Assembly: GCF_000013665.1 (NCBI RefSeq) | Contig: NC_007912.1 | Location: 3,961,501-4,025,500, forward strand | Length of the DNA: 64,000 nt | From: Saccharophagus degradans 2-40 | GTDB taxonomy: Bacteria > Pseudomonadota > Gammaproteobacteria > Pseudomonadales > Cellvibrionaceae | Reading direction: 5' to 3' | Shown here: positions 1-64,000 of the stretch, in pieces | How positions within the stretch are numbered: position 1 is the first letter of the stretch | Layout of the letters: every line of letters begins with the position of its first letter | The notes under the pieces: generated by a model | Told to the model about the DNA's origin: nothing | What the model saw: the letters and a program-made list of their open reading frames with translations, nothing else | The model's database searches: none | Program-made: the position numbers and the translations under genes

Positions 1-1371
1 TGCCACGCGGGTTAAGCCGCCTTTGGTAACGTAGGTATCTTTAGATTGCAAAATGAAGGGGCGCAAATCTAAGTGGCGCGGCTCTAGGTCGCCTTTGCCA
101 ACAATGGTTGGTGCAGTAGAAAGATTAAGCGTTGGCTGCGCAATATAGTTGCGCGGGTTAGCTTTTATAAGCTCGGCAAACATGGCCTGATCTTTTTTAG
201 TGGAGTGCGGCCCCACCAGCATACCGTAACCGCCAGATTCATTTGCGGGTTTAACCACTAGCTTGTCTAAGTTGGCCAATACATATTCGCGCTGCTTATC
301 GTCGTAGCACAAAAAGGTTTCTACGTTAGGTAGTATTGGGTCTTGGTCGAGGTAGTATTTGATAATGTCTGGCACGTAAGCATACACCACTTTGTCGTCT
401 GCCACACCGGCACCGGGTGCATTAGCTAAGGCCACATTGCCTTTGCGCCACGCGCGCATTAAACCGGCAACGCCGAGCACAGAAGTTTTATCAAACACTT
501 CGGGGTCGAGGAAGAGATCGTCGATACGGCGGTAAATCACATCTACTCGCTCTAGCCCAGAGATGGTTTTCATGTATACGATATCGTCGCTTTGCACCAC
601 CAAGTCGCTGCCTTCTACTAGCTCAACACCCATTTGTTGGGCCAAATAAGCATGCTCGAAGTAGGCGGAGTTAAAAATGCCGGGGGTAAGCACCACAATG
701 ACGGGCTTTTTAATTCGCCGTGGCGAAAGCGCAACCAGGGTATCGAATAGGCGTGCGGGGTAGTCATCCACACGGGCGATATCAATTTTTTCAAATAGCT
801 CTGGCAATACGCGCTTGGTAATAGCGCGGTTTTCTAGCATATACGACACGCCAGACGGTACGCGCAGGTTGTCTTCTAATACGTAGAATTCGCCATCGTC
901 GGCACGCACTAAATCGGTACCGCAAATATGTGCCCATACGCCGTGCGCTGGGTTCATGCCTTCGCATTCTTTGCGGTAGTTTTTAGATTGTTTGAGAATA
1001 AATTCGGGGATGATGCCGTCTTTGATAATTTTTTGGTCGTGGTAGAGGTCATCGATAAACAGGTTAAGCGCCTGTAAGCGCTGCTTTAAACCCGCTTCGG
1101 CTCGTTCCCACTGCTTAGATGAAATAACACGAGGAATAATATCGAATGGCCAGGCGCGATCGATGTTGCCACCTTCGGTATATACCGTAAACGACACGCC
1201 CATCTCTTTGATGGTACTTTCTGCCGATTGTTTGCGCGATGCGATATCTTCTTCGCTTAGTGACCGCATTAACGACACAAGCTTTTTAGCTTGCTTGCGC
1301 GCATTGCCATTAGAATTAATCAGCTCGTCATAAAATTTATCTGACGAGTAGGTACTCCAATCTATTGCCAT
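1..1371 (-). CDS. Circularly permuted type 2 ATP-grasp protein (partial, C-terminus off the window)
   Basis: The reading frame opens with ATG at 1371 and stays open for 457 codons to the window edge, so the C-terminus is missing. The translation begins MAIDWSTYSSDKFYDELINS and contains ICGTDLVR, VLEDNLRVPSGVSYM, IYRRIDDLFLDPEVF, NAPGAGVADDKVVYAYVPDI and VKPANESGGYGMLVGP. These blocks are characteristic of the circularly permuted ATP-grasp family (old names DUF404/DUF407). Family members are predicted ATP-dependent carboxylate-amine ligases, usually encoded with an alpha-E domain protein and a transglutaminase-like protease, perhaps for peptide modification; the substrate is not established. 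The partner genes would lie beyond base 1. No strong Shine-Dalgarno is visible. Family assignment is firm, function is inferred. Confidence 0.9.
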   Translation of the reverse strand, partial: MAIDWSTYSSDKFYDELINSNGNARKQAKKLVSLMRSLSEEDIASRKQSAESTIKEMGVSFTVYTEGGNIDRAWPFDIIPRVISSKQWERAEAGLKQRLQALNLFIDDLYHDQKIIKDGIIPEFILKQSKNYRKECEGMNPAHGVWAHICGTDLVRADDGEFYVLEDNLRVPSGVSYMLENRAITKRVLPELFEKIDIARVDDYPARLFDTLVALSPRRIKKPVIVVLTPGIFNSAYFEHAYLAQQMGVELVEGSDLVVQSDDIVYMKTISGLERVDVIYRRIDDLFLDPEVFDKTSVLGVAGLMRAWRKGNVALANAPGAGVADDKVVYAYVPDIIKYYLDQDPILPNVETFLCYDDKQREYVLANLDKLVVKPANESGGYGMLVGPHSTKKDQAMFAELIKANPRNYIAQPTLNLSTAPTIVGKGDLEPRHLDLRPFILQSKDTYVTKGGLTRVA

Positions 1372-1776
1372 TCCGTATACCCGCTAACTTATTGAAGAGG
1401 CTTTATACCAACTTAACAGGGAAATAACCTGTGTGGCATTGAATTATCTTTTATTGGGAACATCACGCACCAACGTTTGGAATGTGAACCTGTTAACCTG
1501 CAGGATTCACGCCTACTTCATTACATTGATAAGTAAATTGTTACCAGTTATTACCAATTCGGTACAAAAGCCTCACCGCACGCCGAATTGGCTGGTTTAG
1601 GCGGAACAATACAGGCAAGAATAGGCGCCAGCAAGCCAAACACGTTAACATTTAACAGTACGATACTGTTTGCACGATCATGGCACAGTCTACGCGAATG
1701 TAAAGGGGGGAAGGCCTGAAACCGCCTTAAAGCAGTGCACACAAGCAGACTTGTGCTCAGCTACGGAACACAATAA

Positions 1777-1809
1777 TGCCATGCCACACTAAAAGCGTGT
1801 GGTATGGCA
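1777..1809. terminator. 13-bp hairpin downstream of cheB
   Basis: Arms 1777-1789 (TGCCATGCCACAC) and 1797-1809 (GTGTGGTATGGCA) pair over 13 bp with one G-T pair and a 7-nt loop. A smaller hairpin AGGCG-CTG-CGCCT follows at 1833-1845. Both lie just past the cheB stop on the minus strand, where the che operon should end. There is no clear T-tract, so a classical Rho-independent terminator is not proven. The rest of 1372-1863 shows no convincing gene. Confidence 0.45.
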
Positions 1810-1863
1810 CATGGCGCTTTACTGAGTGAGTTAGGCGCTGCGCCTTTATACACTGCGACTCAC

Positions 1864-2910
1864 TTATTTCAACGCGTGCTTAATTATATTTGCAGCTACT
1901 TTGTTTAACGGAAGCACTTCTGCTGCCGCATCCAATTTCACTGCAGCGCCGGGCATCCCCCAAACAATAGAGGTGGCTTCATCCTGCGCAATTGTGTGAC
2001 TACCGGCATCACGCATCCGCTTCAGTGCTTCAGCTCCGTCGGCACCCATACCAGTTAAAATGACGCCCATGGCTTTGTTGCCCACCTGCTCGCATACTGA
2101 ATCGAACAATACCTCTACCGATGGCCTATGACGATTTACCATTTCGCCGGAATCCAACAAGCAAATATAGCCCTTAGCAGTTTTGCTTACTTTAAGGTGG
2201 GCATCGCCAGGGGCAATATACACACAGCCTTTTTCTATAGGCTGCTGGTGTTGCGCTTCGTATACTTTTACCGCACTAGCACCATCTAAGCGTTTTGCGA
2301 ACGATGTGCTAAATGCAGGTGGAATATGCTGGGTAACAACAATAGGCGGACTGTTTAAAGGCAGACTAGATACAACCGCTTTAATAGCTTCAGTGCCACC
2401 AGTAGACGCACCTATGGCACACAAAAAGCCTGTTTTAAGCGACTTGGACTGAGCCACAGCATCCAACCCTGTAGCTTTAGCTTTGCCTACCCCTTCCATA
2501 GCCGTTACATTTGCGCCCGCCGCACAGATAAGTTTGCGAATAATCTCGTCGCGGTACTGGCTTAAACCTAAATCGGAATGCTGCTTGGGCTTGCCGATAA
2601 AGTCCACGGCACCCAAGCTTAACGCTTCGAGTGTTTCTGGCGCCCCTACTTGAGTGAGAGTAGAAATCATTACCACTGGTAATGGGTGCAAACGCATTAG
2701 GTTTTTAAGAAAAGAAATACCGTTCATGCGCGGCATTTCTATATCCAGTGTTAGCACATGGGGGTTAAGTTGTTTGATCATTTCGCGCGCTTGATAAGGG
2801 TCTTCTGCCGCGCCACACACTTCTAGCCGCGGGTCGCTGGTAATCATTTCGCGCAGTAATGAACGGATGAGAGCGGAGTCGTCAATTATTAGTACTTTTA
2901 TAGGTTTCAT
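1864..2910 (-). CDS. cheB: CheB: chemoreceptor glutamate methylesterase/deamidase
   Basis: 348 residues, the usual CheB length. The N-terminal receiver domain (about 1-120) begins VLIIDDSALIR, has the phospho-acceptor Asp56 in LTLDIEMPRMNG, and a Lys in GKPK. The C-terminal methylesterase (about 155-348) shows the catalytic Ser in GASTGGTEAI, the His in VTQHIPPAF and the Asp in GMGADGAEALK. CheB removes receptor methyl groups when phosphorylated by CheA, opposing CheR. It is the last gene of the minus-strand che cluster, starting 11 bp after cheD, which points to co-transcription. All catalytic residues are present. Confidence 0.96.
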   Translation of the reverse strand: MKPIKVLIIDDSALIRSLLREMITSDPRLEVCGAAEDPYQAREMIKQLNPHVLTLDIEMPRMNGISFLKNLMRLHPLPVVMISTLTQVGAPETLEALSLGAVDFIGKPKQHSDLGLSQYRDEIIRKLICAAGANVTAMEGVGKAKATGLDAVAQSKSLKTGFLCAIGASTGGTEAIKAVVSSLPLNSPPIVVTQHIPPAFSTSFAKRLDGASAVKVYEAQHQQPIEKGCVYIAPGDAHLKVSKTAKGYICLLDSGEMVNRHRPSVEVLFDSVCEQVGNKAMGVILTGMGADGAEALKRMRDAGSHTIAQDEATSIVWGMPGAAVKLDAAAEVLPLNKVAANIIKHALK

Positions 2911-2921
2911 CTTGGCTCCTG

Positions 2922-3578
2922 CTAAAACAGTTCTACATCGCCCGCACTGGGCTTAGTGGCCAAAGAATCCAAGTAAGCTTTTTCTTGTTTAACCAAGTTA
3001 GTATCTGATGCAATACCCATTTTTTTCATTTTGGCTTGCCCTGTTGCGGCAAAATAAAGAATTTTTCTTGGGTAGTTACCGCCTAAATCTTTTGCAATAA
3101 CAGGCAGTTCATCATTAGCTAAAAAGCTTTCTACAAATTCTATATTGCGCTGGCCTATATCCATGCGCACCATATTTGCCAGCACCCGCCCGCCGCCGAA
3201 TAATTTGATCTCCAGCCTATTGCGCATACCGCCGCATTTAATAATGCTATTTATTAAGTGCTCCATCGCCCAGTTGCCGTAACACAGCTCGGGGTTACTC
3301 AAGCTATTGCGAGTGATTTCATGCCCTGCGGCTTGTTCGGGTAACATAAAATGGTTCATACCTCCTACACCGGCAACTGGGTCGCGGATACACGCAGCGA
3401 TACACGACCCCAGCACAGTCACTAACATTTCGTCGTTTTTAGTTACATAGCATTCGCCAGGCTGTAATTTTACGGCCACCTTAGCGAAACGAGCATCCCA
3501 GTAGCGGTATACATTGGTAAACCCTGGTAGCGCAGGCTTTAAACGAGCATCTGCTTTACTTGTTAATCCCTTTAACAT
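2922..3578 (-). CDS. cheD: CheD: chemoreceptor glutamine deamidase
   Basis: 218 residues. The core motif GSCIAACIRDPVAGVGGMNH carries the catalytic Cys and His of the CheD family, and FGGG follows in LFGGGRVLANM. CheD deamidates specific receptor glutamines to glutamate so that they become methylation sites; in some bacteria it also acts with CheC, which is not seen here. The gene starts 2 bp after the cheR stop, so the two are probably translationally coupled. About 40 N-terminal residues precede the conserved core, longer than in compact homologues. Confidence 0.95.
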   Translation of the reverse strand: MLKGLTSKADARLKPALPGFTNVYRYWDARFAKVAVKLQPGECYVTKNDEMLVTVLGSCIAACIRDPVAGVGGMNHFMLPEQAAGHEITRNSLSNPELCYGNWAMEHLINSIIKCGGMRNRLEIKLFGGGRVLANMVRMDIGQRNIEFVESFLANDELPVIAKDLGGNYPRKILYFAATGQAKMKKMGIASDTNLVKQEKAYLDSLATKPSAGDVELF

Positions 3579-3580
3579 TT

Positions 3581-4438
3581 TCAGTACGCTTTTTGATAAA
3601 TAGTACGGCCCATACTGTTAAATCTATCGGTAACCTTATAGAGGTTTTCCGAATGGCCAATAAACAGGTGGCCATTATCAACGAGCATATCCGCGTAACG
3701 GTTGAAGAGTTTTTTCTGGGTTGGCAAATCGAAATAAATCACCACGTTCCGACAGAATATAATGTCGAAAGAACCGCGCATTGGCCATTCGTGTAATAAG
3801 TTGAGCTGACGAAATCGAATTAATTCGCGCACGCTGTCTTTTATTTGAACGTTATTGGAAGTTTTATCCCTTTTAAAAAACTGCCGGTATTTATCCGGTA
3901 CGCCCTCGGCTCTATCAATGGGGTAAACCGCGCCCGCGCCTTTGGCAACCACATTGGAGTCAAGATCGGTGGCTAGAATTTTCACATCCCAACCCTTTAG
4001 GGCCGAGAAGCTTTTAAAAACCATGGCTATTGAATATGGCTCTTCGCCTGTAGAGCAACCTGCAGACCAAATTCTAATTTTACGACTCGCTGCATTAGCC
4101 CGCATTAAATTTGGAATAACAGTACGTGCCAAATATTCAAAGTGGTGTATTTCGCGAAAAAAAGCCGTAAGGTTTGTAGTAATTGAATTGATAAACTCCG
4201 TTTTTTCGGCCGCGGGCGATGCTTCCAACAAGTTACAATACTGATTAAAATCAGATAACCCAAGCGCGCGTAACCGGCGCGACAAACGACCATAGATCAT
4301 ATTGCGCTTATGATCGGAAAGACTAATGCCTGTCCACTCCATTGCAATACGTTTTATTATTTCGAAATTGGCAATAGACATAGGAAACTCACGCGCTTCG
4401 TGATCCCCAACTACTGCTGTTCGACTTGGGTTAACCAT
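3581..4438 (-). CDS. cheR: CheR: chemoreceptor glutamate methyltransferase
   Basis: The N-terminal helical domain shows GISLSDHKRNMIYGRLSRRL. The SAM-binding domain shows RIWSAGCSTGEEPYSIAM, ILATDLDSNVV and FDIIFCRNVVIYFD, all diagnostic of CheR. It methylates receptor glutamates using S-adenosylmethionine. The open frame extends to 4495, but the extra 19 residues look non-coding. Starts at 4438 (MVNPSR) or 4381 (MSIANFE) are both plausible, and none has a clear ribosome binding site, so the start is uncertain. The neighbouring receptor ends in a CheR-docking type pentapeptide. Confidence 0.94.
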   Translation of the reverse strand: MVNPSRTAVVGDHEAREFPMSIANFEIIKRIAMEWTGISLSDHKRNMIYGRLSRRLRALGLSDFNQYCNLLEASPAAEKTEFINSITTNLTAFFREIHHFEYLARTVIPNLMRANAASRKIRIWSAGCSTGEEPYSIAMVFKSFSALKGWDVKILATDLDSNVVAKGAGAVYPIDRAEGVPDKYRQFFKRDKTSNNVQIKDSVRELIRFRQLNLLHEWPMRGSFDIIFCRNVVIYFDLPTQKKLFNRYADMLVDNGHLFIGHSENLYKVTDRFNSMGRTIYQKAY

Positions 4439-4511
4439 GCTATAAAACCGAGTATTTATACAAACAAAGAGGCGATGAGTTGCATCGCCACACACATTTA
4501 AGCGTTAAACG

Positions 4512-6815
4512 TTAAAAGTCTTCCCAGTCGTCATCTGAAACGCTGGGTGCGCTAGAGGCGCGAGTAGAAACGCTCTTTTTCGCTGGGCGAGCACTAGCAC
4601 TAACGACCATGTGTTGTTGATTTTGCGATATAGTGAAAAACGACACCTCTTCCATTAGCCGCGCTGCTTGCTCTGCCATGGCCTCACCTGCGGCCGATGC
4701 TTCCTCTACGAGTGCTGCGTTCTGTTGCGTCATTTCATCCATTTGCGAAATTGCAGTGTTTACTTGCTCAATACCCGAGGTTTGCTCGGTTGCGCCATTG
4801 CTTATTTCCTGCATCATATTACTTACGGTTTCTACCGACGACACCAGCTCTTCTAGGGTTTCACCAGAGCGATTGACCAGCACTGTGCCATCCTCCACCT
4901 TAGAAACACTATCGCGAATAAGCTCTTTAATTTCTTTCGCCGCAGCGGCTGAGCGCTGAGCAAGGTTTCGTACTTCACCTGCCACTACCGCAAAACCTCG
5001 CCCTTGTTCACCTGCGCGCGCGGCTTCTACTGCGGCGTTAAGGGCGAGCAAGTTAGTTTGGAAGGCGATTTCGTCGATTACGCCGATAATGTCGTTAATT
5101 TTTTTACTGGATTCGCTTATTGCACCCATTGCCTCAACAGCTTTAGAGACTACCTGACCACCTTCACCTGCTTTTTTCTGAGCAGACATAGCTAGGGTAT
5201 TAGCCTGTTGTGCGTTTTCGGCGCTTTGCCTTACGGTAGAGGTCATTTCTTCCATACTAGAGGCGGTTTCTTCTAGTGAAGAAGCTTGCTCTTCTGTGCG
5301 CTGACTTAAATCGGCGTTGCCCTGTGCAATTTCATTAGCCGCTGTGCTTATTGCATTTGAGGCAGTTCGAATTTTGCCAATAATATCGGTAAGTTTTTCG
5401 ATGGTACCGTTGGCGTTTTCTTTTAATTCGCCAAAAGATCCGTCGTAATTGCGGGTAATACGCTCTGTTAACACGCCACGCGCCATAGAGCCAAGCACAC
5501 GCGAAATATCATTCAGCGCCACTTCAACTGTAGTGACCAAATCATTCAGGCCTTTCGCTAACCCTAAGAAGAAACCGTTCTTGCCATCCAGTGAAATTTG
5601 TTTAGTAAAATCACCCTGAGACGCGGCCGCCACCATTTCGTCTATTTCTTTCTCTATTGCCACTTCAGCGGTGCGATCGGCCCATTCCACAACAGCGCCA
5701 ATTTTCTTTCCATCTACAAAAATGGGGTTTGCAATAACAGTGAATGATCTACCGCCCACCTTTGCACCGCCGTTATACGTGCTGGTGAGGTTATTCAATA
5801 GATTGCGTTGATGCGCAGGGTTTTTATGGAATACATCCATATTGGTTCCCACCAATGTGCGGCTATCAAAATTGGGGAGGTCGCGTTTAATATCCGATTC
5901 TGCATTTTTGAACATGCCGTTTACAGATTCGTTCATATATAAAATATTGCCTTCAGGGTCGGCAATCATGACATTTGCGGTGACGCTATCTAGCGCGTAG
6001 CGTACACGTGCATTCTCTGCCGCTATCGCCGCCAATTCGTTTTGTTTTTTCACTTCTTCGGTTTTATCAAGCCACTCTACAAGTGTGCCTAACCGCTCAC
6101 CATTGCTATTAAACCAGGGCGTGGCAATCAAGCCGAACACCATATCGCCTATGTTTAATGTTGTTTTGTAGGGTGTTTTAAGTTCTCTTAGCAGATTGCG
6201 TTGATGCTCTGGGCTTTTATGAAAAGTATCAACGTTGGTGCCAATTAAATCTTTTACTTTGAAGCTAGGCAGGTGTTGCTGCAATTCCTTTTCGCGCTCT
6301 TGTAGCATTTCTACTACTGTATCGTTCATATAAACAATATTCAGTTCATTATCGGCAAGCATCACATTTGCCTGACACAATTTAAGTGCGCTAGCCTGAT
6401 TGGACTCTCGGCGAACTTCAGTAATATCCGTCGCGAATTTTATTACGCGATATACTGAGCCATCCTCGTCGAGGAGAGGGCTATAAGTCGCATGTAGCAA
6501 AACAGATTCACCATTGCTTGTAACCCGCTCTATTTCGCCCGACAGACTTTCGCCACGGCGTAAATTACTCCAAAAATTCTTGTAATCGTTGCTATTTCTA
6601 TATTCATCTGTAACGAATATTGAATGGTGCTTACCTTGAATTTCATTTAAGCTGTAGCCCATCGCATTTAAAAACAGATCGTTTGCGGTTTCTACAACAC
6701 CTTCTGGCGTAAATTCAATTACGGCCAAAGCACTTCTTGCCGCATTTACTTTATCTTCTAACTCTTTTTCCTGCCGGCTGTGACCACCGCCAAACAACTC
6801 AAACAATTTTTTCAT
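4512..6815 (-). CDS. Soluble PAS-domain chemoreceptor, Aer2-like
   Basis: 767 residues with no transmembrane segment, so a cytoplasmic receptor is predicted. In order: an Aer-type PAS (about 25-135); two related PAS domains (about 140-255 and 265-385) with the pattern GTNxDxFHKxPxHQ; HAMP-like repeats (about 385-480); and a methyl-accepting signalling hairpin (about 490-740) with its tip at [20 protein letters not shown]. His199 and His330 in FHK precede Trp248 and Trp378 in VEW by 49 and 48 residues. This matches, from memory, the haem-ligand His and the Trp of Aer2 haem-PAS domains, so oxygen or redox sensing is inferred. The protein ends in DWEDF, matching the xWxxF pentapeptide that tethers CheR. 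It sits between cheW and cheR in the operon. Confidence 0.93.
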
Positions 6816-6859
6816 ATCTTTTACCCGTCCCTATTTCACAAATTCTGTTAATACGTTGA

Positions 6860-7423
6860 TTAAACTTGCACCTGGTCTTTCAGGGTAGAAAGATCTGGCA
6901 TACCGTCGAGTTTTAGCAAGCGATCCATATCGAGTAGAATCACCATTTTGTTGTCTATATTTGCTAGCCCTCGAATAAACTCAGTAGCAACAGAATCACC
7001 TAGGTCGGGGGCGGGCTTCATATCGCGAGGGTTAAGGGTATATACATCGCTAACTGCATCCACAACTATGCCAACCGTACGGCTGCCTTGTGCAGTTTTT
7101 ACTTTTAAAACAATTACTACTGTAATCGGCGAGTAATCCACAACCTCCAGACTAAAACACGTACGCAAATCGATAACAGGCACGATGGTGCCACGCAAAT
7201 TAATTACCCCTTTTATATGATCGGGCGCGTTAGGCAGTGGCGTGGCCGACTCCCAACCGCGAATTTCTTGAACGCAAAGAATATCCACGCCGTATTCTTC
7301 CTCTGCCACAATAAAGGTTAAGTATTGATCGGTTACGCTAGAATCCAAACCGCCATCCATAGCGGTATTATTAGTTCCCGTAGATGACCGATCAAGATTG
7401 TCAGTTTTTTCCATCGGTTCCAT
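6860..7423 (-). CDS. cheW: CheW: receptor-kinase coupling protein
   Basis: 187 residues. A poorly conserved leader of about 30 residues precedes a CheW domain with YLTFIVAEEEYGVDILCVQE, PNAPDHIKGVINLRGTIVPV and DLRTCF, then GIVVDAVSDVYTL. CheW links chemoreceptors to the CheW-like domain of CheA. It lies 16 bp after the cheA stop, in the same transcription direction, and is followed by the PAS receptor. Assignment is secure. Confidence 0.95.
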   Translation of the reverse strand: MEPMEKTDNLDRSSTGTNNTAMDGGLDSSVTDQYLTFIVAEEEYGVDILCVQEIRGWESATPLPNAPDHIKGVINLRGTIVPVIDLRTCFSLEVVDYSPITVVIVLKVKTAQGSRTVGIVVDAVSDVYTLNPRDMKPAPDLGDSVATEFIRGLANIDNKMVILLDMDRLLKLDGMPDLSTLKDQVQV

Positions 7424-7439
7424 TACTTACCACCTCGTA

Positions 7440-9860
7440 TTAATTTAGCGTTTTTGTACTGCGCATAACCTGATAGCCATCGACACGCGTACTGGTATTT
7501 TGCGCAACCACTAGCTTTTGAGAAAACAGGTCGACAATACTTTGCACATCTAAAATAAGCGCCACCGTACCGTCACCCAATATTGTTGCGCCAGAAACAC
7601 CTTCAACCTGTTTGTAATTTTGCTCTAAGCTTTTTATTACCACCTGTTGCTGGCCTAATAACTCGTCAACAATTACCCCAACCTTCTGACCATCGAATTC
7701 CACCACTACCATCAGTGCGCCTTCAATCGAATCGGTATCAGAAGGAATAGAAAAGGTTTTACTTAACTCGATAATGGGAACATATTCATCGCGCAAGCGA
7801 AAAACCTGTTGCCCGCCAGCTAGCTGGTTTACGTATTCGCTGCGACACTGCATAGATTCCACAATAGAAATAAGCGGGAAAATATAAATATTGCCGCCAA
7901 CGCGAATTAACTGACCATCGAGAATAGCAAGGGTAAGTGGCAAACGAATTGTGATAGTAGAACCTTCACCTAGCTTAGACGCTATATCGACAGCGCCATT
8001 TAAAGCTTGAATATTACGCTTAACCACATCCATACCTACACCGCGACCAGATACATCCGTAACCGCTGCGGCAGTAGAAAAGCCTGGCTGAAATATAAGA
8101 TCGTAAACTTGCTCGTCAGTCATCATTGCTGCATCACTAGCACTTATTATTTTTTTGTCTATCGCTTTTTGCAAAACCTTATCGCGATTCAAACCAGCGC
8201 CGTCGTCTTTTATTTCAATAACGATATTGCCGCCTTTATGGTAGGCATCAAGCGTAATGGTGCCCACTTCTGGTTTGCCTGCGGCTAGCCGCGCTGCGGG
8301 CAGTTCTATACCGTGATCCACAGCATTGCGCACTAGGTGAACCAGTGGGTCACCAATTTTTTCCATAACTGTTTTGTCTAGCTCTGTATTTTCGCCGTGT
8401 ATTACCAGCTCGACTTGCTTCTCTAAACGCTGGCTTAAATCACGCACCAAACGTGGAAAGCGATTAAAAGAAAAGCTAATAGGCAGCATGCGTATACGCA
8501 TTACGCCTTCTTGTAATTCTCGGGTGTTTTGCTCTAGTTGGTTTAAGCCCTCAACAAGCCGGGGCACTTTAGCAACATCTACATCTTCACTTAATTGCCC
8601 CAACATAGACTGCGTAATAACAAGCTCGCCCACCATATTGATAAGGTTGTCGATTTTATCTATTCCAACACGAATAAATGTCGCATCCGTACTTGCTTTG
8701 TTGGCAGGCTTGGCTTTGCTCGCTTTAACTGGTTCCTTTTGTTCAACTACCGAAACCGGCGCTAAAATAGGTGTTAATTTCGCCTCATTAGAATTAACCG
8801 CCTCGGCTTCTGTTTGCCCATCTTCTCGTGGTGCAGCAACAAGGGCCGATATCGTTAACTGGCTTTCATCGGCCACCCATTCGAAAGCGGTTTCTATTTC
8901 GGTTACTTCGGTGTTAGCTTCTAGCTTAATATCCCAACCTAAATAACAACTTTCTGGCTCAAAATCGGCAAAATCTGGCAGCCCTTTAGTGTCGGCTTTA
9001 CTATGATATGTACTGCTTAAATTCTTTAGCTCTGCGAGAATACGCAACGGGTCGTTACCTGTACGCATAACATCGATACTGGGTACGAAATGTATTTTCC
9101 AGCAATGGTTATTTTCATGTTGATCAATGGCCAAAGGTTGGCAATCACCCGATCGTGTAATCGAAATATCTGCCAAATCGGTCACCCATTCAAATACTTC
9201 CTCTAGCGCATTTTTTTCTATCGATGCGGGCACGCTGGCACGCCAAGATAGGTAACATTGCTCTGGGTCGAAACCGCCCCACTCAGGTAGCGCGTCGCTA
9301 TTAGCAACTAACTGCAGCGCACCTGTGTTACGCAATTCCCGCAAAATACGCGCAGGGTCATTACCGGTTTGCATAATTTCAAGGCTAGGTTGAAATGTTA
9401 TTAGCCACGGGGCATCGGCATCGCTATTTACAGTGGGTGCAGCCTCAGTTTTTTGTGCGGGCGCAGGCCCTTCGTTAGCGAGAATAGCTTCAAACTGACG
9501 TTGCAACGTAGCCGCCTGCTCTGTTTTTTCTAATTCGCCACTTTGCGCAAGGGCTAACATTTCGCGCAAACAGTCCACCGATTCCAATAAAAGATTAACG
9601 TGCGTCAGCACTAAACTGCGCTGGCCAGAACGCACTTGATCTAACAGTGTTTCTAATACGTGCGTGAAATCGCAAATGGCGTTAAAGCTAAATGTGGCAC
9701 TACCGCCCTTTATCGAGTGCGCGCAGCGAAAAATGGCGTTAATGGTTTCGTCATCAACATCAGTGGGATCTAGCTCCATAAGCGCAGACTCCATAATATC
9801 CAAGCCTTCTACGCTTTCTTCGAAAAAGACTTGATGAAACTGCGACAAATCTATGCTCAT
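7440..9860 (-). CDS. cheA: CheA: chemotaxis histidine kinase with tandem P2-like repeats
   Basis: 806 residues, longer than enteric CheA (about 650). The N-terminal Hpt domain carries phospho-acceptor His48 in FRCAHSIKGGS. Two homologous 83-84 residue units follow, at about 152-234 and 254-337, each containing TGNDPxRILxELxN and CYLxW; they occupy the place of the regulator-binding P2 region. After a Glu/Pro/Ala-rich linker come the dimerisation helices (IDKIDNLINMVGELVITQS), the ATPase domain (PLVHLVRNAVDHGIE, GRGVGMDVVK) and a C-terminal CheW-like domain. The kinase autophosphorylates and passes phosphate to the CheY-like protein and CheB encoded beside it. It begins just after the receiver gene. 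Confidence 0.96.
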   Translation of the reverse strand: MSIDLSQFHQVFFEESVEGLDIMESALMELDPTDVDDETINAIFRCAHSIKGGSATFSFNAICDFTHVLETLLDQVRSGQRSLVLTHVNLLLESVDCLREMLALAQSGELEKTEQAATLQRQFEAILANEGPAPAQKTEAAPTVNSDADAPWLITFQPSLEIMQTGNDPARILRELRNTGALQLVANSDALPEWGGFDPEQCYLSWRASVPASIEKNALEEVFEWVTDLADISITRSGDCQPLAIDQHENNHCWKIHFVPSIDVMRTGNDPLRILAELKNLSSTYHSKADTKGLPDFADFEPESCYLGWDIKLEANTEVTEIETAFEWVADESQLTISALVAAPREDGQTEAEAVNSNEAKLTPILAPVSVVEQKEPVKASKAKPANKASTDATFIRVGIDKIDNLINMVGELVITQSMLGQLSEDVDVAKVPRLVEGLNQLEQNTRELQEGVMRIRMLPISFSFNRFPRLVRDLSQRLEKQVELVIHGENTELDKTVMEKIGDPLVHLVRNAVDHGIELPAARLAAGKPEVGTITLDAYHKGGNIVIEIKDDGAGLNRDKVLQKAIDKKIISASDAAMMTDEQVYDLIFQPGFSTAAAVTDVSGRGVGMDVVKRNIQALNGAVDIASKLGEGSTITIRLPLTLAILDGQLIRVGGNIYIFPLISIVESMQCRSEYVNQLAGGQQVFRLRDEYVPIIELSKTFSIPSDTDSIEGALMVVVEFDGQKVGVIVDELLGQQQVVIKSLEQNYKQVEGVSGATILGDGTVALILDVQSIVDLFSQKLVVAQNTSTRVDGYQVMRSTKTLN

Positions 9861-9869
9861 GACATTTAC

Positions 9870-10232
9870 TCAAAGGACTTTGTTAACGGTGGCAATTAGT
9901 TGATCTGGACTAAAGGGTTTTACTATCCAACCCGTTGCCCCTGCGTTCTTACCCTCTGCTTTTTTGTCAGAGCCAGATTCTGTAGTAAGCATTAAAATGG
10001 GCGTGAATTTAAAGGTAGGTAGCGTGCGCAATTCTTTTACAAGGCTAATGCCGTCCATTTTGGGCATATTTACATCGGATAAAACCAAATCAAAACTGCC
10101 GCCCGCCTTAGCCAGTGCTAACGCATCGGCACCGTCGGGCGCTTCGGTAACTTGGTGGCCAGCCCCCGCCAACGTAAACGACACCATTTGTCGCATAGAT
10201 GCAGAGTCATCGACTATTAATATCTTCGCCAT
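9870..10232 (-). CDS. CheY-like single-domain response regulator
   Basis: 120 residues, a lone receiver domain. The acidic pocket is ILIVDDSASMRQMVS, the phospho-acceptor is Asp53 in VLSDVNMPKMDG, a Thr lies in MLTTES and a Lys in GWIVKPFSP. All signalling residues are present. It is probably a target of the adjacent CheA. Whether it binds a flagellar switch or another output cannot be told from sequence; no cheZ-type phosphatase gene is visible in the window. It lies between the STAS gene and cheA with gaps of about 10 bp. Confidence 0.93.
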   Translation of the reverse strand: MAKILIVDDSASMRQMVSFTLAGAGHQVTEAPDGADALALAKAGGSFDLVLSDVNMPKMDGISLVKELRTLPTFKFTPILMLTTESGSDKKAEGKNAGATGWIVKPFSPDQLIATVNKVL

Positions 10233-10242
10233 TAAGCTTCTC

Positions 10243-10545
10243 CTAATTCACAGTGTTATCTAATGCTAGCTCTGCAGCCAAGCCGAGAATATTGGCGCTG
10301 TCGATTAGTTCTGCCGACGGGTTACGCCACTGAACGGGTTTATGAAATTTCGTTGCAGTACGATAGAAACTAAGTAACAGTTGTAAACCCGCAGCATCTA
10401 TTTTCACCACATCCGTTGCATCTAATACGATATTTTCGACATCATTATTTTCTAATAAGCCGTTTAACTGCTCGTATACCTGTTGGGCCTGAGCGATGGT
10501 AAAACGCTCTGGAACTTCGAACACCGTTAGTTGCGACACACGCAC
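10243..10545 (-). CDS. STAS-domain protein of the che operon
   Basis: 100 residues forming one STAS domain: FTIAQAQQVYEQLNGLL, then IVLDATDVVKIDAAGLQLLL. STAS proteins are usually switched by phosphorylation of Ser or Thr in a D-S/T-S/A-G motif. Here the motif reads DAAG, so the usual site is missing and phospho-control by a serine kinase is unlikely. It is the first gene of the tightly packed che run. Genes of this type often open chemosensory operons of this arrangement, but their role is not settled. A ligand-binding or scaffolding role is only a guess. Confidence 0.85.
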   Translation of the reverse strand: MRVSQLTVFEVPERFTIAQAQQVYEQLNGLLENNDVENIVLDATDVVKIDAAGLQLLLSFYRTATKFHKPVQWRNPSAELIDSANILGLAAELALDNTVN

Positions 10546-10657
10546 GCTCCTATAACTGAATCTATTTCAATTGACAATTTTAAGTGTAGACGTATATTTT
10601 ATGGGCGCTAGAGAGGGTGTAGATTTTGTTAAAATGAATTGCGCAGAACAGAAGAAA

Positions 10658-10667
10658 GGGGGGGGGG
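10658..10667. repeat. Homopolymer of ten G
   Basis: Ten consecutive G on the plus strand (C on the coding strand of the che operon), 113 bp upstream of the STAS start and inside the 266-bp gap after the pseudo-receiver gene. Tracts of this length are prone to slippage. Imperfect direct copies of GTTACGC lie beside it at about 10699 and 10720. No clear promoter could be fixed around it. Confidence 0.85.
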
Positions 10668-10811
10668 ACCGAGGAACGAACACCAACCAAACCGCTACCG
10701 TTACGCTAAGATGTGTACGGTTACGCAGATAAAGTCTAACCTATAAGAAATACGACTAATTGAGTTATAAGCCAATAGTATTGAGTAGAAGTTATTGCAA
10801 GTTCTTAATAG

Positions 10812-12011
10812 TTAAAAGAGCTCCACTAGGTTGTTGTCGACTTTTGCGCCAGAATCGCCTTCTGAACTCAGCGATGTGGCATCGGTTTCTACCGCAGCCA
10901 AAGCAGCCCCCAAAGATAATTCCAACTTATTTACATACTCATCCACCTTTAAACCTTCGTTAAAAATGCGATTCGTTTCGTAAACACTGTTGTTAGTTAC
11001 CTCCTCTAAGAAAACTTCATCTTCTTCTGTAAGAGCCAATGCAGGAATACGATATTGAATTTTCTCTGCGGTATGCTCAACCGTGGTTGCAATATTTTTC
11101 ATTACGTTCTGATAAGACGACTTGATAACATGCATAACATTTTGCACATCGCTCGATAACTTTCTTAAAGTTTCCTTTTCTTTTTCAAGCTCGTAGCGGT
11201 CTTCTATCGCTATCACTCTGGCATTTAACCCTTGTATAAGCGCAAAGGTATTGTCTTTTATGGTTCCGTATTTCTCTGCATCGTCGACTGGCATGTTTTT
11301 GATAAGCATGGAAACACGATCAAAATTGATAATGGTACGGCGGCCAAAATCTATATACCTGCCTTTATCTTTAAGTTCGGTAAGAAGCTGAGATTCCAAA
11401 TCTTTCGCCATACCGGTTGGTTCCATATTTTTTATGCCCATAAGGCTTCGCATTTGCACACTACATTTAAGCCCATACCGCTCTAAGCTGTTAAAAAACT
11501 GTTGCCCCAATTCATCTAGGTTATCGCAGCTGTGCAAAGCCAATAGAAACTGCACATTTGCACCTAGGTCACTGTTATCTACTAATGCGGTGCGGGCCGT
11601 AGCCGTTGCTGCATCTAAACGGCTACTTAGCTGACGCATAGCAATTTGGTGAAATGTTGCTTTTCGACACCGCGCTACTGCTTCATCAAGCTCTACATCG
11701 CTTTCTATTAGGTCGTCGTAGCCCATATCGTACATAGCTAGCTTGTCGGCCATACTCGCAGGGTTAGCCAAAATAATTGCAGGCACACTTAATTCGTCTG
11801 GCGAGGGAAGTACGTCGCGTATTCTCTGAATAGACACATCCCCGCCGCCGAGCATATCAACCACTATCAAGCTGTAATCGCCCTGAGAGACAGCGAGCTG
11901 CAACGCATTGGCAGTAGAAATTGGCGTAGAATCAAAGGCTTGCGCAAGAGCCTCCCCCAAAGTAGAAAGATGCTCTGCAAACAGTATTATTTTGCTACCA
12001 GACAATAGCAC
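10812..12011 (-). CDS. Pseudo-receiver protein with an uncharacterised module and coiled coil
   Basis: 399 residues. The first 120 fold like a receiver domain: IILFAEHL replaces the acidic VDDS pocket, Asp52 is kept in LIVVDMLGG, and the usual Thr and Lys are lost (ILANP, LIES). Phosphorylation is therefore doubtful. Residues 146-267 (NSDLGANVQFL to GLNARV) form a module of unknown function that recurs in the histidine kinase at 48396-49565. A predicted helical, coiled-coil stretch follows (about 268-370), then an acidic tail. It lies upstream of the che operon in the same direction, separated by 266 bp. Function is unknown; a signalling adaptor role is inferred from context. Confidence 0.8.
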   Translation of the reverse strand: MLLSGSKIILFAEHLSTLGEALAQAFDSTPISTANALQLAVSQGDYSLIVVDMLGGGDVSIQRIRDVLPSPDELSVPAIILANPASMADKLAMYDMGYDDLIESDVELDEAVARCRKATFHQIAMRQLSSRLDAATATARTALVDNSDLGANVQFLLALHSCDNLDELGQQFFNSLERYGLKCSVQMRSLMGIKNMEPTGMAKDLESQLLTELKDKGRYIDFGRRTIINFDRVSMLIKNMPVDDAEKYGTIKDNTFALIQGLNARVIAIEDRYELEKEKETLRKLSSDVQNVMHVIKSSYQNVMKNIATTVEHTAEKIQYRIPALALTEEDEVFLEEVTNNSVYETNRIFNEGLKVDEYVNKLELSLGAALAAVETDATSLSSEGDSGAKVDNNLVELF

Positions 12012-12349
12012 TACCCCTTTATATAACCAAAACCAATTATGAACTCACATACAGATAAATTTGGCTTTATAAAACACATCTGTACATATTGCGTTTCGCC
12101 CGAATAGCTCTTCTTATTTATAAAGAAAGAACTACCGATGTAATTAACACTAGCTCATAGCTTTTGCTTTACCCAATCCGCCAAAGATTTAAGCGCCACT
12201 TTTTTTTATCCAAACGCGTAACTCACCGTTAAATATTAGTTTGACGTTGGCTGGCGAACCGATCGAGGTACAGCTAGTATTAAAACAAACGTCCATAATA
12301 TGGGCTGATTATTTTTACTCTACTGCTTACACCTTCAAGAGACTAAACC
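12012..12349. other. Divergent intergenic region
   Basis: These 338 bp separate the pseudo-receiver gene (minus) from a membrane chemoreceptor (plus), so promoters for both should lie here. The sequence is AT-rich and includes CATAAT near 12293, but no -35 element at good spacing and no convincing sigma-28 or sigma-54 site was found by eye. No open frame of interest. Confidence 0.5.
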
Positions 12350-13543
12350 ATGGCATCTGCTTGGCCAATTCAGTTAATAATAGCGATTTCTGTTAGTGCA
12401 TTATCTTTGGTTTGTAGCATCGCGCTTTGGACACCTATCGCGTTATTTACCTGTTTAGCAATAGCCGTAATTATTGATATAGCCTGTTTAGTATCGCTGT
12501 GCGCTCACTTTACAAACAACCGCCAGCAGGCCGAACATCAAGAAAATTCCCACGCGATTAACCACTTAAACTCTTTACAAAGAAAGGTGAGCGACGTAAC
12601 CGATACCCCCTGTGAAGAGATAGTCGCCATAAGTAATAAAGTGCGTAACTTAGCAGAGGAAAGTAGCCTCGCCTTGCATAAAAGCTTTACTGTACTTATG
12701 GAAAATACACAGCGCGAACAAGAACTACTGGAATCGATTACCAAAGACTTAACCCGCAGAGAACACCAAGAAAAAGCGGATGGCACGCAAGACGTATCCC
12801 TCCACCAATTTGCAAAAGAAGTGGGCGATATACTTGACGTTTATGTCGGGCTGTTTGTTAACGTGAGTGACAAAAGCATACAAGCAGTGCACAAAATTCA
12901 AGACATGCTTAAAGAACTCGACGATATGTTCAAGCTAATTAGCGAAATTCGAGGCCTGGCAGAGCAAACCAATTTACTCGCTTTGAATGCTGCCATTGAA
13001 GCAGCGCGTGCTGGCGAGGCAGGCAGAGGCTTTGCAGTGGTAGCAGACGAAGTTCGCAAACTATCGCAAAGCTCTGGTGCGCTTAACGATGAGATACGGG
13101 TTAAAGCAGAGGCAACTAAATCTACCGTTGCCGATGTAGAAAAGGTGGTAGGCGAAATAGCAAGCTTGGATATGAATATCGCAATCAACGCCAAAGGCCA
13201 CCTTGAAGGTATGCTTGCAGAGCTTGAAAGAGTTAACGATCGGGTTACCCACACCGCCCGCCAAGGCAGCGAAATAAGCGCGCTTATAAACAAAGAGGTG
13301 ATGCGATCTATGACGGCATTGCAGGGCGCCGATAGAATTTCACAGTATTCGGATAACCTTTCAAACAACGTATTATCTTTGCGCAATCATCTACACAACG
13401 CATTCACACTTAATCAAGCTGTCACCAGTGTAGAGCAAGGCCTTGCAGAAATAATAAATAATATAGAAAAAACTTCGCTGCAAACCTCTATTGTAATCAG
13501 CGATGAAGATGACCAAGCAGGAGGAGAAATAGTGCTTTACTAG
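12350..13543 (+). CDS. Short membrane-anchored methyl-accepting chemotaxis protein
   Basis: 397 residues. Two hydrophobic helices sit at about 5-28 and 30-52 with almost no loop between them, so there is no periplasmic sensor. The cytoplasmic part has the conserved hairpin tip [32 protein letters not shown] followed by [10 protein letters not shown]. No HAMP or PAS domain is evident, so the stimulus is either intracellular or perceived through the membrane or a partner. The gene is divergent from the che cluster. The downstream half of the hairpin is less typical than in standard receptors, and there is no C-terminal xWxxF pentapeptide. Confidence 0.9.
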
Positions 13544-13561
13544 ATTAATTCTTTTAATCTA
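13541..13561 (+). terminator. AT-rich hairpin at the stop codon
   Basis: TAGATTAA and TTAATCTA pair over 8 bp around a 5-nt loop, starting at the stop codon of the preceding receptor gene. No T-tract follows, so this is a weak terminator candidate. Confidence 0.35.
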
Positions 13562-13772
13562 ATGCATACCTTACCCCCTACTTCTCGCACTAGCACTGTG
13601 CATTTCTAGCACAATATTGTCACCTCGATAGTTTTAATAGTGATTAGCAATAGATACTAAGCAAACACCAGTAAATAATTCTTAAAACGCCACTTTGGTA
13701 TCACGCAACTCCTCTAGTATTTAAATGTTACAACCTGTTGTTTTACTTAAATACATTTACGCTGATACAACT

Positions 13773-13778
13773 AAGAGA
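13773..13778 (+). promoter_or_regulatory. Ribosome binding site fixing the receptor start at 13785
   Basis: AAGAGA lies 6 nt before ATG 13785. The upstream in-frame ATG at 13725 has no comparable site and would add 20 residues before the membrane helix. Confidence 0.6.
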
Positions 13779-13784
13779 TGGTAT

Positions 13785-16700
13785 ATGCTTTTTCTGAAAA
13801 ACCTCCCCCTTGTTAAAAAATTGGTTTTAGTCTTTTTATTGGTTGGCTTAATACCCATGGCGCTCACTGTTCTTCTGGCGATTAACTCATCCAAGCAAAC
13901 AATAACCGATCTCGTATCAAATCAGCTAAGCGCGGTAAGGCAAAATAAAGAGGAGAGCATCCAACGCTACTTTCAACGCGTTAGAAAGCAAGCCAGCACA
14001 TTGGCCGCCGACCCCATTGTGGTGGATGTTGCAACCAAACTGCCAATGGCCTTTAAAAGCTTTCGAGCAGATGCCAGCATAAATGAAGCGCTGCTCACTC
14101 AACAAAAAGCCGCTGTGGTGGACTATTACAACTCGCAGTTTGCTAAGCAATACCAGAAAGTTAACAATAGCCAAGTTAATTTAGCTGCCATGTACAACAG
14201 CCTTGACGACGATTCTTGGGCGCTACAATATGCTTACATAGCCAGCAACCCCAACCCACTAGGTAGCAAACATTTACTCATCAACCGCAATGACGGCACC
14301 CGCTACTCAGCGTTACACCATCAAGTGCACCCTCTGCTTAAGCATTACTTAGAAACATTCGGTTATTACGATATTTTTATCGCCGACCCCGTAAGTGGCG
14401 ACATAATATATTCCGTTTTCAAGGAGCTAGACTTCACCACCTCAATGCTCGACGGCCCCTATCGAGAAACTAGCATAGGGGAAGCATTTAATAATTCACT
14501 GAATAAACAACCAGAAACAACTTACCTAGCAGATTTTAAAACCTACTTACCATCCTACGATTCGCCAGCCAGTTTTATCTCTACACCAATCTATAGTGAT
14601 GGCCAATTAGTGGGCATACTCATTTTTCAAATGCCCATTGAAGATATTAATGACATTATGAGCTCGCGTACTGGAATGGGCCAAACAGGGGAAACCTATC
14701 TCGTTGGCTCAGACAAACTTATGCGCTCCGACTCTTTCTTAGACCCCGTTCACCACACAGTAGTTAACTCTTTTAAACACCCTCAACAAGGCAGTGTAAA
14801 TACACGTTCGGTAACGCAAGCTTTGCAGGGAAAAAGCAAAACAGATTTTATTGTTGATTACAATGGCAACCCCGTAATCTCATCCTACAATGCTATCGAT
14901 TTAAGTGAATTTAAATGGATAGCAATTGCCGAGCAAGATGTCGCAGAAGCGATGGCACCTCTAAATCGGCTCCAACGCAATATATTACTCGTGGGTTTAT
15001 TTATAACGTGCGTTGTAGTTTTTGCGGGTTTTGCCATTAGCAAAGGTATTGCTCGCCCCATTAACGACATGGCTGCAGTTATTAAACGCGTGCAGCAAAG
15101 CGGCGATTTTAGCCTGCGCAGTAACTACCGCAGCAAAGATGAAACTGGCCAAATGGCGATAGCGTTCGACGGGTTGCTAAATACCTTGTCTACTATGTTT
15201 TCCGATACTAACCAAATACTTAAAAACGTTGCCAACGGAAACTTCGACGAAGCGATTAAGCAACGCTATAACGGCGACATGGGTATATTAAGCCTGCGCG
15301 TTAACAATACCATTCAGCAAATTAAGCAAGCCAACTTAGAGCAAAAAAAGCAACAAGCCCGCGCCGAACAAGCGTCCAAAAACGCAGAGCAAGCTGCGCA
15401 CGATGCTCAAGCGGCAGCAGATCGAGCAAACAATATAAAACAAGCTTTGGATGTAACAAGCACATCGGTAATGATGGCTGATAAATCCAACACCATTGTG
15501 TACACCAATACAGCATTAGATCAAATGATGCTTGCTAGTGAGGCAGATATTCGTGCAGTGCTACCTAACTTTAATGCCGATACCTTAGTTGGCAAAAATA
15601 TGGATACATTTCACCGCAACCCAGCCCATCAACAAAGTGTTATTAGCCAGTTAAAAAGTACTTACTCCACTCAAATTAAAGTGGGTACCCGCACTTTTAG
15701 CCTTATAGCCAACCCCATAACTAAAGATGGCGAGCGTGTAGGTACAGTGGTGGAATGGAAAGATAGAACAGAAGAGGTGACCGTAGAAAACGAGATTGCC
15801 CACTTAGTTAACGCGGCGTCGAACGGTGACTTTAGCACGAAGATAGCTTTGGATGGCAAACAGGGCTTTTTCTTGGTGCTGGCGCAAAACCTAAATGAAA
15901 TGGTCACCACCACCCACAGTGCTTTACGCGATATAAGCGATGCAGTAGAAAACTTGGCTCACGGCGACTTAACTCGTCGCTTAGAAAGCGATCACAAAGG
16001 CATGTTTGCCCAGCTTCAAAATAATTTAAACAGTTCTATGGATAAATTGGTAACCATTATTGGCGAGATAACTGAGGGAGCAGTGTCTATTCGCAACGGG
16101 TCTAGCGAAATAGAGGCAGGTATTATTGATTTAAGCTCTCGCACCGAAGAGCAAGCCGCGTCGCTTGAAGAAACTGCAAGCAGCATGAATCAAATGACCT
16201 CGACTATTAAACACAGCGAACAAAATGCAGCCCTCGCAAATAACCTTTCTGCTGAAGCGCAGGCAAAAGCCAGCGAGGGCGGGCTAGTAGTGAAGAAAGC
16301 CGTGGAGGCAATGGAGTCGATTAGCAGTGCCAGTAGCCGCATATCCGATATTATTGGCGTTATCGATGAGATTGCTTTTCAAACAAACCTACTAGCTATT
16401 AACGCCGCCGTAGAAGCAGCACGTGCTGGTGAGCAGGGCCGTGGCTTTGCCGTAGTGGCAACCGAAGTTCGCCAGCTTGCGCAACGATCTTCTAATGCGG
16501 CCAAAGAAATAAAAACGCTTATTAACGATAGCGCCGCACGTGTGGAGCAAGGCTCTGCCCTAGTTAACCAATCTGGTGCGACCCTGCGAGATATTGTTGA
16601 GTCGGTAAATAAAGTAAATGAAACCATAATGGGTATTGCAAGCGCCGCGCGCGAGCAAAGTGAAGGTATTAATCAAGTTAATATTGCCATCAACCAAATG

Positions 16701-16814
16701 GATGAAATGACCCAACAAAATTCTGCACTCGTAGAACAAGCAAACGCTGCCAGCCAAAATATGGCCGCGCAATCGCGCACAATGGCAGAGGCTGTAACTT
16801 TCTTTAAACTATGA
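13785..16814 (+). CDS. Transmembrane chemoreceptor with Cache-type sensor, HAMP and Aer2-like PAS
   Basis: 1009 residues from ATG 13785. TM1 lies at about 12-33. A periplasmic region of roughly 370 residues follows, containing [20 protein letters not shown], a hallmark of dCache sensors. TM2 ([19 protein letters not shown]) is near 405-425, then HAMP ([19 protein letters not shown]). A coiled coil leads to a PAS domain with His610 in FHRNPAHQ and Trp658 in VVEW, like the PAS pair of the soluble receptor at 4512-6815. Further HAMP-like segments and the signalling tip [21 protein letters not shown] follow. It probably senses a periplasmic small molecule and, through PAS, an internal redox or gas signal. 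It ends FFKL with no CheR-docking pentapeptide. Confidence 0.92.
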
Positions 16815-16901
16815 TTTCAATCGCTAACATCTAATCGCTAATTACTATCTACAAAAAAATCAGCTACAAGATATTACCCACACAATATTAGGTGGTGGCG
16901 A

Positions 16902-17528
16902 TCAGCAATTTGCTATTGGTGACCAATCTAACAGGGGTTGCCATTGCGCTCTGTCTGTACTACAGCGTGCCGCTGGCAAGTCGAATAGGGTTAGCCCTCG
17001 ATCCATCGCGCGCACATAATTTTGCGAGTCGCGCAGCACGGTAATTAGGGGAATATCTAGCTTAGCTAAAAACGCTTCGAGCACTTTAAAGTACCGGGTG
17101 TTTTTTCTTACTCTATTGGCAACAATACCAATGTTAACACCTCGCTCCAATAAGCCCGAGCGGTATATACCCATCACAAAACGCAAACACGCTTTTATAT
17201 CTGTTGGCGAGGCCAGTAACGGAATAATTACTATATCTTGCGGGTGGATAAGTGTATCCACATTGTCTAGCGTCCAAGCTGCAGGCATATCATGAATCGT
17301 CACCGAATAAGTCGCGTCAGCTAACACGGGTTCATTTGCCGACACTAAAACCTTAATAGGGGCACATGTTGCCGGGCGACCCGAGGCCCAGTCTAACGAC
17401 GAGCGTTGCGCATCGTGATCAACAAGTTGAACCGACCTAGCCATATTTGCATAGAAGCCCGCCAACTGCACTGCAACAGTGGTTTTCCCGCACCCCCCTT
17501 TGGGGTTAGCAATAAATATTTGCCCCAT
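16902..17528 (-). CDS. ParA-family ATPase
   Basis: 208 residues. The deviant Walker A motif is NPKGGCGKTTVAVQLA at the N-terminus, followed by LVDHDAQRSSLDWAS (Walker A' region) and IVIIPLLASPTDI. This is the compact form of the ParA/MinD superfamily, which positions plasmids, carboxysomes or chemoreceptor arrays. There is no ParB next to it, so plasmid-type partition is unlikely. Its place between chemoreceptor and c-di-GMP-type genes suggests a ParC-like role in placing a signalling array, but it is convergent with the receptor gene and the link is inference. Confidence 0.85.
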   Translation of the reverse strand: MGQIFIANPKGGCGKTTVAVQLAGFYANMARSVQLVDHDAQRSSLDWASGRPATCAPIKVLVSANEPVLADATYSVTIHDMPAAWTLDNVDTLIHPQDIVIIPLLASPTDIKACLRFVMGIYRSGLLERGVNIGIVANRVRKNTRYFKVLEAFLAKLDIPLITVLRDSQNYVRAMDRGLTLFDLPAARCSTDRAQWQPLLDWSPIANC

Positions 17529-17792
17529 GGCGTATTTCTGTCCTTATTGTTATTGCTCAACTATGAAAGAACGTGAATGTTTAAAATGCGGTGAAGAAAA
17601 ACGCTATAGAGATTAGCCTCACTCACGCCTCGCTAAAGTGTAGCACCCTTAGCTGCTGTCCTCTAAGAAATCAACAGGAAAAGTAGCATAAGCGGCACAT
17701 AAATAATGCACATTTGTTCTGCTCCCCTCCGCGATCGCAACTATACTCAAGTACAAGGTATTTTCACATTTCCACTTAGACCAAAACTACCC

Positions 17793-19046
17793 ATGGCTCA
17801 AACGAACACATTACTATCGATTCCAATATCACAGCTTCGCGCGGGGATGTTCGTTGTAAAACTTGATATCCCATGGATAGACAGCCCGTTTTTGCGCCAC
17901 AGTCGCCTTATTAAAGGTGAGGAAGACATAGATAAGCTAAAAGGCGCCAACGTAAAAACACTGGTTATAGATCTAAGCAAAGGCTGCGGCCCACAAGAAC
18001 AGCCAACAGATAAAAAAAATCTGCAAGCAAAGCAACCAATAGAAACAGAAAGCCCTAGCTCACGACCAATCCAAGCAGAACAAGCACAACCGCCTAGCCT
18101 AAAAGAGGAACTTTCGGAAGCAAAACTATTGCGCAATCGAATTCGTGAAGTAATGAGTAATATTATGGATTGCCTTGAGCGAGAACTGCCTATTAAAACC
18201 GTTGAACTTACCCCAATAATTGACGACACACTGGCAAGCCTTGAGCGCAATAATCAAGCGCTTATGAACCTTGCTCATCTTAGCCGCAAAACACAAAAAC
18301 TTGCCGATCACGCGTTTAGCACCTTTTGCCTCTGCTTAAACTTGGCGACTTATTTAAAGCTTGGTAAAGACGAGCAACATACATTAGGGTTAGCAGCACT
18401 AATGCACGAAGCAGGCTGGGTACAGCTCCCACAGCAGTTATTAGGCAAACGCACTGCCTACAGCGCTACAGAGCTAAAATTAATACATACCCATATTGCC
18501 AACGGTCGCAAGGTGTTAAAAAACGCAGATCTTCCTGAGCTAGTATTACGTTTAATAGACGAACATCACGAGCTTACCGATGGCAGCGGCTACCCCAACG
18601 GCCTTAACACACAGCAATTACACACCCTTTCGCTTTTACTCAGTGCGGTAGATCATTACGATGAGATGGTGCATCAACTTACCGATAAACCTGGCATGTT
18701 GCCCACCAACGCCCTGCGCAAACTTTACGTAGAAGCCGACGCGGGTAAATACGACAAACAAACCGTTACGGCTTTAATTGCGAGCCTAGGTATTTACCCC
18801 GTAACCAGTGCAGTACTATTAAATACGGGCGAGAAAGCGATTGTGCTAGAGGTATTTTCGGACGCGCACTTACAACCAGTACTGGAAATACACTACGATA
18901 GCAACGGTAAACCCTTGCCTAATGCAATAAAGATAAACCTGCGCGACCAGCGCTCCGATGCGCCAAATCGTGCAATTGTGAATGTTTTAGACCCTTCCAG
19001 CGCTATCGATGACCCCGCTCGACGTCTCCAGCCCGAGGACATATAA
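17793..19046 (+). CDS. HD-GYP domain protein with DUF3391 N-terminus (degenerate HD site)
   Basis: 417 residues from ATG 17793; the open frame begins at 17706 but the extra residues look non-coding. The N-terminus (ISQLRAGMFVVKLDIPWIDSPF) is DUF3391. The catalytic-like domain (about 150-340) keeps EHHELTDGSGYPNGL, the GYP part, but the HD signature reads His205-Glu206 in LMHEAGWVQLP instead of HDIGK. HD-GYP proteins hydrolyse cyclic di-GMP at a metal centre. The Asp-to-Glu change and loss of Lys mean activity may be reduced or lost. It ends 3 bp before the next gene, a histidine kinase, suggesting joint expression. Confidence 0.87.
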   Translation: MAQTNTLLSIPISQLRAGMFVVKLDIPWIDSPFLRHSRLIKGEEDIDKLKGANVKTLVIDLSKGCGPQEQPTDKKNLQAKQPIETESPSSRPIQAEQAQPPSLKEELSEAKLLRNRIREVMSNIMDCLERELPIKTVELTPIIDDTLASLERNNQALMNLAHLSRKTQKLADHAFSTFCLCLNLATYLKLGKDEQHTLGLAALMHEAGWVQLPQQLLGKRTAYSATELKLIHTHIANGRKVLKNADLPELVLRLIDEHHELTDGSGYPNGLNTQQLHTLSLLLSAVDHYDEMVHQLTDKPGMLPTNALRKLYVEADAGKYDKQTVTALIASLGIYPVTSAVLLNTGEKAIVLEVFSDAHLQPVLEIHYDSNGKPLPNAIKINLRDQRSDAPNRAIVNVLDPSSAIDDPARRLQPEDI

Positions 19047-19049
19047 AGC

Positions 19050-20495
19050 ATGGGCACCTACAATATCGATAACGACATTCCCTATTGGTTAGCCAGCTGG
19101 CCCGACGGCATTATCGCCTTAGATGCCGACCGTTGCATTTTGTTTGCCTCCGAGTTGGCACAATCAATTTTAGGCTGGCAGAAAACTGAACTAGAAGGCA
19201 AACACATTCACGATATTTTATGCATTCCCAATATTGCTACTACACACAACATACAAGCCTGCCCGCTCTGTCAAACCGACAATATAGACAGCGAAACACA
19301 ATCTTCAAATTGGCTAACAGGTACCGGGGAGTATATTAGCGTCGACTACCGCGTTATACCTATAGAGAGCCCGCATCAAACCACAAGGCTAATTAGCTTT
19401 TCTGCCAATCATCATCGCATTCACAATCAGGCAGAAATGAAAAAACTAGCAGACTATGTAGATAACAACCCCGCCCCGCTGGTGGAGTTTGATCGAGACG
19501 GGCAGATGCTTTTTGGCAACCCTGCACTGCAAGAAGCACTGTTAGACTGGGGCTTTGATGCCGAGGGGCAAGCAAAAATATTCCCCAATAATTTATTTAG
19601 CCTATGCGAACAATGTTTAGATAGCGGCGCTTCGATAACCGGCGAAGAAGTTACCTTAGATAACACCTATCTTAGTTGGCATTTTCACCCTATTTTCTCT
19701 GAGGGGGTGACAACTGTTTTGGGCTATGCATTCGATATATCCAAACAAAAGAATGCCGAGCTAGAAGCGAAAGAAGCACGCGCGCAAGCACGGCGAGATT
19801 TTTACGCAAAAATGATGCACGAGCTGCGCACACCACTTAACGCCATTATTGGCTTTTCTGATGTGTTACTCTGGCGTTCAGCAGCAAAGCTAGACGAACG
19901 CGATAACACTGCCCTACGCAATATAAAAGTGGCAGGTATTCAATTAAATGAGATGATCACCGACACCTTAGATATTTCTAAAATTGAAGCAGGTAAGATG
20001 GTGGTTGAACCAGAAACGTTTGTGGCTAGCTTGTTACTTCAAGAAATGCAGGAGCAAATGCGCTATTTAGCAGAAGCAAAAGGTTTAACGTACCATTCGG
20101 TGTCAAATGCCGATATACCATTCCATTCAGACAAGAAAAAGATTCGACAAGTTTTGGCTAACCTAATTAGCAACGCAATCAAATACACCAAAAGTGGCGA
20201 TGTACGGGTAAGCGTTATACAAACCACCAACAGCATTCAGACAACAGAGTCAGAATTAGTTATAACAGTTACAGATACAGGTATAGGCATACCAGAGGAT
20301 CAAATTAACTCACTTTTTGAAGCCTACCAGCGCGTAAAAGAAAGCAAAAACAAGGATATTCAAGGCACAGGTATCGGCTTAGCATTAGTGTGGGAACTCA
20401 TCCACCTACTAAACGGAGAAATTAAAGTAGAAAGTATTTACGGCCAAGGTAGCACCTTCACCGCCAAATTCCCCTACCTCCCCAAAACCAACTAA
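19050..20495 (+). CDS. PAS-containing sensor histidine kinase
   Basis: 481 residues, no membrane segment. Two PAS-like domains come first (about 8-125 and 135-235); the first has ACPLCQTDN, a CxxC pair that could hold a metal or act as a redox switch. HisKA has phospho-acceptor His257 in MMHELRTPLNAIIGFSD. The ATPase domain has the N-box LANLISNAIKYT, DTGIGIPEDQ and GTGIGLALV. No receiver domain is attached, so it needs a separate partner. The start lies 3 bp after the HD-GYP-type gene, so the two are probably co-translated, and a strong terminator follows. Confidence 0.93.
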   Translation: MGTYNIDNDIPYWLASWPDGIIALDADRCILFASELAQSILGWQKTELEGKHIHDILCIPNIATTHNIQACPLCQTDNIDSETQSSNWLTGTGEYISVDYRVIPIESPHQTTRLISFSANHHRIHNQAEMKKLADYVDNNPAPLVEFDRDGQMLFGNPALQEALLDWGFDAEGQAKIFPNNLFSLCEQCLDSGASITGEEVTLDNTYLSWHFHPIFSEGVTTVLGYAFDISKQKNAELEAKEARAQARRDFYAKMMHELRTPLNAIIGFSDVLLWRSAAKLDERDNTALRNIKVAGIQLNEMITDTLDISKIEAGKMVVEPETFVASLLLQEMQEQMRYLAEAKGLTYHSVSNADIPFHSDKKKIRQVLANLISNAIKYTKSGDVRVSVIQTTNSIQTTESELVITVTDTGIGIPEDQINSLFEAYQRVKESKNKDIQGTGIGLALVWELIHLLNGEIKVESIYGQGSTFTAKFPYLPKTN

Positions 20496-20507
20496 CGCTT
20501 ATATACA

Positions 20508-20540
20508 AAAAACCCAGCCAACCGGCTGGGCTTTTTGATT
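20508..20540 (+). terminator. Rho-independent terminator
   Basis: CCCAGCC (20513-20519) pairs with GGCTGGG (20524-20530) across a 4-nt loop, followed by CTTTTT. It ends the HD-GYP/histidine kinase transcript; the A-run before it would let it also act for the minus-strand DUF6316 gene. Confidence 0.9.
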
Positions 20541-20600
20541 TTTCTGTAAACTAATCACTGTAAGCTGTGAGCTATCCCTTCACTGTCTGCTATCCTCTAA

Positions 20601-20843
20601 TCAATGAAACAAAGTCCGCTGCCACAAACCCTGAGTAACAATTTTTTGGGCGTACACTCCACCATTTTTGGGGTCTTGCATAAGTCGTATGTACACACCC
20701 AACCCATTTACTGCCGCGCCTCGCGTCAAAAATGGCCCTACATCTTGCCCTTCTCGCGTGGTGAAATACCACTCGCCACCGACCGTAAAAAAACGATCTG
20801 AGCGATACCACGTTTTATTTTCTTCACCCGTTCTTACACACAT
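20601..20843 (-). CDS. DUF6316 family small protein
   Basis: 80 residues. The core RSDRFFTVGGEWYFTTREG, then DVGPFLTRGAAVNGLGVYI, matches the DUF6316 family as I recall it from Pseudomonadales and Cellvibrionales. No function is known. There is no signal peptide or membrane segment, and it is rich in aromatic and basic residues. It stands alone between two signalling groups and is transcribed opposite to both. Other open frames across the same bases are less protein-like. Confidence 0.8.
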   Translation of the reverse strand: MCVRTGEENKTWYRSDRFFTVGGEWYFTTREGQDVGPFLTRGAAVNGLGVYIRLMQDPKNGGVYAQKIVTQGLWQRTLFH

Positions 20844-21189
20844 GCTTTTAACCTCTTAAGCAAACCTCAGTGTCATGTTCAAAGTATAAACAACCCCTTA
20901 AGCAGCATTAGACAATTACGGTCTTATAAACAATAAAACACGTCATAATGTCACTAAAAACCACTTTGTTAGAATTAACCACGATCAACAAAATATTGCT
21001 TATAACTATTCAAAGTAATTAGAAGTTAAATTCATATAACTTATTGCAAATACAGATCTCTGGATGCCATGCCATGTGCACAAATAGCATCACCTTTTTT
21101 GTCTTATTAGAAATTGAAGCTATTATTTATCTATGAGCATAGGATTGATATATACAGCAGAAACACATAGCTAACAGCGAGTATCCACA
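20844..21189. other. AT-rich intergenic region
   Basis: These 346 bp lie between the DUF6316 gene (minus) and the STAS gene (plus), and must contain promoters for both. No operator-like palindrome, sigma-54 site or small gene could be supported by eye. Confidence 0.5.
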
Positions 21190-21489
21190 ATGGAGCTAAG
21201 CACTGCACAAAGCGGGGTATATACGCTTACCCTTGATGAGAAATTCGACTTCAACCATGTTGGAACATTTCGCACAACCTATGAAAAAATAGACCCGAAA
21301 GGCTTATCTAAAATAATCATCAACTTTCGAAACACACGCTACATGGACAGTTCAGCACTGGGTATGCTTTTAAATCTACACAACACATTAGGCGGCGGTA
21401 GCGTACGTATTGAGCTAAGTGGCGCCAACGAGAAAATAAGTAAGATATTAAAAATATCGCGCTTCGATACTAAATTCACCATCAACTAA
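21190..21489 (+). CDS. STAS-domain anti-sigma factor antagonist (HsbA-like)
   Basis: 99 residues, a single STAS domain. The switch motif RYMDSSALGMLLNLHN holds Ser54/Ser55 at the position phosphorylated in SpoIIAA, RsbV and HsbA. It lies 15 bp before a receiver-PP2C-ATPase gene, the arrangement known from Pseudomonas hsbA/hsbR, where the STAS protein's phosphorylation state decides whether it binds an anti-sigma factor such as FlgM or a diguanylate cyclase. Its target here is unknown because no anti-sigma factor is encoded nearby. Confidence 0.88.
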   Translation: MELSTAQSGVYTLTLDEKFDFNHVGTFRTTYEKIDPKGLSKIIINFRNTRYMDSSALGMLLNLHNTLGGGSVRIELSGANEKISKILKISRFDTKFTIN

Positions 21490-21504
21490 CAGATACGCAA
21501 AAAA

Positions 21505-23196
21505 ATGAAGATACTAGTAGTTGATGACCACGCCTATAACCGTGACCTACTCCAATTTATTTTAGAGGACGAAGGGCATAGTTGCTGCGAAGCAGATTCT
21601 GGTGAAGCCGCCGTCAAAATGTTTTTAGAAAACGAAGACATTGATCTAATTTTAATGGATGTAAATATGCCACTTATGAACGGCATAGAAGCTACCGAAA
21701 AAATATCTGAGATTAAAGGCCCACGCGCTGTCACCATTATTTTTGTAACCGCTCTAGACGACAGCGACATACTTATTCAATGCTTAAACGCTGGCGGTGA
21801 CGACTTTGTACCAAAGCCAGTAAATGAATCTATTCTTATTTCCAAAATTAACGCACATGCACGAAACATAGAAAACTATAAACAATTGCTCGACGCGCAC
21901 AACACGCTTGATATGCACAACAAAAATATCCGGCGAGAACACGAGATTGTAGAGAATGTGTTTCGCAACTCCCTCACACGCTCAAATATAGAATGCGACA
22001 ATGTGGTGAGCTACAGCTCGCCTATGTCTATGTTTAACGGCGATCTTACGCTTACCGCACCGTCTCCATCGGGTGGGCAATATTTTTTACTGGGGGATTT
22101 TACTGGCCACGGTTTATCGGCGGCGATTGGTTCTCTACCTGTAATGAATGTGTTTTTTGATAATGCGGCCAAACAAGTAAGTGTTTCGGCGCTTGCAGTA
22201 GAAATAAACAATCAACTCTATCGCATATTACCTATGGGCATGTTTTTTTGTGCTGCTATCGGTCACCTAGACAAAACTGGCACGCAACTGACGGTTTGGT
22301 CCGGCGGCATGAACGACGCTCTTCTTCTCTCATCAGACAACAAATCGATTACAGCCATTCCCGGCGCGCATATGCCTTTAGGTATATTGCGCCCAGAAGA
22401 ATTTGACGACAGAGCACAATTGCACGAACTAGAAAAAAACGCAAAAATATTCTTCTACACAGATGGCGTTGACGAAGCTCAAAATAAAGACGGCGAACTC
22501 TTTGGGGATGACCGTGTTCGTGAAACTATTCTAGCGAGTAATGACAACTACATAACAAATATTATTTCAGCTGTTAAAGAGTTTACTGGCGATGAACACC
22601 AAGATGATGACATTTCCATCATAAAAATTGTATGCGCACCGTGCGTACATCGAAGTAAAAACACAGGTAATATTGTCGACGTAGCGGCAGATTTCCACTC
22701 CATTGACAGCTTCCCTTGGCAGCTACTCATTTCACTCGAAAGCATCGATTTACAGCGCTCCGACATTGTTAATCAAGTGGTCTCGTTTTTAGGTACTATT
22801 CAGGGGGTGGAATTACATCAAGATAAGTTATTCACCATTGTTAGCGAGCTATTCAACAACTCGCTTGAGCATGGAGTGCTTAATTTAGATTCATCCATTA
22901 AAAATACTGCGGAAGGGTTTGAAGAGTACTATCGCATGCGCGAAGAGCGCCTGCGCGAGATAAGCGACAAACAGATTCATATTGCTCTGCGCTATGTTCT
23001 GGGCACACCCAATAGAGTAGAGTTTGAAATTACCGATTCAGGTGAAGGGTTTGATTACGAGACAGTATTGATGCGGGGAGAAGATACAAATGCATTACAC
23101 GGTAGAGGTATTGGCTTATTACAAACGTTGTGCTCGAAGCTAGAATACAGCGAAGGCGGTAGAAAAGTAACCGCCCATTACGACTTTATAGAGTAG
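21505..23196 (+). CDS. Receiver / PP2C phosphatase / anti-sigma kinase fusion (HsbR- or RsbU-like)
   Basis: 563 residues. The receiver (1-125) has VVDDHAYNRD, Asp52 in ILMDVNMPLMNG and Lys in VPKPVNE. A SpoIIE-type PP2C domain (about 175-375) has FLLGDFTGHGLSAAIGSLP, the metal-binding core, and FYTDGVDEAQN. The C-terminal HATPase_c region (about 410-563) has IVSELFNNSLEHGVL and ITDSGEGFDYE, as in SpoIIAB/RsbW kinases. The protein can thus in principle both phosphorylate and dephosphorylate the STAS partner encoded just upstream, under control of a histidine kinase. The hybrid kinases that follow are candidate inputs. Confidence 0.92.
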   Translation: MKILVVDDHAYNRDLLQFILEDEGHSCCEADSGEAAVKMFLENEDIDLILMDVNMPLMNGIEATEKISEIKGPRAVTIIFVTALDDSDILIQCLNAGGDDFVPKPVNESILISKINAHARNIENYKQLLDAHNTLDMHNKNIRREHEIVENVFRNSLTRSNIECDNVVSYSSPMSMFNGDLTLTAPSPSGGQYFLLGDFTGHGLSAAIGSLPVMNVFFDNAAKQVSVSALAVEINNQLYRILPMGMFFCAAIGHLDKTGTQLTVWSGGMNDALLLSSDNKSITAIPGAHMPLGILRPEEFDDRAQLHELEKNAKIFFYTDGVDEAQNKDGELFGDDRVRETILASNDNYITNIISAVKEFTGDEHQDDDISIIKIVCAPCVHRSKNTGNIVDVAADFHSIDSFPWQLLISLESIDLQRSDIVNQVVSFLGTIQGVELHQDKLFTIVSELFNNSLEHGVLNLDSSIKNTAEGFEEYYRMREERLREISDKQIHIALRYVLGTPNRVEFEITDSGEGFDYETVLMRGEDTNALHGRGIGLLQTLCSKLEYSEGGRKVTAHYDFIE

Positions 23197-23396
23197 CAAT
23201 TCACTTTGAATTCTACACACCTGCATCGCACAATGCATTAAGTGCCAAGTCTGCACGTATTCTCGTTTAACCGCTGCATAATCGCGCGCATACCCTTGCC
23301 GTCTTCTATACTTTAAGCGTTCGCACCCTCAAAAAGCAGCCCGTATAGCACCTTTTTGGGGCTCACTCAAAATCTAACAGGGATCTGTCAACTAGC

Positions 23397-25982
23397 GTGA
23401 CTAATTCATCAACTACCCACTTGGCTAAGAACCAACGTATTCGCCTAATTAACAGTACTTGGGCGGCAGGCGGTGGTGTGCTGTTGTCGTTTGTCGCCTA
23501 TTACTCTACAACTATGGGGTTATTTCTAGGGGATAAAAACGTACTCATTTGGGTACTTGTTGGCTTCTGGCTTGGCAACTTCGCCTTTATTGGCACCATC
23601 GCATCTGGGTTAAACAAGCGCTTTCGCGACCCAGCACTTACCCTGCCTCAAATGTACTGGGCGGTTTCCACCACCAATATTGCACTCATGTTCACAACGC
23701 AATTAGATGTGCTTTACTACTTGCTAATAATGTTAACAATGGTGTTTGGTATATTTCGATTAAGCGTTCGGCAATTTAATGTTTTTTGCTATTTCGCTAT
23801 AGCTCAATTGCTACTATCGCTGTTTGTTCGCTATTCCCTCTATGCTTCAGACGCAATCGGCACCCTTATTATAAATTGGGTTGCCTTCGGCTTTTGCGCT
23901 ATCACACTAACGGCATTATGTAATTCCATAGTGCGATTGAGACACAGGCTAAAACAAAAAAATGAAGAGCTAAGCGAAGCTTTAAAGGCAAAAAGTGAGT
24001 TTCTAGCTAACATGAGCCATGAAATTAGGACGCCAATGAATGGCGTAATAGGTATGCTAGATGTAGCGCTTCTATCTGAAACCTCACCAGAAAAACATCG
24101 CTACCTAAGCGTGGCTCGAAATAGCGCACAATCGCTACTAGGTATTATCAACGACATTTTAGACTTTTCTAAAGTAGAAGCCGGGAAGCTAGAATTAGAA
24201 GCCATAGACACCGACATAGACGATCTTGTACACGAGGTGCTCGTTAATTTTAGTGGCCTGGCCGAACAAAACGACGTTGAGCTTATTGCAGATATCTCCC
24301 CTACCATATCGCATTTAGTTAAATGCGACCCAGGCAGAATAAAACAAATATTAAACAACCTTGTAGGCAACGCCTTAAAATTTACGCCGCACGGCGAGGT
24401 ACTGGTTAAAGCGAGAGCGGAAAAACTTGTTTCTGGTCGTATACAGCTGCATTTTTTAGTACGCGATACAGGCATAGGCATTGCCGCGCAAAATCAAAAA
24501 CACCTGTTTGACTCATTCACTCAGGCCGACACATCCACTACGCGCAAGTATGGTGGTACCGGCTTGGGGCTTTCAATCGCTAAGCGATTGTGCGAAACGA
24601 TGAATGGGGCGATTTCCCTCGAAAGTTACGAAGGCAAAGGCAGCACTTTTGCTTTTTTTATCGAAGTAGAAGCAAGTGAAGAACGGCCTCCCAAAGCCAT
24701 ACTACCGGAATATATACGAGATTTCAGAGTACTCGTTGTTGATGACAACGCAACAAGTCGTGCAGTAATAACCAAATACTTAGAATATTTGGAAGTGCAT
24801 GTAGTTGCTGTTGAGAATGGAAAACAAGCGCTTACCCGCCTAGCGAATAACACAACATTCGACGCAGTAATTATTGACCGGCAGATGCCCGGCATGACTG
24901 GCGACACACTTGCCCAACAGATCCGTATGCAACAAAACGATGAGCGCGTGCCCATCATTATGCTTTCTAACATGAAAGCAGAAGGCGCCAGCAACCTTAT
25001 TACCGAATTGCGCCTCGCAGCATACATAACCAAACCGCTGCGCGCAAATCAACTGTACACCGCTTTAGGCTTTACCTTTAACAGTGCATGCTACATAAGT
25101 GAAAACGCACCTAATAGCGACACCGCCGATACGCCAACAGACACCGCTCCACTGCCAACTATCACAAAGCCTACAAATAAAGAAAGAAAGAAAATTTTAT
25201 TAGTTGAAGACAATAAAACCAATCAAGAAGTGGCCTTACTTACCTTAGAAATTCTCGGTTACAACGCAGATGTCGCTAATCACGGTGGCGAAGCAATAGA
25301 AATATTAAAGCAGCAATCGGATAGCGAACAACACTACGGTGCCATTTTAATGGATTGCCAAATGCCGGTTTTAGATGGCTACAAAACCACAGAAACCATC
25401 CGTTCGGACGCAGCCCTATCGGCTTTCAAATACATACCCATTATCGCTCTCACAGCTAATGCACTACGTGACGACAAGGAAAAGTGTTTAGCGGCAGGCA
25501 TGAATGACTTTTTAAGTAAACCTATCGATTCCGCCAAACTGGGCGCCACACTGGCACATTGGTTACACGAAGAAGCTCAACCAGAGATTAGCCCCCCTCC
25601 TAAGAAAAAGTCGGCTGTAACCGAAGCAGAAGAGTCTCTAGTTTGGAATAGAGCTGAGCTTGAACGACTAGTAGGCAACAACGCGCAGCGCGCCTACAAA
25701 TTAATATCTGGGTTTGTGGCAAGTCTTGTAGCTATGCGTACCGAACTGGAGGCGCATATTGACGGCAAACGGTATAGCGATGCAGCCAACACTCTGCACG
25801 GTTTAAAAGGTGCGGCTTCCAACATGCGGGTTAATAAATTAGCCGAGGCGGCAGGTAATTTTGAACACGCACTAAAGTACGAAAGCACTGCGACTATCGC
25901 GAGCTCTCAGGAACATTTTGTCGAACAGCTTGAAATTGCAGTCAGTCATTTAAGCGAATATTTGGAAACCCATGAACAATAG
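23397..25982 (+). CDS. Membrane hybrid histidine kinase with two receivers and Hpt
   Basis: 861 residues, GTG start at 23397. Several hydrophobic segments (about 18-180) form a membrane sensor with no large loop. HisKA carries His208 in LANMSHEIRTPMNGVIGM; the ATPase has NNLVGNALKFT and GTGLGLSIAKRL. Receiver 1 has Asp494 in VIIDRQMPGMTG, receiver 2 Asp653 in ILMDCQMPVLDGYK, and the C-terminal Hpt His801 in LHGLKGAASNMR. This is a complete four-step phosphorelay in one chain, of BarA/ArcB type. The output regulator is not encoded beside it. The next gene is a related kinase 69 bp downstream. Confidence 0.92.
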   Translation: MTNSSTTHLAKNQRIRLINSTWAAGGGVLLSFVAYYSTTMGLFLGDKNVLIWVLVGFWLGNFAFIGTIASGLNKRFRDPALTLPQMYWAVSTTNIALMFTTQLDVLYYLLIMLTMVFGIFRLSVRQFNVFCYFAIAQLLLSLFVRYSLYASDAIGTLIINWVAFGFCAITLTALCNSIVRLRHRLKQKNEELSEALKAKSEFLANMSHEIRTPMNGVIGMLDVALLSETSPEKHRYLSVARNSAQSLLGIINDILDFSKVEAGKLELEAIDTDIDDLVHEVLVNFSGLAEQNDVELIADISPTISHLVKCDPGRIKQILNNLVGNALKFTPHGEVLVKARAEKLVSGRIQLHFLVRDTGIGIAAQNQKHLFDSFTQADTSTTRKYGGTGLGLSIAKRLCETMNGAISLESYEGKGSTFAFFIEVEASEERPPKAILPEYIRDFRVLVVDDNATSRAVITKYLEYLEVHVVAVENGKQALTRLANNTTFDAVIIDRQMPGMTGDTLAQQIRMQQNDERVPIIMLSNMKAEGASNLITELRLAAYITKPLRANQLYTALGFTFNSACYISENAPNSDTADTPTDTAPLPTITKPTNKERKKILLVEDNKTNQEVALLTLEILGYNADVANHGGEAIEILKQQSDSEQHYGAILMDCQMPVLDGYKTTETIRSDAALSAFKYIPIIALTANALRDDKEKCLAAGMNDFLSKPIDSAKLGATLAHWLHEEAQPEISPPPKKKSAVTEAEESLVWNRAELERLVGNNAQRAYKLISGFVASLVAMRTELEAHIDGKRYSDAANTLHGLKGAASNMRVNKLAEAAGNFEHALKYESTATIASSQEHFVEQLEIAVSHLSEYLETHEQ

Positions 25983-26051
25983 TATTCGAATAAGCAACAT
26001 TTATAGAACACGCCGACTGCTGCTAACCAGTTTTGCTATAAGAATAGGCCT

Positions 26052-29000
26052 ATGAACAAATCATCGTTCAATTATTTAACTAGAAACAGCAAATGGCTAA
26101 TACCCACTTTTGCGGCAATAGTACTGTTAACACTTGCCATCGCCGTAGATCGTGTTATTTATAGCCGATTTGCTTTAGAAGAAAGAACAGCCGTTCATAA
26201 CGAAGCAAGCAAGCTGCGTGCGTCTATAGAATCGACCATCAACAGCAATTTACAAGCTGTGCAAGGGCTAGTCCTTGTGCTTAATGCCTTCCCGGAGCCA
26301 AGCCAAGAAGAGTTTGCTTCTTTCGCAGCGCCGCTTTTTAATCAAAACACACAATTGCGAAATATAGCCGCCGCGCCAGGCATGGTTATTAAATACATGC
26401 ATCCGCTAGAAGGCAATGAAGCAGCAATAGGACTAGACTTTAGAGCCACGCCCGCGCAAAAGGAAGCCGCAGAGCGTGCCGAGCGAACAGGGCAGCTGGT
26501 ATTGGCAGGCCCAGTAAACCTTAAGCAAGGTGGGCAAGGTTTTATCGGCCGTATACCGGTATTTACCTATAACAAACAAAACAACACTAAAAGTAGTTGG
26601 GGCTTACTCTCCACCGTCATCGACTTAGATCGCTTTTATAGTGCCACGGGCATTACACAATTTAACGAAACCCTTCAGCTTGCTCTGCGAGGCAAAGATG
26701 CCAAAGGCGCACAAGGCCAAGTTTTTTATGGCGACGAAGCGCTGTTCCACGCCGATGCGGTACTACTAGAAGTAAGCGTACCTTCCGGCAGCTGGCAACT
26801 TGCTATCCTGCCCAAGCAGGGGTGGGCCAATAGCGCTGAAGATTCTGCGCTATTGCGTATTATTCTCTTGCTTATCATTCTGGCGATACTTATCCCCATT
26901 ATAATTTCGGTTAACCTGTTAGCGAACCGCCACGACAGTGATTTAAAATTTCGAGGCCTTTTCGAATTATCTCCAGTTGGCATAGCACTCAATAGATTCA
27001 CAGATGGCAAGTACGTAGAAACGAATACCGCGCTAGAGAATATGCTTGGCTACAGTGCCGACGAACTACACGGTAAAACCTACCTTGAAATTACTTCCCC
27101 CGTATATGAAGACCATCAAAAAGCAGTTATAAACAGCCTTAAAAATTACGGTCGATATGGGCCATATGAAAAGGAATTTATCCGCCGCGACGGCACTCTA
27201 CTACCCGTTATTATGAACGGCATGCTGGTAACAGATAGCAACGGAGAAAAGCTTATATGGTCTATCGTCGAAGATATTACCTCGCGCAAACAAGCGGAAC
27301 TCGCTCTGGCGCAAAATAGAAAGCAACTTGAACAAATTATTGATAGCACCTCGGTGGCTATTTGGGATTGGAATATAGTTACAGGTGAAATTGTTATAAA
27401 CGAACGCTGGGCCGAAATAATAGGCTATTCCTTAATGGATTTAGAGCCGGTTAGCATCGACACATGGACAAACTTCACTCACCCCGAGGACTTAGATAAA
27501 AGTAGCGAATTACTCAACGCTCATTGGAATGGAGAAAGCAACCACTACCAGTGCGAAGCACGTATGCATCATAAAGATGGCCACTGGGTATGGGTACTGG
27601 ATTCGGGCAAAGTTATAGAATGGACTAGTGAAGGCAAACCGTTAAGGATGGTGGGCACTCATTTAGATATTACCGAACAAAAAGAATCACAAAGGCTAAT
27701 AGAACAGTCGCAAATCGAGTTAAAAAACTTCTTTGACCTATCACCTAACTTCATGTGCATTATAGATAGAGAAGGTTTTTTTGAGCGCATAAACGATACA
27801 TTTTTGTCTCAACTAGACTTTACGCGCGACGACTTTTTCTCTTGTAAATATATAGACTTCGTTCACCCAGACGATAGAGAAATAACACAAGATCATTTTG
27901 AAAAAATGAAAAGCGGCGCCCTAACCCAAGTATTTACAAATCGCTACATGCATAGCAATGGTGATTACTTGTACTTACAATGGTACACATTTGCCGACCC
28001 CGCTAGTGGGATGGTATACACTACTGCATTAGACATAACCAATCAAAAGCTCGATGAAAAGCGCATGGCAAGACAACAAGAAATGTTGCTTTCTATGAGC
28101 GAACAAGGGCGTATTGGAGCTTGGGAGGTAAACTTAGAAGAACAACAAATGTATTGGTCGACAATGACCAAAGACATTCACGAAGTAGATGCTAACTACA
28201 CCCCTCACTACGAAAGCGCGATTGATTTTTACAAAGAAGGCGAGAGCCGCGACACAATAAGTCGCCTTTTAAACCTTGCTATTAACAAAGGTATCCCTGC
28301 AAGCATAGAGCTGCCCATTATTACAGCGAAGCATAACGAACGCTGGGTGTCGGTAACCGTCCAACCGGAGTTCAGAAATAAGCAATGCATTCGTCTTTTC
28401 GGATCTATTCAAGATATAGACGCACGTAAACGCATCGAGCAAGGTGTACAGCTTGCAAACACCAAGCTAGAAAAGCAGATGACATTGGTCAATGCTATTG
28501 CAGCAGCGCAAGCCAGCTTTATTCAACAGACAGATATAGCTATTGCATTTAGAAACCTACTCGACGGCGTGCTTGAGTTGGCTGAAAGCGAGTATGGTTT
28601 TGTAAGTGAAATTCTCTACACAGAAAAAAACGAACCCTATATACGCACCCATGCAATTGCCAATCGCTCAACCCACGATAGATACAACGCATTCTTTGCA
28701 GCGCAAGGCGAAAACCCCATTGAGTTTTTTAACTTGGATAGCCTGTTAGGAGCGGCAGTAACGAGCTGCAAACCCGTTATTGCTAATAGCCCAACAACAG
28801 ATTCACGCCGCGCCGGTGTACCAGATGGCCACCCTCAACTCGAGTCTTACCTTGGTATACCTATTATATTGAACGGCAGTATTATTGGTTTGATTGGGCT
28901 GGCTAACAACCCCAATGGTTACAATCAAGCACTTGTCGATTGGCTTGCACCACTTATAAATACCGTAGGCCAAATGATTGAGAATACCCGAGCAATTAGA

Positions 29001-31013
29001 GAAAGAGACAACGCGCAGCAAGCACTAGTAAAAGCCAAAAACGCGGCCGAACTAGCCGCGCGAACCAAAAGTGAATTTTTGGCCATGATGAGCCATGAAA
29101 TTCGTACGCCACTAAACGGCGTTTTGGGTATGCTCAATCTTGTTAAACGTACACAACTTGAAGATAAGCAGCGCTACCAAATAGACATAGCCAAGAGTAG
29201 CGCCGAATCCCTGCTTAATTTAATCAATGACATATTAGATTTCTCTAAGGTTGATGCAGGCAAGTTAGATTTAGAGGTCGTCGACTTTAATATTATTACA
29301 TTACTCGAGGATATAGCACATGCCATGGCAGGGCGAGCACTCGAGCGCGGCAACGAACTTATCATAGACACCACCAAGCTAGAATTTACTTACTTAAGCG
29401 GCGACCCAAGCCGCCTTCGTCAAATACTCGTAAATCTAATAGGCAACGCAATAAAATTCACCCAAAATGGTGAAGTAACAGTCACTGCGAGCCTTACCAA
29501 AAACACAAGCGGGTTTAATTTAAATATAAGCGTGGCAGATACTGGTATTGGTATAGCGGAAGAAAAAATACCTCTGTTATTTTCTGCTTTCACACAAGTA
29601 GATGCATCCACCACGAGAAAATACGGTGGCACGGGGCTTGGGTTAGCCATTTGCAAAAAGTTGTGTGCCCTCATGGGTGGAGATATAAATATTACATCGC
29701 AAGAGGGGAATGGCTCTGAATTCAGCTTTCAGATTCTAGTTAAAAACTCTGTAAAAAATATTGATTTGCCTCCCCTCATAGAACAAAAAGTAGACCTAAA
29801 CGATAAAACAATTTTTATTGCTGAATCCAACCCCAAAAATACTGCTATTTTAGAAAATATGATCAGCAGCAAGCGCTGTATAGCTGTGTCGAGTTTACCC
29901 GATAGTAACCTAAACCTTCCCAACGAACCTATAGACGTAGCCTTTATCGACAGAAAATTATTAACATCGATGGAATCAATCACCCCGCTAAAAAACAAGC
30001 CAAATTTTGCCAACACACAATGGCTAATGCTTACAGCGATAAACCAAACAAAAGATATTGAAAATTACACGGCCAAAGGCTTTGACACTTACTTAACCAA
30101 GCCCATCACCCAGTCGGGTCTTACGCTTTCACTAAAATCGTTAAAACTAGACAGCAATCAAGCAGAATCAGAACAACAACAAACAAGTGAAAAATTAACA
30201 TTACCACAAAGCCCACAGGGCGAAGCATCGCAATTTGCGGCCAGAATATTGCTAGTGGACGACAACACCGTTAACCAAGATGTGGCCAAAATGATGCTAG
30301 AGGATTTTGGCTTGATAATTGACGTCGCCAACAACGGCCTAGAGGCTATAGCCGCACTGGACGCCTGCTCGATTAGAGAGCCCTACTCCTTAATATTGAT
30401 GGATTGCCAAATGCCTGAACTAGACGGGTACGAAACCACTAAACGTATTAGGAAAGGCGCTACTGATTTTGACAATACCAAAATACCCATCATAGCCATG
30501 ACCGCAAATGCAATGAAAGGCGATAAAGAAAAATGCATTGCCGCAGGTATGGATGATTACCTAAGTAAACCAATAGAAGCAGACGCATTGGAACACATGC
30601 TAAAACTATGGCTGCCTTTGCACAATTTCTCGCAGGATTCGAATACACAAGCGACGTCTCAACACCCACAAGTTGTCGAGGGATTTTGGCAACACGACGA
30701 GCTACTGGCCACTCTTAAAGGCCGTGAAGATAGGCTTAAAATATTGGTTGCTTCATTTACTAAACGCATCCCCGCTTTGTTAGAGGAGTTTGAAGAAGCA
30801 ACGGCAAGCAATGATCTTGAAGCGCTGTCTTTTATTGCGCATTCGGTTAAGGGCAGCGCAGGCCAGCTAAAGTGTAACCTTTTATTTGTATGTGCTTCCG
30901 AACTAGAGCTTACAGCTAAAAATGGCGACCTCACTACCGCACTCGAATTAAGCCAAAACTTTAAGCAATACACTTTAGATTTTTACAATTTACTCAACAA
31001 ATATTTGGCGTAA
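26052..31013 (+). CDS. Giant multi-sensor hybrid histidine kinase (CHASE, PAS, GAF)
   Basis: 1653 residues. TM1 near 15-33, a periplasmic CHASE domain (about 45-245; LDFRATPAQKEAAERAERTG), TM2 near 270-295, about four PAS/PAC units (300-800), and a GAF domain (about 820-980). HisKA follows with His1015 in LAMMSHEIRTPLNGVLGM, then the ATPase with VNLIGNAIKFT and GGTGLGLAICKKL. A divergent receiver has Asp1300 in VAFIDRKLL but AESNP in place of the acidic pair. A standard receiver has Asp1451 in ILMDCQMPELDGYE, and Hpt has His1597 in IAHSVKGSAGQLK. It probably integrates an external ligand with several internal cues. The cognate output is not visible. Confidence 0.92.
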   Translation: MNKSSFNYLTRNSKWLIPTFAAIVLLTLAIAVDRVIYSRFALEERTAVHNEASKLRASIESTINSNLQAVQGLVLVLNAFPEPSQEEFASFAAPLFNQNTQLRNIAAAPGMVIKYMHPLEGNEAAIGLDFRATPAQKEAAERAERTGQLVLAGPVNLKQGGQGFIGRIPVFTYNKQNNTKSSWGLLSTVIDLDRFYSATGITQFNETLQLALRGKDAKGAQGQVFYGDEALFHADAVLLEVSVPSGSWQLAILPKQGWANSAEDSALLRIILLLIILAILIPIIISVNLLANRHDSDLKFRGLFELSPVGIALNRFTDGKYVETNTALENMLGYSADELHGKTYLEITSPVYEDHQKAVINSLKNYGRYGPYEKEFIRRDGTLLPVIMNGMLVTDSNGEKLIWSIVEDITSRKQAELALAQNRKQLEQIIDSTSVAIWDWNIVTGEIVINERWAEIIGYSLMDLEPVSIDTWTNFTHPEDLDKSSELLNAHWNGESNHYQCEARMHHKDGHWVWVLDSGKVIEWTSEGKPLRMVGTHLDITEQKESQRLIEQSQIELKNFFDLSPNFMCIIDREGFFERINDTFLSQLDFTRDDFFSCKYIDFVHPDDREITQDHFEKMKSGALTQVFTNRYMHSNGDYLYLQWYTFADPASGMVYTTALDITNQKLDEKRMARQQEMLLSMSEQGRIGAWEVNLEEQQMYWSTMTKDIHEVDANYTPHYESAIDFYKEGESRDTISRLLNLAINKGIPASIELPIITAKHNERWVSVTVQPEFRNKQCIRLFGSIQDIDARKRIEQGVQLANTKLEKQMTLVNAIAAAQASFIQQTDIAIAFRNLLDGVLELAESEYGFVSEILYTEKNEPYIRTHAIANRSTHDRYNAFFAAQGENPIEFFNLDSLLGAAVTSCKPVIANSPTTDSRRAGVPDGHPQLESYLGIPIILNGSIIGLIGLANNPNGYNQALVDWLAPLINTVGQMIENTRAIRERDNAQQALVKAKNAAELAARTKSEFLAMMSHEIRTPLNGVLGMLNLVKRTQLEDKQRYQIDIAKSSAESLLNLINDILDFSKVDAGKLDLEVVDFNIITLLEDIAHAMAGRALERGNELIIDTTKLEFTYLSGDPSRLRQILVNLIGNAIKFTQNGEVTVTASLTKNTSGFNLNISVADTGIGIAEEKIPLLFSAFTQVDASTTRKYGGTGLGLAICKKLCALMGGDINITSQEGNGSEFSFQILVKNSVKNIDLPPLIEQKVDLNDKTIFIAESNPKNTAILENMISSKRCIAVSSLPDSNLNLPNEPIDVAFIDRKLLTSMESITPLKNKPNFANTQWLMLTAINQTKDIENYTAKGFDTYLTKPITQSGLTLSLKSLKLDSNQAESEQQQTSEKLTLPQSPQGEASQFAARILLVDDNTVNQDVAKMMLEDFGLIIDVANNGLEAIAALDACSIREPYSLILMDCQMPELDGYETTKRIRKGATDFDNTKIPIIAMTANAMKGDKEKCIAAGMDDYLSKPIEADALEHMLKLWLPLHNFSQDSNTQATSQHPQVVEGFWQHDELLATLKGREDRLKILVASFTKRIPALLEEFEEATASNDLEALSFIAHSVKGSAGQLKCNLLFVCASELELTAKNGDLTTALELSQNFKQYTLDFYNLLNKYLA

Positions 31014-31045
31014 AAAAAAGCCGCTCCCGAAAGAGCGGCTTTTTG
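31011..31045. terminator. Bidirectional Rho-independent terminator
   Basis: AGCCGCTC (31019-31026) and GAGCGGCT (31033-31040) pair over 8 bp with an A-run before and a T-run after. It lies between the convergent hybrid kinase and GH16 genes and can serve both. Confidence 0.93.
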
Positions 31046-31061
31046 TATGTACTAACGCGAA

Positions 31062-33290
31062 CTAGTTAGCCCGAACAAATTTAATGTTATCTATACGGAA
31101 GTTAGCACCGGTTTGGTTATCCCATGCAGGGAATATTACTAGCGGCGTATCCACTTTGGTCAAATCTAACCCTGGGTTGCCAGCAACTAATGCATCTAAG
31201 TTAAAGCGATAGGTTTGCCATACACCCACAGCAGGCACTACACCATCAATATTGGTGGTGAGCGGTATATCGCCAGATGAACAAGGGTGTACACAATCCA
31301 CTTTCATCATCCAATTTACATTAGCAGGCTCGCTAATAACGTACATGTCGAATTGGATAGTACCCCCAGCCCAATCGCTTAAATTAAGCGGTGTAGCAGA
31401 TTGTAAGTAGGCAACGTTTTGGCTATCTGGGTAGCTAAAGCCCAACACATTACCGTGACTCGCATCTTCTGGGTCAGCTAAGAAGCTCATTGCTACTTCA
31501 GCACCACCAGCAGAAAACTGCCCAAAACCCCAAAAATCCGGCTCTTGCTCATCAAAAATCACAAGCTCGTTACCACTTAAATCTATACCTGAGGTATCGG
31601 CAGTAGGCACCGCTGCAACATCACAGGTTTTATCACCCTGCCAAGATTTTGCAGTAGAGTTATATGCGCAGCTAATAGAAATATTATCTACATATACATG
31701 TGCTGTTTTAGTACCTGTTGGCTCAAGTACAAACAAGTTAACCGCTTGCGCAACGTTAAGGCCACCGCCACCTGCAATTGGGTTAGCTAAAATATCAGCC
31801 ACTTTTACGTGCACTCGCGTCCACTCACCTGCGGCAGGTGTAGCAATATCTACAGCACCTACATTGGGGTAAACACTGTCCATTTTAACAACAAAGCCAG
31901 TTTCGGCATCCACGCTATCTACATACATATCAAACGCTAGTACGCCGTAGTTACTCCAAGCTGTTCCGCCATTTAATCGCACATAGCTTTCCACGCCGTC
32001 TTGCTCGGCAATAGCAATAGATACATTACCAGTACCATTAAAGGTAATTTCCCAAGCATCGCCATGGTCGTCGCCCAAGTTGCCAGTGGTAGTTACTACG
32101 TTGCCTTCTGTTTCTTGCCAAACATTTGCAGCAAGAGTTACGCCGGCGTTGGTAAATGCAGGCGTTTGTAAACCGTCACTATATAGGTCGTATTCTACTT
32201 GTGATGGCGCACCTACATCTGCGGTCGGTGAAATAGCAATATCAACGGCGTCGGTTGCGTTTGCACAGCCTGTTCCATCATCGGCTTCAGAATCACACTG
32301 GTACACACGCACATAATCTACAAGCATTTCGCGATCAGATGCCCAACCCGTGTCCGGGTCACCCGGCCAGTTGCCGCCTATAGCGACGTTCATGATTAAA
32401 TGAAACTCTTGATCGTAAGGTGCACGCGGGTTAGCCACAGCAAAGCCGGACTCTTGCCCGCCCCATACAAAGTTGTACCAGTTATCGGACACCTGTGTTT
32501 GAGTGTGTACGCCATCCACAAACCAGCGAATTTGGTCTGCTTCCCACTCAATGGCATAAGTGTGGAACTCACCGGTGAAATCATCATTTGTTTCGTAAGA
32601 AGCGCCTATCGTCGACCATTGTGGCCACTGTAAACCGTAGTGCAAAGTACCATGCACGGCATTGGCCGCATCAGTATCTAAATTAACCGCTTCCATAATG
32701 TCGATTTCGCCACTGGCTGGCCAACCACCATATACTTTGTCACTTGGCAACATCCACAATGCAGGCCATGAGCCCTGCCCACCTGGTATTTGCGCACGAA
32801 TTTCGACTCGACCATATTTGAAGTCAAACTTATCTAATGTACGCAAACGCGCAGAGGTATAATTGCGCGCAGCCGATGTGTCATCGGGGTTGTAGTTGGG
32901 GTCATCATCCTGAATAGCGGGTCCGCTAAATGCTTCCTCTTTGGCAACTATGTGCAGTATGCCTGCCTCATCTACATAAGCGTTGTCGGCTCTATCGGTA
33001 TAACACTGTTTCTCGTTGTTACCCCCGCCGGTGCAGTTAACTTCGAAGCCCCAGTTAGATGCGCTTATTTCGCTGTCGAAATTATCTTCCCACAGCAATT
33101 GCCATGCGTTTTCTGGTTCTGGCTCAGATTCGGGTTCAGATTCTGGCTCTGATTCAGGCTCTGATTCTGGTTCACCCACGGGTTCTTCTACTGGGTCTGG
33201 CGTTTTTTTGTCGTCAGAACCGCCGCAGCTCGCTAGCCCTAGGGCTACCAACACCACCAGCGAAAGTTCTAGAAGCTTTAGTTTTTTCAT
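31062..33290 (-). CDS. GH16 beta-glucanase (laminarinase-like) lipoprotein with two C-terminal modules
   Basis: 742 residues. A lipoprotein signal peptide ends in LASC (Cys22), followed by an acidic Glu-Pro-Glu-Ser repeat linker (about 35-60). The GH16 domain (about 63-335) has GEIDIMEAVN with nucleophile Glu195 and acid/base Glu200, plus QIRWFVDGV and MNVAIGGNWPG, typical of bacterial beta-1,3-glucanases rather than agarases. Two beta-sandwich-like modules follow (about 355-545 and 580-742), ending in VYVDNISI and FRIDNIKF, a pattern of carbohydrate-binding jelly rolls. It probably hydrolyses laminarin-type glucans at the outer membrane surface. Substrate specificity is inferred. It is monocistronic. 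Confidence 0.92.
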   Translation of the reverse strand: MKKLKLLELSLVVLVALGLASCGGSDDKKTPDPVEEPVGEPESEPESEPESEPESEPEPENAWQLLWEDNFDSEISASNWGFEVNCTGGGNNEKQCYTDRADNAYVDEAGILHIVAKEEAFSGPAIQDDDPNYNPDDTSAARNYTSARLRTLDKFDFKYGRVEIRAQIPGGQGSWPALWMLPSDKVYGGWPASGEIDIMEAVNLDTDAANAVHGTLHYGLQWPQWSTIGASYETNDDFTGEFHTYAIEWEADQIRWFVDGVHTQTQVSDNWYNFVWGGQESGFAVANPRAPYDQEFHLIMNVAIGGNWPGDPDTGWASDREMLVDYVRVYQCDSEADDGTGCANATDAVDIAISPTADVGAPSQVEYDLYSDGLQTPAFTNAGVTLAANVWQETEGNVVTTTGNLGDDHGDAWEITFNGTGNVSIAIAEQDGVESYVRLNGGTAWSNYGVLAFDMYVDSVDAETGFVVKMDSVYPNVGAVDIATPAAGEWTRVHVKVADILANPIAGGGGLNVAQAVNLFVLEPTGTKTAHVYVDNISISCAYNSTAKSWQGDKTCDVAAVPTADTSGIDLSGNELVIFDEQEPDFWGFGQFSAGGAEVAMSFLADPEDASHGNVLGFSYPDSQNVAYLQSATPLNLSDWAGGTIQFDMYVISEPANVNWMMKVDCVHPCSSGDIPLTTNIDGVVPAVGVWQTYRFNLDALVAGNPGLDLTKVDTPLVIFPAWDNQTGANFRIDNIKFVRAN
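33115..33173. repeat. 12-bp tandem repeat coding for the EPES linker
   Basis: About five imperfect copies of a 12-bp unit (GGCTCTGATTCT-like on the plus strand) encode the Glu-Pro-Glu-Ser linker of the GH16 lipoprotein. Copies differ mostly at synonymous positions. Confidence 0.85.
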
Positions 33291-33671
33291 TATTTTCAGC
33301 CTTTGTAGGTTATTGGAATTAGGTTTCGCACTTAGTTTGTTTGCGCTTTGGGTGCTAGGGCTTATATATGCCTAGACCGCAGCACGCTTATTGTTATTTA
33401 TTCGTGTAACTAACCCTTAGGTTAACCCTCGGCCAAAGCTGTAAAAGAAGCCCCTTACCATTTAGCATTTGCCTTTTAGCAATGACCAACCGGCAAGGGG
33501 CACAATTACTCTTGCGTGATAGCGACTACATAAAGCAGTCACTGCGCCTCATTGACACCCATCAATTTGGCAGAGTGATGTATGCACCTAAAATGGACCT
33601 AACCAATCCTTTACAACTACACCACACACACGAGAGCCGAGGAAGATCATCGAGAAGGCAACCTAAAACGG

Positions 33672-33824
33672 GTGGAGAGATCCCTACCTAGCACGACGAT
33701 TAAACGCATATTGCCAATAGCGCTAGTCACCGTCGCCGCATTTTGCGCGTCAATCGGCTTGTGGCACGCGTTCGGGAGAATTCACATTAAAAATACCCCC
33801 TGCAAATTTTGCCAAGGTGCTTAA
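33672..33824 (+). CDS. Possible small membrane protein (GTG start)
   Basis: A 50-residue frame opening at GTG 33672. It has a basic start, a hydrophobic stretch ILPIALVTVAAFCASIGLW that could cross the membrane, and a C-terminal CKFC. The amino acid make-up looks more protein-like than the longer overlapping frame, and the same frame stays open upstream to 33603 without a start codon. I do not recognise it. It could be a remnant of a larger gene or chance. Confidence 0.25.
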   Translation: MERSLPSTTIKRILPIALVTVAAFCASIGLWHAFGRIHIKNTPCKFCQGA

Positions 33825-34217
33825 ACCATTCCCTAAATACACCTAAAACCACTCTTTAAAAGAAAATACCCCATAAAAATCAATAAGTTAAAAAAACCTC
33901 CAATACAGCTAAAGCATTAGCCCACATGTACCAATTCATTCACTTTCGCGTGCCAGTAAACTTTTCGGCACAAGCACCCCACCATTAAAAACGCCGTTAA
34001 TCCCACTTTGCGAACAAATTTATTCACTCAATGGCACGCTTTAACGCTAGTTGAGCGGCATTACCACTCTTTAAACTTCGCCCCTTAATATGAACTAAGA
34101 TTAATTGCATTATTTCTAGAACTTGGCTGGCTATTTGATGATGTTTTTATGACAATACGCCCACTTTTATATAACTACTTGCGCGCCACCTTCACGTGGA
34201 CGCGTGTATCTGCAACT

Positions 34218-34223
34218 AGGGGA
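34218..34223 (+). promoter_or_regulatory. Ribosome binding site fixing the pit start
   Basis: AGGGGA lies 7 nt before ATG 34231 and supports this start over the upstream in-frame codon at 34204. Confidence 0.65.
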
Positions 34224-34230
34224 CCACTCT

Positions 34231-35775
34231 ATGCAAGCCACTAAGCCTTCCGGCCTAGAAAATATTCATTGGGGTATACGTTACGGAGTATGTATTGCCT
34301 TTTTGGCTGCCGTTTTTGTGTATGTACTTAGCACAGTAGGCGCGAGCAATTACCTGCTTATATTTGCTGCGGTTACTGGTGGCTACATGGCGCTAAACAT
34401 TGGCGCCAACGACGTAGCCAACAACGTAGGGCCAGCTGTTGGTTCTGGCGCGCTTTCTTTGTTTGCTGCTATCTGTATTGCAGGTGTGTGTGAGGCGGCG
34501 GGGGCAATTATCGCCGGCGGCGATGTTGTGTCTACTATTAAGAAAGGCATTATCGACCCAAGCTTGGTCACCGATACACGTGAATATATATGGTTAATGG
34601 CTGGGGCACTGCTGGGCGGCGCTTTGTGGCTTAACTTTGCCACTTGGATGGGCGCACCCGTTTCGACTACTCATTCAATTGTTGGCGGTGTACTCGGTGC
34701 TGGATTGGCCGCAGGCGGTATGAGCATTGCCAACTGGCCGGTTATGGGCGCCATTGTAGCTAGCTGGGTTATCTCGCCAGTAATGGGTGGTGTAATTGCT
34801 GCGGGCACCTTGGCACTCATCAAACGCTTAATTATGTACCGCAACGATAAAGTTACTGCCGCAAAAACTTACGTGCCTGTACTAGTAGGTGTAATGGCGT
34901 GGGCCTTTAGTGTTTACTTAATCCTTAAGGGCATAAAAAAGCTTTGGAAAGCCGAGCTATATCAAGCCGTATTAATTGGTGCCGTTATCGCTGTTGTCGT
35001 GTATCTATTCAGCCGACGTACCGTTATTCGCCAAGCGCTGCGCATGGATAACTCTCGCGAAAGCGTGAACAACTTGTTTACTATTCCTCTTATATTCGCA
35101 GCAGGCCTATTGAGCTTCGCCCACGGCGCGAACGACGTAGCCAACGCGGTTGGCCCATTAGCTGCCATTGTGGACGCATTCCAAGGCGGCGCTATTCATG
35201 CCAAAGCAGCTATTCCTATGTGGGTAATGCTTATTGGTGCCATCGGTCTTGCCGTCGGCTTAGCCATGTTTGGCCCTAAATTAATTCGCACCGTAGGCGG
35301 TGAAATTACCGAGCTAGACAAGTCACGCGCATTTTGTATCGTGCTGGCTGCCGCTGTAACGGTAATTATCGCTTCGCGCTTAGGGTTGCCTGTAAGCTCC
35401 ACCCATATTGCACTGGGTGGTGTATTTGGTGTGGGCTTCTTACGTGAATTCCTTAAAACGCGCTATGCCTCGCAACTCCATAAAATTATCGCAGACCGTA
35501 CAGGCGCAGAGCGCGATAAATTGCAGGCCTACCTAGACAACTTCCACAATGCACCTGTGGAAGAAATGCGCGAAATGATTCGCAAATCAAACGTTAAAAA
35601 GCTTGATATCTCCATTAAGAAAAAAGAGCGTAAGCAACTTAAGAAGATATATCGTCAAGAGCTGGTTAAACGCCAACACTTATATAAAATTATTGCCGCT
35701 TGGATAATTACCGTGCCTATATCTGGCGCACTAGGGGCACTGCTTTACTTTGTATTGCGCGGTTTATCTATATAA
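34231..35775 (+). CDS. pit: PiT-family inorganic phosphate permease
   Basis: 514 residues from ATG 34231. Two inverted copies of the PiT signature are present: NIGANDVANNVGPAVGSGAL near the N-terminus and FAHGANDVANAVGPLAAIV in the second half. About ten hydrophobic helices flank a large hydrophilic, basic loop and tail (RKSNVKKLDISIKKKERK). PiT proteins import phosphate, often as a metal-phosphate complex, using proton or sodium symport. No phoU-like gene (DUF47) sits beside it, though such a partner is common. A strong terminator follows the stop. Confidence 0.95.
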   Translation: MQATKPSGLENIHWGIRYGVCIAFLAAVFVYVLSTVGASNYLLIFAAVTGGYMALNIGANDVANNVGPAVGSGALSLFAAICIAGVCEAAGAIIAGGDVVSTIKKGIIDPSLVTDTREYIWLMAGALLGGALWLNFATWMGAPVSTTHSIVGGVLGAGLAAGGMSIANWPVMGAIVASWVISPVMGGVIAAGTLALIKRLIMYRNDKVTAAKTYVPVLVGVMAWAFSVYLILKGIKKLWKAELYQAVLIGAVIAVVVYLFSRRTVIRQALRMDNSRESVNNLFTIPLIFAAGLLSFAHGANDVANAVGPLAAIVDAFQGGAIHAKAAIPMWVMLIGAIGLAVGLAMFGPKLIRTVGGEITELDKSRAFCIVLAAAVTVIIASRLGLPVSSTHIALGGVFGVGFLREFLKTRYASQLHKIIADRTGAERDKLQAYLDNFHNAPVEEMREMIRKSNVKKLDISIKKKERKQLKKIYRQELVKRQHLYKIIAAWIITVPISGALGALLYFVLRGLSI

Positions 35776-35799
35776 CCCGTAACTACTATTCATCTATAC

Positions 35800-35824
35800 A
35801 CCCCCGGCAATGCTGGGGGTTTTA
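35800..35824 (+). terminator. Rho-independent terminator after pit
   Basis: ACCCCC (35800-35805) pairs with GGGGGT (35815-35820), extended by inner G-U and G-C pairs, and is followed by TTT. Confidence 0.8.
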
Positions 35825-35866
35825 GTTTCTGCAGCACATAAAACTAAAGTAACTCGCCTAATTAGT

Positions 35867-36136
35867 TTAGTAATGGATGTCGAATCCATCGAATAGCACT
35901 AACGGCTCATCTGTTTGTATTACCCTATCCACTCTTGCCATTGGCGGCCCGCAGGCTAACCACGCGGCTAATTTCGCATGCTGCTGCGCTGTTCCGGTAG
36001 CGACTAGCTCAACAGCCCCGTCTTCACAATTACATACCCAGCCAGTTAACCCCTGCGCTTGCGCCTCCCTCTGGGTGCTCGCACGAAAATATACCCCTTG
36101 CACCTTGCCTTCCACGCGGTAACGAGTCGTTTGCAT
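35867..36136 (-). CDS. acyP: Acylphosphatase
   Basis: 89 residues, the family's standard length. The substrate-binding loop [12 protein letters not shown] carries catalytic Arg18, and Asn36 in [12 protein letters not shown] is the second catalytic residue. It hydrolyses carboxyl-phosphate bonds such as that of acetyl phosphate. It is a single gene, convergent with pit. Confidence 0.95.
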
Positions 36137-36232
36137 ATTTCACCTCAGGTTATTCAATGTATTTAACAACTTAGTCATATTAGCTTCCTATACTGACCCC
36201 ACTTACACAAAGTGCGCTTATTAAGGCTAACC

Positions 36233-37714
36233 ATGCTAACAACTACTCGGGAAACCCTCCTCGCTTTATTTTTGCCAAAGCGCCCACTATTGCCACGTGC
36301 AAGTATATATATAAGTGATACACCGCAGCCCCATCAAATAGATGAGCGCTACCTTAGCTTTGCAATTGATATTTCTGTCTTAGCTGGCGGCTTTTGGTGG
36401 GAAGGGTCTAGTGTTATCCGCAAAGGATTAGGCGGCTTACGAGTGCAACCGCTGTCTCTCAACTCGAAAAAGCTCGATAGACTTGTACAGGCGTTGGGGC
36501 CCGCTTATGTGCGTGTAGGAGGGTCCGAAGCTGATAAAATTCACTACTTTGAAGACCCCACTAACGATAAAGACAGCCTAGTACTAACCAAAGCAATGTG
36601 GGACAGCCTGCACGCATTTATTCAGCGCAATAATTTAGCTTTCTCGTTCACAGTTAAATACGGCCTTTTTAAACGCCAGTTACACGGCGACTGGCAAGGC
36701 TCTGAAGCCGAAAAACTGTTGCGCTACAGCTTGGAGCGCGGCTACCGCATAGATGTATGCGAATTAGGTAACGAGCTAAATGCGTACTGGGCGTTCCATG
36801 GTATTAATGCGCAACCTGGCGCAAAAAAATTGGCTCAAGATTACAGCACCTTCCGCCAAGTATTACACAGCTTTTACCCCAACGCGCGGGTACTAGGGCC
36901 CGGCAGCGCCTTTTGGCCAAAACTAGGCGAAACCATCAAACCCTTTTCGAATATTACTAAAGGTTTCTTGGCCAACCTTACTGAAGATATAGACATAGTC
37001 GATTGGCACTACTACCCCTTTCAAAGCGCGCGCTCACCTGTACGCACACGCAGCGCCAAACCTGAAAATTTTATCGATTATAAAAACCTAGACGACTTCA
37101 AGCGCTATAGCTTGCAACTTAAAAAATGGCGCGATGAACTGCAACCCAATGCACAATTGTGGACAGGCGAAAGTGGCTCGGCACAGTGCGGTGGCGAAGC
37201 GCGTTGCTCAGACCGCTGGGCTTCGTGTTTTTGGTGGGCGGATCAATTAGCCTGTGGCGCGCTTATGGGCCAAGCAGTAATGATTCGCCAAAGCTTAATT
37301 GGTGGAGAGTACGGTTTAGTCGATAGACTTACACTTAAACCCAGGCCAGATTATTGGCTTAGCTGGATTTGGGCGCGTTTAATGGGCAAGCAGGTATTTA
37401 ACGTTACCAGCAGCGACCCAAACCTAAGAGTTTACTGTCACAGCCTTGCAGAGGGCGGCCAGCACGACGGTAGCCGCTGCCTTTTGTTAATAAACCTAAA
37501 TAAACACAGCGTTACTTTAGACCCAAGCATTGCAGAAAAAGTTAAAGCGCAATATGAACTTAGGGCAAAAAAACTCACCAGCAAACGTATTAAAATTAAC
37601 GGTAAAAAACCTAAGCTAAAAAAAGGGAAACTAAAACTACAAGACTTCCCCCTATTGCCGAGCACAAATGTGGTACGCCCACTAACTATAAATTTTTGGA
37701 TAATGGAAAATTAA
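36233..37714 (+). CDS. GH79-like (heparanase-type) glycoside hydrolase, no signal peptide
   Basis: 493 residues from ATG 36233, which has AAGG 7 nt upstream; an in-frame GTG at 36212 is less likely. The TIM-barrel part has AYVRVGGSEADKIHYFED, the acid/base Glu181 in CELGNELN and the nucleophile Glu313 in LWTGESGSAQCGG. This is the Clan A pattern of heparanase-type GH79 enzymes, which cleave beta-glucuronides. A beta-sandwich remnant with a Lys-rich segment (KKLTSKRIKINGKKPKLKKG) ends the protein. No export signal is seen, which is unusual for a polysaccharide-acting enzyme and suggests action on imported oligosaccharides. Family assignment is by motif only. Confidence 0.78.
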   Translation: MLTTTRETLLALFLPKRPLLPRASIYISDTPQPHQIDERYLSFAIDISVLAGGFWWEGSSVIRKGLGGLRVQPLSLNSKKLDRLVQALGPAYVRVGGSEADKIHYFEDPTNDKDSLVLTKAMWDSLHAFIQRNNLAFSFTVKYGLFKRQLHGDWQGSEAEKLLRYSLERGYRIDVCELGNELNAYWAFHGINAQPGAKKLAQDYSTFRQVLHSFYPNARVLGPGSAFWPKLGETIKPFSNITKGFLANLTEDIDIVDWHYYPFQSARSPVRTRSAKPENFIDYKNLDDFKRYSLQLKKWRDELQPNAQLWTGESGSAQCGGEARCSDRWASCFWWADQLACGALMGQAVMIRQSLIGGEYGLVDRLTLKPRPDYWLSWIWARLMGKQVFNVTSSDPNLRVYCHSLAEGGQHDGSRCLLLINLNKHSVTLDPSIAEKVKAQYELRAKKLTSKRIKINGKKPKLKKGKLKLQDFPLLPSTNVVRPLTINFWIMEN

Positions 37715-37753
37715 AGTCCAAATTATTGAGCCAGCCAAACTAAGGAAACAGAC

Positions 37754-38536
37754 ATGGACACAACTATACGTCCTACAACCCCCTCCACAACAAAACATCT
37801 TGTAGGTAACACTGTGGCCAGCCGTTTATTTCAAACACCCCCCATTTTATGGAAGGGCGATATAGGCGAAGCTAAAGCTCAGCAAGAGCTTATGGAATCG
37901 TATATCAATTTAGCACCACTGAATAAATCACTAACACTTATTGCAGGGGCCGACATATCGTGTAACAAAAACAGCCCTGTTATTTACGCAGGTATTGTAG
38001 TGCTTAACGCAGAAACGCTAGAAATAATTGAACGAGCAAGTGTAATTACCGAAACAGCGTTTCCATATATTCCCGGTTACCTGTCTTTTAGGGAAGTGCC
38101 CGCTTTATTGCAAGCTTGGCAAAAACTCACCACAAAACCCGATGCGGTTATGCTAGATGGCCACGGCGTTATGCATCCACGCAAAGTTGGCGTGGCCACT
38201 CATTTTGGTTTAGCCGCAAATGTGGCCACTTTGGGCTGCGCCAAAAAAAGGTTAATAGGCCGCTTTGATGACCCAGCGCCAGCCCAAGACAGTGTAACGG
38301 AGTTAACTTACCAAGGAGAGATGCGCGGCTATGTGTACCGCAGCCGCGCGGGTATTAAACCCATTTTTATTTCACCCGGCACAGGCATGAATTACGAAGA
38401 TGCTCTAAGCATTACTCGCCAAACCTGCGCAGGCTATCGACTACCTGAACCCACACGTTTGGCACACCAATACGTCAACGAAATAAGAGTGGCACACGGC
38501 GAGCAGCCACCCACCAATAACAAAGGCTCTGTCTAA
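37754..38536 (+). CDS. nfi: Endonuclease V (deoxyinosine-specific)
   Basis: 260 residues. AGADISCNKNSPVIYAGIVV holds the first catalytic Asp, FPYIPGYLSFREVP the mismatch wedge and base-recognition region, and AVMLDGHGVMHPRKVGVATH the second acidic residue. The enzyme cuts DNA (and RNA) one base 3' of inosine. The N-terminus is about 25 residues longer than in E. coli. It ends 12 bp before the end of the convergent yigZ gene. Confidence 0.94.
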   Translation: MDTTIRPTTPSTTKHLVGNTVASRLFQTPPILWKGDIGEAKAQQELMESYINLAPLNKSLTLIAGADISCNKNSPVIYAGIVVLNAETLEIIERASVITETAFPYIPGYLSFREVPALLQAWQKLTTKPDAVMLDGHGVMHPRKVGVATHFGLAANVATLGCAKKRLIGRFDDPAPAQDSVTELTYQGEMRGYVYRSRAGIKPIFISPGTGMNYEDALSITRQTCAGYRLPEPTRLAHQYVNEIRVAHGEQPPTNNKGSV

Positions 38537-38548
38537 AGTTGCCAGCAC

Positions 38549-39178
38549 TTACTCCGCTATCACCTTGGCCGAGCCTGAACTTAATTGGGGTATATCTTGC
38601 TCTAATTGCTCGAGTATTGATGCCGCCGCTTTCGCAAACAGAGTAACGTGCTCACCGTACTCAGCAGCATCTACCGTTATATTCGCTTGCTGAAGCCTGT
38701 GACGTACACGCTCCTCCAATGCAAAACTTATCTCCACTCTAAACGCAATTAATTCGGTTATCTGCTCCCACTGCGCCGAATCCAAAGCTTGCGACACCGC
38801 AGCCCCATAAGCGCGCACCAAACCACCCGCACCCAACTTAACGCCACCAAAAATTCGAACAATTACCGCAAAGCAATTTCCCGCTTGGCGATGAGTTAAA
38901 ACATTAAGCATTGGCTTGCCCGCCGTTCCAGATGGCTCGCCATCATCACTAAACGCCACCGATACCGGCTGCTCTGCCGAGCCAATAATATAAGCCCAAC
39001 AATAATGGCTTGCACCTGGGTACACTTCTTTTACCTGCTCAAGATACGCCATCGCTTGTGCGCGGCTTTCTACCGGATAAAGCAGCGCCGTAAACGTACT
39101 GCGCTTTTCTTCGTGTACAAACTCCACTGGCGCAGCCAAAGCTTGGTAGGACTTTGAAGTCATTGACACATTACTCAT
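38549..39178 (-). CDS. YigZ/IMPACT family protein
   Basis: 209 residues. The conserved block FSDDGEPSGTAGKPML, then VRIFGGVKLGAGGLVRAYG, defines the IMPACT/YigZ family, with a C-terminal ferredoxin-like domain. Bacterial members bind nucleic acid or ribosomes, but the precise role is uncertain. It lies downstream of the GntR-family gene in the same direction, with a terminator between. Confidence 0.93.
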   Translation of the reverse strand: MSNVSMTSKSYQALAAPVEFVHEEKRSTFTALLYPVESRAQAMAYLEQVKEVYPGASHYCWAYIIGSAEQPVSVAFSDDGEPSGTAGKPMLNVLTHRQAGNCFAVIVRIFGGVKLGAGGLVRAYGAAVSQALDSAQWEQITELIAFRVEISFALEERVRHRLQQANITVDAAEYGEHVTLFAKAAASILEQLEQDIPQLSSGSAKVIAE

Positions 39179-39243
39179 GTTAAAAGCAGCAAATTCTACA
39201 CACTCTTATTCGCCAATACACACAACGCAAAATTAACAGGCAT

Positions 39244-39271
39244 AAAAAAAGGGCTAAATAGCCCTTTTTAA
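39244..39271. terminator. Rho-independent terminator after the GntR-family gene
   Basis: AAAAAAAGGGCT and AGCCCTTTTT pair around a 4-nt AAAT loop, giving a stem with T-runs on both strands. It follows the GntR-type stop on the minus strand. Confidence 0.88.
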
Positions 39272-39288
39272 ATAAGTCTCACTTGCAA

Positions 39289-39975
39289 CTAAAGGTGCGG
39301 CAACTGATATTTTTCTAATAAATCTACCAGCATTTGGCTTACCTCCAAACGGTGTTGATAGTGCACCTCTTTCGCCTCTTGCCAGTTGCCTGCTGCAATT
39401 GCATTTAACAACTTGCGGTACGCGCTGTTTGTCGACTCGGGAGAGGGGCGCAATTTAAGCGTAATTTTTCTAGAGCGCTGCGATTGAATTCGCACACTTT
39501 CGGCCATGGAAGCCAAGCGTTGGTTGCCAGCCAGAGCCAAAAGAAAGCGATGAAATTTCTCGTCTGCTTCAGCCCAAAGCTCCATATCACCGGTTAACAG
39601 AGACTTATCCATCTCATCCAATGCCGACTCCATCGGCTCTAGCAAATCACGCCCAGGCTTTTGCTTAGCAAGCAGCTCTACAGCCATCACTTCTAAGCCA
39701 GTTAAAATTTCGTTAATTTCTTTTATGTCGTCGGGCACCAAAGGCAAAACGCGCATACCGCGACGCGGAACCAGCTGAATAAGATTTTCAGCTTCTAAAC
39801 GAATTAGCGCTTCGCGCACCGGTGTGCGACTAACACCAAGCTGTTTAGCAATCTCCGGTTCTAAAGCTTGATAACCAGGGGGGAACTGATTGGTAATAAT
39901 GTTATCTCGCAACTTGCGGTATACCAATTCTACGCGAGACAGTGAAGTTTCTTGTTCTATAGCCGTGTCATTCAT
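39289..39975 (-). CDS. GntR/FadR-family transcriptional regulator
   Basis: 228 residues. The winged helix-turn-helix (about 15-80) shows YRKLRDNIITNQFPPGYQAL and LGVSRTPVREALIRLEAENL. The C-terminal all-helical FCD domain (about 90-220) has DEKFHRFLLALAGNQRL and binds an organic acid or metal in relatives. The effector is unknown. No catabolic operon is adjacent. An inverted repeat TTCAATT-N5-AATTGAA at 40056-40074, about 80 bp upstream, is a candidate operator for self-control. Confidence 0.93.
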   Translation of the reverse strand: MNDTAIEQETSLSRVELVYRKLRDNIITNQFPPGYQALEPEIAKQLGVSRTPVREALIRLEAENLIQLVPRRGMRVLPLVPDDIKEINEILTGLEVMAVELLAKQKPGRDLLEPMESALDEMDKSLLTGDMELWAEADEKFHRFLLALAGNQRLASMAESVRIQSQRSRKITLKLRPSPESTNSAYRKLLNAIAAGNWQEAKEVHYQHRLEVSQMLVDLLEKYQLPHL

Positions 39976-41098
39976 ATTTTATTTTCTATTATTAGAATGC
40001 TGCAAAAAGATAAGGTAGAACAAACTCCATTTTCAATTAATTCGCCGAAAACCATTTCAATTAGTAGAATTGAATATTTCTAAAGATCACTCAATTCATA
40101 TAGCTAGCAAACCACTAACTCTAATTTTCTACCACCTTGTACTAAATGCAGCAATTGTCCTGTGAGTAACTTAAGTGTAACACTATTGCTACGTAAGAGT
40201 AGTAGGGGGATTTTCCCATTTTTCACTTTTAAAATTGTCACTTTGGTATGACTAAAATACCCCCCAAAACGTATGCATTACGCGCTAACCTAGCTATTGT
40301 TACCCAAAAGCTCCATTCCGCTTATTAAAAGCCAAAATGAATATCGTTTACATTTTATAAGATCGTTTATTAATGCCGGTACAAACTTGAAAAACCGAAT
40401 TTAAAATTTTGAAAAAATTTACATTACTAATTCTGCTAGCAGATAAACAGTACGTTTAAACAACTAAATTAAGTTTAAGAGATTGCTCTTTTCGCGAAAA
40501 AAACTAAATAGTTTTAAATAAAAACCAAATACCAACACAGGACAACGTTGCATCCCCTTAGTTAAAATCATTTTTTTTTGACTGCATAAAAATTTAAAAT
40601 TTTGCATAACATGCTATACATTTCTAGTTGCCGCACTCTTCTATTTAACAATGAGCTTACAACTTGTTTTTTATAAACCGGAGGCGCTAAGTAATACCTA
40701 TGCGAGGCAAAAGTCATTACGACTAAAACCCTATTTGGGCCAACCATGCGCAACCAAAACAAGCCGTTAATTCGATGCAGTAACAAGGCTCCAACACATA
40801 TATCACTAGCCGAGCACGCCAAAGCAATACAATAATTGCATAGCTCTGAGTAGCACCTTTTTTAACCTCAAACCTGCCAATTTTGGCTATACTTTAGGCA
40901 TTATTTCTACGCTGCTTCGGCCTTAGCAATGAAGCAACCTCGCCAACTGGCGGCGACAGTAAGTTGTAACTGTAGGGGTCGAACAAGAAGTAAACACACT
41001 CTATAATTGTTGTTTAGCGCTGCTAACTCGACAGTAATTTACACTTTCGACGAATATGCACGCATTATCGGGATTCCTAAGCCAAACCAAGGTAGAAT
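39976..41098. other. 1.1-kb AT-rich gene-poor region
   Basis: No convincing gene on either strand. The minus-strand frame at 40568-40822 looks like chance. Visible structure includes the inverted repeat at 40056-40074 and a pair of short hairpins at 40941-40973 (CGCC-AACT-GGCG, then ACAGT-N8-ACTGT) about 130 bp before the next gene. The length is striking in an otherwise dense window. A small RNA is possible but not demonstrated. Confidence 0.5.
40056..40074. promoter_or_regulatory. Candidate operator of the GntR-family gene
   Basis: Perfect 7-bp arms TTCAATT and AATTGAA separated by 5 bp, about 80 bp upstream of the regulator start. Regulators of this family usually bind short palindromes near their own genes. 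Confidence 0.4.
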
Positions 41099-41440
41099 GT
41101 GGCCACGTCCACACACAGATTTACTATGAAACCCACTAAAACCAAAGCAGAAGTTCGCGCGGAGTTAGACGCAGAAATCGCCCGATATTTATCGTCTGGC
41201 GGTGCCGTCAATAATATTCCCACAGGGACAAGTGGCCAATTGGATAACCGCAACCTGTTTGCTCAAGCTACCCAGTTTGAGCCAAAGCAAACTCGCACCC
41301 CGCTAAGTGAAGTGGTAAAAGAGCTAGACGCGCGCAAAAGCAGCAAAACCTCGCGTGCAGGCAAGCTGAGCAGACGCCCCACCAAAAAGCTTATTACCGA
41401 CGATTTTGGCGAGCCCATCCGCTGGGTTTGGCAAGAATAA
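41099..41440 (+). CDS. Small SutA-like basic protein
   Basis: 113 residues from GTG 41099, preceded by AAGG at 6 nt spacing; ATG 41126 (MKPTKTKAEV) is an alternative. The core EIARYLSSGGAVNNIPTGTSG resembles the segment of SutA-type proteins that contacts RNA polymerase, and a basic, low-complexity stretch follows (RKSSKTSRAGKLSRRPTKK). No signal peptide or membrane segment. The link to SutA rests on this motif only, so the function is tentative. It is followed 39 bp later by the EVE-domain gene on the same strand. Confidence 0.7.
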   Translation: MATSTHRFTMKPTKTKAEVRAELDAEIARYLSSGGAVNNIPTGTSGQLDNRNLFAQATQFEPKQTRTPLSEVVKELDARKSSKTSRAGKLSRRPTKKLITDDFGEPIRWVWQE

Positions 41441-41479
41441 CCCCTTCCCTAGTTTTTAACATTCAATGCGAGACTGCCT

Positions 41480-41932
41480 ATGGCCTGCTGGCTGTTTAAA
41501 AGCGAACCCGACGAATACAGTATTGCCGACTTACAGCGCGATAAAACCACCGTGTGGAACGGCATTCGCAACTATCAAGCGCGCAACTTTCTGCGCGACG
41601 AGGTTGCCGTAGGTGATGAAGTGCTTTTTTACCACAGCAGTTGTAAACCCACCGCCGTTGCGGGGCTGGCAAAGGTTGTGCGCGGCGCCTACCCCGACCC
41701 TAGTCAGTTTGATCCAAGCAGCCCCTACTACGATGCGAAATCTAAACCCGAAGCACCTCGCTGGGTATGTGTGGATATCGCCTTTAAAGCGGCATTCAAA
41801 CACCCCGTAACCTTAGACCGTATAAAAGCCACCCCAGCTTTAAGCGAGATGCTATTGGTGAAGCAGGGGCGCCTATCCATTCAGCCAGTAACAGAAGACC
41901 AAAGTAAACAGGTACAGTCGCTCGCAAAGTAG
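41480..41932 (+). CDS. EVE domain protein (THYN1-like)
   Basis: 150 residues, the whole chain being one EVE domain: WLFKSEPDEYSIADL, TVWNGIRNYQARNFLRD, VGDEVLFYHSSCKPTAVAGLA and YYDAKSKPEAPRWVCVDI. The fold is related to PUA and YTH domains and is thought to bind modified bases. Stand-alone members are common in proteobacteria, and a housekeeping role is likelier than defence because no restriction genes are nearby. Confidence 0.93.
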   Translation: MACWLFKSEPDEYSIADLQRDKTTVWNGIRNYQARNFLRDEVAVGDEVLFYHSSCKPTAVAGLAKVVRGAYPDPSQFDPSSPYYDAKSKPEAPRWVCVDIAFKAAFKHPVTLDRIKATPALSEMLLVKQGRLSIQPVTEDQSKQVQSLAK

Positions 41933-42272
41933 TATTAAAAAACGGGGAAGCAGTAAAAACATAATTGGCGGGCAATAAAAAAGGCAGCCACGAATGACTG
42001 CCTTTCCTGTGAGTATCCCCGTCTCTTACATCCTGTACGGGGATTTGGTACAACCGTAATAGCGAGTTAGAGCTAAGAAACCCTACAGCAACTCGCCATG
42101 TTAAATTGTTAAGCGCAGCAGGCTAACTACTCACTACAGACACTGCCGACTACCACTTAATTACAAGTTTAGCCTAAGCACAGCATGCGGCTAGAACAAA
42201 TAAATCTAAAAAAAGCGAAACAGCAAACTGCACTTCCTACAACGTCCTACAACTTCCTACAACTCAGACCTC
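41933..42272. other. Intergenic region with hairpins and a short tandem repeat
   Basis: A terminator-like stem AAAGGCAG/CTGCCTTT (41980-42005) follows the EVE gene. An 8-bp inverted repeat ATCCCCGT/ACGGGGAT lies at 42015-42044. Three copies of a 10-bp unit related to CTTCCTACAA lie at 42233-42262. No gene is seen. Confidence 0.6.
41980..42005 (+). terminator. Terminator-like hairpin after the EVE gene
   Basis: An 8-bp stem AAAGGCAG/CTGCCTTT with an A-run before it and only a short T-run after, so it would work better on the minus strand for the convergent gene. Confidence 0.6.
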
Positions 42273-43010
42273 TTAGCGCGAAGAAACTGCCTGCCCTGTA
42301 CCGCCGTAGTTAACAACCGCCAAGTAGCCCATGGGCACTGGTTTATCATCGATAAAGCCTGGAATAAAGCGTGAGCGCTTCAACGCAGACTGCACGACTG
42401 TTGCATCGCGCTTGTAAGCACGGTCTGCATCTACTGTGCGTACAATCGTTGGACGCCCATCTTCTTCAATAGTGGCCGCCACTCGCGATAGTGGAGCATC
42501 ATCCAAAAATGCACCGCCATTTACCGAGCTATTATCGCTATAACGCTGGTACCAATCGGACACATCTAAACGCTCTTGCGGGGCGATATAATCGCGACCA
42601 TATTGCGCTTGCATAGAACCAAGGTTAGGAATGAGTGCGGCAACTGGGCCATGCTCACTAACATTTAACGCCACACGAAAGTTCATACGCACAGGTACTT
42701 TTTGGCTATCAACCTGCGCCGCAGTAAAGGCTAAACCAATTAGCGCCTGCTGGGTTTGCATTACCAAATCGGTATTACTCGCCTTGTCGTAACATTTCAC
42801 TCGGTCTGGCGCACCGTTTACGTCTATTTCTGCTTGGCAATAAAGCGTGGCAGCTTTAGTAATACTGGTTGCATCAATTTTAGCTACCAATTGCTCGGCA
42901 GAAAAATCGAAAAATGCAGGCTTATAGGTTTCTGCTGCTGCAGAAAGTGGCAACAATAGTGCTGCTGCAGATAATACGGTTAGCCATTTTTTGTTAGATA
43001 TTATTTTCAT
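42273..43010 (-). CDS. Periplasmic protein with two TonB C-terminal-like domains
   Basis: 245 residues with a signal peptide (MKIISNKKWLTVLSAAALLLPLSAAAE). The mature part appears to hold two related units. The first (about 50-120) has YCQAEIDVNGAPDRVKCYD; the second (about 175-240) has ATIEEDGRPTIVRTVDA and ALKRSRFIPGFIDDKPVPMG. Both fit the TonB_C pattern of an x-DG-x turn followed by a basic, Phe-Pro motif. There is no N-terminal membrane anchor as in true TonB, so energy transduction is unlikely and the role is unknown. A 10-bp hairpin lies 68 bp upstream. Confidence 0.65.
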   Translation of the reverse strand: MKIISNKKWLTVLSAAALLLPLSAAAETYKPAFFDFSAEQLVAKIDATSITKAATLYCQAEIDVNGAPDRVKCYDKASNTDLVMQTQQALIGLAFTAAQVDSQKVPVRMNFRVALNVSEHGPVAALIPNLGSMQAQYGRDYIAPQERLDVSDWYQRYSDNSSVNGGAFLDDAPLSRVAATIEEDGRPTIVRTVDADRAYKRDATVVQSALKRSRFIPGFIDDKPVPMGYLAVVNYGGTGQAVSSR

Positions 43011-43077
43011 CTAGGCCCCTCCTCCTCGAATAATTAGGGCAAACCACACCAAATACACACGGGCATTTGAGTTTTTG

Positions 43078-43107
43078 GGTGCTGAAAATGTTTTTTATTT
43101 CAGCACC
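43078..43107. promoter_or_regulatory. 10-bp perfect hairpin upstream of the TonB-like gene
   Basis: GGTGCTGAAA (43078-43087) and TTTCAGCACC (43098-43107) pair perfectly around a T-rich 10-nt loop. It sits 68 bp upstream of the start at 43010, within an AT-rich 349-bp gap. It may be an operator or a leader hairpin; no T-tract follows on the minus strand. Confidence 0.45.
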
Positions 43108-43359
43108 TTATGGTTATTAGACTAGCACCAGCCCAAACACATCACAGTGACATTATTATTACAACAGGAAGAATAAAAACAAAAAAACTGGCGCCAATAT
43201 CAACATAAAATGCCGTTTTCAGCAGATATTTAAGCGGTAAGGCCACTTAGAGTGAAGAAAAGTGACGAATTCATACCTGAAATGGGAATATAAAATAAAC
43301 TTTATATAAATAAATAATATAAGCAAGAATAGTAAAACTGTAACAAATGGCGCTATTTA

Positions 43360-43536
43360 TTAAGCCACACCCTGCGATTTAGCGATAACAAAACTTAACC
43401 CGGTCAATATCAATAAAATAACACCAATAATAGCGAGCAGGCGCAATGGCCTAAATGGCGCTCGCTCAACCTGGTGAACACTGGATTGCAAATACTCATC
43501 AACTTTTTGCTGATCTTCTGGGTATAGCTTGGGCAC
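43360..43536 (-). CDS. DUF3094 family small membrane protein
   Basis: 58 residues from a GTG start at 43536, with AGGAT 8 nt upstream. The translation begins VPKLYPEDQQKVDEYLQS, then HQVERAPFRPLRLL, followed by one transmembrane helix (AIIGVILLILTGLSFVIA). This matches the DUF3094 family of gammaproteobacteria as I know it: an N-terminal YPEDQ-VDEYL block and a C-terminal helix. The function is unknown. It lies downstream of the acyl-CoA dehydrogenase, beyond a terminator. Confidence 0.85.
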   Translation of the reverse strand: MPKLYPEDQQKVDEYLQSSVHQVERAPFRPLRLLAIIGVILLILTGLSFVIAKSQGVA

Positions 43537-43611
43537 GGTTCGATCCTGTTATTGAATTAGTTGGTTAGTTATTTTGCCAGATTAAACACACTGAAACTGC
43601 ACTTAAAAATA

Positions 43612-43641
43612 AAAAGGGCTGTCAATAATGACAGCCCTTTT
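43612..43641. terminator. Strong Rho-independent terminator
   Basis: A 13-bp stem AAAAGGGCTGTCA/TGACAGCCCTTTT with a 4-nt loop. It follows the acyl-CoA dehydrogenase stop on the minus strand and has T-runs on both strands. Confidence 0.92.
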
Positions 43642-43700
43642 ATACTTCGTCGACCCACGAAACTCAAACTTTACTCGCAGGCCGCGCTGTAAGTTTTTTG

Positions 43701-45470
43701 CTAGAAAGCATCCATAGGCAAGCCCATAACCGAACTCGCACCGGATTCTATCCGCTGCTGTAAAGTAGCTACCTGCGGCAATAAATAAGCGAAGAAAAAT
43801 TCCGCCAGCGCTGGTTTAGCCTGTGCTTGCGCGCTTGAAGATTGCTTAGCCGCACACGCCATTTGCAGCCACATATAGCCATAGGCAACATAACCTACAT
43901 AGTGGAGGTAATCGCACGCTATTGCTCCAGGGTAATTCGGGTCTTGCTTGCTTGCAGACAATATATGTTGAGTGCTTGCTTCCAGCCCCTCTAACGCGCA
44001 GAGCAATGCTTCGGCCAAATGAGAGTGGTCGTCACCAGCACTGGCGCAATATGCGCGTATCTCCTCAGCCAACAACGCTAACAAACCACCATCCACCGCC
44101 AATGTTTTACGGCCAATTAAATCCATAGCCTGAATACCATTGGTACCTTCGTATATTTGGGTAATACGAATGTCGCGCACATGTTGCTCTTGGCCCCATT
44201 CGCGAATATACCCATGGCCGCCATACACCTGCTGACCCATCACTGCCGAGTCGAAGGCAACATCGGTCATAAATGCTTTTGCAACAGGCGTGAGTAGTGC
44301 CACCATGTTATCGGCGTGTTTACGTAGCTCTTCGGTTGCACCGTATTTGGCGGTATCTAACCAACGGGCAACATAAATATAAAAAGCGCGACCGCCTTCG
44401 TTATAGGCGCGCATGGTCATTAACATGCGGCGTACGTCTGGGTGCACAAGCAGCGAATCTGCTTCTTTATCTGGCATTTGCGGGCCGCTTGGCGAGCGGC
44501 TTTGAATGCGCTCTTTGGCATACTCCGCCGCGTTTTGATACGAGGCTTCTGCAACGCTAATGCCCTGCACACCCACCATTAAACGCTCGTAATTCATCAT
44601 GGTAAACATGGCCATTAACCCCTTGTTGGGTTCACCAACAAGCCAGCCCTGTGCGCCATCAAAATTCATTACGCAGGTTGCCGAAGCTTTAATACCCATT
44701 TTTTTCTCGATGGAACCACAGCTAACGCCATTGCGTGCCCCTAAACTGCCATCGGCATTGGGGATAACTTTTGGAACCAAAAATAACGATATGCCGCGCG
44801 AGCCGGCAGGGGCATCGGGTAATTTAGCCAACACTAGGTGCACAATATTGTCGGCCATGTCGTGCTCGCCCCAGGTAATAAATATTTTTGTACCTGTAAT
44901 GGCATAGCTGCCATCGGCCTGCGGCTGGGCTTTAGTACGAATTAAGCCTAGGTCGGTGCCTGCGTGGGGTTCGGTTAAATCCATCGCGCCCGCCCATTCA
45001 CCGCTGTACATTTTGGGTAAATACAGTGCTTTTAATTCGTCGCTTGCGTGCGCGTTAATAGCAAAGCTTGCACCCGCGGTAAGCATGGGCGCTAAACCAA
45101 AGGCAATACAACTGCCCTGTAGCATTTCTTCAACAGCGGCAACGAGCGTTTTGGGCATGCCCATACCGTCGTATTCTGGGTTACCACCTAAGCCGTTCCA
45201 ACCGCCTTCGCAAAATGTTTGGTAGGCGTCTTTAAACCCTTCTGGGCTGGTAACGTTACCCTCGCTCCACTGGCTACCTTGCTCATCAGCTTCGCGATTT
45301 AACGGTGCTAATACTTCTTCGCATATTTTTGCCGCTTCTTCCAAAATGGCATCGGCGGTGTCTATATCCATGTCGCCCATGCCTTCTAGGCCTTGCCAAA
45401 ACTCTTCAACATTAAACACATGTTTTAACACAAAACGAATATCTTCTAGCGGCGCGCGATAATCGGCCAT
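43701..45470 (-). CDS. Acyl-CoA dehydrogenase (long form, DmdC/FadE-related)
   Basis: 589 residues. The family blocks are MDLTEPHAGTDLGLIRTKA (FAD and substrate), GTKIFITWGEHDM, GIKASATCVMNFDGAQGWLVGEPNKGL and GGHGYIREWGQEQHVRDIRITQIYEGTNG. The extra C-terminal domain of about 120 residues is typical of the subgroup that includes 3-methylmercaptopropionyl-CoA dehydrogenase and long-chain enzymes, so the exact substrate is open. It oxidises acyl-CoA to trans-2-enoyl-CoA using FAD. It is a single gene with its own terminator, and AAACGTTT at 45621-45628, 151 bp upstream, is a possible regulator site. Confidence 0.93.
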   Translation of the reverse strand: MADYRAPLEDIRFVLKHVFNVEEFWQGLEGMGDMDIDTADAILEEAAKICEEVLAPLNREADEQGSQWSEGNVTSPEGFKDAYQTFCEGGWNGLGGNPEYDGMGMPKTLVAAVEEMLQGSCIAFGLAPMLTAGASFAINAHASDELKALYLPKMYSGEWAGAMDLTEPHAGTDLGLIRTKAQPQADGSYAITGTKIFITWGEHDMADNIVHLVLAKLPDAPAGSRGISLFLVPKVIPNADGSLGARNGVSCGSIEKKMGIKASATCVMNFDGAQGWLVGEPNKGLMAMFTMMNYERLMVGVQGISVAEASYQNAAEYAKERIQSRSPSGPQMPDKEADSLLVHPDVRRMLMTMRAYNEGGRAFYIYVARWLDTAKYGATEELRKHADNMVALLTPVAKAFMTDVAFDSAVMGQQVYGGHGYIREWGQEQHVRDIRITQIYEGTNGIQAMDLIGRKTLAVDGGLLALLAEEIRAYCASAGDDHSHLAEALLCALEGLEASTQHILSASKQDPNYPGAIACDYLHYVGYVAYGYMWLQMACAAKQSSSAQAQAKPALAEFFFAYLLPQVATLQQRIESGASSVMGLPMDAF

Positions 45471-45756
45471 GGCAATCCTCTCTTTGTTCTGTTCCTACTT
45501 TTATTACTGCTACTTATCGGCTTCAACAGCTGCCTAATAGCATCGCACTGTTATATTTAACTAATGGTTACGGTGTGGCAGCCCACAATGAGTATGTAGT
45601 TTATACGCACAAATTAAAACAAACGTTTAAATTTATTACAAAGTACATAGTGCTCTATTTTGCTAACGAATACCGCCAACAAAAGCGTATATTTACACTA
45701 TTAACCTTAGGCCAAAATAGCGTGCACCGCATAGCGAGGAAGAGAAAAGGAGAGGG
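45471..45756. other. Intergenic region upstream of the acyl-CoA dehydrogenase
   Basis: 286 AT-rich bp containing the small palindrome AAACGTTT at 45621-45628. No gene was found. Confidence 0.4.
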
Positions 45757-46659
45757 TTATACGAGGTCGTCCAAAATGGTGTTGGGGCGTGGACTAGCAA
45801 GCGACTGCACACCAACGAGTGTATTCACCTGTTTTAACTGATTATTACTGAGCGCAGGGCTAGCAATAGTATTGTTCGAACTGGACTCGCTAACAATGCC
45901 TGTAGGGCTGGCTGACTGAATAACGTTGCCGGTAGATTCGGCAGCGCCGAGCTCTGATTTAGATTTATCGTCGCTATTGGCCTCGCGTGCCCTTTGCTTA
46001 GCTTCACTTGCTTCTGCCTGCTCTGCGCGGCGCTGTTCGTTTAACTCTTGAAGAGCTTCAGCCTCTAACCTGCTAGCTTGGGCTGCGATACGTCTATCCT
46101 GTGGCGATGGATCTGCTGGCGCCAGGGCCGCGCGCCTAACTGTGCGCGCTTTTTCAATGGTGGCTTGCGGGTCGGCTGCCCGACCTATATCAATAGGTAC
46201 TTCACCCGCCACCGCGTAATTTATGCCATCTGGCCCGCGTTCATATTGGTATTGTGCCGCACCTGCATACTGGCCACCTACCGCCATATGGGCCTGCTCA
46301 TGCGCCCGCACTTCTCTATCACGCGCGGCCAAACTGGCAATTTCGCGCTGCATTTGCGCCAACTCAGCCTGCTCAACCTTCGCTTTTGCCGCGGCTTCAC
46401 GTTCGCGCAGGGCTTGCAGAGCGTCGTCGCTAGAGGGTTTAGTTTGAGAATTGGAGGTATCAGTGGGGGAAACAGAACTGTTTTGCTGGGAGGAGATACC
46501 AGCTTTAACCGGCGCAGACGCTTCGTCCACAGCGGCAATAGTAGGACTTTGCAGTACCACGCCTTTTTCATCCGCGGCCAATTCCCCTACTGTGCGATGT
46601 GCAGCAGGGGTGGCGCTCGCCACATGGGCGCTATGAAAAGGACTGTGACTGGCGATCAC
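45757..46659 (-). CDS. SprA-related putative metalloprotease (CJM1_0395-like)
   Basis: 300 residues. The conserved core is [21 protein letters not shown] followed by [18 protein letters not shown], which carries an HExxH zinc-protease-like motif. This is the SprA-related family (PF12118 as I recall). The N-terminus (1-95) is low-complexity, Ser/Thr/Ala-rich, and an Ala/Glu/Arg-rich helical region follows the core. No signal peptide is seen. Proteolysis has not been demonstrated for the family to my knowledge. Two small genes upstream on the same strand may belong with it. Confidence 0.82.
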
Positions 46660-46831
46660 AAGGCGTACCTCTATGGTTTACACGCAGGCGTAAGCATTAA
46701 CGCTAAGTTAGCATATTGCCAATGCTTTAACCCTTGCTGTGCTGTACTTGCCACTTAAAATGTTCGCTCAATAAGTAACAGTAAACTATCAAAACCGTAG
46801 AGCAAGCCCGCCAGGCGCAAACCTAGCAGGT

Positions 46832-46990
46832 TTAAAATTCGTTATTGCGCTCTGCGTTGCGGCGCGCACGTAGCTCTGCCTGCAACTGCTCTGCTTGAGT
46901 ACGCTCAACCTTTATAGGCACCAATTGCTGTTGCGGCGCGGTACCCAACAACCAAGCTACAAACTGTTCCAACCATTCACGATTTAACAT
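46832..46990 (-). CDS. Small hypothetical protein overlapping the FlgC-like gene
   Basis: 52 residues, ATG at 46990. The translation begins MLNREWLEQFVAWLLGTAPQ and ends in a charged helix (VERTQAEQLQAELRARRNAERNNEF). It overlaps the last 14 bp of the gene upstream, which suggests translational coupling and supports its reality. I do not recognise it. An amphipathic N-terminus and a basic/acidic tail are all that can be seen. Confidence 0.6.
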   Translation of the reverse strand: MLNREWLEQFVAWLLGTAPQQQLVPIKVERTQAEQLQAELRARRNAERNNEF

Positions 46991-47276
46991 CTAATAAACT
47001 TCCTATGGTTTTGTTTGCTGTAGATACAACCGCAGCAGACGCTGTGAATAACAACTCCTGCCTTTTTAACTCAACAATCGGCTCGGCTATGTTTCCCACT
47101 CTACCTGACTTAGGGGGTTCAGATACAGGAGGAATGGCCGCATCGGCAGGGTTTTGTGGGGCGGCCTGTGTGCTTGCAGGAATATTCGTACTGGCAATTT
47201 CGTGCGCAGCCTTTTGCATTTCTCTCTGCGAGGCCTGCATTCCTTTTACGCCCTCATTCAACACTGAATGAATCAT
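46977..47276 (-). CDS. Small flagellar rod/hook-like protein
   Basis: 99 residues. The N-terminal MIHSVLNEGVKGMQASQREMQ and KAAHEIASTN echo the N-terminal helix and ANNIAN motif of flagellar rod proteins. The C-terminal IAEPIVELKRQELLFTASAAVVSTA, then NKTIGSLLDVK, resembles the FlgC/FlgG C-terminal helix ending in GxLLDIK. The middle is a short Pro/Ala linker, so it looks like a minimal rod protein with the two helices joined. No flagellar genes are adjacent. Similarity is by eye; the role is unknown. Confidence 0.65.
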   Translation of the reverse strand: MIHSVLNEGVKGMQASQREMQKAAHEIASTNIPASTQAAPQNPADAAIPPVSEPPKSGRVGNIAEPIVELKRQELLFTASAAVVSTANKTIGSLLDVKS

Positions 47277-47495
47277 AGGTCACCTTACTTTAAAACTAGC
47301 CGATTATGGGCTGTTTAGCGAACCTCAAAAGCGGCAAGAACTTGCCACCACTAAGTAAAAACACTAAGAAACCCATACTTATGCCTGACATTCTACGCCA
47401 AAACTGACTAAATATCAGGCAAAACAAAGGCTTCTATCGCTTAAGGTAAGATTATTTTGTCGCAAAAAGCACCTATTTAGTTATATGCGGTTATT

Positions 47496-47516
47496 AGTTG
47501 CCGCTAGGCGGCAACT
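47496..47516 (-). terminator. 9-bp hairpin at the bioD stop
   Basis: AGTTGCCGC (47496-47504) and GCGGCAACT (47508-47516) pair perfectly around a 3-nt loop, just past the bioD stop codon on the minus strand. No T-tract follows, so its terminator function is uncertain. Confidence 0.5.
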
Positions 47517-48208
47517 TATTGGGCGAAATCTAACAAAGGGGTTATATCGAGGTGGTCCACCGCACTCTCTGGCTTAGCATTTGGCATAAATGGCACCACA
47601 CCTAGGCACGCTCCAGGTAGTAGTGTGCGTAGAGTATCAATATTTTCTTCCAATGCGGCGATATTAGGGTCCACAATATTCGCCACCCACCCCGCTACCT
47701 GCAAACCATCACGCACAATTGCTTCCACGGTAAGTAGCGCGTGATTAATGCACCCAAGCCGAATACCCACTACAAGAATTACAGGTAAATTCAATGCTTT
47801 AGGCAAGTTCGCAAGGGTTTCTGATGTATTCAGTGGCACTCGCCAGCCACCCGCCCCCTCGACTAAGCACAGGTCGCTGGGCATAACTAAACTGCCGCGC
47901 ACAAAGCCCATTGTACGCTCTACCGACAAGCGTTTTTCTTCCATTTGCGCAGCAATATGCGGCGCCACAGCAGCTTTAAGCGCAATGGGGTTCACTTGGG
48001 CATAGGGCATTTTCTGACTGGAAGCTTGCTGCAATTGCAGTGCATCCTCGTTGCGCAAACCCTCTGCCGTAGTTTCACAACCAGCAGCTATAGGTTTTAG
48101 CCCCATGGTGCGCAGCCCCTGAGCATTCGCTTTGAGAATTAACGCCGTACTAATAAAAGTTTTGCCAATGTCGGTATCGGTCCCCGTTACAAAAAACTTT
48201 TTACCCAC
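47516..48208 (-). CDS. bioD: BioD: dethiobiotin synthetase
   Basis: 230 residues. The P-loop is FFVTGTDTDIGKTFISTAL, with the Lys of GLKPIAAG and LVEGAGGWRVPLN typical of the family. It makes dethiobiotin from 7,8-diaminopelargonate, CO2 and ATP, the step before BioB. It is separated from the other biotin genes by a histidine kinase gene on the opposite strand, so it is not in the same transcript. No biotin operator was found upstream. Confidence 0.95.
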   Translation of the reverse strand: MGKKFFVTGTDTDIGKTFISTALILKANAQGLRTMGLKPIAAGCETTAEGLRNEDALQLQQASSQKMPYAQVNPIALKAAVAPHIAAQMEEKRLSVERTMGFVRGSLVMPSDLCLVEGAGGWRVPLNTSETLANLPKALNLPVILVVGIRLGCINHALLTVEAIVRDGLQVAGWVANIVDPNIAALEENIDTLRTLLPGACLGVVPFMPNAKPESAVDHLDITPLLDFAQ

Positions 48209-48395
48209 TTGTATCTCCGAAAATTAAACCATTTTTTGCCAGACGCAATCTTACACTAAGGCAGAGCTCTAGTAGCGAAAACCTACCCTATTTAACTGCA
48301 GCCACACTCGCAGCGCGAATTAGCAGTATTTCCCTGAAATTTTCACGCAGTGGCCTACACTTATTTTTAAATTCATTCACAATGCTAAAAAGATT

Positions 48396-49565
48396 ATGGA
48401 CGCCGCAACCGAAGTCGAAAGCCTGCGCCAAGAGCTAGCCTCACTGCGTCAACTTACCATGACGGTGATGACCAGTAATGGAGATATGGGCGTAGTGGTG
48501 CAGTTTTTAAAAAACAGTTTTGCCATACCCAGCTATCAAGCGCTGGGCGAAGCCTTGATTGAGTCACTTGGCCAGCTAGGCCTTAAGGGTGCAGTTACAT
48601 TAGAAACCTATACCGGTCGCATATTTATCGGCCCTGAAGGCTCGCTCGATATAGAAGCTGCCAGCGCAATTAAAGCCGACCTTTTAACCGGAAGAATTGT
48701 AGAGCGCGACGGCGTACTACAAATCAATTACGACAGCGCCTCGCTGCGGGTAACAGAGCTGCCGGATAACGAGGAGCGAATAGGCCAATTGCGCGACTCT
48801 TTGGCGCTTCTAATGGAAGGCGCCGAAGCGCGAGTTAAATCGCTTATTATGGAAGAAAAGGCCACCGAGGCACGCAAATCAAAAGACGAGTTTTTTGCGC
48901 TTATGTCCCACGAGTTGCGCACACCACTCAACCCAATTATTGGCTACGCGACGCGACTGGAAAAGAAACTAGGCAGCGAACTAGACGAACAGTACCGTAC
49001 GGTAATTCGCTCTATTAAATCCAATGGTGAAAGCTTATTGCGACTCATCAATCATATTATAGATTTAGGTAAGCTCGAAGCAGGGGAAATAGCCGTAAAT
49101 AGGCGCCAATTTAATGTAGCCGATGCGATAACTTATTCTGCAATTAAAGCAGAGGAATTTATTGATTCAGATAAAACCAAAATTGTTAAGCACGTGGACC
49201 CCAATTTATATTTTGTAGCTGATCCGCCCCGTTTTATTGATATTGTAATTAGCTTGTTAGCTTACTCGGCGCAGGCATCAGACAACCACACTATTTCCAT
49301 TAGCGTGAGCATGTCTCAACTAGATGGTGTAGATAATTTAATTTTGGAAGTACAAGACGATGGCCAAGCCTTTAGTGAGGCCTATAAAACAAAAGTATTT
49401 GAAAACTTTGCCAACAGAGAAAACACAGACATGTACAAATCTAACGACCTTGGCATTGGCTTGTACTTAACTAAAAAGCTAGTAGAGCTGCACGGCGGCA
49501 ATATATCGCTGCATAATAAAATGGAAGCTGGCAATGTATTTAGAATGAGCTTACCTAGCTTTTAA
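48396..49565 (+). CDS. Histidine kinase with an uncharacterised N-terminal module
   Basis: 389 residues, no membrane segment. A short coiled coil (1-25) precedes a module of unknown function at 28-148 (NGDMGVVVQFL to GAEARV), matching residues 146-267 of the pseudo-receiver protein at 10812-12011. HisKA has His172 in FALMSHELRTPLNPIIGYA; the ATPase domain has LEVQDDGQAFSE and DLGIGLYLTKKL, with an N-box poorer than usual. Autophosphorylation is likely but the partner is unknown. It sits between bioD and the bioH-bioC fusion on the opposite strand, and nothing suggests a biotin-related role. Confidence 0.88.
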   Translation: MDAATEVESLRQELASLRQLTMTVMTSNGDMGVVVQFLKNSFAIPSYQALGEALIESLGQLGLKGAVTLETYTGRIFIGPEGSLDIEAASAIKADLLTGRIVERDGVLQINYDSASLRVTELPDNEERIGQLRDSLALLMEGAEARVKSLIMEEKATEARKSKDEFFALMSHELRTPLNPIIGYATRLEKKLGSELDEQYRTVIRSIKSNGESLLRLINHIIDLGKLEAGEIAVNRRQFNVADAITYSAIKAEEFIDSDKTKIVKHVDPNLYFVADPPRFIDIVISLLAYSAQASDNHTISISVSMSQLDGVDNLILEVQDDGQAFSEAYKTKVFENFANRENTDMYKSNDLGIGLYLTKKLVELHGGNISLHNKMEAGNVFRMSLPSF

Positions 49566-49588
49566 CACTATCTTTTGACGCCAAGCAT

Positions 49589-51265
49589 TTACACTTTTAG
49601 TAATTGATAAAAGCCTACCTCGTAGGTGAGCGGCAACACACCTTGCGCCGTGCGAAACTGCTCGTACGCTTGCGCCATTGCTTTTAATCGCGCCTTACCT
49701 GTTAAACCCTGTTCTTGACCTGGGTTTACATTATGCGCGCCGATAGTTTTTAGCTCGCGCATCAACGGCATTACGCTGTCGTAAGTCAATACGTGTATTT
49801 CACGCGAAGTTTGTTCTATAACAAACCCAGCCTGCTTAGCTGCAATTTCTACACGATCTAACTCGATAAAAGTATTAACGTGTACACAACCTTGCCGCCC
49901 TAACTTTATATCTGCCTCGGCCCACGCTTCGCGCAATTCAAATAAAGTTTGTGGGCCAAGGGTAGAAAAAATCATTTCACCATTAGGCTTTAGCACCCTA
50001 TGCGCCTCGCTAAATACTGCGGGTAAATCTTCGCACCACTGCATACTCATGCCAGACACTAACGCATCAAAACCGTTAGAGATAAATGGTAAGCACTCTA
50101 TGTCGGCACACACACCTGAAAATAATTGCTGCTTAGCTAAAGCTTTCGACCGCGCTGTATGCAACATGCCCTGCGCCAAGTCGAGCGAATAAATATCGCG
50201 CTCTGGGCGTTGTAGTTGCAAGCCGCAATAGCCTGTGCCACACCCTAAGTCGGCAATCTTTTCTGCTTGCTCTGGCACCCATTCACACAGGGTATTTGCT
50301 AGCTTTTGCTGCAAGTAGGCAACGCTATCGTATTCGGTTGCAGCGTTGCTAAAAGACTTGGCCACCCGCGCTTTATTGCGTTTAGCATGCACCCGGGCCA
50401 ACATTATTTGCGCAATTTTTGCGGGTTGCGAAAAATGTAAAACATGACCTGCGGATGCTACCACGAGCGTTTGGTGCAAAGGGTTGATACCAGCCATAGC
50501 GACAGCTGCATCAGCTGGTACTAGCGCATCACCTTCGCCAAATAGGTGTAAAAATGGGGTAGTTATTTCACAGAGAAGTACACGGTTATCTATAGCGCCC
50601 AACCAAGTTAAGGCTTGTTGCCACGCAGTAAACTGCTCTGGCATAGGCGCATTGTGCAACGCTTTTATTTGTCGGCTTACAAGTTTGCGGTTGCTATCGC
50701 CCTGAGCTTGCAACAAGCCAAAGCGCGACCAAGTTGTTGTTGGGTCGACATTAAAGTTAGCGCAAAAAGTTTGAAACGTTTCTGCAGGCATAGCAGCAGT
50801 GTAGTTATCGCCCTGCGCAAATTTGGCGTTGGCGGCCAGGCCTATACAATGGCTAATTGTTTTTGTGGGCCAATGTTGTTCTATTTGTTGGGCAATTAGC
50901 GGCAGCAGCATACCGCCTAGCGACCACCCCACAAGCACAGTATTAGCGGGCAATATTTTGGCAATGTCTGCAGCAACTGCGCTAGGGCTATTGACAGCTT
51001 GCGTGTTGCCACCAAAGCTGGGTAAATCTAACAGCCAAATTTCACACTGCGATTTTAATTCGTCTACTAACGGCGCCCAGGTATTGGCGCTTGCCCCCCA
51101 ACCATGAACAAACACCCAGACAGGCGCATTGGGGTTAGAATTATTTGGAGCTATTTTTTTAGCAATATAAGCAGCTTCTAGCTTGGTAGCGGGCGCTTCT
51201 GCCAAAGGAATAGTGCCCAGCTCTATATTGCTAGGTTTTACATTACTCGGCTCAATATTACTCAC
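49589..51265 (-). CDS. BioH-BioC fusion: pimeloyl-ACP methyl ester esterase and malonyl-ACP O-methyltransferase
   Basis: 558 residues with two complete enzymes. Residues 1-270 are an alpha/beta hydrolase: VFVHGWGASANTWAPL (oxyanion hole), VLVGWSLGGMLLPL (nucleophile Ser) and VVASAGHVLHFSQP (His). Residues 290-558 are a methyltransferase: KIADLGCGTGYCGLQL (SAM motif), ALVSGMSMQWCEDLPA and GEMIFSTLGPQTLFEL, as in BioC. BioC caps malonyl-ACP so it can be elongated; BioH removes the methyl group from pimeloyl-ACP ester. The fusion order, esterase first, places both ends of the pathway on one polypeptide. It overlaps the bioF stop by 8 bp. Confidence 0.94.
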   Translation of the reverse strand: MSNIEPSNVKPSNIELGTIPLAEAPATKLEAAYIAKKIAPNNSNPNAPVWVFVHGWGASANTWAPLVDELKSQCEIWLLDLPSFGGNTQAVNSPSAVAADIAKILPANTVLVGWSLGGMLLPLIAQQIEQHWPTKTISHCIGLAANAKFAQGDNYTAAMPAETFQTFCANFNVDPTTTWSRFGLLQAQGDSNRKLVSRQIKALHNAPMPEQFTAWQQALTWLGAIDNRVLLCEITTPFLHLFGEGDALVPADAAVAMAGINPLHQTLVVASAGHVLHFSQPAKIAQIMLARVHAKRNKARVAKSFSNAATEYDSVAYLQQKLANTLCEWVPEQAEKIADLGCGTGYCGLQLQRPERDIYSLDLAQGMLHTARSKALAKQQLFSGVCADIECLPFISNGFDALVSGMSMQWCEDLPAVFSEAHRVLKPNGEMIFSTLGPQTLFELREAWAEADIKLGRQGCVHVNTFIELDRVEIAAKQAGFVIEQTSREIHVLTYDSVMPLMRELKTIGAHNVNPGQEQGLTGKARLKAMAQAYEQFRTAQGVLPLTYEVGFYQLLKV

Positions 51266-52451
51266 TTTGTAGCTCTCCGCTTACTTCGCGCATTACTTCG
51301 GCCAGAGCATTTAACAGTTGCTCTACATCTTGCTCGCTGTGTTCTGCAGATAAAGTAATACGTAAGCGCGCGGTGCCCTCGGGTACCGTTGGCGGGCGAA
51401 TGGCTGTTATCCAAAAACCGCGTTCGGCCATTTTTTTAGATACATTTAATGCAACCGCATCTTCGCCTAACACAATGGGCTGAATGGGCGATTGCGATGG
51501 CATTAATTGTAAATTCAGCGCTTCGCAACCACCTCTAAATTGTTGGATTAGCGCATTTAATTTTTCTCGGCGCCAATGCTCTGTTTCCAACAAATGTAAA
51601 CTTGCGCGCGTGGCTGCAGCAACAGCGGGCGGCAATGCGGTGGTATATACGTAGGTACGCGCCAGTTGAATTAACGCTTCGATTAAAGTTTCGCTGCCAG
51701 CCACAAAAGCACCAAAGGTACCAAAAGCTTTGCCAAGGGTGCCCATTAAAATGGGTACATCGTCTAGGGTTAACCCGCAAGCATCCACCACGCCTTTGCC
51801 ATTTTCGCCCATGCAGCCAAAGCCGTGTGCATCATCCACCATTAACCAGGCGTTATGTTTTTTTGCACTCGCGGCCAACTGGTTTAGGTTAGCCGCATCG
51901 CCATCCATACTAAACACACCATCCACAACAATTAATTTACGTGCAGCCGTAGATTTTTCTAATTGTGTATTCAAATGTTCGCAATCGTTATGGCGAAAGC
52001 GATGAAATTTAGCACCACTTATTAAGCCGCCATCCAACAAAGAAGCGTGATTTAATTTATCTTGGAATACTGCATCGCCGCGCCCCAGCAAACCGTTTAT
52101 CACCCCCATATTGGCCATATACCCGGTGGAGAATAATAAAGCGCGCGGCCGCCCAGTAAATGCTGCCAGCTCTTCTTCTAGTTGGTGATGCTCTTGCGAG
52201 TGACCATTCACCAAGTGGGAGGCGCCGCTACCCACACCGTAATGCCGTGCAGCTTGAGTAAACGCTTCTATTACTTTGGGGTGCTGCGCCAAACCTAAAT
52301 AATCGTTACTGCAAAACGCGATAAGCTCTTTGGTCTCACCTTCTACGCGCATACGCACACCACTGGGCGAAAGCGCCACTCGACGCGAGCGATAGCGGTT
52401 AATTGCCTTGCGACTAGACAATTCTTTTTGCAGTTCGGATTCTAAAGACAT
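51258..52451 (-). CDS. bioF: BioF: 8-amino-7-oxononanoate synthase
   Basis: 397 residues from ATG 52451 (MSLESELQKELSSRK); the longer frame to 52502 adds non-conserved residues. It shows FCSNDYLGLAQHP, GSGASHLVNGHSQEHHQLE, VDDAHGFGCMGENGKG and the PLP-binding Lys in LMGTLGKAFGTFGAF. It condenses pimeloyl-ACP with alanine. Its stop overlaps the start of the fused bioH-bioC gene, so translation is coupled. It follows bioB by 105 bp. Confidence 0.95.
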   Translation of the reverse strand: MSLESELQKELSSRKAINRYRSRRVALSPSGVRMRVEGETKELIAFCSNDYLGLAQHPKVIEAFTQAARHYGVGSGASHLVNGHSQEHHQLEEELAAFTGRPRALLFSTGYMANMGVINGLLGRGDAVFQDKLNHASLLDGGLISGAKFHRFRHNDCEHLNTQLEKSTAARKLIVVDGVFSMDGDAANLNQLAASAKKHNAWLMVDDAHGFGCMGENGKGVVDACGLTLDDVPILMGTLGKAFGTFGAFVAGSETLIEALIQLARTYVYTTALPPAVAAATRASLHLLETEHWRREKLNALIQQFRGGCEALNLQLMPSQSPIQPIVLGEDAVALNVSKKMAERGFWITAIRPPTVPEGTARLRITLSAEHSEQDVEQLLNALAEVMREVSGELQSE

Positions 52452-52556
52452 GATGTATGAAACGTATTTAAGAAAGGAATATTGAGCGAGGCATAAACGC
52501 ACTCGCTCAAATAGCGCCAGCTAAATACTTAGCGGCTAATTAAAACAACCAGCTTA

Positions 52557-53609
52557 TTAAGAGGCGGCGTTGTAAAACACTTTATCGAGCGCAGCTTCGG
52601 CAACCTGTTGGTTTATTTGCTCTACTTGCTCTTGCTCGGTTTTGTGCTCTTCACGTTTTTCTGGGTTGATGCCCAAACGCTTAAACAACTGCATATCTTT
52701 ATTAGATTCTGGGTTGGCGGTAGTTAATAATTTTTCGCCATAAAAAATAGAGTTGGCACCGGCGTGGAACGCCAAGGCTTGGGTTTGATCGTTCATATCT
52801 TCACGCCCAGCCGATAAACGTACGTGGGATTGCGGCATAAGAATCCGCGCAACGGCAATAGTGCGAATAAAATCGAAAGGGTCTAACGCTTCTTGCTGCT
52901 CAAGCGGTGTACCTTCTACGGCAACCAACATATTAATTGGCACAGATTCTGGGTGCTGCGGCATATTTGCCAACTGCAATAACAAACCTACACGGTCGGA
53001 CTCATCTTCGCCCATACCCATAATACCGCCGCAGCATACTTTCATACCGGCGTGACGCACGTTGTCGAGGGTATCGAGTCGATCTTGGTAAGTGCGCGTG
53101 GTGATAATGTCGCCATAGTATTCAGGCGATGTATCGAGGTTGTGGTTGTAGTAATCCAAACCAGCTTCGGCCAATTCGGTAGCTTGATCTTTATCGATCA
53201 TGCCTAGGGTCATACAGGCTTCTAAGCCCATTTCTTTTACGCCCTTTACCATAGCGGTTACGTAAGGCATGTCTTTTTTCTTGGGTGAACGCCACGCAGC
53301 GCCCATACAAAAGCGGGTTGCGCCAGAGTCTTTCGCAGCCTTGGCTTCTTCTAATACCTTTTCTACCGCCATCAATTTTTCGCGCTCGAGGCCGGTATCG
53401 TAACGGGCACTTTGCGGACAATAGGCGCAGTCTTCTGGGCAGGCCCCGGTTTTAATCGAACACAAGGTGCTTACTTGCACTTCATTCGCGTTAAAAAATT
53501 GGCGGTGGATGGTTTGCGCCTCAAACAATAAATCGTTAAAGGGCAAGGCAAACAAGGCCTCCACTTCTTTACGGGTCCAATTACTGCGAACTAAGGAAGG
53601 GTTGCTCAT
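52557..53609 (-). CDS. bioB: BioB: biotin synthase
   Basis: 350 residues from ATG 53609, supported by GAGGA at 53614-53618 on the minus strand, 4 nt before the start; the frame to 53648 is not needed. The radical-SAM cluster is Cys57, Cys61 and Cys64 in [30 protein letters not shown] and [10 protein letters not shown] (Arg for the second cluster) are present. It inserts sulfur into dethiobiotin. A BirA-type operator lies upstream, so it should be repressed when biotin is plentiful. It is the first gene of the bioB-bioF-bioHC run. Confidence 0.96.
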
Positions 53610-53666
53610 AGGGTCCTCAAGGGGTTTAATACGAAAGATTAGGGACAATAATGAGCCAGCAAGGCA

Positions 53667-53699
53667 CTGTCAACCAAAAGTAAGCAAGGAGGTTTACAA
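53667..53699. promoter_or_regulatory. BirA-type biotin operator between bioB and comF
   Basis: CTGTCAACC (53667-53675) and GGTTTACAA (53691-53699) are inverted half-sites separated by exactly 15 bp. The E. coli BirA operator consensus is TTGTAAACC-N14-16-GGTTTACAA, so one arm is perfect and the other close. The site lies 58 bp upstream of bioB and ends at the base before the comF ATG, overlapping the comF GGAGG ribosome binding site. Confidence 0.85.
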
Positions 53700-54590
53700 A
53701 TGCGGATTATTCCGTCGTATTCCGCTGTTTCTCGCACAGCCAGTACTCGACTCAACACCAATGAACCCCACTTTAGTCATACCCCTCAATCCCCCCCCCT
53801 ATGGCTAACCAAGCCCTTGGCATGGCTCGGGGCTGCTGTCGACGCGCTGCTGCCAAACCATTGCGCGCTGTGTAGTAGCAAGGCCAAAGGCTTGCTGTGC
53901 AGTCCTTGCGCCAATGAGCTGCCCCCCATAGCGCACAGTTGCACGCGGTGTGCCCTGCCCTTGCCACAAACGGAGCTATGCGCAGAGTGCCTAAAAACCC
54001 CACCCAGCTTCGACAGCATTGTGGCCGCCTATGAATACGCCTACCCGCTCGATCATTTAGTACTGCAGTTTAAGCACAACAATCACCCCCATATAGGCCG
54101 CCAACTGGCCAAAAAGTTAGCGCTCACTATAAGCCATACTATTGAGCAGACTATTGAGCATACCCCCCCCTCCCCCAAGCCACTTAGCCCAATGCAACAC
54201 GCTGCAACCCCTCCCGATATTATCGCTTGCGTCCCCCTGCACTGGCGCAGGAGGCTGCAGCGCGGCTTTAATCAGGCAGAAATAATCGCCAAACATTTAC
54301 ACGCACACACCAGCACCCAAACCACGCAATATTTACCGCAGCTTCTCACCAAGCTAAACCACACCCAAAGCCAGCAAAACCTTAACCGTAAACAGCGCCT
54401 TAAAAACCTGCGTCAAAGTTTTGCAGTGGCCCCCAAACTGCTAACAGAGGTAAAAGGTAAGCATATAGCCGTAGTGGATGATGTAGTAACAACAGGCGCA
54501 ACCGCAGAAGTAATTGCCAACTTACTTAAAGAAGCAGGCGCTAGCAGAGTGGATATATGGGCACTTGCACGCACGCCGAAGCACTTATAG
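53700..54590 (+). CDS. comF: ComF family phosphoribosyltransferase-like protein
   Basis: 296 residues from ATG 53700, with GGAGG 7 nt upstream. An N-terminal zinc ribbon (CALCSSKAKGLLCSPC, then CTRCALPL and LCAEC) leads to a phosphoribosyltransferase fold with CVPLHWRRRLQRGFNQAE and VVDDVVTTGATAEVIANLL. ComF (GntX in E. coli) is needed for DNA uptake in naturally competent bacteria; elsewhere the role is unclear. The leader of about 40 residues is unusual. Divergent from bioB and sharing the BirA operator, as in many gammaproteobacteria where comF/gntX or bioA neighbours bio genes. Confidence 0.94.
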   Translation: MRIIPSYSAVSRTASTRLNTNEPHFSHTPQSPPLWLTKPLAWLGAAVDALLPNHCALCSSKAKGLLCSPCANELPPIAHSCTRCALPLPQTELCAECLKTPPSFDSIVAAYEYAYPLDHLVLQFKHNNHPHIGRQLAKKLALTISHTIEQTIEHTPPSPKPLSPMQHAATPPDIIACVPLHWRRRLQRGFNQAEIIAKHLHAHTSTQTTQYLPQLLTKLNHTQSQQNLNRKQRLKNLRQSFAVAPKLLTEVKGKHIAVVDDVVTTGATAEVIANLLKEAGASRVDIWALARTPKHL

Positions 54591-54681
54591 CTGTGCACCC
54601 TAGTAAACTATCGCCGGTAGCTAGGGGCTTTTCTGTATACTGCGCTTTTACCACCGCAAGCCAATAAGGCGACTCGCACAA

Positions 54682-55749
54682 ATGACCGACCATACAGATA
54701 CAAGCAACGACAATGTGGGTAATACCATACAGGCCGATGCCAGCCCAGTGGCAGTGAACCTTGCCAATACACCGTTTCACACGCTTACTCAAGATACAGT
54801 GTTGGATGCGGTAGAAAGCTTGGGCTATGTGAGCGACCTGCGTGTGTTCCCATTAAACAGCTACGAAAATCGCGTGTATCAAGTAGGCATAGAGGGCGAA
54901 GCGCCGCTTATTGCCAAGTTTTACCGGCCTAACCGCTGGAGTTTGCAGCAAATACGCGAAGAGCACACTTTTAGCTTGGCCTTAGCGGAATTAGAAATAC
55001 CGGTTGTGCCCCCCATTGCAAACGCGGAGGGTGAAACACTGTTTGAATACGGCGATCACCGCTTTTCACTTTCGCAGCGACGCGGCGGCCACGCGCCAAG
55101 CCTAGACGATATGGACACCCTCTATCGAATGGGCCAACACCTAGGTCGTATTCACGCACTAGGGCAGGTAGAAGACTATAGCCACCGCCCTGCACTTACC
55201 CTCGAAGACTTTGGTATTCGCAGCCGCGAGTATCTCTTGGCGAATGACTTTATCCCCAAAACGTTGCTTGCCGCCTACCAAACCGTAAGTGAGCAACTTA
55301 TAGACAAAATGCAATCGGTGATCACAAACATAAATTACCGCTCCATTCGGCTGCACGGCGATTGCCACCCAGGCAATGTGCTTCAACGTGAAGATAGCCT
55401 TTATTTTGTGGATTTTGATGATTCGCGTATGGGACCGGCCATTCAAGATATATGGATGCTTCTCTCTGGTGATAAAACCCAGCAACAAACACAGTTTGGC
55501 GAAATATTGGAAGGCTATGAGGAGTTTTGCGAATTTAACCCAACGGAGCTGCCACTTATAGAAAGCTTTCGCACCTTAAGGCTTATGCATTACGCGGCGT
55601 GGCTGGCCCGCCGCTGGGAAGACCCTGCGTTCCCGCAGGCCTTCCCTTGGTTTAATAGCGAGCGCTATTGGGCGGAACATATTCAAGAATTACGCGAGCA
55701 GCTTTTTGGCTTAGACGAACCCGCCTTAAAACTGCCCAGCGCTATTTAA
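54682..55749 (+). CDS. srkA: SrkA/YihE stress response protein kinase
   Basis: 355 residues. The kinase-like fold shows [28 protein letters not shown], the catalytic loop [12 protein letters not shown] and the metal-binding [11 protein letters not shown]. SrkA is a Ser/Thr kinase related to aminoglycoside phosphotransferases that protects against stress-induced death in E. coli. The first 25 residues are poorly conserved. The stop overlaps the end of the convergent htpX gene by 4 bp. Confidence 0.93.
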
Positions 55750-56654
55750 GAGTGCAAGTTTTGCAAAGCGCGAATACGATCCTCTAACGGTGGGTGGCTA
55801 GCAAACGCCCCCATCATTTTATTGCTAAAGCCAGACGAGATACCAAATGCGGTAAGGGTATCTGGCATGGCATTGGGCACCTTAGCTTGAGTTTCGGCCT
55901 GCAAACGCGCTAAAGCCGCAATCATCGAATTGCGATCGGCCAAGGTTGCACCGGCGTAGTCTGCTCGGTATTCCCTGCGCCTAGAGAACCAAGCCACAAT
56001 CATGCTCGCCAATACGGCCAAAACCATCTCGGTAACAAATACAACTATGTAGTAGCCAAAGCTGTGGCCGCGCTCGGTTTTAAAAATAGCCCGATCAACA
56101 AAATGCCCAATTATACGAGCGAAGAACATCACAAAGGTATTCACTACACCTTGTATCAGCGCTAAGGTAACCATATCGCCGTTAGCCACGTGGCCTATTT
56201 CATGGGCAAGCACCGCGCGCACTTCGTTTTTGTTAAAGCGCGTTAACAAGCCAGAGCTTACGGCCACAAGCGAGCTGTTTTTATTCCAACCTGTAGCAAA
56301 AGCATTAGACTGTTGCGCTGGGAAGATACCTACCTCGGGCATACCAATACCGGCTTTTTGCGCTAGCTCCTGCACCGTTTCTAATAACCAGCGCTCATCT
56401 GCAGTACGCGGCACATCAATAATGCGTGTGCCAGTCGTGCGCTTGGCCATCCACTTGCTAATAAATAGCGAAAATAGCGAACCAGTAAACCCAAACACAC
56501 CGCAAAAAATAAGCAGTGCCTGCAGGTTTAAACCGCTGCCAGACTCATCGAGGTAACTGCCAACACCAAGCAAACTAAGAGTAATACTCGCTACAGCAAT
56601 TACCGCGATATTGGTTAATAAAAACAAACCAATGCGTAACACAGACACCTCCAA
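55746..56654 (-). CDS. htpX: HtpX: membrane zinc protease
   Basis: 302 residues. Two hydrophobic segments at about 5-25 and 38-60 and two more near 160 and 195 flank the catalytic motif [21 protein letters not shown], with a Glu ligand in [28 protein letters not shown] and [21 protein letters not shown] are family blocks. HtpX cuts misfolded inner-membrane proteins and is a stress gene. It lies convergent with srkA, another stress gene. Confidence 0.95.
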
Positions 56655-56812
56655 ATTAAGTAACTAGAACACTGTTCGATATTGCGCCGAACGAATGAAA
56701 AACAAGTGACAGGTAAATATATTTATAGCGATATAAACTGGACTCACCCGTGCAAAAACTGCTTCAATGCATATCGGTTACATTACACAACAGACCAAAT
56801 ACGGAACACACC

Positions 56813-57922
56813 ATGTCAATACAACCGCTACGCACACTCGTTATTTGCACCGCCGCCAGCCTAATATGCGCCTTGTTCAGCGCATGCAGTACTCTCATCC
56901 CTCAGCAGGCACCACTGCAAACAGTTGCCCCCAACCACCCAATGGTAACGGTGAGTGGGCGCACGCAAACTATGCTAGATGGCAGCGAGCGCTTTGGCTA
57001 CCCGGGGGTGAGCTTTACAGTAAATGTAAAAGCCAAGGGCGTAATATTTAACGCGAGTAGCACCAGTGGTAACAACTACCTCGATGTGTATATCGACGGT
57101 CGACTGCAACGCAGTATCAAACTAGAAAAAGCCGCAACCGACTACGTGGTGTTCAACCACAATCGCGCCCGGCAACACCAAGTAAAAATACTTAATCGCT
57201 CGGAAAGCTGGCACGGTTTGGCCACCCTACACAGTATTCGCGTGCAAGACGGCAAATTTTTAGCGCCGCCCGCCAAACCGCGCACCAAACTACTGGTAAT
57301 AGGCGACTCGGTTACTTGTGGCACTGGCGCAAACAGAAAACAAGGCTGCGAGATGGACCCGAGCTGGTGGGATGCACACAACTCGTTCGGCATGCAGCTA
57401 GGCCGCGCGCTAAGCGCTGAAACGCATTTAGTGTGCTACGGCGGCCGCGGTGTAATGCGCAGCTGGAACGGCGAGCCTAAAGATATACAGGCCCCAGCCT
57501 TTTACGACTTAGCAGTGCCAGAACCATGGGCAGATGCCCCGTGGGATAACAGCAAATTTAAAGCAGATATCATTTTAGTATCGCTGGGCACTAACGATTT
57601 TAGTATGGGTATTCCCGACCAGCAGGCGTTTATAAATACCTACGTTGCATTCGCGACTATTTTGTTACGCGACCACCCTAACGCCACCATCGCCATTACC
57701 GATGGCGCCATACTGGGCCACGACGAACTCAACAAAAAAGGCACATTGCAAAACTACTTAAAACAGGTGCAAGCAGCCGTTGATAGCCCACGCCTCGCGT
57801 TTATTCCATCGAACATATACGCCGGTGACAGCTGCGACGCCCACCCAACCGGCGAACAACACACCCAAATGGCACAAGACCTACAAGTACAATTGGAACA
57901 ACTGCTAAATACCAATCGCTAA
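56813..57922 (+). CDS. CE2-type SGNH acetyl esterase lipoprotein
   Basis: 369 residues from ATG 56813; an upstream GTG at 56750 would precede the signal peptide. The signal ends in LFSAC, a likely lipobox. A beta-sandwich (about 40-150) with YLDVYIDGRLQRSIKLE and LNRSESWHGLATLHSIRV precedes the esterase: Ser166 in VIGDSVTCGTGANRKQG, GGRGVMRSWNGEP, VSLGTNDFS, and Asp342/His344 in DAHPTGEQH. This two-domain layout is that of CE2 esterases, which deacetylate xylan or mannan, often at O-6. A plant polysaccharide role is inferred. It is followed by an inverted repeat. Confidence 0.9.
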   Translation: MSIQPLRTLVICTAASLICALFSACSTLIPQQAPLQTVAPNHPMVTVSGRTQTMLDGSERFGYPGVSFTVNVKAKGVIFNASSTSGNNYLDVYIDGRLQRSIKLEKAATDYVVFNHNRARQHQVKILNRSESWHGLATLHSIRVQDGKFLAPPAKPRTKLLVIGDSVTCGTGANRKQGCEMDPSWWDAHNSFGMQLGRALSAETHLVCYGGRGVMRSWNGEPKDIQAPAFYDLAVPEPWADAPWDNSKFKADIILVSLGTNDFSMGIPDQQAFINTYVAFATILLRDHPNATIAITDGAILGHDELNKKGTLQNYLKQVQAAVDSPRLAFIPSNIYAGDSCDAHPTGEQHTQMAQDLQVQLEQLLNTNR

Positions 57923-57939
57923 ATACCAAACACTAATTA

Positions 57940-57971
57940 CTAATCGCTAAACACTAGTAATTAGCGATTAG
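57940..57971. terminator. 11-bp inverted repeat between CE2 and rsmI
   Basis: CTAATCGCTAA and TTAGCGATTAG pair perfectly around a 10-nt loop between two convergent genes. Copies of AATCGCTAA also precede it at 57914-57922. No T-tract, so it is a possible bidirectional terminator. Confidence 0.5.
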
Positions 57972-57996
57972 TGCTTATCGATTATCATCTAGCGTT

Positions 57997-58839
57997 TCAA
58001 TTTTGATCTAACGCCCACTGATAGAGCTTGTTTTTCTTTTCGCCCGTTAATTTAGCGCCTATGGTGGCGGCTTGCTTAACGGGCAATTCTTCGAGCAGTA
58101 CTTTCATAGTAGCTTCGGCTTCGGGCGATAGTTCGTCGCCGGTTTCCGGTTTGCGGTAGCCGCTCACCATTAATACTATTTCGCCTTTTTGTTGGTTGGA
58201 GTCGGCTAATACTTGCTCCAGCACTTGCGCCACACCGCCGCTTAAGAATGTTTCAAAGGTTTTAGTGAGCTCGCGAGCCATTACCAGCGGACGGTCTTCG
58301 CCAAATTCGGCGGCGAGGTCTTTTAAGCAGTCGACAATACGGTGTGGCGACTCGTAAAACACCAATGTGCGCGCATCGCGTGCAAGGCTGGCAAACAGTT
58401 GCTTGCGCGCACCACTCTTGTGGGGCGGGAACCCTTCAAAACTGAAACGGTCTGAAGGTAAGCCGGCTGCGCTCATTGCGGTAATAACCGCCGATACACC
58501 GGGCACAGGTACCACTTTCACCCCAGCTTCGCGGGCTTTTTTTACCAAACCGTAACCTGGGTCAGATATAAGCGGTGTACCGGCATCGGATATTAACGCT
58601 ATGCTAGTGCCGGCCTGCAATTTAGCGATAATAGAGTCCACTTGTCGTTCATCACTGTGATCGTGGTACGAAATCATTCGCGTAGAAATATTAAAATGTT
58701 GCAGCAGGCGACCACTGTGACGCGTATCCTCTGCGGCAATTAAATCGGCTTGCTGTAGTATATTCAGCGCCCGTTGAGTTATATCGCCCAAATTACCTAT
58801 GGGGGTTGCCACAATATACAGCGCGTTATCTATTTGCAT
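57997..58839 (-). CDS. rsmI: RsmI: 16S rRNA C1402 2'-O-methyltransferase
   Basis: 280 residues. It begins LYIVATPIGNLGDITQRAL, with AEDTRHSGRLLQHF, ALISDAGTPLISDPGYGLV and VVPVPGVSAVITAMSAAGLPSD, all strict RsmI/YraL blocks. It methylates the ribose of cytidine 1402 in 16S rRNA. It is divergent from lpoA, the conserved arrangement in gammaproteobacteria, with a palindrome between the starts. Confidence 0.96.
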   Translation of the reverse strand: MQIDNALYIVATPIGNLGDITQRALNILQQADLIAAEDTRHSGRLLQHFNISTRMISYHDHSDERQVDSIIAKLQAGTSIALISDAGTPLISDPGYGLVKKAREAGVKVVPVPGVSAVITAMSAAGLPSDRFSFEGFPPHKSGARKQLFASLARDARTLVFYESPHRIVDCLKDLAAEFGEDRPLVMARELTKTFETFLSGGVAQVLEQVLADSNQQKGEIVLMVSGYRKPETGDELSPEAEATMKVLLEELPVKQAATIGAKLTGEKKNKLYQWALDQN

Positions 58840-58893
58840 TCGAACGTTGTTGCCTGTGTTTTTTAACGTAAAATAAGCCGCCGCACCGTACTA

Positions 58894-58914
58894 ATTACGC
58901 ACTAATTGCGTAAT
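58894..58914. promoter_or_regulatory. Palindrome between rsmI and lpoA
   Basis: ATTACGC and GCGTAAT flank a 7-nt spacer in the 155-bp divergent region. It may be an operator or a hairpin; no matching regulator is known to me. Confidence 0.35.
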
Positions 58915-58994
58915 AGTTACCGTGCTCGACCTACTAGAAAATAAAGCTTTGACCATTTTGTGCGCAGTTCGCGCGCCAAGCAGTAAGGAAAATC

Positions 58995-60980
58995 ATGACC
59001 GCTAACACTACCTTCGCCGCCGTTTCTCGCAAATTCACTGCGACCTGCCTAATGGCGGCACTGCTTGCCAGTTGTGGCCCAGCGCCTAAACCGAACATTG
59101 AAGAGCCGCAAACTGCCAATTTGACATTGGAGGATATTAGCGCGCTAATCACCAAAGCAGATACCCGCGACGAGCTAACCAAAGTAGATATGTACCTCGA
59201 TGCGACGCATGCCCTATTAGGGTACGGTGAATACGATTGGGCGCGCAACACATTAGCCAACTTAGTGCCCAATAAAATTAGCGACCACCAATTCGTGCGC
59301 TACTCCATACTCAGTGCGCAACTAGCGCTGGCAGAAGGCTATAGCTTTCGCGCCAAACGCTACCTGTGGAGCGCCCGCTTAATGCAGGCTCAAACCAAAG
59401 AGCCGCTCGCCACGCAAATTCAAATACGCGAAATGCGCGCCTCGCTTTTATACAACATTGCCGAGTACCGCCAAGCCATTATGGAGCGCATTGCGTTAGA
59501 ACCCCTGCTAAAAGGCGATACCGACATGCAGGAGTTCAATCAAGATTTACTGTGGCAGGCATTAATGGCCCTGCCCCTAGTGGATTTGCAACTCGAAGCG
59601 CAAACCCACAACGACCCGCTGCAAAAAGGTTGGTATGCACTAGCCGCCATCAGTAAAGACAACCAAACCAATATTCGCCAACAATTGCGCGAAGTAAAAA
59701 ACTGGAGCTACAACTGGCCAGAACACCCCGCTAGCTTGCGCCTGCCAGCAGATTTGCAATTGCTACAGCAACTTGTAGAAGAGCAGCCGCAGAGTATCGC
59801 CGTGCTGCTGCCGCTATCTGGCAGGCTCGAACAAGCTGCCCGCACCGTACTTGAAGGGTTTATGGCAGCCTTTTATCAAACCCAAAAAAGCGGTGAGCCT
59901 ACCCCCGAAATACAGGTGTACAACACCAACGATGGCGACATCAATACCATTTACGACCAGGCCGTTGTTAACGGTGCAGAGCTAGTTGTTGGCCCTCTAG
60001 ATAAAGATAAAATTGCGCAATTAAGCCTGCGTCAAAACCTTAGCGTGCCTACCCTTGCTCTCAACTATATAGAGCTAAATAACCAAAACACGGCGCCACA
60101 ACAATTGCCCATGGCACCTGCTACACCGGCAGGCCCAACCAACCAAGCAGCAGAAGATGCCCCTATTGATGCGCAACAGCCCATGCCTGCATTGGGTAAC
60201 CAGTTGTTTCAATTTGGTTTGGCAGTAGAAGATGAAGCCCAGCAAGTTGCCGAACAAGCCTTTGTAGATGGCCACCGCCGCGCACTTATTTTAGCCCCTG
60301 CGGGCAGTTGGGGAGATCGCAGCGCCGACACATTCGCCGCCCATTGGTTGGGCCTAGGTGGCGATGTAGTAAGCGACTACCGCTTTAAAAATCAGAAGGA
60401 ATACTCCTCACTTATCGAGCAAGCTACAGGCGTTGCCGACAGCAAAGAGCGCGCGCGCGCAATGCGCCGCTTAATTGGCGAGGCCATAGAGTTTGAACCG
60501 CGCCGCCGGCAAGATATTGATATTGTATTTCTAGTGGCTCGCCCATCTGAAGCGCGCCAACTAAAACCAACCCTTAATTTCCATTACGCCAGCGATATTC
60601 CCGTTTACGCTACTAGCCATATTTATAACGGTACAACAAACGATACGCTCGACCAAGACATGAACGGCATTCGCTTTACTACCCTGCCGTGGTTTTTTGA
60701 TGAAGAATTACCAGAGCGCCGCGCTATTGCGCGCAGTGGTAGCCAAGAGGAAGGCTCGGCTTATCAACCGCTGTATGCACTGGGTATAGATGCCTATCAC
60801 CTTTACCCGCGTTTGCGTCAACTAGCCAATGTAAAACAAGCACACTACTACGGCACCACGGGCAGCTTAAGCTTGGATGAAAACCAACGCATAACTCGCC
60901 ATCAAGTGTGGGCGCAGTTTATTCGCGGCCAAGCCTACATTGTGCCAACCACCAAACAACAAGAAGAAGGCCGCCAGTAG
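58995..60980 (+). CDS. lpoA: LpoA: penicillin-binding protein 1A activator lipoprotein
   Basis: 661 residues. A lipoprotein signal ends in LLASC. The N-terminal half (about 35-255) is helical, TPR-like. The C-terminal half (about 260-650) is a periplasmic-binding-protein fold with IAVLLPLSGRLEQAARTVLEGF, ELVVGPLDKDKIAQL and IDIVFLVARPSEARQLKP. LpoA activates PBP1a from the outer membrane. A low-complexity Pro/Ala/Gln-rich insertion near 370-395 is a local feature. It heads the lpoA-yraN-diaA-dolP run. Confidence 0.94.
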   Translation: MTANTTFAAVSRKFTATCLMAALLASCGPAPKPNIEEPQTANLTLEDISALITKADTRDELTKVDMYLDATHALLGYGEYDWARNTLANLVPNKISDHQFVRYSILSAQLALAEGYSFRAKRYLWSARLMQAQTKEPLATQIQIREMRASLLYNIAEYRQAIMERIALEPLLKGDTDMQEFNQDLLWQALMALPLVDLQLEAQTHNDPLQKGWYALAAISKDNQTNIRQQLREVKNWSYNWPEHPASLRLPADLQLLQQLVEEQPQSIAVLLPLSGRLEQAARTVLEGFMAAFYQTQKSGEPTPEIQVYNTNDGDINTIYDQAVVNGAELVVGPLDKDKIAQLSLRQNLSVPTLALNYIELNNQNTAPQQLPMAPATPAGPTNQAAEDAPIDAQQPMPALGNQLFQFGLAVEDEAQQVAEQAFVDGHRRALILAPAGSWGDRSADTFAAHWLGLGGDVVSDYRFKNQKEYSSLIEQATGVADSKERARAMRRLIGEAIEFEPRRRQDIDIVFLVARPSEARQLKPTLNFHYASDIPVYATSHIYNGTTNDTLDQDMNGIRFTTLPWFFDEELPERRAIARSGSQEEGSAYQPLYALGIDAYHLYPRLRQLANVKQAHYYGTTGSLSLDENQRITRHQVWAQFIRGQAYIVPTTKQQEEGRQ

Positions 60981-61002
60981 CCGCAATTGCGCTGCTCTCG
61001 CT

Positions 61003-61359
61003 ATGGCAAAACACAACGAAACCGGCACTCAGGCAGAAATACTCGCCGAACAGCACCTCGTAAGCCAAGGCTTAACCCCCTTGGCTCGCAATTACCATTG
61101 CAAGGGCGGTGAGATCGACCTTATTATGCAACAGCAGCGAGCGCTGGTATTTGTGGAGGTACGCTTTCGCAAATCGGCTGCATTTGGCAGCGCCGCCGCA
61201 AGCGTGACGCGATCCAAGCAGCAAAAGATTGTTACCGCTGCACAACATTTTTTAATGGATAACAGCAAGCTGGCAAACTTGCCCTGTCGATTTGATGTGG
61301 TGGCCATTACCGCCGGTCAAATAGAATGGATAGAAAATGCCTTTACCCTCAATGAATAA
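61003..61359 (+). CDS. YraN/UPF0102 family protein
   Basis: 118 residues from ATG 61003; the longer frame from 60940 runs through the lpoA stop and is not supported. The core GTQAEILAEQHLVSQGLTPL and CKGGEIDLIMQQQRALVFVEVRFR shows the nuclease-like E-x-D...E-V pattern of the UPF0102 fold, though the usual VEVK is VEVR here. No activity is established. It lies 22 bp after lpoA and 17 bp before diaA. Confidence 0.92.
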   Translation: MAKHNETGTQAEILAEQHLVSQGLTPLARNYHCKGGEIDLIMQQQRALVFVEVRFRKSAAFGSAAASVTRSKQQKIVTAAQHFLMDNSKLANLPCRFDVVAITAGQIEWIENAFTLNE

Positions 61360-61376
61360 CATTTAAGTAGTGAACC

Positions 61377-61961
61377 ATGCCCCAACGCGTTTATTCTCTT
61401 TTTCAGCAAAGTGTTGAAGCTAAAATGCAAGTGGGCGAAGAGCTCGCACCACTTATTAATCAAGCCGGCGATATACTGGTAGAAAGCCTTATTCACGAAG
61501 GCAAAATACTAATATGCGGCAACGGCGTTTCTGCAGCACTGGCACAGATTTTTAGCTCGTCGCTTATCGACCGCTTCGAAAAAGAACGCCCAAGCTTGCC
61601 CGCTATTTGGTTGGGCAGCAATATAGCCACCTACACCGCCATTACCGCCGACTACAACCAAAGTGAAGTGTACGCAAAACCCGTGCGCGCTCTGGGCCAA
61701 GAAGGCGATATTTTGGTTGTAATCAGCAGTAGTGGTAACTCGGCCAATTTAGTACAAGCTATTTCTGCAGCACACGACCGCGGCATGAATGTTATTGCAC
61801 TTACCGGCCGCGACGGCGGAGATATTTCCTCGCTGCTTGATGTCAACGATATAGAGCTGCGCGCCGATTTGAATTCTCGAGGTCGTATTCACGAAGTGCA
61901 TATGCTTACAATTTTTTGCCTGTGCGACCTCATCGATCACCGCCTATTTGGACTGGAGTAA
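61377..61961 (+). CDS. diaA: DiaA/GmhA-like SIS-domain protein
   Basis: 194 residues, one SIS domain: GKILICGNGVSAALAQIFSS, LVVISSSGNSANLVQAISAA and GMNVIALTGRDGGDISSLL. Members are either phosphoheptose isomerases (GmhA) or the DnaA-binding initiator DiaA. The gene order yraN-diaA-dolP favours DiaA, which promotes replication initiation. It runs up to the next gene's start with 1 bp between. Confidence 0.88.
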   Translation: MPQRVYSLFQQSVEAKMQVGEELAPLINQAGDILVESLIHEGKILICGNGVSAALAQIFSSSLIDRFEKERPSLPAIWLGSNIATYTAITADYNQSEVYAKPVRALGQEGDILVVISSSGNSANLVQAISAAHDRGMNVIALTGRDGGDISSLLDVNDIELRADLNSRGRIHEVHMLTIFCLCDLIDHRLFGLE

Positions 61962-61962
61962 C

Positions 61963-62541
61963 ATGAAAACTAAAACACTGTTAATTGTAATTTTATCGAG
62001 CCTTACACTGCTTGGTGGCTGCGCCTCTGTGTTAGATGCCGTTACACCCGGCCCCATAAAAGCCGACCCCAGCAAACGCAGCTTTGGCACCTATATAGAT
62101 GACCAAAACATAGAAACCATCGTGCAAGTAAATATTCGCAAAGCGGCACCAGTAGCCAAAGAAGCGAATATTGCTGTGCACAGCTTTAACGGCGCAGTGC
62201 TATTAATTGGCCAAGTACCAAGCGCAGAAATTCGTGAAGTAGCGGGTAAAACTGCACGTAACGAACCGCGCGTAAGACAGGTTTACAACGAATTAGTGGT
62301 TGGCGAGAAAACCGACTTTTTTGATCGCACTGCAGATAACGTGCTGCAAACAAAAATTAACAGTAAGCTTGCGCTTAATCGCGATATTGAATCGAGCCGT
62401 GTGAAAGTGATTGTAGAAAACGATACAGCTTATTTGATGGGCTTGCTCACGCGTGTACAAGCAGAAAAAATTACCGATGTAGTAAGCAGCACCAAGGGCA
62501 TTAAAAAAGTGGTGCGCGCAATTGAGTACCTAGAAGACTAA
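61963..62541 (+). CDS. dolP: DolP/YraP-like BON-domain lipoprotein
   Basis: 192 residues from ATG 61963, with GGAG upstream inside the diaA stop region. The signal ends in LGGC (lipobox). Two BON domains follow: residues about 45-110 (VQVNIRKAAPVAKEANIAVH, GAVLLIGQVPS) and 115-190 (LQTKINSKLALNRDIESSRV, DTAYLMGLLTR). DolP anchors at the outer membrane and supports BAM complex and envelope integrity. The order after diaA is the conserved one. Confidence 0.93.
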   Translation: MKTKTLLIVILSSLTLLGGCASVLDAVTPGPIKADPSKRSFGTYIDDQNIETIVQVNIRKAAPVAKEANIAVHSFNGAVLLIGQVPSAEIREVAGKTARNEPRVRQVYNELVVGEKTDFFDRTADNVLQTKINSKLALNRDIESSRVKVIVENDTAYLMGLLTRVQAEKITDVVSSTKGIKKVVRAIEYLED

Positions 62542-62560
62542 TACCGAAACCTACCCCATA

Positions 62561-62596
62561 AAAAAGCCCGCAACCTAAACGTCGCGGGCTTTTTGT
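62561..62596 (+). terminator. Rho-independent terminator after dolP
   Basis: AAGCCCGC (62564-62571) pairs with GCGGGCTT (62584-62591) around a 12-nt loop, followed by TTTT. Confidence 0.9.
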
Positions 62597-62653
62597 ATCG
62601 TTAAACCTATTTTCGCCTACTCAGTATTCGCATCCCAAGTAAACTGCTACAAG

Positions 62654-63832
62654 TTAGATCAGCTCAACAGCCATTGCTACCGCTTCACCACCACCAATAC
62701 ACAGGGCGGCAACTCCAGTCTTTTTACTCTCGTTTTGCAGCGCTGCAATGAGTGTAACCAATACGCGCGCACCCGATGCACCCAGCGGGTGACCCAATGC
62801 ACAAGCGCCGCCATTAACATTTACCTTGGCGTGGTCCAACTCTAAATCGTGCATCGCAGCCATACTTACCACCGCGAACGCCTCGTTAATTTCAAACAAG
62901 TCCACATCGCTTGCAGACCAGTTTGTTTTTTCTAGCAAGTTTTTAACCGCTCCCACTGGCGCGGTAGTAAACCACTCTGGCTCGTGGGCGTGTTGCGTAT
63001 AACCGGTAATTTTGGCAATGGGCTTTAACCCTTTTGCTTGTGCGGTGCTCTGCTTCATTAACACCAATGCTGCCGCACCATCGGAAATTGAGCTTGAGTT
63101 AGCGGCTGTTACAGTGCCATCTTTTGAGAATGCTGGGCGCAAACTTGGGATTTTATCTGGACGCGCATTGCCCGGCTGCTCGTCGGTGTCTATCACGGTT
63201 TCACCTTTGCGTGTTTTTAACGTAAAGGGGGTAATTTCTCGCTTAAATTTGCCTTCGTTAATCGCCTTATTAGCGCGCGCGAGCGATTCAATTGCGAATG
63301 CATCTTGCGCTTCGCGAGTAAAGCCATACTTACTTGCCGTAGCTTCTGCAAAGTTACCCATTAACTCACCTTCGTACGCATCTTGCAAGCCATCTAAAAA
63401 CATGTGATCCATCACTTGGCCGTGCCCCAAGCGATAACCGCCACGTGCCTTAGTAAGCATATAGGGTGCGTTGGTCATGCTCTCCATACCACCGGCTACA
63501 ACCACCTCGGCCTCACCCGCCAAAATAGCCTGGCAGCCCATCATCACAGTTTTCATGCCCGAGCCACACACTTTGTTAACAGTGGTAGTGGGTACACCTT
63601 TATCAAGCCCTGCGCCCAAAGCCGCTTGCCGCGCTGGCGCCTGCCCTGTGCCGGCTGGTAAAACACAACCCATAAACACTTCACTTACATCACTCGTAGC
63701 TAGGCCTGCGTCCTCTAATGCGCCCTTTATCGCTTGCGCGCCTAATTGTGGTGCACTTACATCAGAAAACATACCCTGCATACCGCCCATGGCTGTGCGC
63801 GCTATACCTACGATAACAATCGGGTCACTCAT
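62654..63832 (-). CDS. Acetyl-CoA C-acetyltransferase (thiolase)
   Basis: 392 residues from ATG 63832, fixed by AAGGAG (minus strand, 63839-63844) at 6 nt spacing. Nucleophile Cys89 is in NKVCGSGMKTVM, His in NVNGGACALGHPLGASGAR, and the second Cys in CIGGGEAVAM. It joins or cleaves acetyl-CoA units. The family covers both biosynthetic thiolases (PhaA/AtoB) and degradative ones; the sequence alone does not decide. Upstream lies a 16-bp palindrome. Confidence 0.93.
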   Translation of the reverse strand: MSDPIVIVGIARTAMGGMQGMFSDVSAPQLGAQAIKGALEDAGLATSDVSEVFMGCVLPAGTGQAPARQAALGAGLDKGVPTTTVNKVCGSGMKTVMMGCQAILAGEAEVVVAGGMESMTNAPYMLTKARGGYRLGHGQVMDHMFLDGLQDAYEGELMGNFAEATASKYGFTREAQDAFAIESLARANKAINEGKFKREITPFTLKTRKGETVIDTDEQPGNARPDKIPSLRPAFSKDGTVTAANSSSISDGAAALVLMKQSTAQAKGLKPIAKITGYTQHAHEPEWFTTAPVGAVKNLLEKTNWSASDVDLFEINEAFAVVSMAAMHDLELDHAKVNVNGGACALGHPLGASGARVLVTLIAALQNESKKTGVAALCIGGGEAVAMAVELI

Positions 63833-63876
63833 ACTTAACTCCTTCATTAATGGTGCGAAATGTAACTGTTGTTGCG

Positions 63877-63892
63877 TTTAAGCGAGCTTAAA
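63877..63892. promoter_or_regulatory. 16-bp palindrome upstream of the thiolase
   Basis: TTTAAGC-GA-GCTTAAA, perfect 7-bp arms, 45 bp upstream of the thiolase start. It is operator-like, and the regulator is unknown. Confidence 0.5.
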
Positions 63893-64000
63893 GGCACGCC
63901 TTCAAACCTCTGTTTTACATCTAAACCTTGCTACTTATGGCGATATCGCTAAACTCATAGCGCAAAATAAAAACCTGCTGGCAGCGCCCTATAAAACGTT

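Follow-up and report, generated by a model that had tools for sequence, protein, structure and literature searches.

A predicted GAF-fold module shared by a degenerate-receiver protein beside an F7-like chemosensory cluster and a kinase-like protein of Saccharophagus degradans 2-40

Gammaproteobacterial chemosensory systems of the F7 type are encoded in the order STAS-cheY-cheA-cheW-receptor-cheR-cheD-cheB, and the receptor ends in an aromatic pentapeptide tail; the stage-1 order comprises a second cheW gene and additional genes beyond cheB (PMC7184735, in the part of that paper available to us). The same part describes the P. aeruginosa receptor McpA, in which valine occupies the second position of the pentapeptide. 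This tail, the role of which is unclear, is highly conserved in McpA-like sequences, and its valine keeps McpA from interacting with any of the four CheR homologues. The genome paper of S. degradans 2-40, of which excerpts were available, reports 5.06 Mb on one replicon and four CheA proteins, and it ascribes the pathway of one of them, Sde_3107, to motility based on type IV pili or to other functions (PMC2386152).

The window analysed here, a 64,000-nucleotide stretch of the S. degradans genome, contains a cluster whose gene order, compared from position 1864 upward, is close to that of the stage-1 F7 systems in the available part of PMC7184735 (Table 1). As in the F7 system, the STAS gene is followed by cheY, cheA, cheW, a receptor gene, cheR, cheD and cheB, and the receptor has an aromatic pentapeptide tail. 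The cluster differs from the published system in having one cheW instead of two and in being preceded by the gene of a pseudo-receiver-GAF protein, P0001, at a distance of 266 bases from the STAS gene that heads the cluster. The label F7-like rests on gene order and not on the phylogenetic class of CheA or the receptors. By its estimated position, Sde_3107 is probably the CheA of this cluster. The central module of P0001 recurs at the N-terminus of P0002, a kinase-like protein encoded elsewhere in the window.

Table 1. Features of the window discussed in the text (positions in the window)
Feature	Position	Strand	Remarks
F7-like cluster: STAS, CheY, CheA, CheW, PAS-MCP ending WEDF, CheR, CheD, CheB	1864..10545	-	downstream of P0001
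VELF tail of CheD	2925..2936	-	
P0001, 399 aa: pseudo-receiver / GAF-fold module / helical hairpin / C-terminal tail	10812..12011	-	
VELF tail of P0001, residues 396-399	10815..10826	-	in a stretch with pLDDT under 50
P0001 residues 276-383: rest of helix 245-324 and helix 329-383	10863..11186	-	predicted long hairpin
Shared module of P0001, residues 144-279	11175..11582	-	GAF fold predicted; 4g3k_B Z 13.0
Degenerate receiver of P0001, residues ~1-125	11637..12011	-	Asp52 kept; Ala12-Glu13 replace acidic pair; Ala82, Ser104
MCP-like protein, divergent neighbour of P0001	12350..13543	+	ends EIVLY
P0002, 389 aa: GAF-fold module, then HisKA and HATPase_c	48396..49565	+	both Pfam domains match
Shared module of P0002, residues 26-158	48471..48869	+	GAF fold predicted; 4g3k_B Z 13.5; pLDDT 88.1
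Histidine kinase core of P0002	48876..49556	+	HELRTP intact; N-box Asn to Tyr; DDGQAF for DTGIGI

P0001 and P0002 carry a homologous module, as their sequences indicate. In a single BLASTP comparison residues 141-287 of P0001 and 23-171 of P0002 were 29% identical (E 6e-13), which bears out the shared module described in an earlier note on this DNA. The offsets given there were also correct (118 at N-x-D-x-G, 119 at G..ARV), but its wording "nearly without gaps" was overstated, since the alignment contains 14 gap positions in 155 columns. Some of the E-values of P0002 in the profile searches of the class and of the relatives are circular because P0002 is a row of the profile. The clean test is a profile that leaves out P0002, combined with a shuffle control: P0002 reached 92.4 bits, against 4.8 for the highest-scoring of 2000 shuffled N-termini, and chance similarity was rejected. 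When the whole genome was searched with P0001, P0002 was matched at 1.8e-10 and the subsequent matches fell to 0.033, 0.155 and 0.236, the one at 0.033 covering residues 27-136, the receiver part. The earlier note had raised the possibility of further copies among the signalling proteins of the genome; a profile search found two places at E 0.001 or better, with P0002 itself a row of the profile.

No family that names the module was found in Pfam and NCBIfam. A Pfam search with 30 module sequences returned just eight stray one-member matches and no GAF family at E up to 0.1, and hhalign of the module with 30 PF01590 stretches of relatives gave a probability of 1.0% (0.4% with a 13-row subset). 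A sequence search for a relative of known structure yielded none, the best E being 0.71. Cyclic-nucleotide-binding GAF domains are marked by an NKFDE-type motif, the N-K pair of which is absent from both modules, as read by eye.

The fold was recognised in the predicted structures. The AlphaFold2 model of P0001 (32 alignment rows, pLDDT 83.5) shows the receiver, a GAF-like domain at about residues 144-279, two helices (245-324, 329-383) and a tail of low confidence, in this order; with an overall pTM of 0.49 the packing of the domains is uncertain, and the module itself has a pLDDT of 79-94 by ten-residue block. The model of the P0002 N-terminus (21 rows, pLDDT 88.1) has the same order of elements as the P0001 module, and the two models are not independent, the 21 rows including one kinase, which is P0002 itself. 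The best GAF chain for both predicted modules is 4g3k_B, the GAF domain of Nlh1, on which both superpose (P0001: Z 13.0, 126 aligned residues, rmsd 2.6; P0002: Z 13.5, 124 aligned residues, rmsd 2.4). Among the structure matches of P0001, 4g3k_B ranks 14, with receivers ahead. The VIA list of P0002 consists mostly of GAF domains, GAF-bearing phytochromes and phosphodiesterases, and LuxR-type domains, and its top Foldseek matches were the LuxR-type 5l10 and a phytochrome (E 1.4e-4 to 9e-4; best, 5l10_A with E 1.4e-4 and TM 0.55). PAS folds are absent among the structure matches listed, which does not exclude PAS. A new fold was considered and rejected, both predicted models being GAF.

Judged by these models, the module very probably has a GAF fold in both proteins. 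It represents a divergent GAF-fold family, real and widespread, that has no name at the sequence level. The statement in the earlier note that the module belongs to no named family thus holds for the sequence (Pfam, NCBIfam, profiles) but not for the predicted fold, and the GAF assignment that the note expected from a profile search, should it prove wrong, came instead through the predicted fold, the profiles showing none. A role in stimulus binding or dimerisation would fit the predicted GAF fold flanked by long helices.

Where the family most commonly has D-D, D, S and K, the receiver of P0001 has Ala12-Glu13, Asp52, Ala82 and Ser104, so that of the response-regulator signature (acidic pair, Asp, Ser/Thr, Lys) the Asp alone is present. 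Pfam Response_reg does not match P0001, and the NCBIfam matches are weak and far under the cut-off. The term pseudo-receiver, introduced in the earlier note, suits P0001 but not its family, in which the phospho-acceptor Asp is retained by 97 of the 112 non-kinase members aligned (14 of the 126 non-kinase members were dropped from this alignment by length), and Response_reg matches 28 of the 32 rows of the family alignment, from which L055 and L065 of the 32 related-locus matches were left out. In the C-terminal region of P0001 the conserved columns L325, L327, Q/D331, E332 and L367 lie near the turn of the hairpin. Homology of this hairpin to the dimerisation hairpin of kinases was considered and rejected, as hhalign found nothing (probability 0.1%).

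For P0002, the designation as a kinase has to be qualified: HisKA and HATPase_c match and the H box is intact, but the ATP site is degraded, in that Tyr replaces the N-box Asn, and the G1 box is changed. In EnvZ, loss of the N-box Asn abolishes the kinase but not the phosphatase activity. The ATP site of the orthologue L248 is altered in the same way as that of P0002, the orthologue L097 retains the N-box Asn and has lost the G1 Asp, and the ATP site of the relative L250 is intact. These motifs make it fairly likely that P0002 is not an ordinary kinase. Close relatives of P0002, with 42-46% identity, occur in just three other genomes (G541, G018, G432) of the 144 of the family.

Profile searches of 369 genomes drawn from the class and of 97 genomes of relatives found the module in 25 and 40, respectively, the latter set having up to 11 matches in a single genome. 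The 132 distinct module ORFs, fragments included, comprise 126 non-kinases, mostly receiver-GAF-helix proteins, and six GAF-kinases; L248 and L250 are two further GAF-kinases, eight in all. In L098, L099 and L176 a receiver-GAF gene lies directly upstream of a GAF-kinase gene on the same strand, separated, counted from the first start codons, by a 24-base gap, a 4-base overlap and a 4-base gap, respectively. The first ~135 residues of these three GAF-kinases may resemble a degenerate receiver; the receiver profile detected no receiver in them. Several family members adjoin ordinary kinases, hybrid kinases or che genes, the latter being cheR-cheD-cheB in L039, cheY-stas-cheA in L041 and cheY-cheD in L062. 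Two members of 659 and 658 aa (L026, 1432-3411; L189, 2621-4597) have an N-terminal extension of about 275 residues ahead of the receiver and end in VELF. More distant module matches occur in proteins of 507-724 aa in L177, L178, L179 and L180, in which no receiver was detected.

P0001 and the CheD of the cluster share the C-terminal tail VELF. The strict codon pattern of the tail has 21 matches in the genome, of which 15 end in a stop codon; frames of >75 codons are closed by just two of the 15, P0001 and CheD. The pattern was picked after these two had been seen, and the reversed pattern has 37 matches, more than the 21 of the pattern itself; support therefore comes only from the identity of the ORFs that the tail ends. 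Among 19 P0001 orthologues, P0001 included, 18 end in [VI][DEV]L[FY] and one in VEMF. The 29 complete CheD proteins of relatives and of S. degradans itself end exactly in [VI][DE]LF in 20 cases and with one or two extra residues in five; one has ITLFD and three have no tail (9 of 39 matches had no locus and were left out, and one CheD was cut by the locus end). The complete relatives of the MCP-like neighbour, one more being cut by the locus end, have [VI][DE]L[FY] in 14 of 17 cases, once with an extra residue, and the variants IALF, TELF and ISLF in the other three; the copy in the window has IVLY. The tails of CheD, P0001 and, at 13529-13540 and in variant form, the MCP-like protein are all situated around one chemosensory cluster.

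Within the module family a [VIL][EDV][LIV][FY]-type tail is present in 37 of the 112 non-kinase members and lacking in 75; two of the eight GAF-kinases have it (VELF in L176, VVLF in L100) and six do not, and P0002 likewise has none. Outside the family the tail ends 3 of 1144 complete ORFs of at least 90 aa in the loci read, a set that includes loci fetched with the tail pattern as well as spurious ORFs, and two of the three are CheD. Tailed CheD proteins also occur in genomes without the module (G003, G016, G017, G019, G030), hence the tail does not need P0001. In L186 a 176-aa protein (4570-5100, minus strand), the gene of which is close to one receiver-GAF gene and two genes for a receiver alone, ends in SIELF. 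The tail was also considered as a CheR-tethering pentapeptide, x-[HFYW]-x-x-[HFYW], and rejected as such, since the first aromatic position is occupied by Val in both P0001 and CheD. The valine-type tail of McpA, known here from its description, may be the same tail as that of CheD and P0001.

We propose that the module acts as the dimeric sensory core in a family of gammaproteobacterial signalling proteins. The GAF domain would bind a small ligand or a partner, and its long C-terminal helix would relay the resulting change, in proteins of the P0002 type to the kinase core and in those of the P0001 type to the helical hairpin. P0001 would most likely serve as a phosphorylation-independent accessory of the adjacent F7-like chemosensory system, to which it may dock by its -VELF tail, as found on CheD and, as a variant, on the receptor-like neighbour. 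Because its ATP site is degraded, P0002 would more likely act as a phosphatase or phosphotransfer partner than as an active kinase. We regard the proposal as a whole as reasonably probable, and likewise the link of P0001 to the chemosensory system. The assignment of the Sde_3107 pathway to pili or other functions, in the excerpts of PMC2386152, counts against it.

The place of P0001 beside the cluster could be accidental, as the flanks of its orthologues (L006-L014, L035-L037), read over 1.5-4 kb, contain no che gene. P0001 would then be a free-standing receiver-GAF regulator, unrelated to the chemosensory cluster, whose tail has another role; the family members beside ordinary or hybrid kinases are in line with this. 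We nevertheless consider it unlikely, because the tail is common to CheD and the relatives of the MCP-like neighbour and rare elsewhere in the ORFs read, because members in three loci adjoin che genes, and because CheD occurs in 9 of 10 family genomes with a P0001 orthologue and in 12 of 27 that lack one (Fisher one-sided p 0.015, which ignores kinship and genome size). A function within the chemosensory system could also be that of a CheZ-like regulator that binds CheY through hairpin and tail. CheZ has a similar arrangement of long hairpin, linker and short C-terminal motif, and P0001 combines a long helical hairpin with a low-confidence linker and a short hydrophobic-acidic motif at its C-terminus; Pfam, however, gives no CheZ match at E up to 1 and the conserved C-terminal columns show no recognised CheZ-type pair, so that this reading appears very improbable.

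Another alternative concerns the relation of the two proteins to each other. P0001 and P0002 might be direct partners that form a GAF heterodimer in which the pseudo-receiver protein controls the kinase-like protein, a remnant of adjacent gene pairs such as those in L098, L099 and L176. G018 and G432 each have a P0001 orthologue together with a close P0002 relative. Yet the two genes are ~36 kb apart, the P0002 relatives are confined to three other genomes of 144, whereas 10 of the 37 family genomes in a different sample have a P0001 orthologue, and P0002 has T-E at the K-N of the family's LIKNMP strand. We regard direct partnership as unlikely. Tentatively, the reading of P0001 as an accessory of the chemosensory system can be extended: a docking code x-[VI]-[DE]-L-[FY], separate from the CheR pentapeptide, might bring together at a single putative hub of the F7 system such unrelated proteins as CheD, McpA-like receptors, receiver-GAF proteins and a number of GAF-kinases, with the GAF family feeding a second sensory input into the system through it.

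Among the papers listed by our literature searches we recognised no account of the module family and no paper on a CheD tail; prior publication of either is possible. The present analysis defines a domain family for more than 100 signalling proteins (132 distinct members) that have none in Pfam. By placing an McpA-like tail on CheD and an accessory regulator, it makes the search for binding partners directly testable. The presence of a valine-type tail on CheD and P0001, too, has no counterpart in the part of PMC7184735 available to us.

The fold of the P0002 model resembles that of solved GAF domains, namely those of Nlh1 (4g3k), NifA (8jrc), a P. syringae kinase (3cit) and KdpD (4y2f), over 123-134 residues with Z 12.2-13.5, and flanking helices are common to the predicted module and these sensor domains. 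No sequence similarity of the module to the Pfam GAF models or the 30 PF01590 stretches was found, however, and it has a conserved stretch of its own, R-T-x-x-N-x-x-x-S-x-L-I-K-N-M-P. Most non-kinase members resemble REC-GAF response regulators in that a receiver is followed by a GAF fold; they differ in having long helices and, in many cases, a tail at the C-terminus, and P0001 differs in addition in its degenerate receiver. In this last respect P0001 resembles the aspartate-less receivers (PMC4395418, in the part available), from which it is distinguished by having retained the Asp and not the acidic pair and the Lys.
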